This document shows, one piece after another, positions 1 through 64,000 of a stretch of DNA of 64,000 nt; position 1 is the stretch's first letter, and each line of letters opens with the position of its first letter. The stretch is taken from the NCBI RefSeq assembly GCF_900177245.1, contig NZ_FXBM01000003.1, positions 248,001 through 312,000 of the forward strand, written 5' to 3'. This DNA comes from Rathayibacter oskolensis (GTDB lineage Bacteria > Actinomycetota > Actinomycetes > Actinomycetales > Microbacteriaceae). The notes below the pieces were generated by a model. The model made no database searches. It was given only the letters and a program-made list of their open reading frames with translations, and was not told the origin of the DNA. Both the position numbers and the translations under genes were made by a program.

Positions 1-610
1 TCGGAGCCGACACCGTCACGCCCTCGAGGTCGGGCACTCCGCCGGCCTCCTCGAGGGCGGCGATCCTGTCGGCGGGCTCGCTGAACAGGGCGCCGTCCAG
101 CATGGCGAGGCTCCCCGCGGTCTGCAGCATGCTGTCGAGGATCACCATCGTCCGCGACCGCGCGTCGGAGGAGAAGGGCGTGGACCCGAGCGCGATCGCC
201 TCCGTGAGGTCGGCCTCCGCCGACTCCGGGTGAGCCGCGATCGTCGCCGCCGCTGCCGTGTTCTTCACCTGGTCGAGCCGGTCGGAGCGGGAGCGGCCGT
301 TCGCGGGCAGCTCGTCGAGGGTCAGATCGAAGAGCACGCGGGGCGACCCCTCGACGCCGATGACGACCAGCCGGTCGCCGACCGCGTCGATCCGGTCGAG
401 CGCCTCGAGGACCATGCCGGTCGAGACGGCCGGCGAGTTCGCGCGGGTGCCGGCGATGATCACGACCTCGTCGCCGCCCGTGCTCTCGACCGGGACGCAG
501 CCCGCGAGCACGGACGCTCCCAGTGCTGCGGCGGCGAGCAGTGCCAGGCGGGCGCGGGCACGGCGGGCGCGGGCACGGCGGCTCGCGCGAGTGGGGGTGG
601 TGGCGATCAT
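1..610 (-). CDS. Putative lipoprotein, C-terminus beyond the left edge
   Basis: The reverse strand reads open from an ATG at 610 to the window edge, about 203 codons without a stop. The start follows AGGAAGAAGG about 8 bases upstream. The N-terminus is arginine-rich, then hydrophobic, ending in LAGC, a lipobox that predicts lipidation at Cys35 or nearby and attachment to the outer face of the membrane. The remainder is soluble and acidic. The stretch RTMVILDSMLQTAGSL recalls the region ahead of OmpA-like domains in some actinobacterial proteins, but I cannot confirm a family. It is the last visible gene of a leftward group (3249 to 1) facing the CHAT-protease gene. Function unknown. Confidence 0.75.
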   Translation of the reverse strand, partial: MIATTPTRASRRARARRARARLALLAAAALGASVLAGCVPVESTGGDEVVIIAGTRANSPAVSTGMVLEALDRIDAVGDRLVVIGVEGSPRVLFDLTLDELPANGRSRSDRLDQVKNTAAAATIAAHPESAEADLTEAIALGSTPFSSDARSRTMVILDSMLQTAGSLAMLDGALFSEPADRIAALEEAGGVPDLEGVTVSAP

Positions 611-675
611 GGTGGTGTCCTTCTTCCTGTGAGGGGGGCTGAGGGGCGGTCGGGTCGCCGCCCCCTCAGCGCGAG

Positions 676-687
676 TACCGGTCCCGA
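676..687 (-). repeat. Locus motif CGGGACCGGTAC, copy 1
   Basis: A 12-base motif about 10 bases downstream of the stop of the small cysteine-rich gene, in the sense orientation of that gene. The same 12-mer occurs at 2518-2529 and 6443-6454, each just behind a gene of this locus. Confidence 0.55.
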
Positions 688-696
688 TCGGGAGGG

Positions 697-879
697 TCAC
701 ATCCAGCGCTTCGCGTGCTGCGGGCACACGAGGCCGGTGCCGCAGTCGCAGCGGCGGCCGCGCCAGCCGCCGAGGCACGACGGGCACAGCTGCAGGGGCG
801 ACGAGCACCAGGCGCAGGCGCCGTGGTCGCGCTCGTCGACTCGGGAGCGCACGAACATCCAGCGCAGCAGGCGGTTCAT
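697..879 (-). CDS. Small cysteine-rich (zinc-ribbon-like) protein
   Basis: 60 residues with seven cysteines. CAWC and CPSC pairs are followed by CDC and a CPQH motif near the C-terminus, suggesting a small treble-clef or zinc-ribbon fold. Basic residues dominate the first third. Its ATG overlaps the stop of the upstream membrane-protein gene (ATGA, 876-879), so the two are probably translationally coupled. No family was recognised. In this context it could be a small partner or regulator of the coiled-coil membrane protein. Overlap and cysteine spacing argue that it is real despite its size. Confidence 0.6.
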   Translation of the reverse strand: MNRLLRWMFVRSRVDERDHGACAWCSSPLQLCPSCLGGWRGRRCDCGTGLVCPQHAKRWM

Positions 880-2450
880 CGAGCCGCCGCCGCGTCGTCA
901 TCGCCCTGGCCGCGTGCCGCCTCGGGGCTCGCCGCGGCGCCGGGGACCACGAGGTGCAGCGGCTCGGTGGCGCTCCCGGAGGCGGGCTCCCGCCTCCACG
1001 ACGTCGCCCAGTCCGGCAGGTCGAGCGAACCGAGGTCGTCCGATTCCCGCTCGGGGACCCACACCGCGGTGGGTGCCGGGCGGGTCTCCTCGACCCGCAC
1101 CTCCACCGCGCCCGTCATCTCGGGGGTCCCGTGCGCGAGGGCGAGCTCCTGGGAGTACTCGGCCTTGATCACGTCGGCCTGCGCGGCGAGCTTCGTCGGC
1201 TCGATCGCCCAGATGCCGTCGGTGATCCCGATGTCCGAGATCTGGTAGTCGATCTGCCGCTCCACGGCCCCCGCCCGCTCCTTCACGTCGGCGAGGTCGG
1301 TCTCGAGCACCTCCACCGCCACCCGGGCGTGCAGCTCGCGCTCGCGGGCCGGATTGTGGCGGAGGCTCATCACCAGCACGGTCATGCCCATCCCCAGGAG
1401 GAAGAACACCCACATCGCTGTCGTCAGGCCCTGGTACTCGACGATGAACGGCAGGCTGCCCTCGGCGACGCTGCCGCTGCCGGTGACGGCGAGCAGCTCC
1501 TGCTGGGCGCGGTCGTACTCGCTGAGCGCGTGCGCCGCCTCGGCGGCCCCGCGGAGGGTGCCCAGCAGCACGCCGGCGCTCAGCCAGGTCGCTCCTCCGA
1601 GCACCACCGTGAGAACCGAGCGGGTGGCGAGCGCCCGGCCGCGGCGCAGCAGCTCGGCAGCCGGAGGCGTCGCGGCCGCGGTGGACGCCTCATCGCGGGG
1701 CGCGGGACGCTTCGCGCGCCGGAGCGCAGCGAGGTCGGCGATCGCGCGGCCCACCTGATGGGGCAGAACGGTCAACGCGACGACGACGGCGCCGGCGAAC
1801 AGCACCGGGATCCACGGATTCTCGGGGCGCAGGATCTGGTCGAGCGAGTCGCTCGCCGCGGCGAACTCGATCGAGGCCACCCCCAGCACCACGGCGGCGT
1901 CGATGATCGCCAGCCGCAGCAGCACGCGGCGATGGTCGCTGGCCGTCGCGGCGATCGGGGATCCCGTCCTGATCGCTCCGTCATCGTCCTCGCGGGTGCC
2001 CTCGAGCACCTCGGCCCACTTCTCGGCGTCGTCCCGGGCGGCGCCGAGGCGATCCGTGAGGACGGTCTCGCGCTCGCGCAGGCGGTCGAGGCCCCCCGTC
2101 GCCGCACCGACGGGGGCGGTGAGGAGCCCGCCGATCGCATCGAGGATGTGCACGAGACCCTGCCGCCGCTCGTCGGTGCGGCGCTTCACCGACTCGACCG
2201 AGCGCAGCCGCGTCTCGGCGTCGACGGTGGAGTCGTTCAGCAGCGGACCCTGGCCCGCGAGCACCTGCTCGGGGGCCTGCGACGATCCGTGCACCTCGTT
2301 GACCGCGCTCTGCTGGGCGCGGCGAACGAGAGTGCCGGTGTCGACCGTCGGCTCGAAGTCGGGCACGCGCGCGGTGTGGATCGGGCGCGTGTCGGGCACG
2401 AACCGCTCGGGCTCCGCGCTCGGGGCGGGGCGGCGGGGGAAGAGCTTCAT
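876..2450 (-). CDS. Four-helix membrane protein with coiled coil, DUF4407-like
   Basis: 524 residues. Residues 1-170 are soluble and rich in charged helices. Two hydrophobic helices follow at about 180-245, a third at about 280-305, and a fourth at about 350-370. A charged helix then runs from about 375-400 (RERELHARVAVEVLETDL), and the tail is Pro/Ala-rich and disordered. The pattern of membrane helices separated by coiled coil resembles DUF4407 proteins, whose function is unknown; this assignment is tentative. It lies 79 bases downstream of the coiled-coil gene at 2530-3249 and overlaps the cysteine-rich gene by 4 bases, so the set looks like one operon. Confidence 0.7.
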   Translation of the reverse strand: MKLFPRRPAPSAEPERFVPDTRPIHTARVPDFEPTVDTGTLVRRAQQSAVNEVHGSSQAPEQVLAGQGPLLNDSTVDAETRLRSVESVKRRTDERRQGLVHILDAIGGLLTAPVGAATGGLDRLRERETVLTDRLGAARDDAEKWAEVLEGTREDDDGAIRTGSPIAATASDHRRVLLRLAIIDAAVVLGVASIEFAAASDSLDQILRPENPWIPVLFAGAVVVALTVLPHQVGRAIADLAALRRAKRPAPRDEASTAAATPPAAELLRRGRALATRSVLTVVLGGATWLSAGVLLGTLRGAAEAAHALSEYDRAQQELLAVTGSGSVAEGSLPFIVEYQGLTTAMWVFFLLGMGMTVLVMSLRHNPARERELHARVAVEVLETDLADVKERAGAVERQIDYQISDIGITDGIWAIEPTKLAAQADVIKAEYSQELALAHGTPEMTGAVEVRVEETRPAPTAVWVPERESDDLGSLDLPDWATSWRREPASGSATEPLHLVVPGAAASPEAARGQGDDDAAAAR

Positions 2451-2517
2451 GATGCTGTCGTTCCTCTCGTGGGGTGGGCGGGGTCGGGCCGTCGGTGCGC
2501 CGACCCCGTGCGTCGCG

Positions 2518-2529
2518 TACCGGTCCCGA
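2518..2529 (-). repeat. Locus motif CGGGACCGGTAC, copy 2
   Basis: Identical 12-mer immediately after the TGA (2530-2532) of the coiled-coil gene, in the same orientation relative to its gene as the other copies. Confidence 0.55.
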
Positions 2530-3249
2530 TCACCCGGCGGCGCGGTCGGAGAGCGCGGTGCCGGTGTCGCCGGTCCCGCGCTCGTCCACCTGCGCGACCG
2601 GATGCGCTCCGGAACGGGTGGTGGGCGCCTCCGGTGCCGATCGGTAGCGCGGGATGCTCGGCGCGGCCGACGGGCGTCGGCCGAGCACGCCCGAGCGCGA
2701 CTTGGTGTAGAGAGCCGCGTACGCCTCGTACGCGTCGGCGCAGAGGCGCCGAGCCGTCGCGACCTCGGCGAGCAGGCCCGCCCGGAGCGCCGACAGGCGG
2801 TCGCGCTCGGCCCTCGCCGCGCTCGCGCGTCCGAGTGCCGTCGCCCGCTCGGCGTTCGCTCGGCGGGACGCCCTCACCTGCGCCGCCCACTCCTGGCGCC
2901 GGCGGCCCTCGAGCTGAGCCAGCTCGTGCTCGGACGGCTCGTCCTGCAGCGCGCCGGCCTCGGGGTGCGCCTCCGACTGGAGAGCGGCGAGTCTGACGTC
3001 GAGGGCGGTGAGAACCGCGTCCGACTTCAGCGACAGGTCGTCGTCGAAGCGGCGGATGGCGGCGTGCAGCATGAGCAGGTAGTGAGTGGGCTCGGCGTCG
3101 CCGACCTGCCGCTGCCGGATGCGGTCGACCCGACCCGTCCAGCGCACACGGCTGCGACGCCACAGCGTCAGCTGTGTCGACGGCATCTCGGCGGTGAAGC
3201 GGAACTCCTCTGCGCCGACAGTGATCGGGGTGGTGCGGATGCTGAACAC
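2530..3249 (-). CDS. Coiled-coil protein of the CHAT locus
   Basis: 239 residues from a GTG start preceded by GGAGGA five bases upstream. The same frame stays open far upstream by chance because the region is GC-rich, so the ribosome site decides the start. Residues 1-60 look like a small beta-rich domain (FSIRTTPITVGAEEFRF). Residues 70-200 are almost entirely helical and rich in Ala, Arg and Glu, as in a long coiled coil. There is no signal peptide or membrane helix. It is the first gene of the leftward operon, with its start 156 bases from the divergent CHAT gene. The stop codon abuts a copy of the locus-specific motif (see 2518-2529). Function unknown. Confidence 0.7.
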   Translation of the reverse strand: MFSIRTTPITVGAEEFRFTAEMPSTQLTLWRRSRVRWTGRVDRIRQRQVGDAEPTHYLLMLHAAIRRFDDDLSLKSDAVLTALDVRLAALQSEAHPEAGALQDEPSEHELAQLEGRRRQEWAAQVRASRRANAERATALGRASAARAERDRLSALRAGLLAEVATARRLCADAYEAYAALYTKSRSGVLGRRPSAAPSIPRYRSAPEAPTTRSGAHPVAQVDERGTGDTGTALSDRAAG

Positions 3250-3301
3250 GGGATCCTCCGAACGGTGGGGCGGCGGGACGTCCTGGCCCGCTCTCCTCGC
3301 C

Positions 3302-3313
3302 CACCGGTCCCGA
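3302..3313 (-). repeat. Locus motif, degenerate copy in the divergent intergenic region
   Basis: CACCGGTCCCGA on the plus strand, differing from the consensus at the first bases. It sits between the starts of the coiled-coil gene (3249) and the CHAT gene (3406), so unlike the other copies it is upstream of both genes. Confidence 0.35.
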
Positions 3314-3405
3314 CCCGGGGTTCGGATCCGGGTACTACCGCTCTTGCGGTGCTCGGGTGCCGCCGCCACGATCGGATGACCCGATGCCGAGGAAGAGGGG
3401 CCCGC

Positions 3406-6405
3406 TTGCCACAGACCACCGAGACGCCGGAGACCGCCGAGACGGACGCCTGGGTCGCCTACCTCGAGGACACCCTCGCGCTGTCGATCGGAGACACCGA
3501 CCGGGCCTCGCGCCTCGCCACGATCTGCCTCTCGGCGTCGACCATCGTCCGGGCGGCCTCGACGGACGACGTCGGCCTGCCGCCGGCGCGACCCGCCTCG
3601 ACGGTCGTCCGGGAGGCGGCCTCCGAGCTGCTGCGGACCACCCGCGGACCGCTCGACACGGTCCTCGGTCTCGTGGGCCGGCACTGGAAGATCGAGCGCG
3701 AGGACCCCGACGACGCGGAGCGCCGCGCCGACTTCGACCGCGCCGCCGTGGTCGCCCGCGAGGCGGGGGACCACCTCACCGAGACGTGGGTGCTCGTCGT
3801 CGCCACGAGCGAGTACGTCCGGACACAGCGCACCGCGACGGCCGACCGATACGCGTTCCGTGCGGTGGAGGCGTTCGAGTCGGCGACTCCGGGTCTCGGC
3901 CCGATAGCCGCGACGGATCACGTCTGGCCGGGATTGGCGACGCCCGACTCGGTCACGGCCGTCATCGAGCTGTTCGCTCGCGACGTCGCGGTGCGGGCGA
4001 CCCGGCGCACGGGGCGGGTGAGCGAGTGGGACGCCGCGATCGACGCCATGAAGGCGGTGGCTCTGCGACTGGTGAGTGAGCGCCCGACCCTGCTCGTCAT
4101 GACGCTCGGGCAGCGCGCGACCTACGAGCGCGCCACGGGTGATCAGGCGGACCTGACCGAGATGCGCGAACTCAGCGAGCGCAACGTGCTGCTCCGAGGC
4201 AAGTACCTGCAGCACGAGGCGTCCAACGCGGAGGCGCGCGGCGACTACGACTCGGCGCTGATGTGGCACCGCCGTCGGATGGACGCCCGTCTGGCACCAC
4301 TGCGCCCGGACCTCGTGGGGGCGCCTGCGCGCACCCTGACGGCGGCGTTCCGGGACCTGAGCGTGTCGGAGCGCCGGCGCCTCAATGCGGTCGCCAATCC
4401 GGCCTTCGAGATGTCCTCGAGTCTCATTCTCTCGGGTCGGACGGTGACGACGGCTGCCGACGCCAAGGCGGCCGTCGAGTGGCTGGACCTCGCCGACGTC
4501 CTCTGGGCCGGATGGGGGAAGAACGGGCTGATGGCCGTGCGCTTCAATCGGCACCGCCTGGCGCCCGGTCTCACGGGCACCGCGGTCGCCGATCTGCTCG
4601 ACATCTCGCGGACCGCCGGTCGCCCAGGCCTGCGGGTGAGCGCCGTCGTGCACGCAGCACTGTACGGGGAGTCGCGGCTCGCGCGGGTCGTCGAGCGCCT
4701 CGACGAGATGCTCGACGAAAAGTTCACCTCGCTCGACCGTGCCCGCCTGCTCACCGCGCGATCCTGGCTCACCCGACCGGGCGAGAGGACGGCGGACCCG
4801 CAGTCGCGCCTCGACGCCGCGGAGGCGCTCGACCTGATGCCTGCCCGCCCCGCGACCCGGCTGCGCGACATCGCGAGAGCAGCCTGGGTGCTGGCGCTGT
4901 GCGCGCGCGACGACGATGAACCCGAGGCCGAGCGCGCCGCGCTCGAGGAGGCCGTGATCGCGGCCGGTCGGCTTGTGCTCAACGCCACGACCTTCTCGCA
5001 GCGCAGCATCCTCGCCGCGGACTGGTCGGTGGTCATCCGCCGGGCGCTCGACTTCGCGCGCGAGCACGACGACGCCGCCCTCGCCGACCTCGCCGCCGAG
5101 GTCGCCCGCCGCGACAGCGTCGGCGTGCTGCTCGCCAATGCCTCGTCCGAGGCAGGTGCTCCTGCAGAGGTGGTCGATGCGGCGCTCGCCGTGCAGACCG
5201 CCGGCCGGGCAGGCGAGGTCGACGACCAGCAGGACGCATCGGCCGAGTCGGAGCCCATCGATCCCGAGGCCGACGAGCTCATGCGCAGCGGGATCGACGC
5301 GCGGGTCGTGGTCAAGGCGAGGGCCGCCTACGCCTCCGCGGAGCGGCTGCTCGGACCCATCGGCAGCCTCATGGACCCGCGCACCCTCTACGAGGCGGGC
5401 GCCACCGACCTGCTCCGCGAGCTGCCGAAGACGCAGCCCACGTTCATCCTGCAGCTGCTGCCCTCGACCCTGGCCATGGTCGGGCACGACCAGAATCCGC
5501 GCCTCTACCGGCGGCTCACCTGGCTCGAGGACGGCGAGCCCGCCGAGTACCTCGACTACGTGCGGCTGTGGCCGGGGCTCCTCACCGACACCGCGCTCAC
5601 GGGCGAGGACGACTGGCTCGACGGGACCCCGTTCCTCCCCGATCCTCTGGTCGAGGCCCTCGAGACGGCCACCGCCGACGAGCCCCTCCGACTGCTGGTC
5701 GTGGCGAGCGGTCTGTTCCACATCTGCTTCGACGCGCTCGAGATCGGAGGCGGACTCCGGCTCATCGACCGGGCGCTGACCACCGTGCACACGTCGCTCG
5801 CCGGGGTCCGCTACATGCTCGCCAACCCCCGCTCCGGCGGCGAGGGGAGCGTCGCCATCCTCGACGAGGACACGTTCGGGGACACGTCGTTCGAGAAGGA
5901 GTCGCTCGAGCGCTGGTTCCCGGTGACCCGCGGAGTCGCCTCCCGCTCCGAGCTCGACAATCCCTACCTCGAGATCGAGAACTCCTCCGTCTTCGTGATG
6001 GGGGTGCACGGTGGCGACGACGCGAACGGCTGGCACCAGGTGAAGATCCTGCCCAGCGGGGAGTCGATGACGGCGGCCGAGGCGCTCAACTACCGCTACC
6101 CGGCGCTGTGCGTGCTCGCCTCGTGCAACTCGCAGATGCGGCTCGGCGCGGGAGTCGACCTCTCCGGGTTCCCGACCGCGCTGTTCGCGCGCGGCGCCCG
6201 GACCGTGATCGGGAGCGTGGGCGGCATCTACTCGCTGCCCACCGCCCTCATCATGAGCCGCTTCTACGCCGACCTGCACGAGACCGGCAACCCCGTCGTC
6301 GCCCTGCGCACCGCGCGGCTGCGGTGGCTGAGCGAGAACCCGACGCGCCACGACGAGGTGGCCTCATGGGGCCGCCTCGTGATCTACGGCGGCGCGCAGT
6401 ACTGA
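3406..6405 (+). CDS. CHAT-domain (caspase-like) protease with helical N-terminal region
   Basis: 999 residues from a TTG start preceded by AGGAAGAGGGG; an in-frame ATG at 3376 would add 10 residues but has no ribosome site. The C-terminal 150 residues form a CHAT domain. The catalytic pair is His868 in GVHGG and Cys907 in LASCNS, followed by the typical small-residue strand GARTVIGSVGGIYS. Residues 1-700 are alpha-helical and look like degenerate TPR or solenoid repeats, as in other CHAT proteins where they sense a trigger. CHAT domains are cysteine endopeptidases of the caspase/separase clan, often used in bacterial cell-death or defence systems. It is divergent from the coiled-coil/membrane/lipoprotein operon, which makes those products plausible sensors or substrates. 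That role is inferred. Confidence 0.85.
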   Translation: MPQTTETPETAETDAWVAYLEDTLALSIGDTDRASRLATICLSASTIVRAASTDDVGLPPARPASTVVREAASELLRTTRGPLDTVLGLVGRHWKIEREDPDDAERRADFDRAAVVAREAGDHLTETWVLVVATSEYVRTQRTATADRYAFRAVEAFESATPGLGPIAATDHVWPGLATPDSVTAVIELFARDVAVRATRRTGRVSEWDAAIDAMKAVALRLVSERPTLLVMTLGQRATYERATGDQADLTEMRELSERNVLLRGKYLQHEASNAEARGDYDSALMWHRRRMDARLAPLRPDLVGAPARTLTAAFRDLSVSERRRLNAVANPAFEMSSSLILSGRTVTTAADAKAAVEWLDLADVLWAGWGKNGLMAVRFNRHRLAPGLTGTAVADLLDISRTAGRPGLRVSAVVHAALYGESRLARVVERLDEMLDEKFTSLDRARLLTARSWLTRPGERTADPQSRLDAAEALDLMPARPATRLRDIARAAWVLALCARDDDEPEAERAALEEAVIAAGRLVLNATTFSQRSILAADWSVVIRRALDFAREHDDAALADLAAEVARRDSVGVLLANASSEAGAPAEVVDAALAVQTAGRAGEVDDQQDASAESEPIDPEADELMRSGIDARVVVKARAAYASAERLLGPIGSLMDPRTLYEAGATDLLRELPKTQPTFILQLLPSTLAMVGHDQNPRLYRRLTWLEDGEPAEYLDYVRLWPGLLTDTALTGEDDWLDGTPFLPDPLVEALETATADEPLRLLVVASGLFHICFDALEIGGGLRLIDRALTTVHTSLAGVRYMLANPRSGGEGSVAILDEDTFGDTSFEKESLERWFPVTRGVASRSELDNPYLEIENSSVFVMGVHGGDDANGWHQVKILPSGESMTAAEALNYRYPALCVLASCNSQMRLGAGVDLSGFPTALFARGARTVIGSVGGIYSLPTALIMSRFYADLHETGNPVVALRTARLRWLSENPTRHDEVASWGRLVIYGGAQY

Positions 6406-6442
6406 GGCGCTCGGCGCCGGCGCCGCACCGATAGGCCCGCAG

Positions 6443-6454
6443 CGGGACCGGTAC
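6443..6454 (+). repeat. Locus motif CGGGACCGGTAC, copy 3
   Basis: The 12-mer in sense orientation 37 bases behind the CHAT stop. Because the CHAT gene runs rightward, this copy is inverted relative to copies 1 and 2, yet it keeps the same orientation relative to its own gene. Confidence 0.5.
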
Positions 6455-6529
6455 GCGTGGTGTGGACATCGACGCCGCCCTCGCAGCCCGCGACGGTGGT
6501 CGCGGTGCAGGCGTGGCGGAGGAGCCTCG

Positions 6530-6988
6530 ATGAGAGTGAGCGCAGTCGACAGGATGATCGCGGAGGAGGTCGGGCGGTGGCAGGCGTGGCTGGCGTTCCC
6601 CGAGGTCGGCCTCACCGACGGGGGGAGGGGCACGTGCCCGCACTGCCCCCGCTACGCCGCCTTCCTCGAGCTCGACGAGTACGTGCACCAGGCGCTGCAC
6701 CCGCTGATCGTCGACTCCGTCGCGGTCGTCCGGACCCTGACGATCGAGGCCGCGACGCGCGACGCGGGAGTGGAGAGGCACTCGTTCGCGTTCGTCGGCT
6801 TCGAGTCGGGCGTCGTCGTCGACGCCGGGATCGACGCGGAGGCGTCGGGGCTGATCGAGTCGTTCTTCTTCGACGCGCACGCGCGGATGCTCGTGAACCT
6901 GTGGAGCAGGCGGCTCACCATCGCGACCGCGCTGGCGCTGGAGGTGGAGCCGAAGGTCCTCGCGCTCCTCCCCGAGGGCTGGCGCTGA
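6530..6988 (+). CDS. Hypothetical protein
   Basis: 152 residues. The ATG is preceded by GGAGGAG at a good distance. The sequence is soluble, with a CPHC pair near residue 36 and mixed helix and strand beyond. No signal peptide, membrane helix or known motif was found. It lies 124 bases downstream of the CHAT gene on the same strand and may belong to that locus, but nothing in the protein shows it. Codon use is normal for the window. Confidence 0.6.
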   Translation: MRVSAVDRMIAEEVGRWQAWLAFPEVGLTDGGRGTCPHCPRYAAFLELDEYVHQALHPLIVDSVAVVRTLTIEAATRDAGVERHSFAFVGFESGVVVDAGIDAEASGLIESFFFDAHARMLVNLWSRRLTIATALALEVEPKVLALLPEGWR

Positions 6989-7067
6989 GCGAGGACGTCG
7001 GCCGACCGTCACCGGGGGAGGGGGCCGCGTTCATCGGGCGGACGCCCGCGGCGGGCAGCATCGCAGC

Positions 7068-7373
7068 ATGATCGCTCTCCGCGCGGACGTCACCGCGCTC
7101 GATGCCCGCGTCCCGTCCGAGCTGATCCGCCGACTCCGGAACCACCGGAGCGTGCAGGTCGGCGCCGAGCAGTGGATCGCGGTCGTGCCCGAGGTCGGGT
7201 CGGTGCTCGTCACGGCGAGCAGCGCGATCGTGCTCGACGTGCTGGTCGCGCGCCGGGCGCTCCTCCCGATCGTCATCGACGCGCTCGAGACCGAGCTGCG
7301 CCGCGACGGGTTCCGCGAGCGGATCGCGCTGCGCTGGTCGACCCCGGACATCGTGCCGGTCCCCTTCCGCTGA
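7068..7373 (+). CDS. Hypothetical protein
   Basis: 101 residues, no recognised family. Several beta-strand-like segments (QWIAVVPEVGSVLVTAS) are followed by a helix (VLDVLVARRALLPIVIDALETEL). The start ATG has only a weak ribosome site. It ends 6 bases before the stop of the convergent oxidoreductase gene. It is the last rightward gene after the CHAT protease. Confidence 0.5.
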   Translation: MIALRADVTALDARVPSELIRRLRNHRSVQVGAEQWIAVVPEVGSVLVTASSAIVLDVLVARRALLPIVIDALETELRRDGFRERIALRWSTPDIVPVPFR

Positions 7374-7379
7374 GGCGGG

Positions 7380-7790
7380 TCAGCGGCGGGTCAGCTCCAC
7401 GACCGGGATGATCCGGGTGGTCTTCTTCTCGTAGCCCGCGAAGCCGTCGGAGGCAGCGGTGAAGCGCGCCCAGCCCGCGTCGCGCTCCGCCCCCTCGAGC
7501 ACCCGGGCCCGCACGGCGACCGTGCCGTCGTCGGGGGTCTCGATCGTGGTGTCGGGGTGCGCCACCAGGTTGTGGAACCACGCGGGGTGCTTCGGCGCTC
7601 CCGCGGCGGACGCGGCGATCAGCCAGACGTCGTCGGAGGCGCGGATCGCCATCAGCGGGGCGATGCGCTCCTCACCGGAGCGGGCACCGGTGTGGTGCAC
7701 GAGGACGAGGCTGCGCCCGAACCCCGCGGTCGTCACGGTTCCGTCGTTCGCGCGGAACTCGTCGATGATCATCTCGTTGAAGTCGGCCAT
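7380..7790 (-). CDS. Nitroreductase-family deazaflavin-dependent oxidoreductase (DUF385/Ddn type)
   Basis: 136 residues, starting at MADFNEM behind GAGAAGA. The frame is open further upstream, but the family begins here. The family signature is visible: LVLVHHTGARSGEERIAPL near the N-terminus, then WFHNLVAHPDTTIE, then a C-terminal YEKKTTRIIPVVEL. Members are small split beta-barrel proteins that bind F420 or a flavin and reduce varied substrates; the physiological substrate here is unknown. The next leftward gene upstream is the ROK regulator at 7813, separated by 22 bases, so the two may be co-transcribed. Confidence 0.85.
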   Translation of the reverse strand: MADFNEMIIDEFRANDGTVTTAGFGRSLVLVHHTGARSGEERIAPLMAIRASDDVWLIAASAAGAPKHPAWFHNLVAHPDTTIETPDDGTVAVRARVLEGAERDAGWARFTAASDGFAGYEKKTTRIIPVVELTRR

Positions 7791-7812
7791 GGTCTTCTCG
7801 GTTCGTCGGGGG

Positions 7813-9048
7813 TCAGGCGGAGGCGCCGAGGGCGTCGGCGGGCGCGATCGCGTCGGGGGGCGGATCGGAGTCGCCGGCGACGGCGGCGGGGTCGGCCAGT
7901 GCTCGGCGCCAGGGCAGTTCCGCGGCACCGACCAGCTCCAGCCGTGATCGCAGGGCCGCGCGCTCGATCCGCACGCCCCGTGCGAGGTGGCTGAGGGCGC
8001 GCGCCGACACCCGCGCGGCGAGCCGCTCGCGATCGACGGTCAGCAGCGAGCCGAGGAACCCCCCGAGCACGACAGCCGTGGGGTTGAAGAGGTTGATGTA
8101 GGTCGAGAGTCCCTCCGAGAGCAGGTCGACCTGGCGGGCGACCTCGGCCAGCACGGCCGGGTCGCGGGAGGTGCCGAGGGCGATGTCGAGCTCGTCCTGG
8201 TCGAGGACCCTCGCGCCGAGCACGTCGAGGAGGGAGCGCATCCGCACCTCCGCCTCGAGGCAGCCGTGGCGCCCGCAGCCGCAGCGCCGGCCGTTCGTGG
8301 CGACGAGCGTGTGGCCGAGCTCCGCGGCGAACCCGGAGGAGCCCTGCAGCGGGTTCCCGCCGATGATGACTCCGCCGCCGATCCCGCCGGCACCGCCCGT
8401 CACGTAGACGACGTCGGCGACTCCGCGGGCCGCACCGAAGAGCGACTCCCCGATCGCGCCGAGCGTCGCGTCGTTGCCGACCGACACCGGCAGATCGAGC
8501 GCTCGGCCGAGCCGCGAGGAGAGGTCGACGTCGCGCCAGCCGAGGTGCGGGGCCAGGTGGATGAAGCCGGAGTCGGCGTGGACCAGCCCCGGCACCGCGA
8601 CGCCGGCGCCCAGGAGGATGCGGCGCGACTCCCGCTCGGCCCGGAACCCCTCGACGATGCCCGTGACGACGCGGACCACCGTGTCGGGAGACGCCGGCTT
8701 GGGGGTGTCGAAGCGGACGCGGCGGAGCAGGTCGCCGTTCAGGCCCACGAGGCCGACGATGATCGCGTCGGTGTCGAGGTGCACGCCGACGGCGGCGAAG
8801 GCGCGGCCGGGGACCACGGTCGCGCTCGGGCGGCCGATGCGCCCGTCGGGGGCCGTCGTCTCCTCGTCGACCCAGCCGAGCTCGGTCAGCTCGCCGACGA
8901 GGTTCGCGACCGCGGAGCGGTTGAGGCCGGTCAGGCGACCCAGCTCGGCGCGGCTCGTCGGGCCCGACCGGTGCACCAGGGTCGCGATGGCGGCGAGGTT
9001 GTGGCGGCGCAGCAGGGCGTTGCTGGAGGCGCCGACTGCTCCTGCCAT
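7813..9048 (-). CDS. ROK-family transcriptional regulator (XylR/NagC type)
   Basis: 411 residues. An N-terminal winged helix-turn-helix (about 15-75; TSRAELGRLTGLNRSAVANL) is followed by a ROK sugar-kinase-like domain. The ROK zinc motif is seen as CGCGRHGCLE near residue 255, preceded by the conserved GH of ELGHTLV. The family represses sugar-uptake genes and is released by the sugar or its phosphate. It lies downstream of the chvE-mmsA-mmsB transporter operon on the same strand, so that transporter is the obvious target. Palindromes at the chvE promoter (13249-13264, 13189-13205) are candidate operators. Confidence 0.85.
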   Translation of the reverse strand: MAGAVGASSNALLRRHNLAAIATLVHRSGPTSRAELGRLTGLNRSAVANLVGELTELGWVDEETTAPDGRIGRPSATVVPGRAFAAVGVHLDTDAIIVGLVGLNGDLLRRVRFDTPKPASPDTVVRVVTGIVEGFRAERESRRILLGAGVAVPGLVHADSGFIHLAPHLGWRDVDLSSRLGRALDLPVSVGNDATLGAIGESLFGAARGVADVVYVTGGAGGIGGGVIIGGNPLQGSSGFAAELGHTLVATNGRRCGCGRHGCLEAEVRMRSLLDVLGARVLDQDELDIALGTSRDPAVLAEVARQVDLLSEGLSTYINLFNPTAVVLGGFLGSLLTVDRERLAARVSARALSHLARGVRIERAALRSRLELVGAAELPWRRALADPAAVAGDSDPPPDAIAPADALGASA

Positions 9049-9095
9049 GCTCGTCCGTCTCTCGTCGGGGCGACCCTGTCCGGGCCCTGGATGCG

Positions 9096-9134
9096 CTCGG
9101 GCGCGGCTCCCTCGAGGAGAGCGCCGCGCCCGAG
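9096..9134 (-). terminator. Hairpin terminator after mmsB
   Basis: Perfect 12-base arms (9096-9107 and 9123-9134) around a 15-base loop, 24 bases beyond the mmsB stop and before the ROK start. There is no long T run, so it is either a weak terminator or a partial read-through point into the ROK gene. Confidence 0.6.
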
Positions 9135-9157
9135 CACTGTATAGGGGGAAGCTCCGG

Positions 9158-10387
9158 CTAGCGCCCGCCCGCCCTCCGCTTGTTGAAGATGTCGAACGCG
9201 ACGGCGAGCAGCAGCACGAAGCCCTTGATCGCCATCTGCCAGGCGGCGTCGACCGACAGGATCGACAGGCCCATGTTCAGGACGCCCATCACGAGACCGC
9301 CGATGACGGCTCCGACGACGGTGCCGACGCCTCCCTGCACGGCCGCGCCGCCGATGAAGACCGCCGCGATCGCGTCGAGCTCGTAGTTCTGACCGGCCGA
9401 GGCGACCGCGCCGCCGGCGCGGGCCGTGCTCACGATGCCCGCGACTCCGGCCAGTGCGCCCATGTTGACGAAGATGAAGAAGTTGACCCACTTCGTCTTG
9501 ACGCCCGACATCATCGCCGCGAACAGGTTGCCGCCCATCGCGTAGATGTGGCGGCCGAAGACGGTGCGGCCGAGCACGAAGCTGTAGGCGAGGATCAGCA
9601 CGGCGAGCACGATCAGGATGATCGGGGTTCCGCTGTAGCCCGAGAGCAGCCAGGCGAGGGCCATGATCGCGACGACCGCGATGACCGACTTGATCCAGAA
9701 GGAGGCGAGCGGCTCGCGAGGGAGCTCGAGGCGGCGCAGCGTCGCACGGCTGCGCAGCTGCTGCGCGACGAGCGCGACGCAGACGAGGAGTCCGAGCAGC
9801 AGGGTGAGGGCGTCGCGGCCGAGGATCCCGCCGAGGAAGCCGGGCAGCCAGCCCGCACCGATCGCGGTGAACTCGGTGGGCAGGCCGTTGATCGTGCCGC
9901 CGGTGAGCAGCACCAGGGTGAACCCTCGGAAGATCAGCATGCCGGCGAGGGTGACGATGAACGCGGGTATCCCGACGAACGCCACCCAGAAGCCCTGCCA
10001 GGCGCCGACCGCGGCGCCGGTGACGAGGGCGACGACGACCGCGGCCCACCACGGCAGACCCCAGTTGTTCATCGCGATCGCCGAGATCGCGCCGACCATC
10101 GCGACGACCGAGCCGACCGACAGGTCGATGTGGCCGGCGATGATGACCATCACCATGCCGATCGCGAGGATCAGCACGTAGGCGTTCTGCTGGATCAGGT
10201 TGTTGACGTTGCCCGGCAGCAGGAGGCGGCCGTTCGTCAGGATCTGGAACAGCAGGATGATGATGGCGAGCGCGGCGAGGATGCCGTACTGGCGGAGGTT
10301 GATGTTGAGTCGGCGTGCGCGCTTCGGCGGAGTCGACGGCGTGTTCGCCGGCGTGCCTGCCGGCGCTGTGGTGGTCGTGGCGCTCAT
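9158..10387 (-). CDS. mmsB: Multiple-monosaccharide ABC transporter, permease
   Basis: 409 residues from an ATG that overlaps the stop of the ATPase gene by 4 bases. About ten hydrophobic helices are visible. The CUT2 permease signature [19 protein letters not shown] lies near residue 90, with [10 protein letters not shown] near residue 280. After an Ala/Thr/Pro-rich cytoplasmic leader the protein begins [17 protein letters not shown]. It forms the membrane channel for the sugar delivered by ChvE and driven by MmsA. The long variant (about 400 residues) is typical of the MmsB/GguB group rather than the shorter RbsC group. Confidence 0.9.
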
Positions 10388-11925
10388 CGGGCCTGGTCCC
10401 TTCCGGCGGTCATGTAGTGCATGAGGTGCTCCTGGGTGGCGTCGGCACGGTCGATCTCGCCCGTGATGCGCCCCTCGGAGATGGTGTAGATGCGGTCGGC
10501 GAGCCCGATCAGCTCGGGCAGCTCGGACGAGATGACGACGACCGCCTTGCCCTGGGCCGCGAGCTCGTTGATGATCCCGTAGATCTCGTACTTCGCTCCC
10601 ACGTCGATGCCGCGGGTGGGCTCGTCGAGGATCAGCACGTCGGGGCCCGAGAAGATCCACTTCGAGAGGACGACCTTCTGCTGGTTGCCTCCCGAGAGCT
10701 TGCCGGTCACGGCCGAGACGCTCGGAGCCTTGATGTTCATCTTCGAGCGGTAGGAGTCGGCGACCTTGTACTCGCGGTGCTTGTCGATCACGCCGAGCCG
10801 GGCGAGCCGTGAGAGCGCCGCGGCCGACACGTTCACGGTGATGTCGCCGATGAGGTTGAGGCCGTAGCGCTTGCGGTCCTCGGTGGCGTAGGCGAGGCCG
10901 TTGCGGATCGCCTCCTCGACGGTGCGGGTCTGGATCTCGCGGCCGTCCTTGAAGACGCGACCCGAGATACCGGTGCCGTAGCTCCTCCCGAAGATGCTCA
11001 TCGCGAGCTCGGTGCGACCGGCGCCCATGAGACCGGCGAAGCCGACGATCTCGCCGGCGCGGACGGTGAAGGAGGCGTCCTCGACGACCACGCGGTTGAT
11101 GTCGACGGGGTGGTGCACGGTCCAGTGCTCGACGCGGAGCTTCTCGTCGCCGATCTGCGGATCGCGCGGCGGGAACATGCTGTTGAGATCGCGGCCGACC
11201 ATCGCGCGGATGATGCGGCTCTCGGAGGCGTCCTCGCCGGCCATCGCGAAGCTCTCGATCGTGCGGCCGTCGCGGATGATCGTGACGGTGTCCGCGATCG
11301 CGCGGATCTCCTTCAGCTTGTGGCTGATGATGATGCAGGTGATGCCCTGCTTGCGGAGCTGATCGATGAGGCCGAGCAGGTGGTCGCTGTCCTCGTCGTT
11401 GAGGGCGGCCGTCGGCTCGTCGAGGATGAGGAGCTTGACCTCCTTGGCGAGGGCCTTGGCGATCTCGACGAGCTGCTGCTTGCCGACTCCGAGCTCGAGG
11501 ATCTTGGTCGCCGGGTTCTCGGCGAGACCGACGCGGGCGAGCAGCTTGGCCGCCTCCGCGTTGGTGACGTTCCAGTTGATGACTCCGCGGGTCGACTTCT
11601 CGTTCCCGAGGAAGATGTTCTCGGCGATCGAGAGGTAGGGGCTGAGGGCGAGCTCCTGGTGGATGATGACGATGCCGTCGGCCTCGCTGTCGTTGATGGA
11701 GCGGTACTGCGCCTCCTTGCCCTCGAACTCGATGGAGCCCTCGAAGCTGCCGACGGGGTAGACGCCCGAGAGGACTTTCATCAGCGTCGACTTGCCGGCG
11801 CCGTTCTCGCCGCAGATGGCGTGGACCTCGCCGGGCTGGACCGAGAGCGAGACGCCGTCGAGGGCGCGGACGCCGCCCCCGAACTCCTTGACGATGTCGC
11901 GCATGATGAGGATGGGACTGGCCAA
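10384..11925 (-). CDS. mmsA: Multiple-monosaccharide ABC transporter, ATP-binding subunit
   Basis: 513 residues, a fused two-domain sugar ATPase of the CUT2 family. The first half has Walker [10 protein letters not shown] near residue 40, signature [15 protein letters not shown] and Walker [12 protein letters not shown]. The second half has [14 protein letters not shown] and [14 protein letters not shown]. The second Walker A is degenerate ([10 protein letters not shown]), as usual in this family. It powers uptake with MmsB and ChvE. Its start is 85 bases from the chvE stop, with a strong hairpin in the gap (11970-12001). Its stop overlaps the mmsB start. Confidence 0.93.
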
Positions 11926-11969
11926 CAGGGCCTCACTTCGTTGTGGAGTGGTGGGTGCGAGCGGGGTGC

Positions 11970-12001
11970 GGGGGCGGGGAGGACGGCGCCTCCCCGCCCC
12001 C
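11970..12001 (-). terminator. Intra-operon hairpin between chvE and mmsA
   Basis: Perfect 13-base GC stem (11970-11982 with 11989-12001) and a 6-base loop, 9 bases past the chvE stop. There is no T tract. Such hairpins behind binding-protein genes usually protect the upstream mRNA and reduce read-through, so the binding protein is made in excess over the membrane subunits. That function is inferred. Confidence 0.65.
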
Positions 12002-12010
12002 GCGGGTGGA

Positions 12011-13135
12011 TCAGAGTCCGACGTCGCCGGCCTTGAGGAAGCCGGAGTCGATCAGGGCCGACTGCACGTCGTCCTTGGTCACGACCTGCGGCTCGAGGAG
12101 GTAGGACGGGACGACCTTCTCGCCGTTGTCGTACGTCTCGGTGTCGTTCACCTCGGGCTCCTCGCCCGCGACGATCGACTGCACCATCTGGAAGACGCGG
12201 TCGCCGAGCTCGCGCGTGTCCTTCCAGACCGTCATCGACTGCTCGTCGGCGAGGATCGCCTTGACGTTCGCCTTGTCGGCGTCCTGTCCGGAGATCACCG
12301 GGTAGTCGGCGCCGGGCGCGTAGCCGGCGGACTTGAGCGAGGCCTCGATGCCGATCGCGAGGCTGTCGTTGGGCGAGAGCACCACGTCGACCTTCTGGTC
12401 TCCGGTGTAGAAGGAGGAGAGGCGGTTGTCCATCTCGGCCTGCGCCTTGTCGGACGCCCAGCCCTGGATGCCGATCGAGGCCCAATCGTCGTCGCTGGCG
12501 GGCGACTTGCCCGACGGGACGACGAGCTTGCCGCTCTCGATGTAGGGCTGGAGGACGTCCCAGGCTCCCGAGAAGAAGAACTTCGCGTTGTTGTCGTCGG
12601 GGCTGCCGGCGAAGGGCTCGAGGTTGAAGGGGCCCGCGGCGTTGGCGAGGTCGAGGGTGTCCTCGATGTACTCGCCCTGGAGCTGGCCGACCTTGTAGTT
12701 GTCGAACGTCGCGTAGTAGTCGACGTCGGCGGTGCCGTTGATCAGGCGGTCGTAGGCGATGACAGTGGCGTTCTGGCTCTTCGCCTCGGCCAGGACGGGG
12801 GCGAGCGCCTCACCGTCGATGGCGGCGATGACGAGGATCTTCGATCCGCCGGCGAGCTGGTTCTGGATCTGCGAGATCTGCTGGTCGGTCTTGTTGTCGG
12901 CGTACTGGAGGTCGACGGTGCAGCCGTCGTCCTCGAGCTTCGACTGCAGGCCTTCGCCGTCGTTGATCCAGCGCTCGAGGCTGCGGGTCGGCATCGAGAT
13001 GCCGACGGTGCAGTCGCCTTCAGCGCTTTCGCCTCCTCCGCCACCGGAGGCGGCGGGGCTCGCCGAACAGGCGGCGAGGCCGAGGGAGATGATGCCGGCT
13101 GCGGCCAGCGTCGTGATGCCGCGGGAGAACTTCAT
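12011..13135 (-). CDS. chvE: Sugar-binding lipoprotein, ChvE family
   Basis: 374 residues. The start at MKFSRGITT follows GAGAGGA at 9 bases; an upstream in-frame ATG (13144) overlaps the ribosome site and is less likely. The signal sequence ends in the lipobox LAAC, so the mature protein is tethered outside the membrane. The body is a periplasmic-binding-protein type I fold, with [19 protein letters not shown] after the signal sequence, [15 protein letters not shown], and the ChvE-typical [10 protein letters not shown]. ChvE proteins bind several aldoses such as xylose, arabinose, galactose and glucose. First gene of chvE-mmsA-mmsB. Confidence 0.92.
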
Positions 13136-13188
13136 GGAGTGCATTCCTCTCTGAAAGCAGTGTCCTGTGGGGGAGGACGGCGCGAGAG

Positions 13189-13205
13189 TGTGCACGTCGT
13201 GCACA
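13189..13205. promoter_or_regulatory. 17-bp palindrome in the chvE leader
   Basis: TGTGCACG-N-CGTGCACA, a perfect palindrome with a single central base. It lies between the predicted transcription start and the chvE ribosome site. It could be a second operator, perhaps for a LacI-type or CRP-like regulator, or an mRNA hairpin. Confidence 0.45.
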
Positions 13206-13248
13206 CCGTCGTGTCGTCGCCCGGAAGGGCGGGGAGCCCCGAGGGGCT

Positions 13249-13264
13249 TTGTCCACGGAGACAA
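13249..13264. promoter_or_regulatory. Palindromic operator overlapping the chvE promoter
   Basis: TTGTC-N6-GACAA inverted repeat. It overlaps the end of the predicted -10 box and the likely transcription start, a position suited to repression. The ROK regulator at 7813-9048 is the most likely binder (inferred). Confidence 0.5.
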
Positions 13265-13291
13265 CATATTGGCTCCATCCCGCTCTGTAAA
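13263..13291 (-). promoter_or_regulatory. Predicted sigma-70-type promoter of chvE-mmsA-mmsB
   Basis: On the minus strand, TTTACA (13286-13291) is followed after exactly 17 bases by TATGTT (13263-13268). Both are close to vegetative consensus and AT-rich against the GC-rich background. They are the best promoter match in the 595-base gap to the kdp operon. Confidence 0.6.
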
Positions 13292-13457
13292 GGACGGAAC
13301 GGCCCGAGTCGCGGGTGTTGCCGAACCGTGACCTTCGCGCCCGGCGATCCGCGCCGCGGCGGCGGGAGATCGCTCTCACGGAGTGGAGGCGGACCCTCAC
13401 GAGGATCCTGGTCGAGCGCCCGCACTGGCCCGAGCGCCCGTCCTCGGGTCGGACGGT

Positions 13458-13514
13458 CGATCCGTCGCAGAAGGCCCGTGCGGCCGACTCGGACGGGCCG
13501 TCTCCGACCGATCG
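13458..13514. repeat. Dispersed inverted repeat, family A copy 1
   Basis: Two 21-base arms (13458-13478, 13494-13514), nearly complementary, around a 15-base loop. A homologous element is found at 62079-62136, including the loop-side CGGACGGGCC. It occupies the long gap between chvE and the kdp operon (13292-13730), which otherwise holds no gene that I can support. Confidence 0.6.
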
Positions 13515-13730
13515 ATCCCCTCGGGGGAGGAGTGCGCACGGGATCGGCAGGACCCGACTGTGAGCAGAGCGTGAGGGTCGACCGGGAACGCGTATGGAAG
13601 GCGTTAGGGCCCGCAGGGGACCGCCGGTCCGGGTGTTGCATCAGGACTCGTGCCGGTGCCGCGTGCGTCGTGGTCCGGCCGGACGCCTCCGCACTCGGGG
13701 GCGCCCTCCGCCCGCGGATGGAGTTCTCTC

Positions 13731-13928
13731 GTGCTCGACCTTGTCTACGTGATCGGCATCCTCGCCGTGTTCGCGCTCGTCGGCGTCATCGCCAAGGGGG
13801 TCGAGAAGCTCGCGCCCAAGCCGCGCGGCACCTCCGGCTCTCGCGCGGCGATCAGCGAGGACATCATGGGCCCACGGCCCGGAGGCTCCGGCCTTCGCGC
13901 AGCGAAGGTTGGAGGGGGCCGGGGATGA
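13731..13928 (+). CDS. Small membrane protein preceding kdpF
   Basis: 65 residues from a GTG with GGAG nine bases upstream. One membrane helix (about 3-20, [21 protein letters not shown]) is followed by a basic, Gly/Pro-rich tail with no predicted structure. Its stop overlaps the kdpF start by 4 bases (ATGA). A short one-helix gene at this position occurs ahead of kdpF in other actinobacteria, but its role is unknown. The tail is encoded by DNA that folds into a hairpin at 13892-13908, so part of the coding sequence may be selected as RNA structure. Confidence 0.6.
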
Positions 13929-14014
13929 TCGTCTTCGACTCCCTCGCCGCGGTCCTCGCGATCGCCGCGATCGGCTACCTCGTCTTCGCCCTCGTGAAGC
14001 CGGAGCGCTTCTGA
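13925..14014 (+). CDS. kdpF: Potassium-transporting ATPase small subunit KdpF
   Basis: 29 residues with a single membrane helix ([20 protein letters not shown]) and the usual C-terminal KPERF. KdpF stabilises the KdpABC complex. Its start overlaps the upstream small gene and its last base is the first base of the kdpA ATG, so all three are coupled. Confidence 0.9.
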
Positions 14015-15687
14015 TGGCCGCCGTCCTCGCGATCCTCCAGGTCGCCTCCGTCGTCCTCATCCTCGTGCTGCTCCACCGCCCGCTCGGCGACTACATGGCG
14101 CACCTCTACTCCTCGGCGAAGGACCTCGCCGTCGAGCGCGGCTTCTACCGGCTCATCGGGGTCGACCCGCGCGCCGAGCAGAGCTGGAGCGCCTACCTGC
14201 GCGGTGTGCTCGCGTTCTCGCTCATCGGGGTCCTCCTCGTCTACGCGATCCAGCGCGCGCAGGCCGTCCTGCCGTACTCGCTCGGGTTCCCGGCGATCCC
14301 CGAGGGCCTGTCGTTCAACACGGCGGTGTCGTTCGTCACCAACACGAACTGGCAGTCGTACTCGCCCGACGTGACCATGGGCTACACGGTCCAGCTGATC
14401 GGCCTCGCCGTGCAGAACTTCGTCTCGGCCGGAGTCGGCATCGCCGTCGCCATCGCCCTCGTGCGCGGATTCGCGCGCCGCGGCAGCGACTCCATCGGCA
14501 ACTTCTGGGTCGATCTCACCCGCGGGACCCTCCGCCTCCTCCTGCCCCTGTCGGTGGTCACGGCGATCCTGCTGCTGGCCGGGGGCGTGATCCAGAACGT
14601 CGCCGGATTCACCGACGTCACGACGATCACGGGCGCGACGCAGAGCATCCCCGGCGGGCCGGTCGCCTCGCAGGAGGCGATCAAGATGGTCGGCACCAAC
14701 GGCGGCGGCTTCTTCAACGCCAACTCCGCGCATCCGTTCGAGAACCCGGCCGCGTGGACGAGCCTGCTGCAGGTCGTCCTGATGCTGGCGATCCCGTTCT
14801 CGCTCCCGCGCACCTTCGGCCGCATGGTCGGCAACGCGAAGCAGGGGTACGCGATCCTCGCCGCGATGGCGACGATCTTCCTCGCCTCCCTCACGGCGCT
14901 CACCCTGCTCGAGCTCGCGGGCGGCGGCGCCGCTCCGCAGGCCGCAGGGGGTGCGATGGAGGGCAAGGAGACGCGCTTCGGCATCGCCGGATCCGCCCTG
15001 TTCGGGGCGACGAGCACGCTCACCTCGACCGGCGCCGTCAACTCGATGCACGACTCCTACACGGCCCTCGGCGGCATGCTGCCGATGCTCAACATGATGC
15101 TCGGCGAGGTCGCCCCCGGCGGCGTCGGCTCGGGCCTCTACGGCATGCTCGTCCTCGCGATCCTCGCCGTCTTCATCGGCGGGCTGCTCGTCGGGCGCAC
15201 CCCGGAGTACCTGGGCAAGAAGCTCGGCCCCTACGAGATCAAGCTCGCCAGCATCTACATCCTGATCACGCCGACCCTCGTACTCGCCGGCACCGCGCTC
15301 AGTTTCGCGATCCCCGCCGTGCGGGCCGACGTCGAGAGCACGTCGATCTGGAACCCGGGGCTGCACGGCCTCTCGGAGGTGCTCTACGCCTTCACCTCGG
15401 CCGCGAACAACAACGGCTCGGCGTTCGCGGGGCTCACAGCGAACACTCCGTGGTTCAACACGGCGCTCGGAGTCGCGATGCTGCTCGGCCGGTTCCTCCC
15501 GATCGTGATGGTGCTGGCGCTCGCCGGCTCGCTCGCGAAGCAGGGCACGACTCCGTCGACCGCGGGAACGCTGCCCACCCACCGGCCGCAGTTCGTCGGC
15601 CTGCTCGTGGGCGTCACCGTGATCGTCACCGCACTCACCTACTTCCCCGTGCTCGCACTCGGACCCCTCGCAGAAGGACTCCAGTAA
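14014..15687 (+). CDS. kdpA: Potassium-transporting ATPase subunit A
   Basis: 557 residues, the normal KdpA length, with about ten membrane helices. Selectivity-filter-like loops of the SKT superfamily are visible, for example [53 protein letters not shown] and [12 protein letters not shown]. KdpA binds and conducts K+ across the membrane in the high-affinity Kdp pump. It follows kdpF directly and kdpB begins 4 bases after its stop. Confidence 0.97.
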
Positions 15688-15691
15688 CACC

Positions 15692-17842
15692 ATGACCACG
15701 ACACTCGACAAGCCCGCTTCGTCGCCCGACCGCGAGAAGACTCCGAAGCGAGGCGGTTCGGCGTTCAGCGTCGAGCAGATCCTCGCCGCGCTCCCCGGAG
15801 CGTTCCGCAAGCTCGACCCGCGCCTGATGGTGAAGAACCCGGTCATGTTCCTCGTCGAGGTCGGGGCCGCGCTCACCACCCTGCTCGCGATAGCCGAGCC
15901 GTTCGTCGGCGGCGCCCAGGAGTCGGGCGGCGCGCCCGTCCCCGGCTCCTTCACCTGGGGCATCGCGATCTGGCTCTGGCTGACCGTCGTGTTCGCCAAC
16001 CTGGCCGAGTCGGTCGCCGAGGGTCGCGGCAAGGCGCAGGCCGACAGCCTCCGGAAGACGCGCACCAGCACCATGGCCCGGCGCCTGCTCGAGTACCGGG
16101 CCGGAGACGGTGCCGCGACGCACGCGCAGATCCGGGAGGTCTCCTCCTCCGACCTGCAGCTCGGCGACCACGTCGTGGTCGAGGCCGGCGACCTGATCCC
16201 GGGCGACGGCGACATCGTCTGGGGCATCGCCTCCGTCGACGAGTCGGCGATCACCGGGGAGTCGGCGCCCGTCGTCCGCGAGTCGGGCGGCGACCGCAGT
16301 GCGGTCACCGGCGGCACCCGCGTGCTCTCTGACCGCATCATCGTGCGGATCACGTCGAAGCCGGGCGAGACCTTCGTCGACCGCATGATCGGTCTGGTCG
16401 AGGGAGCCTCCCGCCAGAAGACGCCGAACGAGATCGCGTTGAACATCCTGCTCGCGAGCCTGTCGATCGTCTTCGTCGTCGTCACCCTGACGCTGAACCC
16501 GATCGCGTCCTACGCCGCAGCGCCCGTCAGCGTGCCCGTTCTCGTCGCGCTCCTGGTCTGCCTCATCCCGACCACCATCGGCGCCCTGCTCTCGGCGATC
16601 GGCATCGCCGGCATGGACCGGCTCGTGCAGCGCAACGTGCTGGCCATGTCGGGCCGCGCGGTCGAGGCCGCGGGCGACGTCACCACGCTGCTGCTGGACA
16701 AGACCGGCACCATCACCTACGGCAACCGGCGCGCGACCGCGTTCCTGACCCTCGACGGAGTGCGCGAGGCCGACCTCTCGGACGCCGCGGCCTCCTCCTC
16801 GCTCAGCGATCCCACTCCGGAGGGCAAATCGATCGTGGACCTCGCGGTCGCCTCGGGGCGCGCCGTCGCCGAGCCGGGCCACGCGGTCGTCGTGCCGTTC
16901 ACCGCCCAGACCCGCATGAGCGGGCTCGATCTGCCCGACGGCACCTCGATCCGCAAGGGCGCCGGCAGCGCCGTGCGCGCCTGGGTGGAGGAGGAGGGAC
17001 CGCTCGCCGGGCCCGTCGCCGACCAGCTCGCCGAGATCGTGGACACGGTGTCGGAGAGCGGTGGGACGCCTCTCGTCGTCGCCGTGAAGGACGCCTCCGG
17101 AGCACGGATCCTCGGAGTCGTGCACCTCAAGGACGTCGTGAAGGAGGGGCTCGCCGAGCGCTTCGCCGACCTGCGCGCCATGGGCATCCGCACCGTGATG
17201 ATCACGGGCGACAACCCGCTGACCGCGAAGGCGATCGCTGCGGAGGCGGGGGTCGACGACTACCTCGCCGAGGCGACTCCGGAGCAGAAGCTCGACTACA
17301 TCCGCAAGGAGCAGGAGGGCGGCAACCTCGTCGCGATGACCGGCGACGGCACCAACGACGCGCCCGCCCTCGCGCAGGCCGACGTCGGCGTCGCGATGAA
17401 CACCGGCACGTCGGCCGCGAAGGAGGCCGGCAACATGGTCGACCTCGACTCCGACCCGACGAAGCTCATCGACATCGTGCGCATCGGCAAGCAGCTGCTG
17501 ATCACCCGCGGAGCGCTGACCACGTTCTCGATCGCGAACGACGTGGCGAAGTACTTCGCGATCATCCCCGCGATGTTCGCGGGAGTGTTCCCGGGTCTCG
17601 CACTGCTCAACATCATGCAGCTGCACTCCCCGGCGTCGGCGATCCTCTCGGCGATCATCTTCAACGCGCTGGTGATCATCGTGCTGATCCCGCTGGCCCT
17701 GCGGGGAGTCGCCTACCGGGCGCTGAGCGCCTCGAAGGTCCTCAGCCGCAACCTGCTGGTCTACGGGCTCGGCGGAGTGATCGCGCCGTTCATCGGGATC
17801 AAGATCATCGACCTCGTCGTCTCCCTCATCCCCGGCTTCTGA
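15692..17842 (+). CDS. kdpB: Potassium-transporting P-type ATPase subunit B
   Basis: 716 residues. The phosphorylation site is Asp336 in [14 protein letters not shown]. Other P-type motifs are [11 protein letters not shown] (actuator TGES loop), the nucleotide-binding-domain segment near KGAGSAV, and [18 protein letters not shown] (hinge). About seven membrane helices are present. KdpB hydrolyses ATP to drive K+ uptake through KdpA. Its length is slightly above the usual 680 because of an extended N-terminus. In operon kdpFABCDE. Confidence 0.97.
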
Positions 17843-17878
17843 GCGCCGGACCACCGTCAGCAGAAAGCAGACACCCTC

Positions 17879-18481
17879 ATGACCTCCACCCGAACGGGAC
17901 TCCGGCAGTACGGAGTCGCGCTCCGCGCCATGCTCGTCCTCACCGTCGCCCTCGGCGTCGTGTACCCCCTCGCCATCACCGGCATCGGCCAGGTCGCGTT
18001 CGCCGACCAGGCGAACGGCTCGATGCTCACCGAGAACGGCGAGGTCGTCGGCTCCTCGCTGATCGGCCAGTCGTTCACCGACGCCGACGGCGCCCCGCTG
18101 CCCGAGTGGTTCCAGTCGCGGCCGTCGGCCGCGGGCGACGGCTACGACGCGAGCGCCTCGAGCGGCGGCAACCTCGGACCCGAGAACGCCGACCTCGTCG
18201 CCGCGATCGAGGAGCGTCGCGCGGCGATCGCCTCCTTCGAGGGAGTCGACCCCGCCGACGTGCCCGCCGACGCTCTCACCGCCTCGGCCTCGGGGCTCGA
18301 CCCCGACATCAGCCCCGCCTACGCGCTGCTGCAGGTCGACCGCGTCGCCGAGGCGCGCGGCCTGGCCGCGGACGACGTGCGCGCCCTGGTCGAGTCGCAG
18401 GTGCAGGGGCGCGAGCTCGGCTACCTCGGCGACCCGACCGTGAACGTGCTCGAGCTCAACCTCGCCCTGGCCCGCCTGTGA
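17879..18481 (+). CDS. kdpC: Potassium-transporting ATPase subunit C
   Basis: 200 residues with one N-terminal membrane helix (about 12-35; MLVLTVALGVVYPLAITGIGQ) and an external domain. Family motifs: GSSLIGQSFTDADG, WFQSRPSA, SSGGNLGPENADL, and a C-terminal LGYLGDPTVNVLELNLAL. KdpC assists K+ and ATP handling by the pump. It lies 36 bases after kdpB. Confidence 0.95.
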   Translation: MTSTRTGLRQYGVALRAMLVLTVALGVVYPLAITGIGQVAFADQANGSMLTENGEVVGSSLIGQSFTDADGAPLPEWFQSRPSAAGDGYDASASSGGNLGPENADLVAAIEERRAAIASFEGVDPADVPADALTASASGLDPDISPAYALLQVDRVAEARGLAADDVRALVESQVQGRELGYLGDPTVNVLELNLALARL

Positions 18482-18518
18482 TCCTCGCTCCGGCCCCCGG
18501 CGCACCTCCGGCTCGTAG

Positions 18519-18585
18519 AATCGCGTTCGGCTCGTCGGAGTCCGCCGATTCCGCGAGCCGGAGTCGATCCTGCGAGCCGAAGGTG
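18519..18585. repeat. Dispersed GCGAGCCG repeat, family C copy 1
   Basis: About 67 bases between kdpC and kdpD that align with 44673-44740: both start ATCGCGTTCGGCTCG, carry TC-GCGAGCCGGA in the middle and end GCGAGCCG-AGGTG. It contains two GCGAGCCG units and an inverted CGGCTCG. The kdpD start lies 11 bases beyond it. Confidence 0.5.
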
Positions 18586-18596
18586 GGGGCCGGAGC

Positions 18597-21110
18597 ATGA
18601 CGAAGGGCCGCCTGCGCGTGCTGCTCGGCGCGGCCCCCGGCGTGGGCAAGACGTACACCATGCTCGAGGAGGGCCGCCGGCTCGCCGCCGAGGGCAGGGA
18701 CGTCGTCGTCGCGGTCGTCGAGACCCACGGCCGCGCGGCCACCGCGGCCATGGTCGAGGGGCTCGAGGTGATCCCGCGGCGCGAGGTCGAGCACCGCGGC
18801 GTCCGGCTCGACGAGATGGACCTGGAGGCGGTGCTCGCGCGCCGCCCCGATGTCGCGCTGGTCGACGAGCTCGCCCACACCAACGCCCCCGGCTCCCGCC
18901 ACGAGAAGCGCTGGGAGGACGTCCGCGCCCTGCTCGACGCCGGGATCACTGTCTTCTCGACCGTCAACATCCAGCACATCGAGTCGCTCAACGACGTCGT
19001 GCAGGCGATCACCGGGGCGCCGCAGCGCGAGACGATCCCGGATGCGGTGCTCCGCGCGGCCGACCAGATCGAGGTCGTCGACCTCGCCCCGCAGGCCCTC
19101 CGCGACCGCCTCGCCGACGGCCGGGTCTACCCGCCCGAGCGCATCGACGCGGCCCTCTCGAACTACTTCCGACTCGGCAACCTGACCGCCCTGCGCGAGC
19201 TCGCCCTGCTCTGGCTCGCCGACGAGGTCGACAGCGCGCTGCGCGACTACCGCGGCGAGCACGGCATCGACAGCACCTGGGAGGCGCGCGAGCGCGTGGT
19301 CGTCACGCTCACCGGAGGGCCGGAGGGCGAGACCCTGCTGCGCCGCGGTGCGCGGATCGCCGCGCGAGCCTCCGGAGGCGACCTCGTCGCCGTGCACGTG
19401 GTCACGCCCGACGGGCTGCGCACCCCGCGGCCGCACGTGCTCGAGGCGCAGCGGGCGCTCGTCGAGAAGCTCGGCGGCAGCTACCACCAGGTGGTCGGCG
19501 AGGACGTCCCGCGCACCCTCGTGGAGTTCGCGCGGTCGGTGAACGCGACGCAGCTCGTGCTCGGCGTGAGCCGGCGCAGCCGCCTCGCCTCCGCGCTCAC
19601 TCCGGGCATCGGCGCGACCGTGATCCGCGAGTCGGGCAACATCGACGTGCACATCGTCAACCACTCGGCCGCCGGGCGCACGGCGGTGCTGCCGAGACTC
19701 GACGGAGCACTGACCCTGCGGCGCAAGATCCTGGGCATGGCGCTCGCGCTCGTGGGCGGCCCGCTGATCACCTGGCTGCTCTCGAGCCTCCGCAGCGACG
19801 AGTCGATCACGAGCGACGTGCTCTCGTACCAGCTGCTGGTGGTGCTCGTCGCGCTCGTCGGCGGGATCTGGCCCGCGCTGTTCGCCGCCGTGCTCTCGGG
19901 GCTGACGCTCGACTTCTTCTTCGTCGACCCGCTCTACACGATCACCGTCGACGAGCCGCTGCACGCCCTCGCCCTCGTCCTCTATGTGCTGAACGCGGCT
20001 CTCGTGAGCGCGGTCGTCGACCGGGCCGCACGGCGGGCGCGGGCGGCGAAGCGCTCGGCGGCGGAGTCGGAGCTGCTCGCGACGATCGCCGGCGGAGTCA
20101 TCCGCGGGCAGGGGGCTCTGCAGGTGATCCTCGAGCGCTCGCGCGAGGCGTTCGGTCTGACCGGGGTGCGCCTCGTCCGCGACGGCGCAGTGGTGGCCGC
20201 CGACGGCGAACCGCAGCCCGAGGGGGAGCCGGTGCGCATCGCCGTCGGCGCCCACGCCGAGCTCGAGCTGCACGGGCGCCAGCTCGAGGGCAGCGAGCGG
20301 CGGCTGCTGCAGGTGGTCGCCGCGCAGCTCGACTCGGTGCTCGAGAACGCGGCGCTGAGCGAGACGGCGAGCTCACTCGCCCCGCTCGCCGAGACCGACC
20401 GGGTCCGCAGCGCCCTGCTGTCGGCGGTGAGCCACGACCTGCGCCGCCCGCTCGCGGCGGCGACGGCGGCCATCAGCGGCCTGCGCTCGCGCGACGTCGA
20501 CTGGAGCGACCGCGACAGGGAGGAGCTGCTCGCGACCGCCGACGAGAGCCTCACGACCCTGGCCGCGCTCGTCACCGACCTGCTCGACGTCACGAGGCTC
20601 GAGGCGGGGGCGCTCGCCGTGGCTCTGGCTCCGCTCGACGCGGCCGACGTCGTCCTGCCGGCGCTCGACGAACTGGGGCTCGGCCCCGCGGAGGTCGACC
20701 TCGACCTCGATCTCGACGGGCCGCCGGTGCTCGCCGACGCCGTCCTGCTGCAGCGGGTGGTGGTGAACCTGCTGGCGAACGCGGTGCGCTTCGCGCCTCC
20801 CGGGACGCGCGTGCGGGTCTCGTCGAGCACCTTCGGCGGCGCCTCGCAGATCCGGATCGTGGACCACGGGCCGGGAGTCGCCCAGGAGCGGCGGGCCGAG
20901 ATCTTCGTGCCGTTCCAGCGGCTCGGCGACGACGACAACCTCACCGGACTGGGGCTCGGGCTCGCGCTGTCGAAGGGGTTCACCGAGGGGATGGGCGGCA
21001 CACTCGAGACCGAGGACACTCCGGGAGGCGGGCTCACGATGGTGGTGACGCTGCCCCTCCCCACCGGGCCCGCCACCTCCGAACCGCCGACCCCCGAGGG
21101 AGCCGCATGA
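18597..21110 (+). CDS. kdpD: Sensor histidine kinase KdpD
   Basis: 837 residues. Residues 1-210 form the KdpD domain with Walker A GAAPGVGKTYTML and the DEL.HTNAPGSRH segment. Residues about 225-360 form a universal-stress-protein-like domain. Four membrane helices (DUF4118) lie at about 375-480. A GAF-like stretch is followed by the dimerisation helix with the phospho-acceptor His613 (SAVSHDLRRPL) and an ATPase domain ending GLGLGLALSKGF. The kinase senses low K+ and turgor and phosphorylates KdpE. Slightly shorter than the E. coli protein (894). Its stop overlaps the kdpE start (ATGA). Confidence 0.95.
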   Translation: MTKGRLRVLLGAAPGVGKTYTMLEEGRRLAAEGRDVVVAVVETHGRAATAAMVEGLEVIPRREVEHRGVRLDEMDLEAVLARRPDVALVDELAHTNAPGSRHEKRWEDVRALLDAGITVFSTVNIQHIESLNDVVQAITGAPQRETIPDAVLRAADQIEVVDLAPQALRDRLADGRVYPPERIDAALSNYFRLGNLTALRELALLWLADEVDSALRDYRGEHGIDSTWEARERVVVTLTGGPEGETLLRRGARIAARASGGDLVAVHVVTPDGLRTPRPHVLEAQRALVEKLGGSYHQVVGEDVPRTLVEFARSVNATQLVLGVSRRSRLASALTPGIGATVIRESGNIDVHIVNHSAAGRTAVLPRLDGALTLRRKILGMALALVGGPLITWLLSSLRSDESITSDVLSYQLLVVLVALVGGIWPALFAAVLSGLTLDFFFVDPLYTITVDEPLHALALVLYVLNAALVSAVVDRAARRARAAKRSAAESELLATIAGGVIRGQGALQVILERSREAFGLTGVRLVRDGAVVAADGEPQPEGEPVRIAVGAHAELELHGRQLEGSERRLLQVVAAQLDSVLENAALSETASSLAPLAETDRVRSALLSAVSHDLRRPLAAATAAISGLRSRDVDWSDRDREELLATADESLTTLAALVTDLLDVTRLEAGALAVALAPLDAADVVLPALDELGLGPAEVDLDLDLDGPPVLADAVLLQRVVVNLLANAVRFAPPGTRVRVSSSTFGGASQIRIVDHGPGVAQERRAEIFVPFQRLGDDDNLTGLGLGLALSKGFTEGMGGTLETEDTPGGGLTMVVTLPLPTGPATSEPPTPEGAA

Positions 21111-21784
21111 AGATCCTGATCGCCGACGACGACCCGCAGATCCTGCGGGCGCTGCGCATCACGCTGACGGCGCGCGGCTACGAGGTGGTCACCGCGGGCG
21201 ACGGCACGGAGGCGATCAACAAGGCGGTCGACGAGCACCCCGATCTCTACATGATCGACCTCGGCATGCCGCGGCTCGACGGGGTCGAGGTCATCCACGG
21301 GCTGCGCGGCTGGACGAGCGCGCCGATCCTGGTCGTGTCCGGGCGCACGGGAGCGGCCGACAAGGTCGACGCGCTCGACGCCGGCGCCGACGACTACGTG
21401 ACCAAGCCGTTCTCGATGGACGAGGTCCTCGCGCGCATCCGGGCGCTGTCGCGGCGGGTGCAGCCCGCCGACGGAGAGCCGCTCGTGGTGATCGGTGAGG
21501 TGACCGTCGACCTGGTGGCCAAGAGCGCGACGCGGGGCGGCGCCTCCGTGCGGCTCACGCCGACGGAGTGGCAGGTGCTCGAGATCCTGGTGCGCAACGC
21601 CGGCAAGCTCGTGACGCGGCGCTCGCTGCTCGACGAGATCTGGGGGCCGTCGCACGTGACCGACACGGGCTACCTCCGGCTGTACCTCGCGCAGCTGCGC
21701 AAGAAGCTCGAGCCCGATCCGGCGCGCCCGCGATTCCTGCTGACGGAGGCGGGGATGGGCTACCGGTTCGTGCCGGGTCAGTGA
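21107..21784 (+). CDS. kdpE: Response regulator KdpE
   Basis: 225 residues. The receiver domain has the acidic pocket DDDPQ near residue 7, phospho-acceptor Asp51 (YMIDLGMP) and Lys in VTKPF. The OmpR-type winged helix at about 130-225 includes LTPTEWQVLEIL and YLRLYLAQLRKKLE. It activates kdp transcription when phosphorylated by KdpD. It is coupled to kdpD by a 4-base overlap and closes the operon, followed by a hairpin at 21854-21883. Confidence 0.95.
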   Translation: MKILIADDDPQILRALRITLTARGYEVVTAGDGTEAINKAVDEHPDLYMIDLGMPRLDGVEVIHGLRGWTSAPILVVSGRTGAADKVDALDAGADDYVTKPFSMDEVLARIRALSRRVQPADGEPLVVIGEVTVDLVAKSATRGGASVRLTPTEWQVLEILVRNAGKLVTRRSLLDEIWGPSHVTDTGYLRLYLAQLRKKLEPDPARPRFLLTEAGMGYRFVPGQ

Positions 21785-21853
21785 GGCGCGGCGGCTGCAG
21801 GTCGTCGGGCTGCTCGAACGGCAGGTCGGGGGCGGGCCCCAGAGACCCGGTGT

Positions 21854-21883
21854 CCTCCGGGCACGGCGCTCCTCGCCCGGAGG
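21854..21883 (+). terminator. Hairpin after the kdp operon
   Basis: CCTCCGGGC at 21854-21862 pairs with GCCCGGAGG at 21875-21883, giving a perfect 9-base stem and 12-base loop 70 bases past kdpE. No T run follows, as is common for actinobacterial terminators. Confidence 0.5.
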
Positions 21884-21907
21884 CGTCGGTCGTGCCAGAA
21901 TCGCGCC

Positions 21908-23158
21908 GTGCGAAGACGGACACGGGGCGCGAGGGTGCGCCGGGCGGCGACCGCCGCCGTGATCGCGCTGCTGCTCGCGGGCTGCGCCGCTGAGCCGATC
22001 GACGTGCCGGCAGGCACGGTGGCCGCGGTGCAGGCGACGCAGACCTCGACTCCGGCGCCCTCGAGACCGCCGACAGTGACGCCCACGCCCACGCCCTCGG
22101 CCACGCCCTCGGCGACGCTCACGCCCAGCGCCGTCCCGACCGTCGCGACCGCCGTGTGGCCCGACAACGCGCAGGTCTCGCACCTGTTCTTCCACTCGCT
22201 GGTCGTCGATCCCGCGCGCGCGTTCGCCTCGCCCGAGGACGGCGCGGGCTACCTCGACTACATGGTGACGAAGGACGAGTTCGCGGCGCTCCTCGAGCAG
22301 GTCTACGCGAACGGCTACGTGCTCGTCAGCCCGCACGACCTCTACGAACGCGCGGTCGACGGCACGGTCACCCCTCAGCCGCTCGCCCTGCCGGTCGGCA
22401 AGAAGCCGCTCGTGATCTCGCAGGACGACGTCGACTACTACGAGTACATGGAGGGGGACGGCTTCGCCGACGCCCTGGTGCTCGATCGGAACGGCGACGT
22501 GCGCACCCGCTACACCGACGCCTCCGGTCGCACCCGGGTCGGCGCCGACGACCTGGTGCCGATCGTCGACGACTTCGTGGCCGCGCACCCCGACTTCTCG
22601 TTCCAGGGCGCGAAGGGCGTGATCGCGCTCACGGGCTACAACGGGGTGCTCGGCTACCGCACCTCCCGCCTCGCCTACGGAGACACGAACCCGCGGATCG
22701 AGCAGGACACCGCCGACGCGACCGCCGTCGCCGCGGCGATGACGGCCGACGGCTGGGAGTTCGCGTCGCACAGCTGGGGGCACATCGACATGCGGGAGTC
22801 GTCGATGGAGCGGATCACCGCCGACGTCGGCAAGTGGCGCGACGAGGTGCAGCCGATCGTCGGCGCCACCGACCTGTTCGTCTACCCGTTCGGCGCCGAC
22901 ATCGCGGGGGTGGGCGGCTACTCCGGAGCGACCTACGACCTGCTGGCGGCCGAGGGGTTCACCGCGTTCTTCACCGTCGACGCTTCGCGGCCGGCCTGGG
23001 GGCAGTGGGGCCCCGGGTACCTGCGGGAGGCGCGCATCAACGTCGACGGCATCAGCCTGCGCGCGGCGATCGAGGGTCGGAACGACACGCTGTACTCGTT
23101 CTTCGACCCGGCCTCGGTGCTCGATCCGGCGCGCCCGCCGTCGATCTCGGGGGAGTGA
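21908..23158 (+). CDS. Polysaccharide-deacetylase-like lipoprotein
   Basis: 416 residues from a GTG; a second GTG nine codons in is also possible. A basic N-terminus and hydrophobic stretch end in the lipobox LAGC. A Thr/Pro/Ser-rich linker (about residues 45-80) leads to a NodB-like domain. The metal-site motifs are present as Asp173-Asp174 ([11 protein letters not shown]) and His288/His292 (SHSWGH), then YPFGAD. NodB-type enzymes remove acetyl groups from cell-wall or surface glycans; the substrate here is unknown. It stands alone between kdpE and luxS. Only the metal-binding residues were checked. Confidence 0.8.
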
Positions 23159-23190
23159 CGGGCTCGCCGCGGGACCACGGGGAACAGAGC

Positions 23191-23206
23191 CCGGCACGCG
23201 TGCCGG
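23191..23206. repeat. 16-bp perfect palindrome before luxS
   Basis: CCGGCACGCGTGCCGG, 32 bases past the deacetylase stop and 50 bases before the luxS start. It could end the upstream transcript or serve as a luxS operator; the sequence does not decide. Confidence 0.4.
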
Positions 23207-23255
23207 TCGAGAGACGGGGGGACAATGGACGGACCCCCAGCACAAGGAGAGCACC

Positions 23256-23723
23256 GTGGATCAGCCGCGCATGAACGTCGAGTCGTTCAACCTCGATCAC
23301 CGCACCGTCGCCGCGCCCTACGTGCGCCTCGCCGACGCGAAGACGCTCCCGGGAGGCGACCACATCGTCAAGTACGACGTGCGCTTCACCCAGCCCAACG
23401 CCTCCCACCTCGAGATGCCGGCCGTGCACTCGCTCGAGCACCTCTTCGCCGAGAAGTCGCGCAACCACTCCGACCGCGTCATCGACTTCTCGCCGATGGG
23501 CTGCCAGACCGGCTTCTACCTGATCCTGCAGGGCGAGCCGGCGCTCGACGAGGTGCTCTCGCTCGTCGAGGACACCCTCCGCGACATCACCGAGGCGACC
23601 GAGGTGCCCGCGGCCAACGACACGCAGTGCGGCTGGGGCGCGAACCACTCGCTCGAGGGCGCTCAGGAGGCGGCGCGCACGTTCCTCTCGCGTCGTGACG
23701 AGTGGGAGACGGTGACCGCGTGA
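23256..23723 (+). CDS. luxS: S-ribosylhomocysteine lyase LuxS
   Basis: 155 residues from a GTG behind AAGGAG. Metal ligands are His58 and His62 (HSLEH) and Cys125 ([14 protein letters not shown]). Cys83 ([10 protein letters not shown]) is the catalytic cysteine. The enzyme splits S-ribosylhomocysteine to homocysteine and DPD, the precursor of autoinducer-2, within the activated methyl cycle. Its stop overlaps the start of the nucleosidase gene that makes its substrate (GTGA), so the two steps are co-expressed. Confidence 0.96.
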
Positions 23724-24415
23724 TCGACGCGATCGTCCTCGTCGCGATGGACGAGGAGGCGGAGCCGTTCCTCGCGAAGGCGGGCACCGCCTCCGAACCG
23801 CGTGCCGTCGGCAACGCGCTGCAGTGGGATCTCGAGCTCGGCGCCCACCGGGTGCTGCTCGTGCGCACCGGAGTCGGCCTGGTGAACGCGGCGGGCGGAC
23901 TGACGGCCGCGATCCTCCGGGCTCAGCCGGACGCGCCCCTGGTGGTCAGCGCCGGCTCGGCCGGTGGGCTCGGCGCCGAGGTGCGCGTCGGTGACGTCGT
24001 CATCGGCGACGAGTACGTGCAGACCGACGCCGACGCGCGCGCCTTCGGCTATGCGCTCGGCCAGGTGCCGGGGATGCCCGAGCGCTACTCGGGGCACGCG
24101 CCCGCCCTCGCCGCCGCGGTCTCCACCGGTGAGCCGACGATCACGGTCCGCCGCGGACTGATCGTCTCGAGCGACACCTTCGTCTCGGGTGACCACGTCG
24201 AGCGGGTGCGCGGGCACTTCTCGGGCGCTCTCGCGACCGACATGGAGTCGGTGTCGCTGGCGCAGACGGCGTTCGTGCACGGGCTGCCGTTCGTCTCGGT
24301 GCGCGGGATCTCTGATCTCTGCGCGCCCGGCGAGTTCGAAGCCCACGTCGACGACGCCGCCGACCGCTCGGCCGTGGTGGTGCTCGCTCTGCTCGACGCG
24401 CTGCCCGCCTCCTAG
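23720..24415 (+). CDS. mtn: Methylthioadenosine/S-adenosylhomocysteine nucleosidase
   Basis: 231 residues from the GTG that overlaps the luxS stop; a longer in-frame start exists inside luxS but the family starts at IDAIVLVAM. Phosphorylase-fold motifs: [30 protein letters not shown], the Met-Glu ribose contact in [11 protein letters not shown], and the catalytic Asp in VRGISDLC. It removes adenine from SAH and MTA, giving LuxS its substrate. It ends just before a long bidirectional hairpin. Confidence 0.93.
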
Positions 24416-24431
24416 CAGCTGCCTGCCGGCC

Positions 24432-24501
24432 TGCCGAGGGAACCCGTTCCGCGCGAGACACCGCCGCGGGGGCGGTGTCTCGGCGGCAACGGGTTCCCTC
24501 G
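24432..24501. terminator. Long bidirectional hairpin terminator
   Basis: About 33-base arms around a 5-base loop, broken only by a short mismatched patch; the inner 10 bases (AGACACCGCC/GGCGGTGTCT) and the outer AACGGG-type segment match. It sits exactly between the convergent ends of mtn (24415) and the small minus-strand gene (24518). Confidence 0.75.
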
Positions 24502-24517
24502 GCGGGGGTGAGGGCTG

Positions 24518-24703
24518 CTACTCGTTGCCGACGCGACCGTCGGCGGCCTTCTCGGCGCCGTCGATCTTGTCGTCGAACTTCCCGCCGGTCGCCTTCCCGG
24601 CGGCGTCGCCGGCCTTGTCGAGACCGGTGTCGGTCAGCTCCTCGCCCCTGTCGCTGTTCGCGGCGTTCTTCGCCTTGTCGGCCAGACCTCCGAGATCCAC
24701 CAT
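24518..24703 (-). CDS. MT0933-like small alanine/lysine-rich protein
   Basis: 61 residues from an ATG behind GGAAGGA. The sequence is charged and Ala/Lys/Asp/Gly-rich with DKAG-type repeats (GLADKAKNAANSDRGEEL, DKAGDAAGKATGGKF, DKIDGAEKA). This matches the MT0933/Rv0909-like family, annotated as antitoxin but of uncertain function. No toxin gene is adjacent. It may instead be a CsbD-like stress protein. Confidence 0.7.
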   Translation of the reverse strand: MVDLGGLADKAKNAANSDRGEELTDTGLDKAGDAAGKATGGKFDDKIDGAEKAADGRVGNE

Positions 24704-24852
24704 GGGAGTCGTTCCTTCCGTCGCTGGACACCCGCGTCGTGCGGGCTCGTCGGCCAGTCTGCGCCGCGCACTCGCCGCTGTCGGAGGGGTTGCGCTCGGG
24801 CGACTGCGGCGGCGGTGGATCTCGAGACCCACCTCCCGACGAACCGCCGCCG

Positions 24853-26235
24853 CTACGCCGCGCCCAGCCCCGTGACGGGCCCGGCCACGCCCACCGTCTC
24901 GGCTCCGTCGGGCCAGCGGAGGCGCACCCCCGGCTCGGCGACGATCCGCCCGACCGCGGCGGTCGCGGTCAGCGGCGTGCCCATCCGCCCCTCGCCCGGG
25001 CGGTCGGCGGTGATCATGGCGAAGCCCGGGAAGCAGGCGAGCCAGTCTCCGAGACCGGCCGCCTCGGGAGCCGGAACGGCCGCGAGATCGAGCACCGCGC
25101 CCCCGCCCGACGCCTCGGCGAGCATGCCGACCGTGCCCACGAGCCCGGCCATGCTGACGTCCTTCGCCGCCCGGGGCCGCGCGAGACCCACCGAGGCGGC
25201 CATCGCCCGCAGCTCCCCGCCGCGGCGACCCGAGGTCGAGTCCCACTGGGCGCCCGCGAAGCCGGGCCGCCAGCCGCCGGAGAGATCCGCCGTCGCCGAG
25301 AGCTCGTCGCCGATCGCCCCGGCTCCCGGCACCGGCGCGGCCGCCCGCCCGAGCCCCGTCACGGTGAGCGCCGCGGGCACCCCGAGCTGCGTGTGCCCGC
25401 CGAGCACCGGCAGGCCCCACGCCTCGGCGGCGTCGCGGATCCCGCTCACGATCCGCGCGGCGAAGGCGGCGTCGCGCGCGCCGATCGCGTCGAGCAGCCC
25501 GACTCCGGTCGCGCCCATCGCGGTGAGGTCGTTCACGTTGACCAGCACCGAGCACCAGCCCGCCCACTCCGGGTGCCGCTCGACCATCGAGGGGATGATC
25601 GCGTCGCAGACCGCGACCACATCGGTCCCCGGCACCGGCGCCCCGTCGTCGCCGACGAAGCCCGCGCCGCCGAGTCCGCCGCCGGCCGCGAACGGAGCGA
25701 GGAGGGAGCCGAGCGCCGCCTTCGCCGCGCGCGCCGTGCGATCGAGGCGGTCCAGGGGCCAGCGCATCCGCACGTGCGGAGCACCGGCGACCGTCAGCGC
25801 GCCGATCCGCTGCCAGCCGAGGCGGCGGAACAGCACCTCGTTGCGCTCCTGCACCGAGGCCTCGAACCGCAGCACCCCGCGCGCCTCGGCCTCGGCGCAG
25901 GCGGCGCGGACCAGCGCGGCTCCGATGCCCGCTCCTCCGCGCGCCTCGCGCGACACCACGAGACGGCTCCCCGTCCACCAGCCGAGATCGCGGCCGGGAC
26001 CGACCGGCGCGAGCCGCACGCCTCCGAGCACCGCGCCCTCGGCGGTCACCGCGACGAGCACCGCGGCCCGCGGATCGTCGTCGATGTCGTCGGCGTCCGA
26101 GCCCGCGAAGAGGCCCTGCTCGGCGACGAAGACCTCGCGGCGCAGCGCCCGGTAGGCCCCGAGCTCCCGTGCGTCGGCCCGCATCACCGTGAACGGAGCG
26201 GCCCGCCGCACCCCCTCGAGGATCGAGAGCTCCAT
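24853..26235 (-). CDS. GNAT acetyltransferase-AIR synthase fusion (MSMEG_0567/NitE-NitF type)
   Basis: 460 residues. The ATG shares one base with the stop of the radical-SAM gene. Residues 1-165 form a GNAT domain (VFVAEQGLF, SRLVVSREARGGAGIGAALVRAACAEA, FRRLGWQRIG). Residues 180-460 form an AIR-synthase/PurM-like domain (GDDGAPVP, VNVNDLTAMGATGVGLLDAI, LGGHTQLGVPAALTVTGLG, KDVSMAGLVGTVGML). This is the fused form of the two proteins encoded separately as NitE and NitF in the Pseudomonas Nit1C cluster. Nit1C clusters have been linked to cyanide assimilation and nitrogen stress. The reaction is unknown; the AIR domain suggests ATP-dependent chemistry. Confidence 0.88.
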   Translation of the reverse strand: MELSILEGVRRAAPFTVMRADARELGAYRALRREVFVAEQGLFAGSDADDIDDDPRAAVLVAVTAEGAVLGGVRLAPVGPGRDLGWWTGSRLVVSREARGGAGIGAALVRAACAEAEARGVLRFEASVQERNEVLFRRLGWQRIGALTVAGAPHVRMRWPLDRLDRTARAAKAALGSLLAPFAAGGGLGGAGFVGDDGAPVPGTDVVAVCDAIIPSMVERHPEWAGWCSVLVNVNDLTAMGATGVGLLDAIGARDAAFAARIVSGIRDAAEAWGLPVLGGHTQLGVPAALTVTGLGRAAAPVPGAGAIGDELSATADLSGGWRPGFAGAQWDSTSGRRGGELRAMAASVGLARPRAAKDVSMAGLVGTVGMLAEASGGGAVLDLAAVPAPEAAGLGDWLACFPGFAMITADRPGEGRMGTPLTATAAVGRIVAEPGVRLRWPDGAETVGVAGPVTGLGAA

Positions 26236-27308
26236 CAGGCGCCGGCCGTCTTGAGCACGCCGCACGCTCCGCAGGCCGCGCAGCCCGCCGACTGCCCGGT
26301 GCTGAGCATCCCGGCGGCGATCAGCAGCGAGGCGACCTGCGCGCTGACCTTCTCGAGCAGCGAGCCGGCGGGAGGCAGCACGTGGTCGACCTCGGTCGCG
26401 AGCGTCCCGCGCAGCGGCCGGAACGGGACCACGAACGGGTAGACGCCCATCTCGATCAGCTCCTGTGCGCTCGCGACGAGCTCGTCGGGGTCTTCGCCGA
26501 GGCCGACCAGGAGGTAGGTCGAGACCTGGTTGCGCCCGAAGATCCGCACCGCCTCGCGCCAGGCCCAGCGGTACTCGTCGAGCGTGACCCGGGCCTTGCC
26601 GGGCGTCCACCTCTGCCGCACCGCGTCGTCCATCGACTCGACGTGGATGCCGATCGACACCGCGCCCGCGTCCTTCAGCGCCTGCAGCGCCGAGACGTCC
26701 GAGGGAGGCTCGCACTGCACCTGGATCGGCAGACCCGGCACCGCCTCCAGCACCGCGCGCACGCAGCGGGCGAGGTGGGTCGCTCCGCGGTCGCGCCCCT
26801 TGGAGGTGCCGGTGGTCATCACCATCTGGCGGATGCCGTCGAGGCGGGCCGCCGCCTCCGCGACCTCGGCGAGCTGCGCGGGCGTCTTCACCGCGATGGT
26901 CGAACCGGCCTCGAGCGACGCCTCGATCGCGCAGAACCGGCAGCGCTCGGCCTCGTCGTAGCGCATGCAGGTCTGCACGACGGTCGTGGCGAGGATGTCG
27001 CGGCCGTGCAGCCGGGCGATCTTCTCGTACGAGACGCCGTCCGCGGTCTCGAGGTCGTAGAAGCGGGGGCGGCGCACCGGAGTGACGTCGAGGCCGATGT
27101 CGGCGCCCTCGAGGAGCAGGCGATCGCCGCGCACCGTGTAGGGGCTCTTCGGGTTGATCGGGATGGCGGCGCCGAGGCCGCCGAGCATCACGTGCCCGTC
27201 GTCGCTCGGGCCGGCGCCGGCCTCTCGGTGGACGGGGGCCTCGACGCGGATGCCCTGCAGGGCGATGTCGACGCGGGTGCGGAGCGTGGGGATTCCGAGA
27301 TCGGTCAC
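26235..27308 (-). CDS. Radical SAM protein of the Nit1C cluster (MSMEG_0568/NitD family)
   Basis: 357 residues from a GTG with AAGGAG seven bases upstream. The iron-sulphur ligands are Cys114, Cys123 and Cys126, a CX8CX2C arrangement rather than the standard CX3CX2C, as in the MSMEG_0568 family. Other segments: MVMTTGTSKGRDRG, IQVQCEPPSD, GIHVESMDD. The C-terminus carries an extra cluster CAACGACG, possibly a second metal site. Known to be essential in Nit1C clusters with an unidentified substrate. It is divergent from the MSMEG_0572-type gene across 337 bases that hold the control region. Confidence 0.9.
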   Translation of the reverse strand: MTDLGIPTLRTRVDIALQGIRVEAPVHREAGAGPSDDGHVMLGGLGAAIPINPKSPYTVRGDRLLLEGADIGLDVTPVRRPRFYDLETADGVSYEKIARLHGRDILATTVVQTCMRYDEAERCRFCAIEASLEAGSTIAVKTPAQLAEVAEAAARLDGIRQMVMTTGTSKGRDRGATHLARCVRAVLEAVPGLPIQVQCEPPSDVSALQALKDAGAVSIGIHVESMDDAVRQRWTPGKARVTLDEYRWAWREAVRIFGRNQVSTYLLVGLGEDPDELVASAQELIEMGVYPFVVPFRPLRGTLATEVDHVLPPAGSLLEKVSAQVASLLIAAGMLSTGQSAGCAACGACGVLKTAGA

Positions 27309-27478
27309 GGATGACTCCTTCGTGGCGCCGCGGAAGCGGGCCTGACGGGCCGCGCGGGGGCGGCCGGGATGTCGATGCGTTCGTCTCGCCTCCCATTCAA
27401 GGCACGCCGTGTTTCGGCTCGATGTCGGGCGGAACGCGGTCTCGTTACGAAGCGACGTCACACGAGCTTCTTCCGGCC

Positions 27479-27494
27479 GAAACCAATTCGAAAC
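27479..27494 (+). promoter_or_regulatory. GAAAC-N6-GAAAC direct repeat, possible GlnR box
   Basis: Two GAAAC half-sites separated by exactly six bases in the 337-base divergent region of the Nit1C cluster. The spacing equals that of the actinobacterial nitrogen regulator GlnR. Flanking GTNAC half-sites at the right distance are not clear, so this is a partial match. The rest of the region 27309-27645 shows no gene. Confidence 0.35.
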
Positions 27495-27645
27495 ACCCCG
27501 GTCGTTGACTGGTGACGTTCCACTCCGCACCACCGCTCCATCCGGCGGACGTCTCCCCGCGTCGTCTCAGCGCCTCCCGCCGGAGCCCGCACACTCGCCC
27601 GCCGTCTCATCGGCGACCCGGAAACACCCGGAAACAGGAGGAACC

Positions 27646-28179
27646 ATGTCCGTCTCGCAGGAGATCGAAGACCAGGTCAGCGCCAACATCGAGAAGTCGC
27701 GCGGCGAGATCGCGCACCCCTCGCTCCCCAAGGGGAGCAACCTCTACGGCTCGACGAAGGTGTTCCCCGACTACCAGGCCGAGGAGGGGGAGTCGTACCT
27801 CACCCTCGTGCACGGCATCGCCCACGAGTCCTCCGTCAGCTTCGTCGCCGTGCTGCAGGCGACCCGCGCCGCCCGCAAGGGCTACGAGTCGGCCCTCTAC
27901 TTCTACGGACCGGGCACCATCAACGCGATGGCCACCCGCGGGTTCCCGACGGTCGGCGACTCCGGCTTCCCCGGAGAGCAGAACCTCAACAACGCGATCG
28001 AGACCTTCATCCAGGAGGGGAACCGCGTCTTCGTCTGCCGCTTCGGCATGGCTCTGCACGGCCTCCGCGAGGAGGACCTGATCGAGGGCTGCATCCCCTG
28101 CCACCCGCTCGACGTGCAGGACGCGCTCATCCACTACGCCCGCAAGGGCGCGATCATCAACTCGACCTACAACCTGTAG
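27646..28179 (+). CDS. MSMEG_0572/Sll0783-family nitrogen-starvation protein (NitB type)
   Basis: 177 residues, ATG behind a consensus AGGAGG. Recognised from its place and from segments such as SNLYGSTKVFPDYQAEEG, VLQATRAARKGYESALYFYG, RFGMALHGLREEDLIEGC and IPCHPLDVQDALIHYARKG. It resembles the DsrE-like fold (small alpha/beta, conserved C-terminal Cys pair in CIPC). First gene of the rightward Nit1C operon, 3 bases ahead of the nitrilase gene. Required for the cluster's phenotype in other bacteria; biochemical role unknown. Confidence 0.88.
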   Translation: MSVSQEIEDQVSANIEKSRGEIAHPSLPKGSNLYGSTKVFPDYQAEEGESYLTLVHGIAHESSVSFVAVLQATRAARKGYESALYFYGPGTINAMATRGFPTVGDSGFPGEQNLNNAIETFIQEGNRVFVCRFGMALHGLREEDLIEGCIPCHPLDVQDALIHYARKGAIINSTYNL

Positions 28180-28182
28180 ACC

Positions 28183-29064
28183 ATGACCCTCGTCGGCTCG
28201 GTCGCGGCGAACTTCACCCGCGACCTCGATCAGAACTACGCCCTCATCGCGTCCCTCGCCGAGGAGGCGCGCGGGCGGGGAGTCGAGTTCCTCGTCCTCC
28301 CCGAGGCCGCGATCGGCGGCTACCTCTCCTCGCTCGGCAACCACGGCGACACGGTGAAGACCACGTCGCGCTCGCTCCCGCCGGCCATCCGCGTCGACGG
28401 ACCGGAGCTCGCGCGGGTGCAGGAGATCGTCGGCGACCTGATGGTCGCGATCGGCTTCTGCGAGCTCGACGACGACGGAGAGACGCGCTACAACGCGGCG
28501 GCCCTCCTCGACGGCGGGCAGGTCTACGGCAGCTACCGCAAGGTGCACCAGCCGCTCGGCGAGCACATGTCGTACTCGCCCGGCCCCGGGTACAGCACGT
28601 TCGACACCCCCGTCGGCCGCGTCGGTCTGCAGATCTGCTACGACAAGGCGTTCCCGGAGGCGGCGCGCTCGATGGCGCTGGACGGAGCGGAGATCATCGC
28701 CTCCCTCTCGGCGTGGCCGGCCGCCCGCACGGCGACCGCCGAGAACCTGCAGGACGACCGCTGGACCTACCGCTTCAACCAGTTCGACATCGCCCGGGCG
28801 CTCGACAACCAGGTCTTCTGGCTGGCGTCGAACCAGTCGGGCACCTTCGGCTCGCTCCGCTACGTGGGCAACGCCAAGGTGGTCGACCCGGGCGGCAACA
28901 TCCTGGCCACCACGCTCCTCGGTGCGGGCATGGCCGTCGCCGACATCGACGTGCGCGGCACGTTCGAGGCGATGCGCGGAGGGATGTTCCACCTCCGCGA
29001 TCGACGCCCCGAGGCCTACAGCGGGCTCGACCGCGTCTGGGGCGGAGGGCTCGTCCATGCCTGA
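28183..29064 (+). CDS. nitC: Nit1C-type nitrilase
   Basis: 293 residues. The complete catalytic set of the nitrilase superfamily is present: Glu41 (LPEAAIGGYL), Lys120 (YRKVHQPLGE) and Cys152 (QICYDKAFPEA). Cluster 1 nitrilases of this type hydrolyse nitriles and are needed for growth on cyanide as nitrogen source. It is cytosolic, with no signal peptide. It overlaps the next gene by 8 bases. The gene name follows the Pseudomonas Nit1C nomenclature and is assigned by context and sequence. Confidence 0.9.
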   Translation: MTLVGSVAANFTRDLDQNYALIASLAEEARGRGVEFLVLPEAAIGGYLSSLGNHGDTVKTTSRSLPPAIRVDGPELARVQEIVGDLMVAIGFCELDDDGETRYNAAALLDGGQVYGSYRKVHQPLGEHMSYSPGPGYSTFDTPVGRVGLQICYDKAFPEAARSMALDGAEIIASLSAWPAARTATAENLQDDRWTYRFNQFDIARALDNQVFWLASNQSGTFGSLRYVGNAKVVDPGGNILATTLLGAGMAVADIDVRGTFEAMRGGMFHLRDRRPEAYSGLDRVWGGGLVHA

Positions 29065-29344
29065 GATGACCTTCCACGTCCGCTGGCCGGACGGCTCGGA
29101 GGAGCGCTGCTACTCGCCGAGCCTCGTGATGCACGACTACCTCGCGGCCGGCGACCAGTACCCGGTCGAGGACTTCGTCGCCCGCTCCGTCGAGGCGCTC
29201 GACATCGCCTCCGAGCGGGTGCGCGCGAAGTTCGGCTTCGCCTGCACCTCGGCGATGCAGCAGCGGAGCGAGATCGTCGAGACGGCCCGCCGCTTCGACG
29301 GCGGCACGGTCCGAGTGCTGGCGATGGATCCGGTGCGACCGTGA
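29057..29344 (+). CDS. MSMEG_0570-family protein (NitG type)
   Basis: 95 residues beginning PEMTFHVRWPDG. Typical of the MSMEG_0570 nitrogen-starvation family: short, soluble, with SLVMHDYL, YPVEDFVARS, and CTSAMQQ near residue 70. Its start overlaps the nitrilase gene by 8 bases and its stop overlaps the oxidoreductase GTG by 4, so it is tightly coupled in the operon. Function unknown in all members. Confidence 0.87.
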   Translation: MPEMTFHVRWPDGSEERCYSPSLVMHDYLAAGDQYPVEDFVARSVEALDIASERVRAKFGFACTSAMQQRSEIVETARRFDGGTVRVLAMDPVRP

Positions 29345-30618
29345 CCGCCTCGATCACTCCGGGGATGCACGTCGAGGTCGCCGTCGTCGGAGGCGGCCAG
29401 GCCGGCCTCTCGCTCAGCCGTCACCTCTCGGACGACGGGATCGACCACGTCGTCCTCGAGCGCGACACCATCGGCCACGACTGGATCGACCGCCGCTGGG
29501 ACGCGTTCACGCTCGTCACCCCGAACTGGCAGTGCCGGCTGCCGGGCTACCCCTACGACGGACCGGATCCGGACGGGTTCATGACCCGCGACGAGGTGCA
29601 CGCCTGGGTGCGGCGCTACGCCTCCTCCTTCGACGCGCCGGTCGTCGAGCACACCGAGGTCTCGCGGCTGCGCGAGCACGAGCGCGGGGGCTTCGAGCTG
29701 GTCACCAGCGCGGGATCGATCACGGCCGACCAGGTCGTCATCGCCACGGGCGGCTACCACCGGCCCGTCCTGCCGGCGATCACCTCGCGCCTCCCGCTCG
29801 ACCTCGTCCAGCTGCACTCGGCCGACTACCGCTCGGCCGAGGCGCTCCCACCGGGAGGCGTCCTCGTCGTCGGCTCCGGGCAGTCGGGCGCGCAGATCGC
29901 CGAGGACCTCTTCCTCGCCGGTCGCGACGTGCACCTCGCGCTCGGCAGCGCCCCGCGCGTCGCCCGCTTCTACCGCGGGCGCGACTGCGTCGCCTGGCTG
30001 CAGGACATGGGCGTCTACGACATCCCCGTGCACGCGCAGGTCGGCGGCCTCACCAAGCGCGAGTCGACGAACCACTACGTCACGGGGCGCGGCGGCGGTC
30101 GCGACATCGACCTGCGCGCCTTCGCGCGCGACGGCATGCACCTCTACGGCCGGCTCTCGGCGGTCGAGGGCTCGAGCCTCCGCTTCGCGCCCACGGCGGA
30201 GGCGTCGCTCGACTACGCCGACTCGGTCGCGGAGTCGATCAAGGACGACATCGACCGCTTCATCGCCGCCCGCGGCATCGAGGCCCCGGTGGAGGCGCGC
30301 TACGAGCCGGTCTGGCGTCCGCCGGTCGAGGGGGAGCAGCTCGACCTCGCCGCCGCGGGGATCACGAGCGTGATCTGGGCGGTCGGCTTCCGCTCCGACT
30401 ACCGGTGGGTCGAGGTCGGCGTCTTCGACGGCGCGGGGCACCCGACGCACCAGCGCGGTGTCACGAGCACCCCGGGGCTCTCGTTCCTCGGCCTGCCCTG
30501 GCTGCACACCTGGGGATCCGGGCGCTTCGAGGCCATCGCCCGCGACGCGGCGCACCTCGCGTCCGAGATCCGCCGCGTGCGCTTCAGCCGGCCGCGCGAG
30601 TCCGACCTCGCCGGGTAG
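29341..30618 (+). CDS. MSMEG_0569-family flavin-dependent oxidoreductase (NitH type)
   Basis: 425 residues. The FAD-binding glycine motif GGGQAG is at 17-22, and a second NADPH-type motif VVGSGQSGAQ is near 175. HDWIDRRWDAFTLVTPNW resembles the flavin-monooxygenase family. This is the oxidoreductase of Nit1C clusters, thought to oxygenate an intermediate in cyanide use. GTG start, 4-base overlap with the preceding gene. Confidence 0.9.
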   Translation: MTASITPGMHVEVAVVGGGQAGLSLSRHLSDDGIDHVVLERDTIGHDWIDRRWDAFTLVTPNWQCRLPGYPYDGPDPDGFMTRDEVHAWVRRYASSFDAPVVEHTEVSRLREHERGGFELVTSAGSITADQVVIATGGYHRPVLPAITSRLPLDLVQLHSADYRSAEALPPGGVLVVGSGQSGAQIAEDLFLAGRDVHLALGSAPRVARFYRGRDCVAWLQDMGVYDIPVHAQVGGLTKRESTNHYVTGRGGGRDIDLRAFARDGMHLYGRLSAVEGSSLRFAPTAEASLDYADSVAESIKDDIDRFIAARGIEAPVEARYEPVWRPPVEGEQLDLAAAGITSVIWAVGFRSDYRWVEVGVFDGAGHPTHQRGVTSTPGLSFLGLPWLHTWGSGRFEAIARDAAHLASEIRRVRFSRPRESDLAG

Positions 30619-30627
30619 CCTCGGCGC

Positions 30628-31467
30628 ATGGCGGAGACGGTGATGGCAGCGGTCGCGGCCCACTTCGGCCGCGACGTGGGCCGCACCCTCGCCAAGCTCC
30701 CGGGCATGATCGCGCAGGCGAGGGAGCGCTCCGTCGACCTCCTGGTGCTGCCCGACGCGACGCTCGGCGGCTACCTGCTCGACATGCACCACCCCGGCAC
30801 CGGCGACCTCCCGCCCAGCGTCGAGCTCGACGGGCCGGAGGTCGCCGCCGTGGCCGAGCTGGCCGGCGACATGACGGTGTGCTTCGGCATCTCGGAGCGG
30901 GTGCTCGAGGGCGGGCGCGACCTCCGCTACAACACGGCGGTCTGCGTGCAGGGCGGCCGGGTCATCGGCACGCACCGCAAGGTGCACCTGCCGCTGGGAG
31001 AATCGGAGGCGTACCTGCCCGGCGACTCGTTCGCCTCCTTCGACTCGCCCGTCGGCCGGCTGGGCATGCTGATCGACTTCGACAAGACGTTCCCCGAGTC
31101 GGCGCGGTCGCTCGCGCTCGACGGCGCCGAGGTGCTCGCCTGCCTGAGCGCCTGGCCCGCGAGTGTCACCGACCGCTCCGACCGGATCCGCAACGACCGG
31201 CAGGCGCACCTCTTCGACCTCTACGACTGCGCCCGCGCCGCCGAGAACCAGGTCTACCTCGTCTCGTCGAACCAGACCGGCGTGCTCGGCGGCCTGCGCT
31301 TCCTCGGGCAGGCGAAGGTGGTCGACCCGGCGGGCGAGATCATCGCGAAGACCTGGGCGAAGGGCGGGCTGGCGCTCGCCTCGGCCGACGTCTCGGTCTC
31401 GGTGGCCCGCGCCCGGCGCACGATGAACCACCTCCGCGACCGCGCGGAGCACGCCTACCGGGTCTGA
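30628..31467 (+). CDS. Nitrilase-fold paralogue lacking the catalytic cysteine (MSMEG_0566-like position)
   Basis: 279 residues, clearly homologous along its length to the Nit1C nitrilase two genes upstream. Of the catalytic triad only Lys118 (HRKVHLPLGE) is kept. The glutamate is Asp43 (LPDATLGGYL) and the cysteine is Asp150 (LIDFDKTFPE where the partner has ICYDKAFPE). A hydrolase of this family cannot form the thioester without cysteine, so it is probably not a nitrilase. It could be a binding or structural partner, or a hydro-lyase of new type (inferred). It lies in the operon, 9 bases after the oxidoreductase, and overlaps the glycosyltransferase gene. Confidence 0.85.
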   Translation: MAETVMAAVAAHFGRDVGRTLAKLPGMIAQARERSVDLLVLPDATLGGYLLDMHHPGTGDLPPSVELDGPEVAAVAELAGDMTVCFGISERVLEGGRDLRYNTAVCVQGGRVIGTHRKVHLPLGESEAYLPGDSFASFDSPVGRLGMLIDFDKTFPESARSLALDGAEVLACLSAWPASVTDRSDRIRNDRQAHLFDLYDCARAAENQVYLVSSNQTGVLGGLRFLGQAKVVDPAGEIIAKTWAKGGLALASADVSVSVARARRTMNHLRDRAEHAYRV

Positions 31468-32618
31468 TGCGCGTCGCCCTGCTCACCTACTCCACTCGTC
31501 CCCGCGGCGGTGTGGTGCACACGCTCGCCCTGGCGGAGGCGCTCGCGCGGGCCGGCCACGACGTCACGGTGTGGACGCTCGCCCGCGGCGGCGATGACGC
31601 GTTCTTCCGAGCGGTCGACCCGGCGGTGGAGCTGCAGGTGGTGCCGTTCGCCTCCCTCGACGACGAGCCGGTCGGCGCGCGGATCCTCCGGTCGATCGAC
31701 GCGATGGCCGCGGCGCTGCGCGGCGAGACGGGCCTCGTGCACGCGCAGGACTGCATCTCGGCGAACGCGGCGCTCGCCGCAGGGCTCGCCCCGGTGCGGA
31801 CGGTGCACCACCTCGACGACTTCACGACTCCGGAGCTGCGCGCGTGCCACGACCGGGCTGTGCGTCTGCCGCGCGCCCTGCTCTGCGTCTCGTCGTCGGT
31901 GGCCTCGGAGGTGCGCGACGGCTGGGGCCGCCGGGCGACGGTGATCCCGAACGGAGTGGACGCGGAGCGCTTCGCGGCCGCCGCCTCCGACCCGCTGACC
32001 GCCGCCTGGCGCGACGAGCTCGGGCCGTACGTGCTGGCGCTGGGCGGCATCGAGCCGCGCAAGGGCAGCATCGAGCTGCTGGAGGCGTGGGCGCTCCTGC
32101 GCGAGCGCGGTCGCGACATCGCGCTGGTGTTCGGCGGTGGCGAGACGCTGTTCGACTACCGGCCGTACCGTGCCGAGTTCGACCGGCGCGCGGCGGCGTC
32201 GGGCGTCGCCCCGGTCGTCCTCGGCACGATCCCGGAGGAGCGGCTGGCGCCCCTGGTCGCGGGAGCCTCAGCGCTCGGCTTCGTGTCGACGAAAGAGGGC
32301 TTCGGGCTCGCGGCGATGGAGGCGCTCGCCGCGGAAGTGCCGGTGTTCGCGCGGGAGCTGCCGGTGATCCGCGAGGTGTTCGGCGATACGGTCCGGTACG
32401 GGAGCGATCCGGCGTCGTTCGCGGACGCGCTCGAGGAGGCGCTGGACGGTGGGGGCGGTCGTGCCGCGGGGCGGGAGCTGGCGTTCTCGCACTCGTGGGA
32501 CGACGTGGCGGCGGCGCACGTGCGGTTCTACGAGGAGCTGCTCGGTGCCGGCGTCGACGATTCAGGACGGACGTCGCGGGACGGCCGCGGATCCGCATGG
32601 AACGGTCGTTCTCCGTGA
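31467..32618 (+). CDS. Glycosyltransferase of the Nit1C cluster (MSMEG_0565 family, GT4 fold)
   Basis: 383 residues. GT-B fold with an N-terminal glycine-rich loop (TYSTRPRGGVVHTLALAEALARAGHDV), donor-site motif IEPRKGSIELLEAW near 195 and the E-x7-E-like segment KEGFGLAAMEALAAEVPVF near 280. The ATG overlaps the upstream stop by one base. Members occur with the MSMEG_0566-0572 genes; donor and acceptor are unknown. The last 25 residues look disordered. Confidence 0.88.
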   Translation: MRVALLTYSTRPRGGVVHTLALAEALARAGHDVTVWTLARGGDDAFFRAVDPAVELQVVPFASLDDEPVGARILRSIDAMAAALRGETGLVHAQDCISANAALAAGLAPVRTVHHLDDFTTPELRACHDRAVRLPRALLCVSSSVASEVRDGWGRRATVIPNGVDAERFAAAASDPLTAAWRDELGPYVLALGGIEPRKGSIELLEAWALLRERGRDIALVFGGGETLFDYRPYRAEFDRRAAASGVAPVVLGTIPEERLAPLVAGASALGFVSTKEGFGLAAMEALAAEVPVFARELPVIREVFGDTVRYGSDPASFADALEEALDGGGGRAAGRELAFSHSWDDVAAAHVRFYEELLGAGVDDSGRTSRDGRGSAWNGRSP

Positions 32619-32655
32619 ATCCTTCCTACAGTGTCGACGCCGGGCGGGCGTTCCG

Positions 32656-34104
32656 GTGACCCGCCGCTCGATCTCGCGCATCCTGAGCGGCCTCGCCGAC
32701 GCCGACCCCGACCGCGTCGTCGCGATCGCCGACGAGGGCTCGCTCACCGCCGGCGAGCTCGATCGCGCGAGCAACCGCCTCGCCCGCGCCTACCGCGATC
32801 TCGGCGTCGACACCGACGACCTCGTGACCGTGTCACTCGAGAACTCGCTCGATGCGATCGTCGTCTGCGCCGCGATCTGGAAGGCGGGCGCGACCCCGCA
32901 GCCCGTGCCGACGCAGCTGTCGCCGGAGGAGCGCGCCGCGGTGGAGCAGGTGGCCGCGCCCGCGCTCGTGGTGGGCGCCGCCTCCGGGTCGAGGCCGTGG
33001 CGCCCGGGCGACTGGCGGCCGGACGCCTCGGACGAGCCGCTCGAGGACCGCTGGGCGTCGTCGTGGAAGGCGCCCGCCTCCTCCGGCAGCACCGGGCGGC
33101 CGAAGGTCGTGCTCGCGAGCGGTCCGGCGCTGCTCGACCCGGAGGCGCCGGTCGCCGCGTTCCTGCCGCTCACCGGGGTGCAGCTCGTCGCCGGCCCGCT
33201 GATGCACTCGGCGACCTTCACCTACGCGTTCCGCGGGTTGATGACGGGGCAGACGCTCGTGATCCTGCCGCGCTTCGACGAGCGGCGGGTGCTCGCCGCG
33301 ATAGCGGAGCACCGCGTGACGTGGACGCTGCTCGTGCCGACGACGATCCGCCGCCTCCTCCGTTCCGATCGCTCGGAGGCCGATGTGTCGTCGCTCGAGC
33401 TGGTGCTGCACCTCGGTGCCCCGTGCCCGCCCGACGACAAGCGCGCGCTGATTGACTGGCTCGGGCCCTCGCGCGTGCTCGAGGTCTACGCGGGGAGCGA
33501 GTCGAACGGCCTGACCATGATCCGCGGCGACGAGTGGCTGGAGCGTCCCGGCAGCGTCGGGCGGCCGATCGGCGGCACGTCGCTGCGCATCCTCCGCGAT
33601 GACGGCTCCGCGGCGCCGATCGGCGAGACCGGGAGGATCTGGATGCACCGCGGCTCCGACGCCGCCTACCGCTACCTGGGCGGCGGGTCGAAGCGCACCT
33701 CCGACGGGTGGGACACGCTCGGCGACGTCGGGCGCGTCGACGCCGACGGCTACCTCTGGGTGCTCGACCGCGCCGACGACCTGATCCTGCGGGGCGGGGT
33801 GAACGTCTACCCGATCGAGGTCGAGCGGGTGCTCGAGGCGCACCCCGCGGTGCGCGGGGCCGTCGCCTTCGGGGTGCCCGACGACGACCTCGGGCAGGCG
33901 ATCGAGGCGGTGGTCGACGTCGGAGAGGAGGAGGCCGACGGCGACGCGCTGCTCGCGTGGGCGAACGCGCGGCTGGGGCGCGAGCGCCGCCTCCGGGCTC
34001 TGCGTCTGGTGCGCGAACCGGTGCGCAGCGACGCGGGGAAGGTGCGGCGCTCATCGTTCGGGGCGGCCGGAGACCGGGCGGATGCGGTAGACACGTCGCC
34101 ATGA
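32656..34104 (+). CDS. Class I adenylate-forming enzyme (acyl-CoA synthetase-like)
   Basis: 482 residues from a GTG at 32656, chosen because family homology begins with ISRILSGLADADPDRVVAI. The AMP-binding P-loop SSGSTGRPK is near 142-150. GSESNGLT corresponds to the YGxTE motif. A C-terminal hinge GRVDADGYLWVLDRADDLI and GGVNVYPIEVE follow. The final catalytic lysine is within DAGKVRRSSF. The substrate is likely a small carboxylic acid. It lies 37 bases after the glycosyltransferase on the same strand and may be part of the Nit1C transcript, although it is not a standard member. It overlaps the next gene by 4 bases. Confidence 0.85.
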   Translation: MTRRSISRILSGLADADPDRVVAIADEGSLTAGELDRASNRLARAYRDLGVDTDDLVTVSLENSLDAIVVCAAIWKAGATPQPVPTQLSPEERAAVEQVAAPALVVGAASGSRPWRPGDWRPDASDEPLEDRWASSWKAPASSGSTGRPKVVLASGPALLDPEAPVAAFLPLTGVQLVAGPLMHSATFTYAFRGLMTGQTLVILPRFDERRVLAAIAEHRVTWTLLVPTTIRRLLRSDRSEADVSSLELVLHLGAPCPPDDKRALIDWLGPSRVLEVYAGSESNGLTMIRGDEWLERPGSVGRPIGGTSLRILRDDGSAAPIGETGRIWMHRGSDAAYRYLGGGSKRTSDGWDTLGDVGRVDADGYLWVLDRADDLILRGGVNVYPIEVERVLEAHPAVRGAVAFGVPDDDLGQAIEAVVDVGEEEADGDALLAWANARLGRERRLRALRLVREPVRSDAGKVRRSSFGAAGDRADAVDTSP

Positions 34105-34523
34105 CGCCACCTGCCGAGACATCCGGGACCCCTGCCGCGACGAACCCCGCCGACGAGATCGACGCCCTGATCGCGAAGCACCCCGACTGGCGGGGAGCGC
34201 TGCTCGCCGACGCCCGCCGGATCATCCTCGACGTCGACCCCGGCATCGTCGAGGAGTGGAAGTGGATGGGCGCGCCCGTCTGGGAGCTCGACGGGATCCT
34301 CGTGGTCGGCAACATCTTCAAGACGAAGGTGAAGCTCGGCTTCATGTACGGCGCCTCGCTGCCGGATCCGCACGGGATCTTCAACGGCGAGCTCGGCGGC
34401 AACCAGCGCCGCTCGGTCGAGTTCGCCGAGGGCGACGCGGTGCCCGAGGAGGCGCTCGCCGAGCTCGTCCGCGCGGCCATCGTCCGCAACCGCGAAGCCC
34501 GGTCGGCCCGCGGCAAGAAGTAG
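34101..34523 (+). CDS. DUF1801-family protein
   Basis: 140 residues. DUF1801 pattern: IIDVDPGIVEEWKW-type segment (RRIILDVDPGIVEEWKWM), GNIFKTKVKLGFMYGASL, and a C-terminal AAIVRNREARSA. These small YdhG/YjhX-like proteins have no known function. The ATG overlaps the stop of the acyl-CoA synthetase gene, indicating co-translation. Confidence 0.85.
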   Translation: MTPPAETSGTPAATNPADEIDALIAKHPDWRGALLADARRIILDVDPGIVEEWKWMGAPVWELDGILVVGNIFKTKVKLGFMYGASLPDPHGIFNGELGGNQRRSVEFAEGDAVPEEALAELVRAAIVRNREARSARGKK

Positions 34524-34538
34524 GGCCGAGTTCGGAGC

Positions 34539-34567
34539 CGTCAGCAGGCGGGTCTGCAGTGCTGACG
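34539..34567 (+). terminator. Hairpin after the DUF1801 gene
   Basis: CGTCAGCA (34539-34546) pairs with TGCTGACG (34560-34567), an 8-base stem with a 13-base loop, 15 bases past the stop. A plausible end of the Nit1C/ligase transcript. Confidence 0.4.
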
Positions 34568-34577
34568 TTCCGGCGCT

Positions 34578-34621
34578 GGTGGATCTCGATGCGCCCGCTG
34601 CGCGACCTGCTCGATCAGCAG
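34578..34621. repeat. REP-like element, family B copy 1
   Basis: About 44 bases reading GGTGGATCTCGATGCGCCCG, then CTGCGCG and ending CTCGATCAGCAG. It aligns with 39785-39824. The inner part can pair CGC..GCG and the ends carry TCGA. It is the main content of the 245-base gap before the YCII gene. Confidence 0.55.
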
Positions 34622-34768
34622 GCGAGCGAGGCGACTCCTGCCGAGAGACCGGCGAGCCGGCCCGCACTCCGCGAGCCGGATGTTCGCGCCGATGTCGATA
34701 TCCGCCTCCGCCGTTCGACGCCAGAGTAGGAGGGCGCAGACAGCGCCCGCGACGACAGGGAGACCACC

Positions 34769-35200
34769 GTGAAGTACATGCTGATCATGCGCGCCACCGA
34801 CGCCGCCAAGGAGGCGTACGCCGACATGCCGTTCGACGAGATCATCACCAGGATGGGCCAGTACAACGAGGCGATGATGAAGGCGGGCGTGCTGCTCGCG
34901 GGCGACGGCCTCGCCGACGACGTGGCGACCACCGGGTTCGTCGTCGACTTCGACTCCGAGCCGCCCGCGATCACCGACGGCCCCTACGGCGAGACCCACG
35001 AGCTGTTCAACGGCTTCTGGATCCTCGAGGTGTCCTCGAAGGAGGAGGCGAAGGAGTGGGCGCTGCGCTGCCCGCTCGTCCCCGGCAACAAGCTCGAGGT
35101 GCGCCGCGTGACCGACGAGAGCGACTTCGCCGACTTCGCCGACAACGAGTACGTCCAGAAGGAGGCGGGCTGGCGCGAGGAGCAGGCCGCCCGCGACTGA
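34769..35200 (+). CDS. YCII/DGPF-domain protein
   Basis: 143 residues from a GTG. It starts KYMLIMRATDAAKEAY and carries the DGPYGE motif near residue 71 that names the DGPF family, followed by ETHELFNGFWILEV. Such proteins are regularly encoded next to ECF42 sigma factors, as here (1 base before the sigma gene). Their role is unknown; a YCII-like enzymatic fold has been proposed. Confidence 0.92.
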   Translation: MKYMLIMRATDAAKEAYADMPFDEIITRMGQYNEAMMKAGVLLAGDGLADDVATTGFVVDFDSEPPAITDGPYGETHELFNGFWILEVSSKEEAKEWALRCPLVPGNKLEVRRVTDESDFADFADNEYVQKEAGWREEQAARD

Positions 35201-35201
35201 G

Positions 35202-36428
35202 ATGGACGACATCCGGGCGAGCGTCGACGCGGTCTGGCGCATCGAGAGTGCGCGCATCGTGGCGACGCTCGCCCGCGTGACGCGCGATGTCGGCCTCGCT
35301 GAGGACCTCGCTCAGGAGGCGCTCGTCGAGGCCCTCCAGCAGTGGCCGGAGTCGGGCGTCCCGCGGAACCCGGGCGCGTGGCTCACCGCGGTCGCGAAGC
35401 GCCGGGCCATCGACGGCTGGCGGCGCCGGGCCGCGCTCGACGACCGCTACCGGCTCCTCGCCCATGATCTCGAGGAGGGCGTCGACGACGAGTGGCAGCC
35501 GATCGACGACGACGTCGTGCGTCTGGTCTTCACGGCGTGCCACCCCGTGCTGTCGCGGGAGGCGAGCATCGCCCTCACCCTGCGCCTCGTCGGCGGCCTC
35601 GGCACCGACGTCATCGCGCGGATGTTCCTCGTCCCGACGGCGACGGTGCAGCAGCGCATCGTCCGCGCCAAGAAGACGCTCGCCGCCGCGGGCGTGCCCT
35701 TCGAGGTGCCCGAGCCGTCGGAGTGGAAGCAGCGCCTCGACGCCGTGCTCGGCGTGGTCTACCTGATCTTCACCGAGGGCTACGCGGCGACCTCCGGCGA
35801 CCGCTGGCTGCGCACCGAGGTCGCCCACGAGGCGCTGCGGCTCGGGCGCGTGCTGGCGGCCCTCCTCCCGCGCGAACCCGAGGTGCTGGGGCTGGTGGCG
35901 CTGATGGAGCTGCAGGCGTCGCGCTTCGCGGCGCGGACGGCCCCGGACGGCTCGCCCGTGCTCCTCGAGGATCAGGACCGCACCCGCTGGGACCGCGCGC
36001 AGATCGGGCGCGGCCGCGCTCTGCTGCTCCGGGCCGATCGTGTGGGGAGGGGTCGTGGCGCCTACGGACTCCAGGCGGCGATCGCCCTGTGCCACGCGGT
36101 CGCACCGAGCGTGGCCGACACCGACTGGGAGCGGATCGTGCTGCTGTACGAAGTCCTCGGGCGGGTGGCGCCGAGCCCGGTCGTCGAGCTGAACCGAGCC
36201 GTGGCGGTCTCGATGGCGACGGGTCCCGCCTCCGCCCTGCTGATCGTCGACCGGCTGTCGTCGGAGGGGGCGCTGCGGGGCTCGCACCTGCTGCCGGCCG
36301 TCCGCGGCGAGCTGCTGCTGCGGCTCGAGCGGCGGGAGGAGGCGCGCTCCGAGTTCGCGACGGCCGCCTCCCTCGCGGGCAACGACCGCACCCGCGCGCT
36401 GCTGGAGTCGCGCGCGGCGTCGCTCTGA
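35202..36428 (+). CDS. ECF42-type RNA polymerase sigma factor with C-terminal TPR-like extension
   Basis: 408 residues. Sigma region 2 is at about 10-75 (ARVTRDVGLAEDLAQEALVEAL, AKRRAIDGWRRR). Region 4 is at about 120-165 (LTLRLVGGLGTDVIARMFLV, PTATVQQRIVRAKKTL). The remaining 230 residues are a helical, TPR-like extension with the family segment LIFTEGYAATSGDRWLRTEVAHEALRLGR shortened here to its ends. ECF42 factors have no classical anti-sigma; the extension is needed for activity, and the DGPF gene upstream is a typical target. The stop is followed by the 19-bp tandem array. Confidence 0.93.
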   Translation: MDDIRASVDAVWRIESARIVATLARVTRDVGLAEDLAQEALVEALQQWPESGVPRNPGAWLTAVAKRRAIDGWRRRAALDDRYRLLAHDLEEGVDDEWQPIDDDVVRLVFTACHPVLSREASIALTLRLVGGLGTDVIARMFLVPTATVQQRIVRAKKTLAAAGVPFEVPEPSEWKQRLDAVLGVVYLIFTEGYAATSGDRWLRTEVAHEALRLGRVLAALLPREPEVLGLVALMELQASRFAARTAPDGSPVLLEDQDRTRWDRAQIGRGRALLLRADRVGRGRGAYGLQAAIALCHAVAPSVADTDWERIVLLYEVLGRVAPSPVVELNRAVAVSMATGPASALLIVDRLSSEGALRGSHLLPAVRGELLLRLERREEARSEFATAASLAGNDRTRALLESRAASL

Positions 36429-36481
36429 GTTCGAGGCTCGGCGCGCGCCCGGCATGCGGCGAGATCGCGTTCCGCGAGCTG

Positions 36482-36614
36482 ATCACCTGCAGATCGCACC
36501 ATCACCTGCGGATCGCACCACCGCCTGCAGATCGCACCACCGCCTGCAGATCGCACCACCGCCTGCAGATCGCACCATCACCTGCGGATCGCACCACCGC
36601 CTGCAGACCGCGCG
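36482..36614. repeat. 19-bp tandem repeat array, seven units
   Basis: Seven contiguous 19-base units starting at 36482, 36501, 36520, 36539, 36558, 36577 and 36596. Two unit types alternate: ATCACCTGCRGATCGCACC (units 1, 2, 6) and ACCGCCTGCAGATCGCACC (units 3, 4, 5); the last unit is degenerate. The array fills the gap between two convergent genes and ends 2 bases before the stop codon of the ABC-F gene. No spacers are present, so it is not a CRISPR. Confidence 0.9.
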
Positions 36615-36616
36615 CG

Positions 36617-38311
<1,695 letters not shown>

Positions 38312-38433
38312 CGCTCCAGAGTAGGCGGGCGGGCGGTCGGGGGCGGGCGCTCGGCCGCGCACGCCCCGCGCCTCCGACGTCCCGGGCAAGGACGGCTCGA
38401 CGGCCGGATTGCACGCGCGTCTAGGATGGCCGG

Positions 38434-38964
38434 ATGAGCGAGACCACGGTCCGGAGCGGCGCGGGGTACTGGTACCCCGACGAGTCCTCCACGCGGCGCG
38501 CTGTCGAGGTGCTCAGCGCGATGCGCAGCTACCGGGTGTCCGAGATCTCGATGCGGCGGCGCACGCGCGAGAAGATGGCGATGGGCGAGACCGACCTGAT
38601 CGCGATCCAGTTCCTCCTGCGCCGGCAGCGCGAGGGCGTCATCGTCGGCGCGAAGGATCTCGCCGCGCACCTCTCGATCTCGTCCGCCTCCACCACCGTC
38701 CTCATCGATCGCCTCGTCCTCAGCGGCCACCTGATGCGGAAGCCCCACCCGACCGACCGCCGCGGCATCGTCGTCGAGGCGACGGCCGACAGCGATCAGG
38801 AGGTGCGCGGCAGGCTGAAGCTGATGCACCGCCGGATGCTCGAGATCGCCGAGGATCTCGACGCGAGCGAGGCGGAGGCGGTCGTCAACTTCCTGCGGAG
38901 GATGAGCGCGGCCGTCGACGACATCGACGCCGAGATCGAGCTCGACGACGAGCCCGAGAGTTAG
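38434..38964 (+). CDS. MarR-family transcriptional regulator
   Basis: 176 residues. Winged helix-turn-helix at about 65-125 (GAKDLAAHLSISSASTTVLIDRLVLSGHLMRKPHPTDRR shortened to its features: recognition helix SSASTTVLIDRL and wing DRRGIVVEAT). A charged C-terminal dimerisation helix follows. It is upstream of a DUF7882-type gene with a palindrome just after its stop codon (38965-38977), which is a likely binding site controlling the next gene. Confidence 0.88.
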   Translation: MSETTVRSGAGYWYPDESSTRRAVEVLSAMRSYRVSEISMRRRTREKMAMGETDLIAIQFLLRRQREGVIVGAKDLAAHLSISSASTTVLIDRLVLSGHLMRKPHPTDRRGIVVEATADSDQEVRGRLKLMHRRMLEIAEDLDASEAEAVVNFLRRMSAAVDDIDAEIELDDEPES

Positions 38965-38977
38965 CTAGACAAGCTAG
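38965..38977. promoter_or_regulatory. CTAG-N5-CTAG palindrome, probable MarR operator
   Basis: CTAGACAAGCTAG directly after the marR stop. CTAG is rare in this genome, and two copies 5 bases apart within an AT-rich patch (38961-38999) stand out. A possible promoter overlaps it (TAGACA, then TAGAGA about 20 bases on), driving the gene at 39009. Confidence 0.5.
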
Positions 38978-39008
38978 TAAAGAGCCGGACTAGAGATAGG
39001 CTGGCCTC

Positions 39009-39311
39009 ATGGGTCAATTCCTCTACGGCACCCCGCCGGCCGTGATCGAGATCGAGGACCGGACCCTCGCCCACCTCCAGATCGTCGTGTACGCGAAGTT
39101 CCGGCGCGACGAGCGCTTCAGCCTCACCCTCGACTCGATGCCCGAGGGCGCACGAGGGCGGCACTCGTTCTGGATGAACCCCAACATCGCGCTGCAGTTC
39201 CACTTCGCCGGGAGCAGGCAGCCCACGATCAACCCGTCGTGGATCGAGATCCTGATGGACGCCGCGAACGGCGGCGGCGGACTGCGGCTCCTCTCCGAGC
39301 CGCACTCCTGA
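39009..39311 (+). CDS. DUF7882-type small protein
   Basis: 100 residues. It begins MGQFLYGTPPAVIEIEDRTLAH and includes RRDERFSLTL, GRHSFWMNPNIALQFHF and NPSWIEILMDAANG. This family is common in Microbacteriaceae, often several copies per genome, and is frequently mislabelled ATP-dependent DNA ligase although far too short. Function unknown. Preceded by the CTAG palindrome and probably controlled by the adjacent MarR regulator. Confidence 0.85.
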   Translation: MGQFLYGTPPAVIEIEDRTLAHLQIVVYAKFRRDERFSLTLDSMPEGARGRHSFWMNPNIALQFHFAGSRQPTINPSWIEILMDAANGGGGLRLLSEPHS

Positions 39312-39322
39312 CGCCGGCCGAC

Positions 39323-39724
39323 TCAGGCCTGCGACACCCGGACCATGTTGCCGGACGGGTCGCGGAACGCGCAGTCGCGCGGGCCCCACGCCTGCTCGAT
39401 CGGCACCTGCAGCACCTCGGCCCCTGAGGCGCGCACCGACTCGAAGGTCGCGTCGAGGTCGCTCGCGCGGAAGACGAGCATGGGCAGCACGCCCTTCGTC
39501 AGCAGCTCCTGGAGCGCGTCGCCGTCGGCCTGCGAGCGTCCGGCGTGCGGGACCGAGAGCACCAGGCCCAGGCCCGGCTGCGCCTCGCTCCCGAGCGTGA
39601 CCCAGCGGAATCCTCCGTTCGCCACGTCCATGACGACCTCGAGGCCGAGGGCGTCGCCGTAGAAGGCGATCGACTCGTCGACGTCGGAGACGGTGATGTT
39701 CACGTACTGCAGTTCGATGCTCAT
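39323..39724 (-). CDS. VOC-family (glyoxalase-like) protein
   Basis: 133 residues, ATG at MSIELQYVNITVSD. Two beta-alpha-beta-beta-beta modules are visible: YVNITVSDVDESIAFYGDAL and FRASDLDATFESVRASG, ending AFRDPSGNMVRVSQA. Metal-ligand positions are not all obvious, so it may be a binding protein rather than an enzyme. The start is 86 bases downstream of the AraC gene on the same strand and may share its transcript. Confidence 0.87.
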   Translation of the reverse strand: MSIELQYVNITVSDVDESIAFYGDALGLEVVMDVANGGFRWVTLGSEAQPGLGLVLSVPHAGRSQADGDALQELLTKGVLPMLVFRASDLDATFESVRASGAEVLQVPIEQAWGPRDCAFRDPSGNMVRVSQA

Positions 39725-39784
39725 GGCGGCGACTCTATGCCGCACGTCCGGCGCGCCGCTTCTCCGATCCTGCTCGATGCGGGG

Positions 39785-39824
39785 CGGGTCTCGACACGCC
39801 CCTGCGGGGCTACTCGACCAGCAG
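39785..39824. repeat. REP-like element, family B copy 2
   Basis: CGGGTCTCGACACGCCCCTG then CGGGGCTACTCGACCAGCAG, with a GCCCC-TGC-GGGGC hairpin. It aligns with 34578-34621. The end of the araC-type gene, including its TAG stop at 39810-39812, is made from this element. Confidence 0.65.
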
Positions 39825-40238
39825 GGCGGCGGGCGGGCGCGGGGGCCTCACGGGGCGCGTGCGCAGCCGCGCGATGCAGTCGGGCATCGCGTCGACGGCG
39901 TCGTGCGCGTCGTCGCGGTAGGCGGAGGGGGTGCGTCCCACGATCTCCGCGAAGCGCGAGCTGAACGAGCCGAGCGACGTGCAGCCGACCGCCAGGCACG
40001 CCTCCGTCACGCTCGCCCCCGCTCGCAGCAGGGCCATCGCCCGCTCGATGCGCCGGGTCATCAGGTAGCTGTAGGGGGTCTCGCCGTAGGCCGCGCGGAA
40101 CCGCCGCGAGAAGTGCGCCGGAGACATCAGCGCTCGCGCCGCCATCGTCGGCACGTCGAGCGGCCGGGCGTACTCGCGGTCGATCAGATCGCGCACGCGG
40201 CGGAGGTGCGCGAGGTTCTCGAGCTCCTGCGGCGTCAT
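39810..40238 (-). CDS. AraC-family transcriptional regulator (short, DNA-binding domain only)
   Basis: 142 residues, essentially two helix-turn-helix motifs (about 20-105; LDVPTMAARALMSPAHFSRRFRAAYGETPYSYL and SVTEACLAVGCTSLGSFSSRF are the key parts). There is no ligand-binding domain. The C-terminal residues (RPPRPPAALLVE) are encoded by the REP-like repeat at 39785-39824, so the tail may be a late addition. The VOC gene downstream is a likely target. Confidence 0.87.
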   Translation of the reverse strand: MTPQELENLAHLRRVRDLIDREYARPLDVPTMAARALMSPAHFSRRFRAAYGETPYSYLMTRRIERAMALLRAGASVTEACLAVGCTSLGSFSSRFAEIVGRTPSAYRDDAHDAVDAMPDCIARLRTRPVRPPRPPAALLVE

Positions 40239-40335
40239 GGCTCCGACGATAGCGCCGTCGATGCGCGGCGGGCTCCGCGCATCTCCTAGGGTGGACGCGG
40301 ATGTGCCGGGGGTCGGCGCGACGAGGGGCGGGGTC

Positions 40336-40809
40336 ATGCGCGCGAGAGCACTCGGAGGCGCGGCCGCCGCCCTGGTCGTCGCGACGGCCCTGTCCGGGTG
40401 CGCGGTGCCCGCTCCGACTCCGACCGTCACCGTGACGGTCTTCGCCACCGCGACTCCGACTCCCGACCCGACCGTCACCGCCGCGCTGCCGCAGTCGACC
40501 GCGACGGTCTTCGTGCCCGTCCCCGAGGTGACCGTCACGATCACCCCGAACGCCGTCCCCGAGATCCCCGAGACCGCCTACGCGGTCGACAACGGCGCGG
40601 TACCCGGTGCGAACGGCGAGCCCACGCGCGACGGCGCGGGAGACATCGTCAGCTACGAGGTGGTCGAGGGCGACACGTTCTTCGACATCGCGCAGCGCTT
40701 CGGCATCCCCGTGCAGCAGCTCCTGCGGATGAATCCGCAGATCGCCGGAGCGGGCACCGCGGTCTACATCCGATCGGTCATCAACCTCGACGCGGACACG
40801 CTGGGCTGA
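40336..40809 (+). CDS. LysM-domain lipoprotein
   Basis: 157 residues. Signal sequence with lipobox LSGC near residue 22. A Thr/Val/Pro-rich spacer (TPTVTVTVFATATPTPDPTV) reaches to about 85. A LysM module follows at about 105-155 (SYEVVEGDTFFDIAQRFGIPVQQLLRMNP, only part quoted as EGDTFFDIAQRFGIP). LysM binds peptidoglycan, so the protein likely bridges membrane and wall. Start chosen at the ATG just before the signal peptide. Confidence 0.8.
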   Translation: MRARALGGAAAALVVATALSGCAVPAPTPTVTVTVFATATPTPDPTVTAALPQSTATVFVPVPEVTVTITPNAVPEIPETAYAVDNGAVPGANGEPTRDGAGDIVSYEVVEGDTFFDIAQRFGIPVQQLLRMNPQIAGAGTAVYIRSVINLDADTLG

Positions 40810-40816
40810 CGCGCAC

Positions 40817-40987
40817 CTACTGCGACTTGGGCAGGATGTGGAAGCCGAGCGCGAGCGAGCCGGAGATCATGAGGATGCCGGCGAAGAAGATGAAGCCGCC
40901 GAGATCGGGCCACAGGAACGCGTTGCCGAGCGCGAGGATCCCGCCGAGGAACAGCACGAACGAGAGGACGACGCCCAGACCAGTCAT
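40817..40987 (-). CDS. Small two-helix membrane protein
   Basis: 56 residues, with two hydrophobic helices (GLGVVLSFVLFLGGILALGN and GGFIFFAGILMISGSLALGF) and a short hydrophilic tail. No family recognised. It is 18 bases downstream of the HAD hydrolase start side, on the same strand, and may share its transcript. Confidence 0.6.
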   Translation of the reverse strand: MTGLGVVLSFVLFLGGILALGNAFLWPDLGGFIFFAGILMISGSLALGFHILPKSQ

Positions 40988-41004
40988 GCCCTCATCGTAC
41001 GGGC

Positions 41005-41700
41005 TCAGGGGAGGAGGAGGTTCTCGAGCTCGCCCGCCTCGGACACCAGCGCGATGGAGCCGACGGCCTCGACCGGGGAGCCGTAGCCCCACTCGACCAT
41101 GATCGTCGGGATCCCGTGCGCCGCGGCACCGTGCACGTCGTGCTCCCGGTCGCCGACCATCACGGGGGCCGAGAGGTCGACGCCGAGCTCGCGGAGGCGG
41201 CGCAGCGCCTCCTCGACCACGTCGGCCTTGGCGCTGCGCACCTCGTCCTCGGAGGCACCGCAGATCACCGTGAAGTACTGCGCGAGCCCGTAGTGCTCGA
41301 GGATGCGGGTCGCGGCCGACTCGGGCTTCGACGTCGCGAGCGAGAGGGGGATGCCGGCCTCGGCGATGCGCGCGAGCACCTCGGGCACGCCGGGATAGAG
41401 GCTGGAGTCGAAGAGCCCGCCCGCGTTGTAGCGGCGACGGTAGACGGCGAGGGCGTCCTGCGCCTGGTCGACGCTCATCCCGCCCAGTTCACGGAAGGCG
41501 TCGAGCAGCGGCGGGCCGACGTAGGCGAGGAGCTCGGCGGGCAGGGGCACGGGGCGGCCGAGCTCGACGAAGGTGTCGACGAGGGTGCCGGTGATGCCGG
41601 GCGCCGAATCGGTGATGGTGCCGTCGAGGTCGAACAGGATGCACGACCAGGTGCCGGCTCTGCGGTGCGTGCCGGCGCGGGCGAGTGTCGTGTCGGACAT
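41005..41700 (-). CDS. HAD-family phosphatase, phosphoglycolate-phosphatase-like
   Basis: 231 residues, ATG at MSDTTLARAG. HAD motifs: FDLDGTITDS (nucleophile and acid Asp), LATSKPES, and VGDREHDVHGAAAHGI. An alpha-helical cap of the Gph/PpaX group lies between about 40 and 105. Substrates in this group include phosphoglycolate and 5-prime nucleotides; which one applies is not determined. Confidence 0.87.
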   Translation of the reverse strand: MSDTTLARAGTHRRAGTWSCILFDLDGTITDSAPGITGTLVDTFVELGRPVPLPAELLAYVGPPLLDAFRELGGMSVDQAQDALAVYRRRYNAGGLFDSSLYPGVPEVLARIAEAGIPLSLATSKPESAATRILEHYGLAQYFTVICGASEDEVRSAKADVVEEALRRLRELGVDLSAPVMVGDREHDVHGAAAHGIPTIMVEWGYGSPVEAVGSIALVSEAGELENLLLP

Positions 41701-41760
41701 GGCGGGCTCCTGACCTCGAGGGACGCGGGGATGCCGACGCTGCCCCGCCGGGCCCATACT

Positions 41761-42243
41761 CTACGGTGCCGACCCGTCCGGTGCCGCTCCGTCCGGTGCC
41801 GCCGCGGCGTCGCCTCCGGTCGCGAGGGCGCTCTCGATGAAGGAGCGGGCGATCACCTGGGCGATCGAGCCGGGGTCGAGCTGCACGGCGACGAAGTCGG
41901 CGGTGCCGATGAGCGCGAAGGCCTCCCGCCCGGGGAGGACCAGCATCTGCACCGTCGGATGCTGCCGCCGGGGAACAGCGACCCGCACCTCGTCGGTCGA
42001 GGTGAACAGCGGGAGGACCAGCTCGCCGGTGGTCGTGGCGACCGTGCGCACGTGCGGGACGCCGCCCGGCTCCGACCCGGTCACGTCGACGACGAGCGAG
42101 CCCTCGAGACAGGCCGCGAGCAGCTGCTCGACCGCCGCCACCGTCGGAGCGGCGACGAGGGATTCGAGCGCCTCGCGGGCCGGAGTGTTCCGATAGGGGC
42201 CCGGTCTCGCCGGCGCGACGGGGGGACGTTCTCTCCGAGCCAT
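41761..42243 (-). CDS. SseB-domain protein
   Basis: 160 residues. SseB N-terminal-like pattern: NTPAREALESLVAAPT, LVLPLFTSTDEVRVAVP, FALIGTADFVAVQLDPGS. The family is common in actinobacteria with no assigned function. The C-terminal 20 residues are low-complexity Ala/Gly/Asp. Divergent from lsr2 across 337 bases. Confidence 0.75.
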   Translation of the reverse strand: MARRERPPVAPARPGPYRNTPAREALESLVAAPTVAAVEQLLAACLEGSLVVDVTGSEPGGVPHVRTVATTTGELVLPLFTSTDEVRVAVPRRQHPTVQMLVLPGREAFALIGTADFVAVQLDPGSIAQVIARSFIESALATGGDAAAAPDGAAPDGSAP

Positions 42244-42441
42244 GTGTCGACGTTATCCGGGATCGCTCTCCGTCCCGAATCCGGTGGAATGAGGAGATCG
42301 ACGGATGTCGGCGAGAACGGCGAATGCGCGGACGAGGCGCGCCTTTCTCTGAGTATCTGCTCCACTTATCACTTCGAGAAGCGTCATCAACGCGCATAAG
42401 CGCGCCGATACTGCTTCGAGGGGGTAACGTCTTCTTCGGTT

Positions 42442-42568
42442 CGATTCATCTCGGCTCGATTGACCTCGAGCCGATGCAGAACGGCCCGCTCGATACCGGG
42501 TCGATTGATTCCGCTCGATTCATACCGCCCGATTCATACCGGTCCGATTCACCTCGGGCCGATCAGCA
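42442..42568. repeat. Periodic CGAT leader repeats before lsr2
   Basis: Nine CGAT-initiated units starting at 42442, 42457, 42472, 42491, 42502, 42516, 42530, 42545 and 42560. The intervals are 15, 15, 19, 11, 14, 14, 15 and 15 bases. Consensus is near CGATTCATACCGGCT. The block ends just before the lsr2 ribosome site. The rest of the gap (42244-42441) is relatively AT-rich and probably holds the promoter, but no clear boxes were assigned. Confidence 0.75.
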
Positions 42569-42580
42569 CTGGAGGAAGAA

Positions 42581-42919
42581 GTGGCACAGAAGATCACGCT
42601 CGTCGACGATATCGATGGCACCCCTATCGACTCGGGAGAAGGCGGAACCGTCCGTTTCAGCGTCGACGGCGCCAATTACGAGATCGACCTCGGCCCCGAC
42701 AACATCGCCGAGCTCCACTCCGCCCTCGAGAAGTTCGTCTCGAGCGCGCGCCGCGTCGGTTCGCGCCCTGCGGCCGCCTCCACCGTCGCGAACGCGTCGA
42801 AGAGCGACCCCAAGCAGCTCAAGGCGATCCGCGAGTGGGCGAACGCCAACGGCCACCAGGTCTCCGACCGCGGCCGCATCCCGGCCGAGGTCCAGGCCGC
42901 CTACCAGGCCGCCCACTAG
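42581..42919 (+). CDS. lsr2: Lsr2-family nucleoid-associated protein
   Basis: 112 residues, GTG behind GGAGGAAGAA. N-terminal dimerisation domain (AQKITLVDDIDGTPIDSGEG, TVRFSVDGANYEIDL, ELHSALEKFVSSAR). C-terminal DNA-binding domain with the AT-hook-like R-G-R (SDRGRIPAEV) and IREWANANGHQVS. It silences AT-rich DNA as an H-NS analogue. Preceded by an unusual periodic leader (42442-42568), which may serve autoregulation. Confidence 0.96.
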   Translation: MAQKITLVDDIDGTPIDSGEGGTVRFSVDGANYEIDLGPDNIAELHSALEKFVSSARRVGSRPAAASTVANASKSDPKQLKAIREWANANGHQVSDRGRIPAEVQAAYQAAH

Positions 42920-42941
42920 CCGGTCGGCACCGAGAGACGAG

Positions 42942-42968
42942 GCCCCCGGCGACGAGATCGCAGGGGGC
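42942..42968. terminator. Hairpin between lsr2 and nucS
   Basis: GCCCCC (42942-42947) pairs with GGGGGC (42963-42968) around a 15-base loop, in the 69-base gap between two convergent genes. Could serve both strands. Confidence 0.45.
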
Positions 42969-42988
42969 TTCCGTCGGTCGGCGGGTCG

Positions 42989-43684
42989 TCAGAACAGCCG
43001 GGTGTGCGAGTCGTCCACTCCGCGCATGGCCTCGTAGTCGAGCACGACGCAGCGGATGCCCCGGTCCTGGGCGAGAGTCCTGGCCTGCGGCTTGATCTCC
43101 TGAGCCGCGAAGACTCCGGTGACGGGCGAGAGATGCGGATCCCGATTCATCAACTCGAGATAGCGGGTCAACTGCTCGACCCCGTCGATCTCTCCGCGGC
43201 GCTTGATCTCGACGGCCACGGCGGCCCCGCGGGAATCCCGGGCCAGGATGTCGACCGGTCCGATAGCGGTCATGTACTCGCGCCGGACCAGAGTGTGACC
43301 CTCGCCCAAGAGATCGATCTGCTCGGCCAGCAGGCGCTGCAGATGCGCTTCGACGCCGTCCTTCACGAGTCCGGGATCGACTCCGAGTTCGTGAGCGGAG
43401 TCGTGCAGGACCTCGTGGATCGAGACGACCAGCGCATCGCCCGTCTTCTTGTGCGCGACCGTCCACTGCTGGACGACTCCCGCCTCCTTCGCCGCCTCGT
43501 CGGGCTCGCCGGTGACCAGCGTGCACGGCGGACTCATCCAGTTCAGCGGCTTGTAGGATCCGCCGTCGGAGTGCACGAGGACGCTCCCGTCGGCCTTGAC
43601 CAGCAGGAGGCGGGTGGCGAGCGGGAGATGGGCGCTGAGACGGCCGGTGTAGTCGACGGAGCAGCGCGCGATGACGAGACGCAC
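42989..43684 (-). CDS. nucS: Endonuclease NucS (mismatch-specific)
   Basis: 231 residues from a GTG. N-terminal half [20 protein letters not shown]-type start, then [10 protein letters not shown]-terminal nuclease core with [23 protein letters not shown] (catalytic Asp, Glu, Lys) and [15 protein letters not shown]. NucS/EndoMS is the replication mismatch-repair nuclease of actinobacteria that lack MutS/MutL. Length fits the family. Confidence 0.96.
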
Positions 43685-43713
43685 CCGTCGAGACTAGACG
43701 GCTCCGGGCGGCG

Positions 43714-44589
43714 TCAGCCGGGGTCGGCCCTCCGGCGGCGTCCGATCGGCGGCACCGGCGAGGGTGTGGTGAGGAAGGCGCGGAGGGCGATCGCGAACTC
43801 GGCCGGCGCCTCCACCCAGGGGTAGTGGCCGCACCCCTCGATCACCGCGAGGCTGCCCCGGGGGAAGAGCGCGGCGAGCGCGCCGAGCGGCGCGAGGCCG
43901 ACGAGCGCGTCGTCCTCTCCGCCGACGACCACGACGGGGCAGGCGACGCGGGAGAGGGCGGCGCGCAGCTCGTCGGCGTCGACCTCGGTGAAGAACGCGG
44001 TGAAGGCGTCGGGGTACCACAGGGCCGCCCGCTCGTGGGCGAGCGCGCGCTCGTCCCAGGTCGACCAGCCGAGGGGAGCGGCGCGCGGATAGAGCGCGAG
44101 GCGGCGCTGCGGGTCCTGCTCCTCCGAGAGCGCCCTCGCCGCCTCGATCGCGCTGGTGAACCACGGCTCGTGCTGTCTGCGACGGGCGATCGACGCGCGG
44201 TCGTCGCCTCCGATGCCGAGCCAGGCCGTCGCCGGCGCGACCAGGAGCAGGTGCGCCAGTCGCTCGGGGGCACGGGCCGCGTAGACGAGGACGGGGCGGC
44301 AGCCGGTCGCGTGCGCGAGGAGGTCGAGGGCGTCGACTCCGAGGTGAAGGCGCAGGTCTTCGAGGTCGTCGGCGAGCCCGGTGAACGACCGGACGGGCGC
44401 CGCCGTCGACCCGCCGACTCCGCGGGGGTGGAGCACCAGGATGCGGCGGGTGGCGGCGACGGGGTCGAAGGAGCCGAGATAGGCGGGGTGGCGGCCCGGC
44501 CCGCCGGGGACGACGACGAGCGGCGGTCCGTCGACCGCGCCGAGCTCGTCGACGTGGATGACCGCACCGTCACGAGCCTCGAATCGCAC
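43714..44589 (-). CDS. Alpha/beta-hydrolase-fold protein with alanine at the nucleophile position
   Basis: 291 residues. Oxyanion-hole region PGGPG near 29 and HPRGVGGS near 54, as in proline-iminopeptidase-like hydrolases. Acid-region VGGEDDALV near 225, and His in GCGHYPWVE near 257. The nucleophile elbow, normally G/A-H-S-x-G, reads AHATG, placing Ala94 (GCG) where serine is expected. It may be inactive, or a non-hydrolytic relative. It starts 28 bases before the nucS GTG end side on the same strand. Confidence 0.82.
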   Translation of the reverse strand: MRFEARDGAVIHVDELGAVDGPPLVVVPGGPGRHPAYLGSFDPVAATRRILVLHPRGVGGSTAAPVRSFTGLADDLEDLRLHLGVDALDLLAHATGCRPVLVYAARAPERLAHLLLVAPATAWLGIGGDDRASIARRRQHEPWFTSAIEAARALSEEQDPQRRLALYPRAAPLGWSTWDERALAHERAALWYPDAFTAFFTEVDADELRAALSRVACPVVVVGGEDDALVGLAPLGALAALFPRGSLAVIEGCGHYPWVEAPAEFAIALRAFLTTPSPVPPIGRRRRADPG

Positions 44590-44672
44590 CGCGTCCCCCT
44601 CCGCCGTGGTGAGGAGCCTATTGCGGGTGCGGGGATGCGCTGTAGGGGCGGGGGTGCGCCTCGGGCGCGTGG

Positions 44673-44740
44673 GATCGCGTTCGGCTCGCGGGAATCGCCG
44701 GGTTCTGCGAGCCGGACGTGGTTCGGCGAGCCGGGAGGTG
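44673..44740. repeat. Dispersed GCGAGCCG repeat, family C copy 2
   Basis: About 68 bases homologous to 18519-18585, lying in the 194-base gap between the start of the hydrolase gene and the stop of the SDR gene. Confidence 0.5.
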
Positions 44741-44783
44741 ACCCGGAGGAGGTCGGGTGGTGCTGCCGGAGGTCGGCCCGCCG

Positions 44784-45596
44784 TCAGGCCATGCGGATGA
44801 CGTTGCCGGTGACGCGGCGTCCGGCCGGCGAGACGAGGAAGGAGGCGAGGTCGCCGACCTCCTCGGGCCGGGCGACGTCGAAGAAGTGGTCGTTCTGCGC
44901 GACCGACTCGCGGACCTCATCGGTCACCCACCCGGTGTCGGTGACGGGAGGGTGCAGGGCGTTCGCGGTGATCCCGAGCACGCTCAGCTCGAGCGACGCC
45001 GACATCGTGTAGTCGACGAGGGCGGCCTTCGCGGCTCCGTACGAGACCTCTCCCGGGAAGCCGCGCTCACCTCCCGAGGTCAGCGACACGATGCGCCCGC
45101 CGTGGGCGCCGCGCCGCTCGAAGCGCTCGACGAACTCGGCGATGAGGAGGGCTCCCGCGCGCGCATCGACCGAGAACTGGCGGTCGATGGTCTCGGCCGT
45201 GACCCGGCGCTGCGGCCGGCCCATCCAGTCGGCGTCGCGGGCGCGGAAGGTGTCGATGAGCGAGCCGGTGGCGTTGTTCACGAGGACGTCGACGGGCCCG
45301 AGCGACTCCTCGGCGGCGTCGAAGAGCAGCGGGGCGGAGGCGGCGTCGCGAAGGTCCGCGGACACGGCGCGGGCACGCCCGCCCGCGGCGCGGATCCGCT
45401 CGGCGACGCGCTCGCCGTCGGTCCGGTGGGCGGCCCGCTGGCGCTCCGGCTCGTGGTCGGGGATCTCCTCGGCGAGGAAGGCGACCAGCACGGCGAGCCC
45501 GTCGGCCGCGAGGCGCTCGGCGATCGCCGCGCCGATGCCGTGATTGGCGCCGGTGACCAGGGCGACCCTGCACGCCTCCGAGCCCGGGCCGGTCAC
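44784..45596 (-). CDS. Short-chain dehydrogenase/reductase
   Basis: 270 residues. Rossmann motif TGANHGIG at 15-22, NNAT near 108, catalytic Ser in SLTSGGERG and Tyr-x3-Lys in YGAAK near 187. An insertion around 45-70 (EEIPDHEPERQRAAHRTDGE) lengthens the second beta-alpha unit. The GTG start overlaps the MFS stop by 4 bases, so it is probably co-translated with the transporter. Substrate unknown. Confidence 0.9.
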   Translation of the reverse strand: MTGPGSEACRVALVTGANHGIGAAIAERLAADGLAVLVAFLAEEIPDHEPERQRAAHRTDGERVAERIRAAGGRARAVSADLRDAASAPLLFDAAEESLGPVDVLVNNATGSLIDTFRARDADWMGRPQRRVTAETIDRQFSVDARAGALLIAEFVERFERRGAHGGRIVSLTSGGERGFPGEVSYGAAKAALVDYTMSASLELSVLGITANALHPPVTDTGWVTDEVRESVAQNDHFFDVARPEEVGDLASFLVSPAGRRVTGNVIRMA

Positions 45597-46828
45597 GCGC
45601 GCTCGTCGACGAGGTCGGCGCGCGGGGTGCGCGCGGCGGGGGAGGCGATGCCGGCGACCGCGACCAGCGCGAGCACGAGGAAGAGCGCGTTGAGGATCCC
45701 CAGGTGCTCGCCGAGGAATCCGATCGCCGGGGGCCCGACGAGGAAGGCGACGTAGCCGAGCGTCGCGACGGCGCTGACGCGGGCGGCCGAGTGGGCACCC
45801 TCCGCCGCCGCCGACATGCCGACGGGGAAGCCGAGCGAGCAGCCGAGTCCCCAGGCGACGGCTCCGGCGATCACGAGGGCGTCGACCGGCGCGAGGATGA
45901 ACAGCAGGATGCCGACCACGGCGAGCAGTGCCGAGCCGCGGAGCACGGGGACCCGGCCGAAGCGGTCGAGCACCGGGCCGCCGATCACGCGGCCGACCGT
46001 CATCGCGGCGACGAAGACGCCGAAGACGATCGCTGCAGTGGTCGCATCGGTGCCGTGCCCGTCGACCATCGCGAGGGTCATCCAGTCGTTCGCCGACCCC
46101 TCCGCGAAGGCCATGCCCAGCATGATCAGCCCGATGAAGACGAGCCGGAGGTCGCGCCAGACGCCGAGAGAGGCGGCGATCCGCTCGCGGACGGGCGCCT
46201 TCGCGACCACCGTCGCGACTCCGGAGGTGTCGAGCTCGTCGCGGACGGGGACGAAGCGGATTGCGACGGCCGCCGTGACCACCACCACCGCGGCGATGGT
46301 GGCGAGGTGCACCACGACCGGGATCGCGAGGGCGGAGGCGGCGGCGCCCAGGAGCGCGCCCACGACGGTGCCGAGGCTGAAGAACGCGTGGAAGAGCGGG
46401 AGGAGCGTCTTGCCGAACGCCTGCTCGTTCGCGGCTCCCTCGACGTTCATCATGACGTCGACCGCGCCGTTGCCGAACCCGAGCAGGGCCATGCCGGCGA
46501 ACGCGATCGGCAGGGCGCCGAGCGTGTCGGCCGCGACGCCGAGGATCGCCAGCCCGGAGGAGCAGATCACGAGGCCGACGAGCATCCCGCGTCGCGCCCC
46601 GAGCGCCGACATGATCGCCGTCGAAAGCACGAGGCCCACGATCGCGCCGATCGACATCGCGAGGATCAGCAGGCCGACCCCGGAGGTGGACAGCTGGAGC
46701 TCGTCGCGGATGGAGGGGGTCCGCGAGACCCAGGTCGCGATCGTGACGCCGCTCAGGACGAAGATCGTGAAGACGGCGTTGCGCCAGGCGACGAGCTGCG
46801 GGCGGGTGAGGGCGGGGGTGCTGGTCAT
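45593..46828 (-). CDS. Major facilitator superfamily transporter (YbjJ/FucP-like)
   Basis: 411 residues, ATG at MTSTPALTRPQ behind AGGAA; upstream open frame ignored. About twelve hydrophobic helices are visible. The N-terminal half has VSRTPSIRDELQLSTSGVG and SALGARRGMLVG. GNGAVDVMMNVEGAANEQ and PLFHAFFSLGTVVG are typical of the YbjJ-like group. Divergent from a LacI regulator over 172 bases with a 14-bp palindrome, so expression is probably controlled by that regulator and an unknown sugar or metabolite. Confidence 0.88.
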   Translation of the reverse strand: MTSTPALTRPQLVAWRNAVFTIFVLSGVTIATWVSRTPSIRDELQLSTSGVGLLILAMSIGAIVGLVLSTAIMSALGARRGMLVGLVICSSGLAILGVAADTLGALPIAFAGMALLGFGNGAVDVMMNVEGAANEQAFGKTLLPLFHAFFSLGTVVGALLGAAASALAIPVVVHLATIAAVVVVTAAVAIRFVPVRDELDTSGVATVVAKAPVRERIAASLGVWRDLRLVFIGLIMLGMAFAEGSANDWMTLAMVDGHGTDATTAAIVFGVFVAAMTVGRVIGGPVLDRFGRVPVLRGSALLAVVGILLFILAPVDALVIAGAVAWGLGCSLGFPVGMSAAAEGAHSAARVSAVATLGYVAFLVGPPAIGFLGEHLGILNALFLVLALVAVAGIASPAARTPRADLVDERA

Positions 46829-46907
46829 GACCGGGATTCCTGGAGGCGGGCCGGGCCGGATCGCGGCTGACGCGACTCCGGGCCCATCGAGACGGGGGGA
46901 CCCGTTG

Positions 46908-46921
46908 TCGAATCGATTCGA
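46908..46921. promoter_or_regulatory. LacI-type operator
   Basis: TCGAATCGATTCGA, a perfect 14-base palindrome with a central CG-containing step, midway between the divergent MFS and LacI genes. LacI/GalR operators are palindromes of this size with a central CG. Confidence 0.6.
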
Positions 46922-47000
46922 GCCGGGGCGGTCTAAGCTATCCAGAACCCCGGGGCCGGTCAAGACGAGACCTGCCGCCGGAGGGCCGACGAGGAGGACC

Positions 47001-48062
47001 GTGGAGTCGCAGAAGTCCCGGGAGCGCCCGGCACGCCCGACGCTCGCCCGCGTCGCGACGCACGCCGGGGTCTCGCCCTCGACCGCGTCCCTCGTCTTCA
47101 GCGGCGCCGGCCCGGTGTCGGCCGCGACCAAGGAGCGCGTGCTGCGCGCCGCCGCCGAGCTCGACTACGGCGGACCGGACCCGCGCGCGAGGTCGCTCCG
47201 GAGGGGGCGCTCGGGCATCGTCGGCGTCGTCGTCGACGAGCGGCTGCTGCACGCCTTCCGCGATCCGATCAAGATCGCGATGCTCGACGGCATCGCCGAC
47301 GTCCTCGGCGGTGTCGGCGCGGGCATCCTGCTGCTGACCGAGACGGAGGACGGCGCGGGTCTGCTCGCCACGGCTCCGGTCGACGCGATGATCCTCGTCG
47401 GCTGCAGCCCGTCCGTCGACGACTCCCTGGCGATCCTGCGCCGCCGCGGTGTGCCGGTCGTCGTCGTCGAGGGCTTCTCGGAGCTCGGGGCCGCGGTGGT
47501 CTCGCTCGACAACCGGGAGGCGAGCCGCACGCTCGCCGAGCACCTGCGCGAGCTGGGTCACGAGCGCGTCGCCTCCGTCGCCCTGCCGTTCGCGAAGGAC
47601 CGGCGCCGCGGCCCCCTCCCCTCCGACTGGAGGACGAGCTCGAGCATCACGGCGGTCGACCGACTGCTGGGCGCGATGGACGTGTTCGCCGACATCGACG
47701 TGGTGACGGCCGCGGCCAGCACGGTGGAGGAGGGCGTCGCTGCCGGACGGGCGCTGCTCGACGTCGCGACGCCGCCGACCGCGGTCATCGCCCAGAGCGA
47801 CCTCCTCGCCGCCGGAGTCGTGCTCGCGGCCGAGCAGCTCGGGTTGCGGGTGCCGTCGGACCTGTCGGTCGTCGGCTTCGACGGGGTGCAGGTGCCGGGG
47901 CTGGCCGCCGACTACGACCTGACCACGGTGGTGCAGCCGGCCGTCGACAAGGGGCGCGCGGCCGGCCGGGCCGCGGTCGCGCTGCTCGAGGGGGACGAGG
48001 TGGAGGCGGTGTGCTTCCACGCGGTGTTCCACCGCGGGAACACGAGCGCGCCGCCGCGCTGA
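47001..48062 (+). CDS. LacI-family transcriptional regulator
   Basis: 353 residues from a GTG behind GAGGAGGA. The HTH and hinge lie at about 14-70 (LARVATHAGVSPSTASLVFSG, VLRAAAELDYGGP). A periplasmic-binding-protein-like effector domain follows, with VVVDERLLHAF, LDNREASRTLAEHLRELGH, PTAVIAQSDLLAAGV and LSVVGFDGVQVPGL. It lies opposite the MFS-SDR pair and likely represses it via the palindrome at 46908. Confidence 0.92.
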   Translation: MESQKSRERPARPTLARVATHAGVSPSTASLVFSGAGPVSAATKERVLRAAAELDYGGPDPRARSLRRGRSGIVGVVVDERLLHAFRDPIKIAMLDGIADVLGGVGAGILLLTETEDGAGLLATAPVDAMILVGCSPSVDDSLAILRRRGVPVVVVEGFSELGAAVVSLDNREASRTLAEHLRELGHERVASVALPFAKDRRRGPLPSDWRTSSSITAVDRLLGAMDVFADIDVVTAAASTVEEGVAAGRALLDVATPPTAVIAQSDLLAAGVVLAAEQLGLRVPSDLSVVGFDGVQVPGLAADYDLTTVVQPAVDKGRAAGRAAVALLEGDEVEAVCFHAVFHRGNTSAPPR

Positions 48063-48154
48063 CGCTCCGCGGTCTGCAAGGGTCTGTGCTGTCTGCAGGT
48101 TTTCGGGCCGCCTTCCGGCGCGGGTCCGCGGCGGATCGGCGATTCCGGGAGCGA

Positions 48155-48172
48155 GCACCTGCGAATCGCACC
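48155..48172. repeat. Isolated relative of the 19-bp repeat
   Basis: GCACCTGCGAATCGCACC, matching the unit ATCACCTGCGGATCGCACC of the array at 36482-36614 at 16 of 18 aligned positions. It lies in the 205-base gap between the LacI gene and the convergent MATE gene. Confidence 0.45.
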
Positions 48173-48267
48173 TGTGCGGGAGGGAGGACGACGCCACTCC
48201 GGGGGTCACGTGACGCGGAGTTGTCCACAGGTCTCTCCACAGCCTGTTCGAAACTCTGTTCGAGGGC

Positions 48268-49626
48268 TCAGCGGAGCCAGACGTCGCTCCGGACGCGGAG
48301 GCCGAGGGTCAGTGCGCGGGCGCCGAGGAAGCCCAGTCCGAAGGCCGTCCAGAGCGCCAGGAGGCGCCAGTCGGCGGGGGCGAGCGGCGCCAGGAGGGCC
48401 AGCGGAGTGAAGATCGCGAGGTTCGCCAGCCCGCTCAGAGCGAGGTAGCGGCCGTCGCCCGCCCCGATCAGGACCCCGTCAAGGACGAACACGTAGCCGC
48501 CGAGCGGTGCCGTGACGCCCACCACGGCGAGGGTCGCGGGCAGGAGGCGCAGCACCTCCCGGTCACTCGAGAAGACGTGAGGCAGCAGGCCACTCGAGGC
48601 GATCACGACCAGGCCGAGCACGACGCCGGCCGCGATCCCCCAGGTCACGCAGCGTTTCGTGACGGCGCGGGCCTCGGCGAGGGCGCCCGCTCCGAGGAGG
48701 CGGCCGAGCAGCGCCTGCGCGGCGATCGCCACCGCGTCGAGGGCGAACGCCACTGTCGAGAAGAGCGTCATCGCCACCTGGAACGCGGCGAGCTCCTCCG
48801 CGCCGAACGACGTCGCGACCGTGATCGCGAGCAGGATCGCCGCGCGCAGGCTCGCCGTGCGCAGCAGCATCCACCCGCCCGACCCCGCGGAGGAGCGCAG
48901 GCCTGCGAGGTGCGGTCGGAGCGGCGCGCCGACCCGTCGGGCCAGCCGCACGGCGACCGCGGCGTAGGCGGCGAACATCGCCCACTGCGCCACCACCGTC
49001 CCCAGAGCCGACCCGGTTATCCCCAGGCCGACCGGGTAGATCAGCACCGCGTTGAGGGCGGCGTTCAGCGCGAATCCGCCCGCCGCGATCACCAGCGGGG
49101 TGCGCGTGTCCTGGAACCCGCGGAGGAGCCCCGTGAGGGCGAAGACACCGAGCATCGCCGGGATCCCGGCCATGCTCACGGACAGGTAGCGGACGCCCGC
49201 GTCGGCGACGTCCGCCTCTGCGCCGAAGAGCCCGATGAGGGCCGGAGCGAGGATCGCCCCGGCGACCGCGATCACCGCGCCGAGCGCGAGGGCGAGCCAG
49301 CCCCCGTCGACACCGGCGGCCACCGCCCGGCGCTCGTCGCCCTCGCCGAGGGCCCGTCCGACGCGCGGGGTCGTGCTGTAGGCGAGGAAGACCATCAGCC
49401 CCACGATCGTCTGCAGCACGGCCCCGCCCAGAGCGAGTCCGGCCAGCGGCACGGCGCCGAGGTGGCCGACGAGGGCGGAGTCGGTCAGGAGGAACAGCGG
49501 CTCGGCGACGAGGGCGCCGAGTGCGGGGACGGCCAGCCCCAGGATCCGCCGGTCGAGGATGCGTCGATCGGACGTGGGCCGGTCGGACGCCGGACGGTCG
49601 GACGACTCCCGGTCGGGAGCGCTCAC
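48268..49626 (-). CDS. MATE-family efflux transporter (DinF type)
   Basis: 452 residues from a GTG. About twelve hydrophobic helices are visible. MATE features: LAVPALGALVAEPLFLLTDSALVGHLG at the start (AEPLFLLTDSALVGHLG), FLAYSTTPRVGRALGEGD, GLLRGFQDTRTPL and LDAVAIAAQALLGRLLGAG. Exports drugs or metabolites in exchange for Na+ or H+; substrate unknown. A short upstream gene overlaps its start by 4 bases. Confidence 0.92.
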   Translation of the reverse strand: MSAPDRESSDRPASDRPTSDRRILDRRILGLAVPALGALVAEPLFLLTDSALVGHLGAVPLAGLALGGAVLQTIVGLMVFLAYSTTPRVGRALGEGDERRAVAAGVDGGWLALALGAVIAVAGAILAPALIGLFGAEADVADAGVRYLSVSMAGIPAMLGVFALTGLLRGFQDTRTPLVIAAGGFALNAALNAVLIYPVGLGITGSALGTVVAQWAMFAAYAAVAVRLARRVGAPLRPHLAGLRSSAGSGGWMLLRTASLRAAILLAITVATSFGAEELAAFQVAMTLFSTVAFALDAVAIAAQALLGRLLGAGALAEARAVTKRCVTWGIAAGVVLGLVVIASSGLLPHVFSSDREVLRLLPATLAVVGVTAPLGGYVFVLDGVLIGAGDGRYLALSGLANLAIFTPLALLAPLAPADWRLLALWTAFGLGFLGARALTLGLRVRSDVWLR

Positions 49627-49811
49627 CGCTCGGTGCCGGCCGAGTCTGCCGCCGCAGACGGGCCCGCGACGGCGCGGCCGACGAGCGGTCGCAGGACCTG
49701 CCGCCTCCGCTCGTGGTCGACTGGCTCGTCGGTCGGAGCGGCCGCGAACGTCGTGCTCGCCGGCGACCGGGCGAGGGACAGTGCGGCGTCCGCGGCGTCT
49801 CCGGATCTCAT
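49623..49811 (-). CDS. Possible short upstream gene coupled to the MATE exporter
   Basis: 62 codons from an ATG with a poor ribosome site, overlapping the MATE start by 4 bases (GTGA). The product is Ala/Asp/Arg-rich with no family (SGDAADAALSLARSP, DHERRRQVLRPLVGRAVAGP). It could be a leader ORF or a random open frame. Kept because of the coupling geometry. Confidence 0.3.
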   Translation of the reverse strand: MRSGDAADAALSLARSPASTTFAAAPTDEPVDHERRRQVLRPLVGRAVAGPSAAADSAGTER

Positions 49812-49864
49812 GCGATGACGGTAACAAGCCGGCATCGGAGTCGGATGCTGCTCGTCTCGCGCGG

Positions 49865-50245
49865 TCACTCCGGGGCGACCGCGGCGAGCCACTGCCGCAC
49901 GAGCGGCACGAGCACGGCCGGATCCTCACCGGAGTCGAGGGTGCGGACGGCGCGATCGGGCGCCCGCCAGTCGAGGCGGCCGTCGGGGTCGTCGAGCTCG
50001 GGGGCGACGGCGTCGGGGCGGGCGGCGACTCCGCGGTGCAGGATCACCTCGACGCGGTCGCCGGGGCGCAGTCGCAGCGTCACGAGGTGCTCCCCGATCG
50101 CGTAGCTGGGGGCGTTCCACTTCACCGACTCGATCAGCCGCGCGTCGGCCGACAGCACCGCCTCCCTCACCCGCTCGATCTGCTCGCGGCGCGGGTGCTG
50201 CATCCGGTCGACGTGAGCGGTGGCGGAGGCGTCGAGTCGCGTCAT
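49865..50245 (-). CDS. DUF1801-family protein
   Basis: 126 residues, ATG at MTRLDASATAHVD. DUF1801 features: VREAVLSADARLIESVKWNAPSYA, VTLRLRPGDRVEVILHRG, and a C-terminal LVPLVRQWLAAV. Unrelated in detail to the DUF1801 protein at 34101. Function unknown. Confidence 0.83.
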   Translation of the reverse strand: MTRLDASATAHVDRMQHPRREQIERVREAVLSADARLIESVKWNAPSYAIGEHLVTLRLRPGDRVEVILHRGVAARPDAVAPELDDPDGRLDWRAPDRAVRTLDSGEDPAVLVPLVRQWLAAVAPE

Positions 50246-50334
50246 GCGGACACGGTGGCACACGGCGCCCGGCCGCGCGAGGGTTCGCCTGCTGTTCGCC
50301 CGGCCACGGCGGCGCCGAGCCTACGCTCGGAGGC

Positions 50335-51021
50335 ATGACGACCGTCGCTGCTTCGACCGCCACCACGGCCCCCGCGCGATGGTCGCTGGCCGCGGCCGGT
50401 CTCGTCCTCGCCTCGGCTGCGCTGCAGCTGCTCGCGTCGCTCGAGCGCTGGGTGGTCGCCGCCGACGCCTGGACCCGCACCGACCGGACCATCGAGGACT
50501 CGCTCTTCGACTACTTCTTCCCCGCCGACCCGTGGGAGAACGTCGGGGTGTCGGCGCAGCTCTACGGAGTCGGCGGCCTCCTCCTCGCGCTCGGTGTCGT
50601 GGCGACCGGGCGGGCGTTCCCGCCGCGGGTGGGGGGCGCGCCGGTCCTCGTCGCCGTGGTGGCCGGGTCGTTCGGGCTCCTCGGGCTGCACGCCCTCGTC
50701 TCGGGGCTGCTCGGGGCGCCGTCGCCGCTGCAGAACGTCGGCTTCCAGCTCGTCGTGGGCCTGCTCTCGGCGCTCGCCCTCGTCGCGCTCGCGCTGACCT
50801 GGGCGAGGCGCTCGTGGGCGGCGGCGATCGCGGCGCTGCTCCTGCTCGGCGCCACTCTCCCCGGCTACCTGTTCTCGACCTTCTCGATCGCGCCGATGAT
50901 CACCGGCTACCAGTCGTACGACACGACCCCGTGGAGCGAGACGGTGGTCGCGGGGTTCACCGGCGCGGCGGGCGTGCTGCTGCTCGTCGCGGCGGCGGTG
51001 GCCGCGCGCCGGCCGCGCTGA
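50335..51021 (+). CDS. Six-helix membrane protein, unknown
   Basis: 228 residues. Hydrophobic helices at about 15-40, 75-95, 103-125, 135-158, 163-185 and 203-225. The external loop between helices 1 and 2 is acidic and aromatic (TIEDSLFDYFFPADPWE). Resembles unassigned actinobacterial membrane proteins. Starts just 89 bases from the DUF1801 gene in the opposite direction. Confidence 0.7.
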   Translation: MTTVAASTATTAPARWSLAAAGLVLASAALQLLASLERWVVAADAWTRTDRTIEDSLFDYFFPADPWENVGVSAQLYGVGGLLLALGVVATGRAFPPRVGGAPVLVAVVAGSFGLLGLHALVSGLLGAPSPLQNVGFQLVVGLLSALALVALALTWARRSWAAAIAALLLLGATLPGYLFSTFSIAPMITGYQSYDTTPWSETVVAGFTGAAGVLLLVAAAVAARRPR

Positions 51022-51025
51022 GCCG

Positions 51026-51994
51026 CTACCGCACCAGCCGCGGCACCACCCGCACCAGCACCACCATCGCCACGAGCTCGACGAGGGTCTGGGTGACCAC
51101 GACGACCGGCACGAGGGCGAGCGCGGGCGGCAGCGCGAGCGCGAGCGGCAGCACGACGAGCGAGTTGCGCGTGACCCCGCTGAACAGCAGCGCTCGCCGA
51201 CCCGGGACGTCGAGGCGCGCAACGCGGCCGGCGACGCCTCCGATCACCGTCATCACCACGACGAAGCCGGAGTAGAGCAGCACCAGCACGCCGAGCCGCG
51301 GCAGCGCGCCGCCGACGGCGCCGGCCTGCGACGCCACCACGGTGACGAGCGTCGCCACCATCAGCGGCACCATCAGGCCCTGCATCGCGCTCTCGACCCG
51401 GCGCCCCGCGACCGAGCGCGCGGCCAGCGCCTGGGTCGCGGCGGCGGCGGCGAGCGGCAGCACGATCAGCAGCAGGAACGCCTCCGCGAAAGGCCCGACC
51501 TCGACGGCCGAGACCGCCTCCGCGCCCAGCAGCAGCCGCAGGAGGACCGGCAGCAGCAGGATCTGCGCGAGCATCAGCGGCACCGTCGCCGCGAGCAGGC
51601 GCGCCGAGGCGCCGCCGGCCAGCCCGGAGAAGACGATCACGTAGTCGACGCACGGCGCGAGCAGCACGAGCAGCACCCCGAACGCCAGCGCCGGGTCGTC
51701 GGCGACGACGCGCGACAGCACGAAGGCCACCACCGGCACCACGACGAAGTTCAGCGCCACGACGGCGGCGAGGAAGCGCCCGTCGCGGAACGCCCGCAGC
51801 ACCGAGCCGAACGGCACCCCGAGGAAGGTGGCGAACAGCAGCAGCCCGAGGACCGGGGTGATAGCGACGCCGAGCCGCGATGCGGCGGGCACGAGCAGCC
51901 CGGCGGCGAGCCCGACGGCGATCGCCCCGAGGTACCAGGCGATCTGGTGCCGCTCGAGCGCCGCCACGACGCGACGGGCGGAGGAAGTGACCAC
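51026..51994 (-). CDS. BASS-superfamily transporter, arsenite-permease (ACR3)-like
   Basis: 322 residues from a GTG with about ten helices. LLVLLAPCVDYVIVFSGLAGGASARLLAATVP carries the PCxDY-type segment of ACR3-like carriers (APCVDYVIVF). FSGVTRNSLVVLPLALAL near the C-terminus is typical of the family. No arsenate reductase or ArsR gene is adjacent, so arsenite export is not assured; another anion is possible. Confidence 0.8.
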   Translation of the reverse strand: MVTSSARRVVAALERHQIAWYLGAIAVGLAAGLLVPAASRLGVAITPVLGLLLFATFLGVPFGSVLRAFRDGRFLAAVVALNFVVVPVVAFVLSRVVADDPALAFGVLLVLLAPCVDYVIVFSGLAGGASARLLAATVPLMLAQILLLPVLLRLLLGAEAVSAVEVGPFAEAFLLLIVLPLAAAAATQALAARSVAGRRVESAMQGLMVPLMVATLVTVVASQAGAVGGALPRLGVLVLLYSGFVVVMTVIGGVAGRVARLDVPGRRALLFSGVTRNSLVVLPLALALPPALALVPVVVVTQTLVELVAMVVLVRVVPRLVR

Positions 51995-52088
51995 GTCCGT
52001 CCCTCCGAGCAGACCCCGCGCAGCTGCGGGGCCCGTCGATTCTCGTCCGTCGCGCAGCAGGATGCGGACCGTCCCTCCGGCAGAGCCG

Positions 52089-53339
52089 TCAGGTCGTCTT
52101 CACCGCGTTGTCCCCGTGGTTGCCGATCACCTCGTAGGCCGTGCTGCCGACCGCCCGCACCGGCTTCGAGTTCAGGTGCCCGGTCGCCCACTGGTTGCCG
52201 AGCACCGACACCGCGCGCGCGTTCACGGCCTCGACGCAGTGGGTCCAGCCCGCCCCCGCGTCCTCGCAGGCGAAGATGTTGCCGGTGATGCTGAAGCCGA
52301 CGGTGCGAGCGGTCGGCGAGACTCCGGTGATCGAGATCGCGGGGTAGGTGTTCGCCCCGGCCTTGCCTCCGTTGCTGATGGCGTTGCCGACGATCTGGAT
52401 CTGGGCGAGGTCCTCGGTGAGCCACGGCGGCATCGTGTAGACGAGCGACTGCCGGCGCGCCCCCTCCATGATGTTGTTCGCGATCGTGATGCGGCGGTTC
52501 CCGCGGAGCTCGATGTTGATCTGCGGCGAGCCGTCGAGGTGGTTGCCGAGGATGCGGATCGGGCCGCCCTCGACCGAGATGTCGGCGTAGGAGGCGCCGA
52601 TGTTGTTCTCGACGATCCAGGAGTCGATCATCCGGTAGCTCGCCCAGATCCCGGTGCCCGTGCACTGGTCGATGCTGCAGCGCTGGATGCGGTTGAGCAG
52701 CCCGAGGTCGCCGAAGGTGCCGTCGTTCAGGCGCATGCCGTAGTCGGTCCAGCCGTAGAGCTGCAGCGAGTCGAGCACCGTCTTGTCGAGGTGGGCCGAG
52801 ACGCACGGCGAGCCGAGCCCGTTCGCGTCGAGGATCAGGTTCTCGAAGCGGCAGGCCGAGAAGGCCCCGGTCACCACCGGCGCGTCGGTCAGCGAGAGGA
52901 TGCGCGTCGACAGCTCTCCCGCTCCGCGGAACGCGATGCTCGCGAGCCCGCCGGCCCGCCCGATCGACCCGGCGATCCGGTAGATGCCGCGCGGGAAGTA
53001 GACGACCCCTCCGTAGGTGGCGACGGCAGCGTCGATCGCCGCGTCGATGGCCGGCAGGTCGTCGGTGCTGCCGTCGCCGGTCGCTCCGTAGTCCTGCACG
53101 TTGTAGACCAGCTCGCCCTTGCCGACCGGGCGCTCGCCGGAGTCGGTGAGCACCGCCTCCGGGAGCTGGGCCACCGGGACGAGGCCGGAGGCGTCGAGCC
53201 CCGCGACCCCGCCGGGCACGGCGATCTCGGAGTGCAGCACGGGGTCGGAGGGGGAGGAGGTGGCCAGGGTCGCGCCGAGGGGGGTGGCGAAGAGTCCGCG
53301 GCGGGTGAGCTCGGCGGTGACTGCGGTGATGAGGGGCAT
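52089..53339 (-). CDS. Right-handed beta-helix protein, phage tailspike/pectate-lyase-like
   Basis: 416 residues. Residues 40-65 (GVAGLDASGLVPVAQLPEAV) match the short spacer common in phage tail-fibre and tailspike proteins. From residue 78, NVQDYGATGDGSTDDLPAID is the classic entry of pectate-lyase-superfamily helices (PF12708-like). Repeated short strands (IRILGNHLDG, ITIANNIMEG, IQIVGNAISNG, VGFSITGNIF) form the beta-helix coils. No signal peptide is clear. No other phage gene is nearby. It is divergent from the c-di-GMP polysaccharide operon, so it may act on that or another surface polymer (inferred). Confidence 0.82.
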   Translation of the reverse strand: MPLITAVTAELTRRGLFATPLGATLATSSPSDPVLHSEIAVPGGVAGLDASGLVPVAQLPEAVLTDSGERPVGKGELVYNVQDYGATGDGSTDDLPAIDAAIDAAVATYGGVVYFPRGIYRIAGSIGRAGGLASIAFRGAGELSTRILSLTDAPVVTGAFSACRFENLILDANGLGSPCVSAHLDKTVLDSLQLYGWTDYGMRLNDGTFGDLGLLNRIQRCSIDQCTGTGIWASYRMIDSWIVENNIGASYADISVEGGPIRILGNHLDGSPQINIELRGNRRITIANNIMEGARRQSLVYTMPPWLTEDLAQIQIVGNAISNGGKAGANTYPAISITGVSPTARTVGFSITGNIFACEDAGAGWTHCVEAVNARAVSVLGNQWATGHLNSKPVRAVGSTAYEVIGNHGDNAVKTT

Positions 53340-53515
53340 GCGCTCACCTTCGAGTCCGCACTCGTGCGACGCACACCTCCGGACGGGGGCGATGCGGCTG
53401 CAGGGATCGTCGGGATCGGCGGCTCCGGTGCCGCCGGAGGATCGCGGCGGCCCCGCCGGACGGCCCGACAGGTGGGAGCACCCCGCATGAGGACCCCGGC
53501 GTCTAGCATGCCCCC

Positions 53516-55849
53516 ATGCAGCGCACCCACGGGCTCGGGCCCCTCGACGTCGTGATCGCCGGTCTCTTCGGCCTTCTGGCGCTCGGCCTGATCGTGAACT
53601 CGACGGTGCTCCTGCTCTCCGCCCCTCCCGGCAGCTGGGCGTTCGTCATCGCGTTCGGCGTGGCCGTCGCCCTCACCGCGTCGCTGCGGATCGAGCTCGG
53701 CCGCCGCTCGGGCATGCCGACGGCCGGGCTGACGGTGACGCTCCTCGTGGTGCTCCAGCCCGGAGTCGATCCGCTCCGGCTCGTGGGCGTCTGGACGGCG
53801 GCGACCCTCGTCGCGCAGCTCGTGCAGACCAGGAGCCCAGCGGTCGCCGCCTACGTCACCGGGCTGGGAGCCCTCGCGGCCATCGCCTACCTCGTGGTCT
53901 TCGACGCCCTCCGCGCAGTCGTGACGGCTCCGGTCGCCCTGCTCGCGGCGACCCTCGTCTTCCTCATGATCGTGCTGGCCGTCGACTTCGTGCGGCAGCG
54001 CGGGCGCTGGAGCCTCGACTCGACGTTCGGCTTCAGCGCGCTCGTCCCGAGCCGCCTGCTGCTGCTCGTCCTGCTGCTGTGGGCGCTCGCGACCACGATC
54101 TGGTTCCTCGACAGCGTCGTCGTCCCGGCCATGGCGGACGACCCGGGGATCGAGCAGAGTCCGATGCTCCTCCTGGGCATCGGAGCGCTGGTCTTCAGCG
54201 TCGCCAAGCGGATCGAGGTCAGGCGGGTGCGGAGGCGACTCGCCGGGGTGCTCGACGCGGCCCTCGAGCTGCCGTGGGGAGGCGCGTCGCAGGCCGAGGG
54301 CGCGATCATCGCGCACGCGCGCACCTCGATCGAGGCCGATCGCATCGAGGTGCGCGACGAGCCCGCGTCGGGCAGCGAGATCGGCTCGGTCATGCTGCTG
54401 CCGGACGGCCGCACCCGCTACGTGGTCGCGTCGAAGCGGGTCAGCGCGGTGCCCTTCGACACCGAGGACGAGCAGATCCTCGACGCGCTGGCGCACATGG
54501 GCACCGACACCCTCGGCGCCCGCGACGACGTGGAGTCGCTCCGCCGCTACGTCGACCGCGATCCGCTCACGGGGCTGCCGAACCAGCGGGCGTTCCAGAA
54601 GGCGCTGGCCGCCTACAACCGCGACCGCCGGCCGTTCGAGGGCATCGCGGTGCTGTTCCTCGACCTCGACGACTTCAAGGACCTCAACGACGGGCGCGGG
54701 CACCACGTGGGCGACAAGATGCTCCGGCTCGTCGGCCAGCGCCTGGGCGGTATCACCGCGGAGGGCGGGTTCGCCGCGCGCATCGGCGGCGACGAGTTCG
54801 TGCTGATCCTGCGGGGTCTGCACTCGGCCGACGACGCGCGGAGGCGAGCAGAGGCGCTCATCGAGACGGTGAGCGCCTCCGAGACGGTCGACGGCGACAC
54901 CCTCGCGCCGGTGGTGAGCGTCGGAGTCGCCTTCTCGGCGCACGAGGAGCGGGATCCGTCGACGATCGTGATCGAGGCCGACCGCAGCATGCTCGCGCTC
55001 AAGCGCAGCAGGAGCCGCGCCGGCCGCGAGCGCTCGAGCGCGATCGACGTCACCTCGGTGCTCGTCGATCCACTCAGGGAGGCGGCGGCGCGCGCGGTCC
55101 GCGAGGGCACCCTCGACCTGGCGTTCCAGCCGATCGTCGAGCTGGCGACCAACCGCATCTGGGCGTTCGAGGCGCTGCTCAGACTCGACGACCCGATCGT
55201 GGGCAGCATCCCCCCGGCCGTGCTGATCCCGAAGGTCCGCGAGCTCGACCTCCTCGACGAGCTCACCGTCCAGGTGGTCGAGAAGGCGATGGCGGCGGCC
55301 GAGAGCTTCCGCGACACCGGCGTGGGCGTCGACTGCATGACCGTCAATGTCGACCTCGAGCAGCTCGCTCCCGATCGGCTCGGCGATCGTCTCGCCGGGG
55401 TGCCCGCGCGCTTCCCCGGGATCCGCCTCTGCGTCGAGCTGAACGAGCGCTCGCTCGACGACGCGACCGACGAGCTGCGGGCGCACGCCCAGCGCCTGCG
55501 CGACGTCGGCGTGCTGATCGCTCTCGACGACTACGGGGCGCAGGGATCGTCGGCGGTCTCGATCGCGACCTTCCCGCTCGACATCGTGAAGCTCGACCGG
55601 GCCCTGATCACCGACCTCGCGACCGAGCTCCGCAAGCGCGAGATCGTGCGCGCGATGCAGTCGTACTCCGTCGCCGTCGGGGTCCGCGTGATCGTGGAGG
55701 GAGCGGAGGACGCCGAGACGATCGCCCTCCTCCGCGAGCTCGGGGTGACCGACGTGCAGGGGTACGTCTTCGGTCGTCCTGACACTCGGACGGGGGCGGA
55801 ACACCGATTGCTGACCACCGGATCGGTCGCGGCGCACTCCCTAGACTGA
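53516..55849 (+). CDS. Membrane-bound GGDEF-EAL c-di-GMP enzyme
   Basis: 777 residues. Residues 15-225 hold about six membrane helices. A GAF-like region follows at 235-335. The GGDEF domain has the intact active-site motif GGDEF at 424-428 (synthesis of c-di-GMP). The EAL domain begins at EAL 552-554 and keeps DDYG in place of DDFG and EGAED in place of EGVE, so phosphodiesterase activity is plausible. ATG start has a weak ribosome site. First gene of the rightward surface-polysaccharide group; likely sets the c-di-GMP level seen by the MshEN domain of the synthase at 59792. Confidence 0.92.
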   Translation: MQRTHGLGPLDVVIAGLFGLLALGLIVNSTVLLLSAPPGSWAFVIAFGVAVALTASLRIELGRRSGMPTAGLTVTLLVVLQPGVDPLRLVGVWTAATLVAQLVQTRSPAVAAYVTGLGALAAIAYLVVFDALRAVVTAPVALLAATLVFLMIVLAVDFVRQRGRWSLDSTFGFSALVPSRLLLLVLLLWALATTIWFLDSVVVPAMADDPGIEQSPMLLLGIGALVFSVAKRIEVRRVRRRLAGVLDAALELPWGGASQAEGAIIAHARTSIEADRIEVRDEPASGSEIGSVMLLPDGRTRYVVASKRVSAVPFDTEDEQILDALAHMGTDTLGARDDVESLRRYVDRDPLTGLPNQRAFQKALAAYNRDRRPFEGIAVLFLDLDDFKDLNDGRGHHVGDKMLRLVGQRLGGITAEGGFAARIGGDEFVLILRGLHSADDARRRAEALIETVSASETVDGDTLAPVVSVGVAFSAHEERDPSTIVIEADRSMLALKRSRSRAGRERSSAIDVTSVLVDPLREAAARAVREGTLDLAFQPIVELATNRIWAFEALLRLDDPIVGSIPPAVLIPKVRELDLLDELTVQVVEKAMAAAESFRDTGVGVDCMTVNVDLEQLAPDRLGDRLAGVPARFPGIRLCVELNERSLDDATDELRAHAQRLRDVGVLIALDDYGAQGSSAVSIATFPLDIVKLDRALITDLATELRKREIVRAMQSYSVAVGVRVIVEGAEDAETIALLRELGVTDVQGYVFGRPDTRTGAEHRLLTTGSVAAHSLD

Positions 55850-55974
55850 CGCCAGAACGGGGCGCCGCAGCCGATTCCACGGCTTCCGCCGAGGCCCGAG
55901 CACGACCGTTCGATTCTCCATCCTCGAGCGCCGGCCGGTCCGAGCTCCCGTATGCCGATCGGATCGACGCCCAC

Positions 55975-58092
55975 ATGCTCTTCTCCCCCCTGCGCCGGCG
56001 CGCTCTCGCAGCCGCCGTCGTCCCGGCGATCTGCGTCGCCCTCACCCTGGGAGCCGCCTCCAGCGCCTCCGCCGCCGACTTCGTCGACCCGGCGACCGGA
56101 GCGGTCGTCGAGGCCGCGGCGAGCGGAGCGACGATCACCGTCACCGCCGGTGCGGCGCTCGAGTACCTCACCCTCCCCGTCGCCGACGGCGTCACTCCGA
56201 CGCGCGTGATCGCGACGCTGGAGGCGTTCGAGCCGCTGACCGGGTCGCTGGCCGTCATCGTGTCGGGCCGCACCGTACAGACCCTCGACGCGTCGACCGC
56301 GACGACCCTCGACCTCCCGATCCAGCCCGGAGACGTCGTCGACGGCGTGCTCGCGATCGGATTCCAGCTGAACGGGGCGACCGGCTCCTCCGGCGCGCTC
56401 TGCGAGGTCGAGGGCCGCTCGCTCACGGTCTCGGGCATCGGAGTCGTCGGCGACGGCCTCCCCGCGGCGCCCACCACGGTCGGCGACTTCTTCCCCGACG
56501 CGATCACCGCCGTCTCGATCGTCGTGCCCGACGGTGCCGACGACGCCCTGCGCGCCGCGGGACTGTCGGCCGCCGCCTCGCTCGCCTCCCGCTACCCCTC
56601 CGGAGTCGCCATCACGGTGTCGGAGGAGAGCGCGGTCGACGGCCGCCCCGACCTCGACGCCGCGCAGGGCCGCGTCGTGCGCTTCGAGGCGGGCGACGGC
56701 GACGTCGTCACGTCGATCGGCGACGACTCCGGCGTGCCGGCCCTGACGCTCTCGGGTGCCGAGGGCGACCTCGCCACGGCCGGAGCAGCGCTCGGCAGCG
56801 ACTACGCGGGCCTCGCCTCGAGCGCCACCACGACCGGGCTCTCGCAGAAGATGACCCCGTCGAGCTCGCTCGAGCACACCCTCGCCGACTTCGGCGCCGA
56901 TCGGATCGCGCTCGGCAGCACCGGTGCGGCGGCGAGCTACACCACCATCACCCAGTCGGCGTTCGGCGGCCCGGTCTCCTCGGTCGAGCTCGAGCTGGTC
57001 GGCACGCACTCCGCGATCCCCGAGGGCGTCACGGCGACGGCGAACGTCTACTGGAACGACTTCCTGATCGGCTCGAGCGTCCTCGGCACCGAGACCGCGG
57101 TCGACATGGAGCTGTCGGTCCCCACCGGCCAGCTCGGCTCCTCCAACGGACTCTCGGTGCGGCTCTCGGCCGTCCGCGAGAGCGACGGCCTCTGCATCGG
57201 CTCCGCCGACTCGGTGCCGATCGAGTTCTTCGTCGACGGGGCGTCCTCGACCGTCACCGGCGTCCGCGGCGAGTCGGCGGCTCCCGGCTTCGGCCGGTTC
57301 CCGCAGGCCTTCGGCGGCGAGCTCGCCGTCGCCTTCGGCGAGTCGGCCACCGGCGCCGACGCGCTGCGCAGCGCGGGCGACCTCGTGACCGCGCTGCAGC
57401 GGGTCGACTCCTCCCCGCTCGCCGTCTCGGTCGTCGGCCTCGACGACTTCGCCGACTCCGACCGCTCCGGCCTCATCGTCGGGGCGGGCGCCGAGGAGGC
57501 GGAGTCGCTGCGCACGCCGCTGCGCCTCGCCGAGTTCACCGCGATCGACTCCTCGAGCCTCGACTACGGAGTCGGCACCGACGCCCCCTACGCCGCACTC
57601 GAGGCCTTCACCACCGAGGGGCGCGACCTCGTGCTGCTCGGCGGGTGGAGCCCCGACGGCGACGCCACCGCCTCCTCGGCGCTGCAGTCCTCGATCGGCG
57701 CCTACGCGGCCGAGGAGGGCTGGACCTCGCTCTCGGGCAACCTCGCGGTGACCGGATCGGCGACGACCGAGCCGGTGCAGATCGACAGCAACGAGATCAC
57801 TCCGCAGGCGGAGGTCAAGGACGACTACTCGTCGTACGCGATCTGGTTCGTGGTCGCGATCGTCGTCATCGGCCTGCTGATCCTGCTCGGCTGGCTCGCC
57901 CGCCGCCGCCGCGCCCGGGCGGTCGCCGCCTACGTCGACGCGCAGGAGCGCGCCGAGGCGGAGGCGGCAGCAGGCTTGCAGACCACGACTCCGGAGGCGG
58001 CAGCGGGTCCGCAGGCTCCGGAGGCGTCCCACGGCGCCCACGCGGCCGATCCGACGCCGCCGGCGCGCCCCGGCACGCCCTCCTCCGACTGA
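55975..58092 (+). CDS. BcsB-like secreted and membrane-anchored protein
   Basis: 705 residues. A cleavable signal peptide (about 1-34) ends ASSASA. A large beta-rich external part (about 35-620) resembles the cellulose-synthase accessory protein BcsB in its carbohydrate-binding/ferredoxin-like modules (VSSVELELVGTHSAIPEG, TANVYWNDFLIGSSVL, VVGLDDFADSD). A single C-terminal membrane helix (about 622-645; IWFVVAIVVIGLLILLGWLA) is followed by a basic segment and an Ala/Pro-rich tail. BcsB guides the growing polymer from the synthase through the envelope. Gap of 125 bases from the c-di-GMP gene; next gene begins 14 bases after its stop. Confidence 0.82.
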   Translation: MLFSPLRRRALAAAVVPAICVALTLGAASSASAADFVDPATGAVVEAAASGATITVTAGAALEYLTLPVADGVTPTRVIATLEAFEPLTGSLAVIVSGRTVQTLDASTATTLDLPIQPGDVVDGVLAIGFQLNGATGSSGALCEVEGRSLTVSGIGVVGDGLPAAPTTVGDFFPDAITAVSIVVPDGADDALRAAGLSAAASLASRYPSGVAITVSEESAVDGRPDLDAAQGRVVRFEAGDGDVVTSIGDDSGVPALTLSGAEGDLATAGAALGSDYAGLASSATTTGLSQKMTPSSSLEHTLADFGADRIALGSTGAAASYTTITQSAFGGPVSSVELELVGTHSAIPEGVTATANVYWNDFLIGSSVLGTETAVDMELSVPTGQLGSSNGLSVRLSAVRESDGLCIGSADSVPIEFFVDGASSTVTGVRGESAAPGFGRFPQAFGGELAVAFGESATGADALRSAGDLVTALQRVDSSPLAVSVVGLDDFADSDRSGLIVGAGAEEAESLRTPLRLAEFTAIDSSSLDYGVGTDAPYAALEAFTTEGRDLVLLGGWSPDGDATASSALQSSIGAYAAEEGWTSLSGNLAVTGSATTEPVQIDSNEITPQAEVKDDYSSYAIWFVVAIVVIGLLILLGWLARRRRARAVAAYVDAQERAEAEAAAGLQTTTPEAAAGPQAPEASHGAHAADPTPPARPGTPSSD

Positions 58093-58106
58093 CCGGATCC
58101 CGGGCC

Positions 58107-59789
58107 ATGACCAGCACGATCACCGCGCCGGCAGCGCGGGCCGCCGCGCCCGCGCGCCGCCCGTGGTGGCTGCGCGCCTGGGACAGGCTCGGTGCGCCCG
58201 TCACCGGGCGGCAGGTGCCGGGCACCGTCGTCGTGCTCGTCGTGTCGCTCCTGGTCGGCTTCGCCGCCTGCCTGGTGACCACCTCCTCGGGCATCAACCT
58301 CGCCTACGCCGACACGCAGAGCCACCTCTCGATCTCGCGGCGCATCTTCGACTCGAAGGCGCCCGGATTCACGCAGCTCGGCACCGTCTGGCTCCCGATC
58401 CCGAGCCTCATCCTCATCCCCTTCGTGCAGTCGCTCTGGCTCTGGCACACCGGCTGGGCCGCAGGCCTGCTCGGCATGGTCTGCCTCGCCGGGACCGCCT
58501 GCGGGGTGTACCGGATCTCGGCGCGGGTGGGTCACCTCCGGGCCGGCCGCCTCACCGCCGTGCTGCTCGTCCTGGCGAACCCCGGCGTGCTCTACGCCTA
58601 CTCGACCGCGATGACGGAGCCGGTGCTGATCGTCACGATGGTCGGCTGCTTCGCCGGCCTCTCGCACTGGGTCACCAGCCGCCGCAACCTGATGGCCGGC
58701 GAGATGATGGTCTTCTGCGGGCTGCCCGCCGCGGCGGCCACGCTCTCGCGCTACGAGGGCTGGGTGCTCGTGTTCGGCGGCACGCTCGTCGTGCTGATCG
58801 TCGCCTGGCGGCGCAAGAGGTCGCTCTTCTACGCCGTCAAGATGGCCTGCGCCTTCGGGATCCTGCCGCTGATCTCGATCATCTGGTGGCTCGTCTACAA
58901 CTTCACCGTCTACTCCAACCCGCTCGAGTTCATGAACGGCGAGTACTCGGCCTCGAACCTGCAGAAGGCGGTCGCCGATGCGGGGCTCCTCGCCTACCAG
59001 GGCAACGCGGGGCTGACGCTGTGGTCGTACAACTGGGCGGTGCTCGAGACCTCGGGGCTGCTGACGGTCGCCCTCGGCATCGCCGGCGCCCTGGTCCTCG
59101 CGTGGCGCCGGGGGATCTCGGACGACGCTCTCGTGATCTGGCTGATGATCGTCTCGTACGCGTTCTCGCTGCTCAGCCTCTACCTCGGCCAGACCCACAT
59201 GAACAACGACCAGACGCTGCCGACGAACTGGTGGAACAACCGCTACGCGCTCTCGGTGCTGCCGTTCCTCGCGGTGCTCGCGGCGGTGCTCGTCGACGCC
59301 GTGCGGCGCCTCCCGCGGATCGGGGTGGGCGCGCTCGGCGCCGTGCTGGTGCTGCTCGGCGTGCAGACCGCGTGGTGGGCGCAGGATCTCGACCGCAACG
59401 CCGTGATCGCCGAGGCCACCGGGTACGTCGGCCTCAAGGAGGCGTCGGGGGCGACCGCCGCCGCCGCGTTCCTCGGCGAGAACTACGACGGCGGGGGAGT
59501 GCTGATGGACGAGAGCGCCGCCGGCAACGCGCTGCTGCCCGAGATCGGCATACCGCTCAGCGAGTACTACAACCGCTCGGCCGGCGAGCTCTTCGACGAG
59601 GCGCTCGCCGCTCCCTACACGCACGCGAAGTGGGTGTTCGTGACGACCGCCGACGCCCCCGAGCTGAGCGAGACCGGAGTCGCCGACCTGGTCTACGACG
59701 CGATCACCAGCGACTCCTCGTTCGACACCCGCTACCGCCCCGTGTTCGAGCAGGGCATCTACGTCGTCTACGAGCGGCTCGGAGGCTGA
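58107..59789 (+). CDS. Membrane glycosyltransferase, GT39/ArnT-like
   Basis: 560 residues with about eleven membrane helices. The first external loop carries the Asp-containing segment NLAYADTQSHLSISRRIFDS. FTQLGTVWLPIPSLILIPF and SRYEGWVLVFGGTL are typical of polyprenyl-phosphate-dependent family-39-type enzymes. The C-terminal 130 residues form a soluble external domain. It probably transfers a sugar from a lipid carrier onto the polymer outside the membrane. Three bases separate it from the synthase gene. Confidence 0.85.
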   Translation: MTSTITAPAARAAAPARRPWWLRAWDRLGAPVTGRQVPGTVVVLVVSLLVGFAACLVTTSSGINLAYADTQSHLSISRRIFDSKAPGFTQLGTVWLPIPSLILIPFVQSLWLWHTGWAAGLLGMVCLAGTACGVYRISARVGHLRAGRLTAVLLVLANPGVLYAYSTAMTEPVLIVTMVGCFAGLSHWVTSRRNLMAGEMMVFCGLPAAAATLSRYEGWVLVFGGTLVVLIVAWRRKRSLFYAVKMACAFGILPLISIIWWLVYNFTVYSNPLEFMNGEYSASNLQKAVADAGLLAYQGNAGLTLWSYNWAVLETSGLLTVALGIAGALVLAWRRGISDDALVIWLMIVSYAFSLLSLYLGQTHMNNDQTLPTNWWNNRYALSVLPFLAVLAAVLVDAVRRLPRIGVGALGAVLVLLGVQTAWWAQDLDRNAVIAEATGYVGLKEASGATAAAAFLGENYDGGGVLMDESAAGNALLPEIGIPLSEYYNRSAGELFDEALAAPYTHAKWVFVTTADAPELSETGVADLVYDAITSDSSFDTRYRPVFEQGIYVVYERLGG

Positions 59790-59791
59790 CC

Positions 59792-61729
59792 ATGGTCCAG
59801 ACGCGCACGGCCCGTGTGGGCGAGATCCTGCTCGAGCGCGAGCTGATCACCCAGGAGCAGCTCGACGAGGCACTGCGCCGCCAGGCCCGCGAGGGCGGCC
59901 TGCTCGGCCGGCACCTCATCATCGACGGCGCTGTCACCCGCCGCGAGATGTACGCGGCGCTCGCCGAGCAGTGGGACGCCCCGATGGTCGACCTCGTCGA
60001 GGAGCCCCCGGGCGCGGCCCTGCTGGCCCGCATCGGCGCCTCGAGCCTGGTCGGCGCCGGCTGGGTGCCGTGGCGAGTGCTCGAGGACGGCACCGGCGTG
60101 ATCGCGACGTCGGTGCCTCCGACGGCCGCGATGTACGACGAGGCGCGCGAGATGCTCGGGGTCGACCGCATCTCGGTGCGGACGACCACCGACTGGGACA
60201 TCTTCCAGGCCGTCGAGAGCGCCTGCCGCGCCGCACTGCTGTTCGGCGCCGCCGACGCACTCGCCGTCGAGAGCGGCGACGAGTCGGCGAAGTCGGGGCT
60301 GCGCCGCTGGCAGGTGGTCACCCCGCTCGTGCTGGTCGTCGTCGTCGTCGTGGGCGTCGTGCTCGCACCGAGCATCACCTTCGTGATCGTGCTCGCGGCG
60401 GCGAACCTGCTGTTCCTGATGAACATCGCGTTCAAGGCGCTGGCCGGGCTTCGCGCCCCGCTCAACAAGAGCTCGGTGACGGCGTGGGAGGAGGAGGTGG
60501 CGCTCGAGCGCGGCCGTCGCGGTCTCGCGGTGTCGCCTCCGCGCATGACCGACGACGAGCTGCCGATCTACACGATCCTCGTCCCGGCCTACAAGGAGGC
60601 CAACATCATCAGCAAGCTGCTGGTGAACCTCGGCGCGCTCGACTACCCCAAGGCCAAGCTCGAGGTGCTCGTGCTGCTCGAGGCCGACGACGACGAGACG
60701 ATCGGCGCGGTGCGGCGGATGAACCCGCCCGAGTACGTGCGCATGGTGATCGTGCCGCCGGGAGGCCCGCAGACCAAGCCCCGCGCCTGCAACTACGGCC
60801 TCAGCTTCGCCCGCGGCGAGTTCGTCGTGATCTACGACGCCGAGGACCGGCCCGACCCCGACCAGCTGCGCAAGTGCGTGCGGCTGTTCCGCGAGGACGA
60901 GTTCGAGCGCCGGCACGTGAACCCCGAGCAGAAGCAGCTCGTCTGCCTCCAGGGCGCGCTGAGCTACTTCAACGCCGACTACAACGTGCTCACCCGGATG
61001 TTCGCGGTCGAGTACGCGCACTGGTTCGGCGCGATGCTGCCCGGCCTCGACCAGTCGCACCTGCCGATCCCGCTCGGCGGCACCTCCAACCACTTCGAGA
61101 CCCGCGTGCTGCGCGAGCTCGGCGCCTGGGACCCGTACAACGTGACCGAGGACGCCGACCTCGGGCTCCGCGTGGCCGCGCACGGCTATCGCGTCGGCGT
61201 GGTCGACTCGAACACCTGGGAGGAGGCGTGCGCCGAGGTCCCCGCGTGGATCAAGCAGCGCACCCGGTGGATCAAGGGCTACATGATGACCGCGGGCGTG
61301 AACACGCGGCACCCGATCCGCTGGTTCCGCGTGAACGGGATCCTGGGCACGCTGAGCCTGGTCGCGCTGATCATGGGGACGCCGGTCGCGTTCCTCCTGT
61401 ACCCGCTGGTGCTGGGGTTCACCATCGTCACCTACGTCGGCGTGCAGTTCCTCGGGCTCGACATCCCGGAGTGGCTGATCGTCGCCGGCACGACGAACAT
61501 GCTGTTCTCGAACGCGCTGATGATCGTGGTGTCGGGCATCGCCGCGTGGAAGCGCTACAACTGGCGGATCGCCGCGTTCGCCGTGCTGAACCCGGTCTAC
61601 TGGGTGCTGCACTCGATCTCGGCCTGGCGCGCGGCCTGGCAGATCGTCTTCAGCCCGCACAAGTGGGAGAAGACGCCCCACGGGCTGACGGAGGAGTACG
61701 AGGACTCCACCATCGGGGCGCCGGCCTGA
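59792..61729 (+). CDS. Family-2 polysaccharide synthase with N-terminal MshEN (c-di-GMP-binding type) domain
   Basis: 645 residues. Residues 5-135 are a GspE-N/MshEN domain with RVGEILLERELITQEQLDEA and RHLIIDGAVTRREMYAAL, the type that binds c-di-GMP in secretion ATPases and in NfrB. Two membrane helices lie at about 172-215. The GT2 catalytic core has VPAYKE (about 267), Asp349-Ala-Glu-Asp352, EDADLG near 452 and the QRTRW motif (489-493) of processive synthases. Further membrane helices fill about 510-620. This is an inner-membrane sugar-polymer synthase predicted to be switched by c-di-GMP. Last gene of the group; hairpin at 61740. Confidence 0.92.
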   Translation: MVQTRTARVGEILLERELITQEQLDEALRRQAREGGLLGRHLIIDGAVTRREMYAALAEQWDAPMVDLVEEPPGAALLARIGASSLVGAGWVPWRVLEDGTGVIATSVPPTAAMYDEAREMLGVDRISVRTTTDWDIFQAVESACRAALLFGAADALAVESGDESAKSGLRRWQVVTPLVLVVVVVVGVVLAPSITFVIVLAAANLLFLMNIAFKALAGLRAPLNKSSVTAWEEEVALERGRRGLAVSPPRMTDDELPIYTILVPAYKEANIISKLLVNLGALDYPKAKLEVLVLLEADDDETIGAVRRMNPPEYVRMVIVPPGGPQTKPRACNYGLSFARGEFVVIYDAEDRPDPDQLRKCVRLFREDEFERRHVNPEQKQLVCLQGALSYFNADYNVLTRMFAVEYAHWFGAMLPGLDQSHLPIPLGGTSNHFETRVLRELGAWDPYNVTEDADLGLRVAAHGYRVGVVDSNTWEEACAEVPAWIKQRTRWIKGYMMTAGVNTRHPIRWFRVNGILGTLSLVALIMGTPVAFLLYPLVLGFTIVTYVGVQFLGLDIPEWLIVAGTTNMLFSNALMIVVSGIAAWKRYNWRIAAFAVLNPVYWVLHSISAWRAAWQIVFSPHKWEKTPHGLTEEYEDSTIGAPA

Positions 61730-61739
61730 CCGTGTCTCC

Positions 61740-61786
61740 GAGGCGTCCCGCAGCTGTCGAAGCGTCCAGCTGCGGAGGGACGCCTC
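61740..61786 (+). terminator. Hairpin after the polysaccharide operon
   Basis: GAGGCGTCCCGCAGCTG (61740-61756) pairs with CAGCTGCGGAGGGACGCCTC (61767-61786) with a 3-base bulge, 10 bases past the synthase stop. Confidence 0.65.
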
Positions 61787-61911
61787 GACGGTGCCGGGAC
61801 GCCTCGGCGGGCGCCGTCGCGGATGGTCAGGCGGGGAGGATCGTCTCGAGATGCGCGAGCACCTCGGCGGTCGTCTCGTCGAAGGGCTCGATCCGCTGCT
61901 CCGCGCGGCTG

Positions 61912-62061
61912 ATGGCGGGCGATCCCGGCCTCGCCGACCGGACCCGGGTGCTCCTGACGGAGTCGCCGGTCGGCGGCTGGGGGCTCTGGGGCCACGCGCA
62001 CACCAACGATGAGCTGGTCGCAGCGGCGCGTGACGAGATCAGCCGGCTGCAGGCGAGCTGA
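61912..62061 (+). pseudogene. Truncated gene remnant, possibly a tautomerase-like C-terminus
   Basis: 49 codons ending in TGA, encoding VLLTESPVGGWGLWGHAHTN followed by DELVAAARDEISRL. The composition looks protein-coding and recalls the C-terminus of tautomerase-fold proteins. No N-terminal part is found upstream; the preceding DNA (61790-61910) reads as unrelated sequence. The ATG at 61912 has no ribosome site. I therefore treat it as a 3-prime fragment; the family is uncertain. Confidence 0.35.
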
Positions 62062-62078
62062 CGGGTCACCCGGACGCT

Positions 62079-62136
62079 CGATCCGTCACAGACGGCCCGA
62101 ACGCAAGCGGCCGGACGGGCCGTCTCTGACCGATCG
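62079..62136. repeat. Dispersed inverted repeat, family A copy 2
   Basis: 21-base arms at 62079-62099 and 62116-62136 with two mismatches, loop of 16 bases. Homologous to 13458-13514 in arms and in the loop-side segment. Confidence 0.65.
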
Positions 62137-62228
62137 ATCGGCTCAGAGGGACGATCGGCGCGCTCGCCGAGCACCGACAGCAGGAACCTCGAGAACGGGG
62201 ACGGATCGTGGCATCCACGACCCCGACT

Positions 62229-62283
62229 TTTCAAGCTTTACTCCGCTTTATCCAGATCGGATAAAGCGGAGTAAAGCTTGAAA
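62229..62283. repeat. AT-rich perfect inverted repeat, 25-bp arms
   Basis: Arms 62229-62253 and 62259-62283 are exactly complementary; the spacer is AGATC. The left arm begins TTTCAAGCTTTACTCCGC and ends TTTATCC, only 40% GC in a genome near 70%. It lies in the 866-base gap between the synthase and the flavokinase-like gene. The rest of that gap (62284-62595) shows no gene that I can support. Confidence 0.9.
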
Positions 62284-62595
62284 TACGCCGCTGCTGACCA
62301 GCCCTGGAACCTGCGGCGCCGGGCTGTGGAGTGCGCTCGTCGAGGAGGTGCGGTGCGGCCGGCATGCCGTCAGGGACCCGACTTTCCTTCCGAGCGGATG
62401 ACGAGTGTTCAGCACCGGGTCGTGCCGGTCGTCTCGTCCCGTCGGCGCGTTCCACCGGAGCCTGTCGGCGGCGATGGAAGCGTGCGTCGCGAGTGGCGCA
62501 ATGCGATCGCAAGCGGTGGGTCATGCCGTTGAAACGCCCGCGCGCTCTACTGGGAGGGTGCCCGATCACCGGGTCTTCCGAGGAGGTTCGCCGCC

Positions 62596-63267
62596 ATGAC
62601 CGTCACCCGTCCCGAGGCCCTGTTCAGCGTGACCGGAGTGGTGGTGCCCGGGGATCAGCGGGGTCGCCTCCTCGGGTTCCCGACCGCGAACATCCCGCTC
62701 GCCGAGAGCGGGCTCGCCGACGGCGTGTATGCGGGCACCGTGCACGACCGGGCCGACGGCTCGACGCACGTCGCGGCCGTCTCGGTCGGCCGCCGCACCA
62801 GCTTCTACGGACGGGACGGGCAGCGCCTGCTCGAGGCGCACCTGCTCGACTTCTCCGGCCCTCTCTACGGGCACGAGATCACGGTCGAGCTGTGCGCGAA
62901 GCTGCGCCCGCAGCGCCGCTACCGCGACGCGGAGGCGCTCGTGCAGCAGCTGGGGCGCGACATCGCCGCCACCCGCACCTGGGCTCGCGAGCAGTCCGCC
63001 GAGGCGTCGCGGCGACGAGCCGACGTGCGGCCCCGGGCGAAGCGGGCGCACGAGACGAGCGAGCGGATCCGCCGCGAGCGGGAGGAGCAGAGGCTCGCCG
63101 CGATCGCGCGCACCGTGACCGAGGTCGGCCCGACCGAGGTGACGCACGAGCTGGTCGCCGTGCGCAGCCGCGTCCCCGTGGCCTACCTCCGCTGGGCCTA
63201 CCCGAGTGTCGACGAGCTGCTCGCTGCTGCCGCGTCGTTCGCTCCCCGCTCCGACGCCCCGAGCTGA
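62596..63267 (+). CDS. Riboflavin-kinase-domain protein with C-terminal TetR-like helix-turn-helix
   Basis: 223 residues. Residues 10-125 are a stand-alone riboflavin kinase domain: RGRLLGFPTAN (the PTAN metal/ATP motif), DGVYAGTV, SVGRRTSFYG, EAHLLDFSGPLYGHEI and KLRPQRRYRD. No FAD-synthetase half is present, unlike the usual bifunctional RibF. Residues 130-165 are a charged helix. Residues about 172-215 (THELVAVRSRVPVAYLRWAY then PSVDELLAAA) resemble the TetR DNA-binding helices. This suggests a flavin-sensing regulator or a kinase with a DNA-binding tail (inferred). The adjacent GntR gene converges on it. Confidence 0.8.
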   Translation: MTVTRPEALFSVTGVVVPGDQRGRLLGFPTANIPLAESGLADGVYAGTVHDRADGSTHVAAVSVGRRTSFYGRDGQRLLEAHLLDFSGPLYGHEITVELCAKLRPQRRYRDAEALVQQLGRDIAATRTWAREQSAEASRRRADVRPRAKRAHETSERIRREREEQRLAAIARTVTEVGPTEVTHELVAVRSRVPVAYLRWAYPSVDELLAAAASFAPRSDAPS

Positions 63268-63325
63268 GGCCGCGGGCCCGCGGGCAGCCCCCAGGCGGGC
63301 GGCGGCCTCAGACCCGCGCGTGTGG

Positions 63326-64000
63326 CTAAGCGGCCGACCGGACCGCCCGCGCCTGAGCCGAGGCGGACCGCCGCGTCGAGAGCACCACGCCGGCGGCGAC
63401 GTAGTAGCTGTGGCTGAACTCCCTCGCGCGACCGTCCTCCCCCACGAGGAGCCTCTCCTTGAGGAGCAGGAGCGTCCCCGGCGCGACGCCGAGCAGACCG
63501 GCGGCTCGGTCGCCGGCCCGCACGGCGTGCACGCTGGTCTCGATCCGGTCGAGCGACACTCCGTAGCTGTGGCGGAACAGATCGTCGAAGTCGACCCGGG
63601 TCTCGTTCGTCAGCGGACGGGGGTGCTCCACCGGTTCGGAGTAGCGGATGTAGATGACGAAGGGTCGGCCGTCGCGGCGCGAGAGGAAGTGGCCGACGGA
63701 CACGGTCGGGCAGTCCGTCCCCAGCCGCTCGCCGACGATCGGCGGAGTCGGGATGGTCGCCGCCGAGATGCTCTCGGTGCGATGGCGCCCGGTGTCCTCG
63801 GGGGACCAGCCCATGGCGTTGTCGATCGTGAGCTCGGCGATCGGGACGACGACCACAGTGCCGTGGCGACGATCCCGCCGGATGAGGCCCTCGTCGACGA
63901 GTTGCGCGAGAGCGGCGCGCACGGTGTTGCGCGAGGTGCTGAACTCCCGGGCGAGATCGTCCTCGACGAGCTGCTCGTCGACGCGGAAGAGCCCGCCGCG
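63326..64000 (-). CDS. GntR-family regulator with UTRA domain, N-terminus beyond the right edge
   Basis: About 225 residues are visible; the frame is open to the window edge. The part nearest the edge is the winged HTH (LVEDDLAREFSTSRNTVRAA and ALAQLVDEGLIRRDRRHGTV). The rest is a UTRA effector domain (CPTVSVGHFLSRRDGRPFVI, GVSLDRIETSVHAVRAG, GTLLLLKERLLVGEDGR). HutC-type GntR regulators bind small metabolites. The neighbouring target lies outside the window or is the convergent flavokinase-like gene. Confidence 0.88.
   Translation of the reverse strand, partial: RGGLFRVDEQLVEDDLAREFSTSRNTVRAALAQLVDEGLIRRDRRHGTVVVVPIAELTIDNAMGWSPEDTGRHRTESISAATIPTPPIVGERLGTDCPTVSVGHFLSRRDGRPFVIYIRYSEPVEHPRPLTNETRVDFDDLFRHSYGVSLDRIETSVHAVRAGDRAAGLLGVAPGTLLLLKERLLVGEDGRAREFSHSYYVAAGVVLSTRRSASAQARAVRSAA

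Follow-up and report, generated by a model that had tools for sequence, protein, structure and literature searches.

The question raised by this locus is whether a Rathayibacter carries a surface polysaccharide synthase that is switched by c-di-GMP through a receptor other than PilZ, and how far such a system differs from those already known. The DNA analysed, here called the window, is a stretch of 64,000 nucleotides from Rathayibacter oskolensis. The original prediction, made from the sequence alone, was of a four-gene set at positions 53,516 to 61,729 in an actinobacterial host. All four open reading frames are found at these positions, on one strand and separated by 125, 14 and 2 bp, and the closest relative of the GT2 enzyme, at 95% identity, is from Rathayibacter sp. 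VKM Ac-2754, which confirms both the gene set and the host. In order, the genes encode a membrane GGDEF-EAL protein, a BcsB-like secreted protein, a polytopic membrane protein and a GT2 synthase with an N-terminal MshEN domain. For comparison, genomes were scanned by contig and the best 80 of 117 relatives were kept as loci (numbered L001 onwards, with genomes numbered G001 onwards), of which 33 are actinobacterial by record title.

The synthase (59,792 to 61,729, + strand, 645 residues) consists of an MshEN domain at residues 8–145 (Pfam PF05157, E=1.9e-9), two transmembrane helices at residues 182–220, and a GT2 domain (PF13641, E=1.2e-26). In the profile of alignment A3, the N-terminal part matches the structures of PilF, PilB and MshE, and the GT2 part matches cellulose synthase structures. 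The catalytic region has the motifs of processive GT2 enzymes, namely ADDDE at 298, DAED at 349, TED at 452 and QRTRW at 489, followed by transmembrane helices as judged from hydropathy. No variation is seen at D300, D349, D352, T452-D454, Q489, R492 and W493 across all 27 rows of A3. The protein therefore has both the motifs and the membrane helices of a processive GT2, and processivity is predicted. The domain matches models for PNAG, cellulose, NodC and other enzymes, each only partially, and cellulose is still among the possible products. PilZ was found neither on the window GT2 nor in any of the ten operon genomes searched for it, and the prediction that MshEN takes the place of PilZ on a synthase beside a c-di-GMP enzyme is thus upheld.

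The MshEN domain begins with a predicted c-di-GMP-binding double motif of 53 residues (synthase residues 8–60; 59,813 to 59,971, + strand). The motif searched for consists of two 24-residue units of the form RLGxxhhxxGhhxxxxLxxxLxxQ separated by a 5-residue spacer, with 22 relaxed positions and 12 strict key residues. The window domain has 20 of the 22 relaxed positions and a spacer of exactly 5, while 300 shuffled N-termini reach at most 17. The c-di-GMP motif model NF053729 scores 55.6 bits against a cut-off of 38. Nine of the 12 strict residues are identical; two of the changes, Leu10 to Val and Leu54 to Met, are conservative, and the third replaces Arg38 of motif II by Leu, as is also seen in L001-L006. 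Glu replaces Gly18, a turn residue, in the window domain. The Rathayibacter and Leucobacter proteins score 20–22 of 22 and pass the NF053729 cut-off, with all 22 relaxed positions present at the Leucobacter locus L008 and in the MshEN domain of Leucobacter chironomi.

Two of the motif residues, Arg9 and Gln32, are reported to be important for c-di-GMP binding in MshE (PMC5013675). The original prediction would be refuted if the contact residues were missing across the MshEN homologues, and here the result is divided. Both residues are present in the window, L001-L006, L008 and L021, but absent in 17 of the 17 Micrococcaceae loci (Arthrobacter, Paenarthrobacter and Pseudarthrobacter) among the best 80 of 117 relatives, which means that gating by c-di-GMP may not be a property of the whole family. 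Motif scores fall to chance level (15–17) in L022, L023, L025, L026, L027 and L029. In the four Micrococcaceae genomes tested (G005, G007, G008 and G066) the NF053729 cut-off is still passed, and c-di-GMP enzymes adjoin 11 of the 17 loci that lack Arg9 and Gln32. Judged from these motifs, the Rathayibacter-type proteins could plausibly be gated by c-di-GMP, and for those of the Micrococcaceae this is doubtful.

The first gene of the operon (53,516 to 55,849, + strand, 777 residues) encodes a protein with about six predicted transmembrane helices followed by a GGDEF domain (PF00990, E=1.7e-33) and an EAL domain (PF00563, E=6.3e-47). It aligns with PDB entry 4rnh, 'Motility regulator', at E=5.3e-52. 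The sequences GGDEF, EALLR, VNVD, LDDYG, VKLD, VEGAE and VQGY are all present, and we take these to be the GGDEF and EAL motifs; AEGG is found at the place of RxxD, presumably the I-site. It is plausible on these motifs that the protein could act both as a cyclase and as a phosphodiesterase.

The second gene (55,975 to 58,092, + strand, 705 residues) was predicted to encode an anchored, BcsB-like protein. BcsB proteins are characterised by a signal peptide, two repeated domain pairs and a C-terminal transmembrane anchor. Hydropathy analysis of the window protein gives a hydrophobic N-terminus at residues 10–28 and a C-terminal transmembrane helix at 623–641. Between these are two regions, each with a single cysteine (C143 and C407). 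Aligned to one another, the two halves show no match (hhalign score 17.3), so that an internal duplication is not supported. The Pfam BcsB family, PF03170, matches neither the window protein nor anything in the three Rathayibacter genomes G001-G003, and searches of PDB sequences with the BcsB-like protein found no BcsB. At E up to 1, PF03170 is matched by 16 of the 24 members of alignment A4, in which the window protein is included (best E=4.2e-8). In six of ten genomes searched there is a match above the family cut-off; five of the six are the cassette gene by position and one (L081) is another copy.

The relationship to BcsB becomes visible when profiles are compared. Profile A6, built from 12 members, aligns to seven BcsB proteins with an hhalign score of 60.8 and a probability of 89.2; the best of 60 column shuffles scores 24.0 and the reversed profile 19.1. 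A second alignment (score 57.1, probability 84.8) is collinear across both halves, over profile columns 81–630. The A4 alignment gives a probability of 63.3 against the seven-member BcsB alignment, and is not significant against the single sequence of E. coli BcsB (probability 1.8). Bridging sequences are provided by two Rhizobiales MAGs (L031 and L032), where the gene immediately upstream of an N-terminal MshEN-GT2 is of BcsB type: it matches the actinobacterial BcsB-like profile at 3.9e-12 and 1.1e-10, and Pfam BcsB at 1.3e-8 and 1.4e-6, respectively. A profile of genuine BcsB proteins matched L032 (1.2e-6) and did not match L031. These comparisons support the description of the window protein as a BcsB homologue, though a distant one, reached only through profiles or bridging homologues, and the helix at 623–641 fits the predicted anchor.

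The third gene (58,107 to 59,789, + strand, 560 residues) encodes a polytopic membrane protein, described in the original prediction as GT39-like. The polytopic nature stands, and PMT_2 (PF13231) is matched by 5 of the 21 members of alignment A2, which includes the window sequence (best E=2.4e-8), and PMT by 1 of the 21. The window protein itself, however, has no Pfam match to either PMT or PMT_2. Its match to the NCBIfam model LA3751 (E=0.0012) is far below the cut-off of that model, and it has no match among PDB sequences at E up to 10. D69, H73, R78, R79 and D82 are invariant in A2. The label 'GT-C, GT39/PMT-like' is thus fair but weak, with low certainty as to donor and acceptor; it is likely that the protein acts on the outer side of the membrane, with a lipid-linked sugar as substrate.

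Upstream of the operon, and divergent from it, is a gene for a right-handed β-helix protein (52,089 to 53,339, − strand; PF12708, E=7.2e-14), which falls outside the coordinates of the original prediction. The protein resembles pectate-lyase, rhamnogalacturonase and epimerase families. Within the Rathayibacter group the gene is present in 10 of 10 operon genomes, as against none of six related operon-free genomes. It adjoins the operon in L001-L006 and L099-L101, and in L098 some 6 kb separate it from the synthase. Apart from the Rathayibacter group it was detected in G028 alone, with no match at the other 20 cassette loci among the best 80 of 117 relatives, and would therefore be a partner of the cassette in the Rathayibacter group only. 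In cellulose systems, the polymer is cut or modified by BcsZ. It is possible that the β-helix protein trims or modifies the polymer made here.

A survey of gene neighbourhoods, as suggested with the original prediction, was carried out on the loci. The cassette of BcsB-like, GT-C and MshEN-GT2 genes is whole in 26 of the 33 actinobacterial loci among the best 80 of 117 relatives. Five of the 33 are truncated by the end of a contig (L016, L021, L027, L030 and L033), so that the cassette is found in 26 of 28 uncut loci, the two without it being L025 and L029. In L022 the GT2 gene has the opposite orientation to the other two. Outside the Actinobacteria, 3 of the 47 loci in this set of 80 have a BcsB-type upstream gene by Pfam (L031, L032 and L034), of which that of L034 was missed by the profiles built here; no GT-C match was found at any of the three, the contig of L032 being 6.3 kb long. 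The other 44 gave no match with our profiles, and in two of these examined with Pfam (L047 and L068) the upstream gene encodes a carbamoyl-phosphate synthase subunit. The recurrence of the cassette across several actinobacterial genera argues that it is not due to chance. Its distribution is patchy, since the GT-C gene occurs in only 3 of 248 genomes drawn evenly from the order, including the centre genome G001. When an empty site was sought by way of the riboflavin-kinase neighbour, no synteny was seen to be shared.

With the window's own GGDEF-EAL protein as query, a c-di-GMP enzyme was detected adjacent to 16 of the 26 cassettes among the best 80 of 117 relatives, and none was detected with this query at the other ten. 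Three arrangements are seen. A GGDEF-EAL gene lies upstream in L001, L002, L003, L005 and L006, and also in L100 and L101; a GGDEF gene and a GGDEF-EAL gene lie downstream at 11 loci (in L024 the first of these is present as an open frame only); and in G028 separate EAL-DICT and GGDEF genes lie about 4–6 kb from the cassette. The occurrence of three enzyme arrangements around one constant cassette argues for a functional link. In L004 (G017) and L099 (G018) the GGDEF-EAL gene of the operon is absent and the GT2 is retained, with a GGDEF-EAL elsewhere in the genome. The BcsB-like and GT-C frames of L004 look split, and this locus was considered as a decaying operon; in L099, which also lacks the GGDEF-EAL gene, both frames are whole, and the splits in L004 may thus be sequencing errors or strain-level decay. 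Frames also look split in L013.

The association extends to whole genomes. Each of 15 operon genomes has exactly one NF053729 match, always in this GT2, and eight operon-free genomes have none. EAL is found in 15 of 15 versus 0 of 8, and GGDEF in 15 of 15 versus 1 of 8. When the operon-free set is widened to 15 genomes, GGDEF is found in six, of which four lie outside a clade of 15 genomes in the rpoB tree and two (G030 and G032) are not placed on the tree. This clade (support 99/97), in a tree of 25 genomes, contains the named Rathayibacter genomes and VKM Ac-2854. Within it, GGDEF, EAL and the MshEN motif are present in all nine genomes with the operon and in none of the six others, in all of which rpoB was detected; the β-helix and BcsB-like genes likewise divide 9/9 and 0/6. 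In a comparison of independent pairs on the 25-genome tree, with the operon's own enzyme counted here as in the figures above, EAL changes in the same direction in six of six pairs (p=0.031), and GGDEF in a mean of 5.9 of 7 with none opposite (median p=0.031). When only GGDEF outside the operon is counted, the clade gives 7 of 9 versus 0 of 6 (Fisher p=0.007, uncorrected for kinship), and the independent-pair test is not significant (p=0.125). In G002 (R. iranicus) and G004 (VKM Ac-2854) the GGDEF of the operon is the sole one at E up to 1e-10, and its EAL is the sole EAL. We put forward, as a tentative proposal that could well prove wrong, that c-di-GMP serves a single purpose in Rathayibacter and its closest relatives and is not a global signal there. 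Gain and loss of the cassette would then be accompanied by gain and loss of the cyclases, of the phosphodiesterases and of the one receptor type detected in searches for MshEN and PilZ, and the circuit identified in R. iranicus and VKM Ac-2854 would consist of one GGDEF-EAL and one MshEN-GT2 side by side.

On the basis of these observations, the gene set is probably responsible for the synthesis and export, under the control of c-di-GMP, of a sugar polymer at the cell surface. The membrane GGDEF-EAL protein would set the local level of c-di-GMP, by making or breaking the messenger. Binding of c-di-GMP to the N-terminal MshEN domain would then activate the GT2, which would polymerise processively with a nucleotide sugar as substrate, and the growing chain would be extruded through the membrane helices of the same protein. 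The BcsB-like protein, held by its C-terminal helix, may cap the exit and guide the chain, and the GT-C protein may decorate or terminate it with a lipid-linked sugar. In the Rathayibacter group the β-helix protein would cut or modify the polymer, in the manner of BcsZ.

We consider it reasonably likely that the locus encodes a synthase-dependent system for a surface polysaccharide, with gating by c-di-GMP, and two other explanations have to be weighed against it. In one, there is indeed a synthase system, but its MshEN domain has ceased to be a c-di-GMP gate and persists for docking or as a remnant that still folds, with the neighbouring GGDEF and EAL proteins acting elsewhere or on transcription. 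The loss of Arg9 and Gln32 in all 17 Micrococcaceae loci of the best 80 of 117 and the chance-level scores in six loci point this way, as do, in the window, Leu in place of Arg38 and Glu in place of Gly18, and the ten of 26 cassette loci with no detected adjacent enzyme. Against this, the Rathayibacter and Leucobacter domains keep 20–22 of the 22 positions and pass the NF053729 cut-off, and the motif, EAL and GGDEF follow the presence of the operon throughout the clade; we regard this explanation as unlikely.

The other explanation concerns the product. GT-C enzymes use lipid-linked sugars, and a GT-C partner is present in 26 of the 28 uncut actinobacterial loci (best 80 of 117); the GT2 also matches the model for MftF, which we take to be a non-polymer enzyme. 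It might thus be proposed that the GT2 makes a polyprenyl-phosphate sugar, with which the GT-C enzyme glycosylates a wall polymer or a protein, the BcsB-like protein being a scaffold. Against this are the C-terminal helices and the TED and QRTRW motifs, which are those of processive GT2s, and the partial matches to the PgaC/IcaA and CelA models found in 27 of 27 members. Moreover, in L031, L032 and L034 the synthase has a BcsB-type partner with no GT-C match. We regard this explanation as very unlikely, and retain c-di-GMP-gated synthesis of a surface polysaccharide as the preferred one.

What is of interest is that three known modules, an MshEN receptor, a GT2 synthase and a BcsB partner, are joined with a GT-C enzyme in a Gram-positive cassette. 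If the co-occurrence holds, some genomes contain a near-minimal c-di-GMP circuit of one enzyme, one receptor and one output, and this, if true, would provide a clean setting in which to ask what the second messenger is needed for. In the Micrococcaceae branch two receptor residues have been lost, and the enzymes are often still beside the cassette, which makes loss or replacement of the receptor testable.

The original prediction regarded the architecture as different from that of known bcs systems. This is correct in that MshEN is present and PilZ is not, but there are precedents. NfrB of E. coli is a c-di-GMP-activated MshEN-GT2 exopolysaccharide synthase (PMC8669469; PMC8669472), and the fusion of MshEN to glycosyltransferases was noted by Wang et al. 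(PMC5013675). The NfrB-NfrA-YbcH system resembles that of the window in fusing a GT2 to an MshEN receptor, and has a dedicated diguanylate cyclase, DgcJ; the two MshEN domains align at E=3e-10 by BLAST (window residues 4–77) and with an hhalign probability of 96.6. This precedent of an MshEN-activated GT2 counts in favour of a c-di-GMP-gated synthase. In NfrB, however, MshEN is C-terminal, the partners are the outer-membrane protein NfrA and YbcH, and the operon has no cyclase gene, whereas in the window MshEN is N-terminal and the partners are the BcsB-like and GT-C proteins. No match to outer-membrane pore families was found among the four operon genes, and NF008411 matches the window synthase only partially (27.9 bits against a cut-off of 1170).

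Listeria monocytogenes PssA-E provides a Gram-positive parallel, in which a GT2, a BcsB orthologue and a non-PilZ c-di-GMP receptor (PssC, PssD and PssE) are encoded in one operon (PMC4125290). PssE is a separate I-site GGDEF protein and not an MshEN fusion, and no GT-C protein is described in the accessible portion of that report. The BgsBA mixed-linkage glucan synthase of S. meliloti also has a GT2 with a non-PilZ c-di-GMP-binding region, which is the C-terminal region of BgsA (PMC5567048; PMC10374906). The resemblance to Bcs itself lies in the distant BcsB homologue and in the GT2 core, which is related to BcsA (hhalign probability 98.3); the differences are the use of MshEN in place of PilZ, and the additional GT-C gene. 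In the open-licence literature, no paper mentioning both 'Rathayibacter' and 'GGDEF' was found, nor any description of an N-terminal MshEN-GT2 with BcsB-like and GT-C partners. The comparison suggests that the modules are each known, both the MshEN-GT2 and the Gram-positive BcsB with a non-PilZ receptor, and that their combination with a GT-C enzyme, in an N-terminal layout, is new.

Downstream of the operon, at 62229-62283 and before the riboflavin-kinase-like gene of the window, lies an AT-rich inverted repeat with perfect 25-bp arms and a 5-nt loop, in local DNA of about 71% GC. Its 12-base core occurs at a single one of the compared loci (L052), and there only once. The repeat is possibly a terminator.

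VKM Ac-2754 has an additional MshEN-GT2 fragment (L001, 13335-13709), with the operon on one side of it and the riboflavin-kinase gene on the other; this fragment shares 98% identity with the MshEN-GT2 protein of the window over residues 549-633 of that protein. The same strain carries a second GT-C gene elsewhere in the genome (43% identity; locus L105, 6995-8671), and no BcsB-like or MshEN-GT2 match is found within the surrounding 16 kb. Three BcsB-like matches (L081, L088 and L089) come from a single genome, the Nocardioides MAG G010. In Rathayibacter sp. VKM Ac-2630 the operon is present without the GGDEF-EAL gene (L004, 6145-9983), and the reading frames of both the BcsB-like and GT-C genes are split; in its sister genome (L099) both frames are whole.

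Two alphaproteobacterial loci, L047 and L068, have N-terminal MshEN-GT2 genes that retain all 22 of the 22 relaxed motif positions and adjoin a carbamoyl-phosphate synthase gene; the profiles built in this analysis gave no BcsB match at either. At a Paraburkholderia locus (L034, 15324-16796), BcsB and MshEN-GT2 occur together, with a mannose-1-phosphate guanylyltransferase / mannose-6-phosphate isomerase gene downstream, which hints that the donor there is mannose-based.
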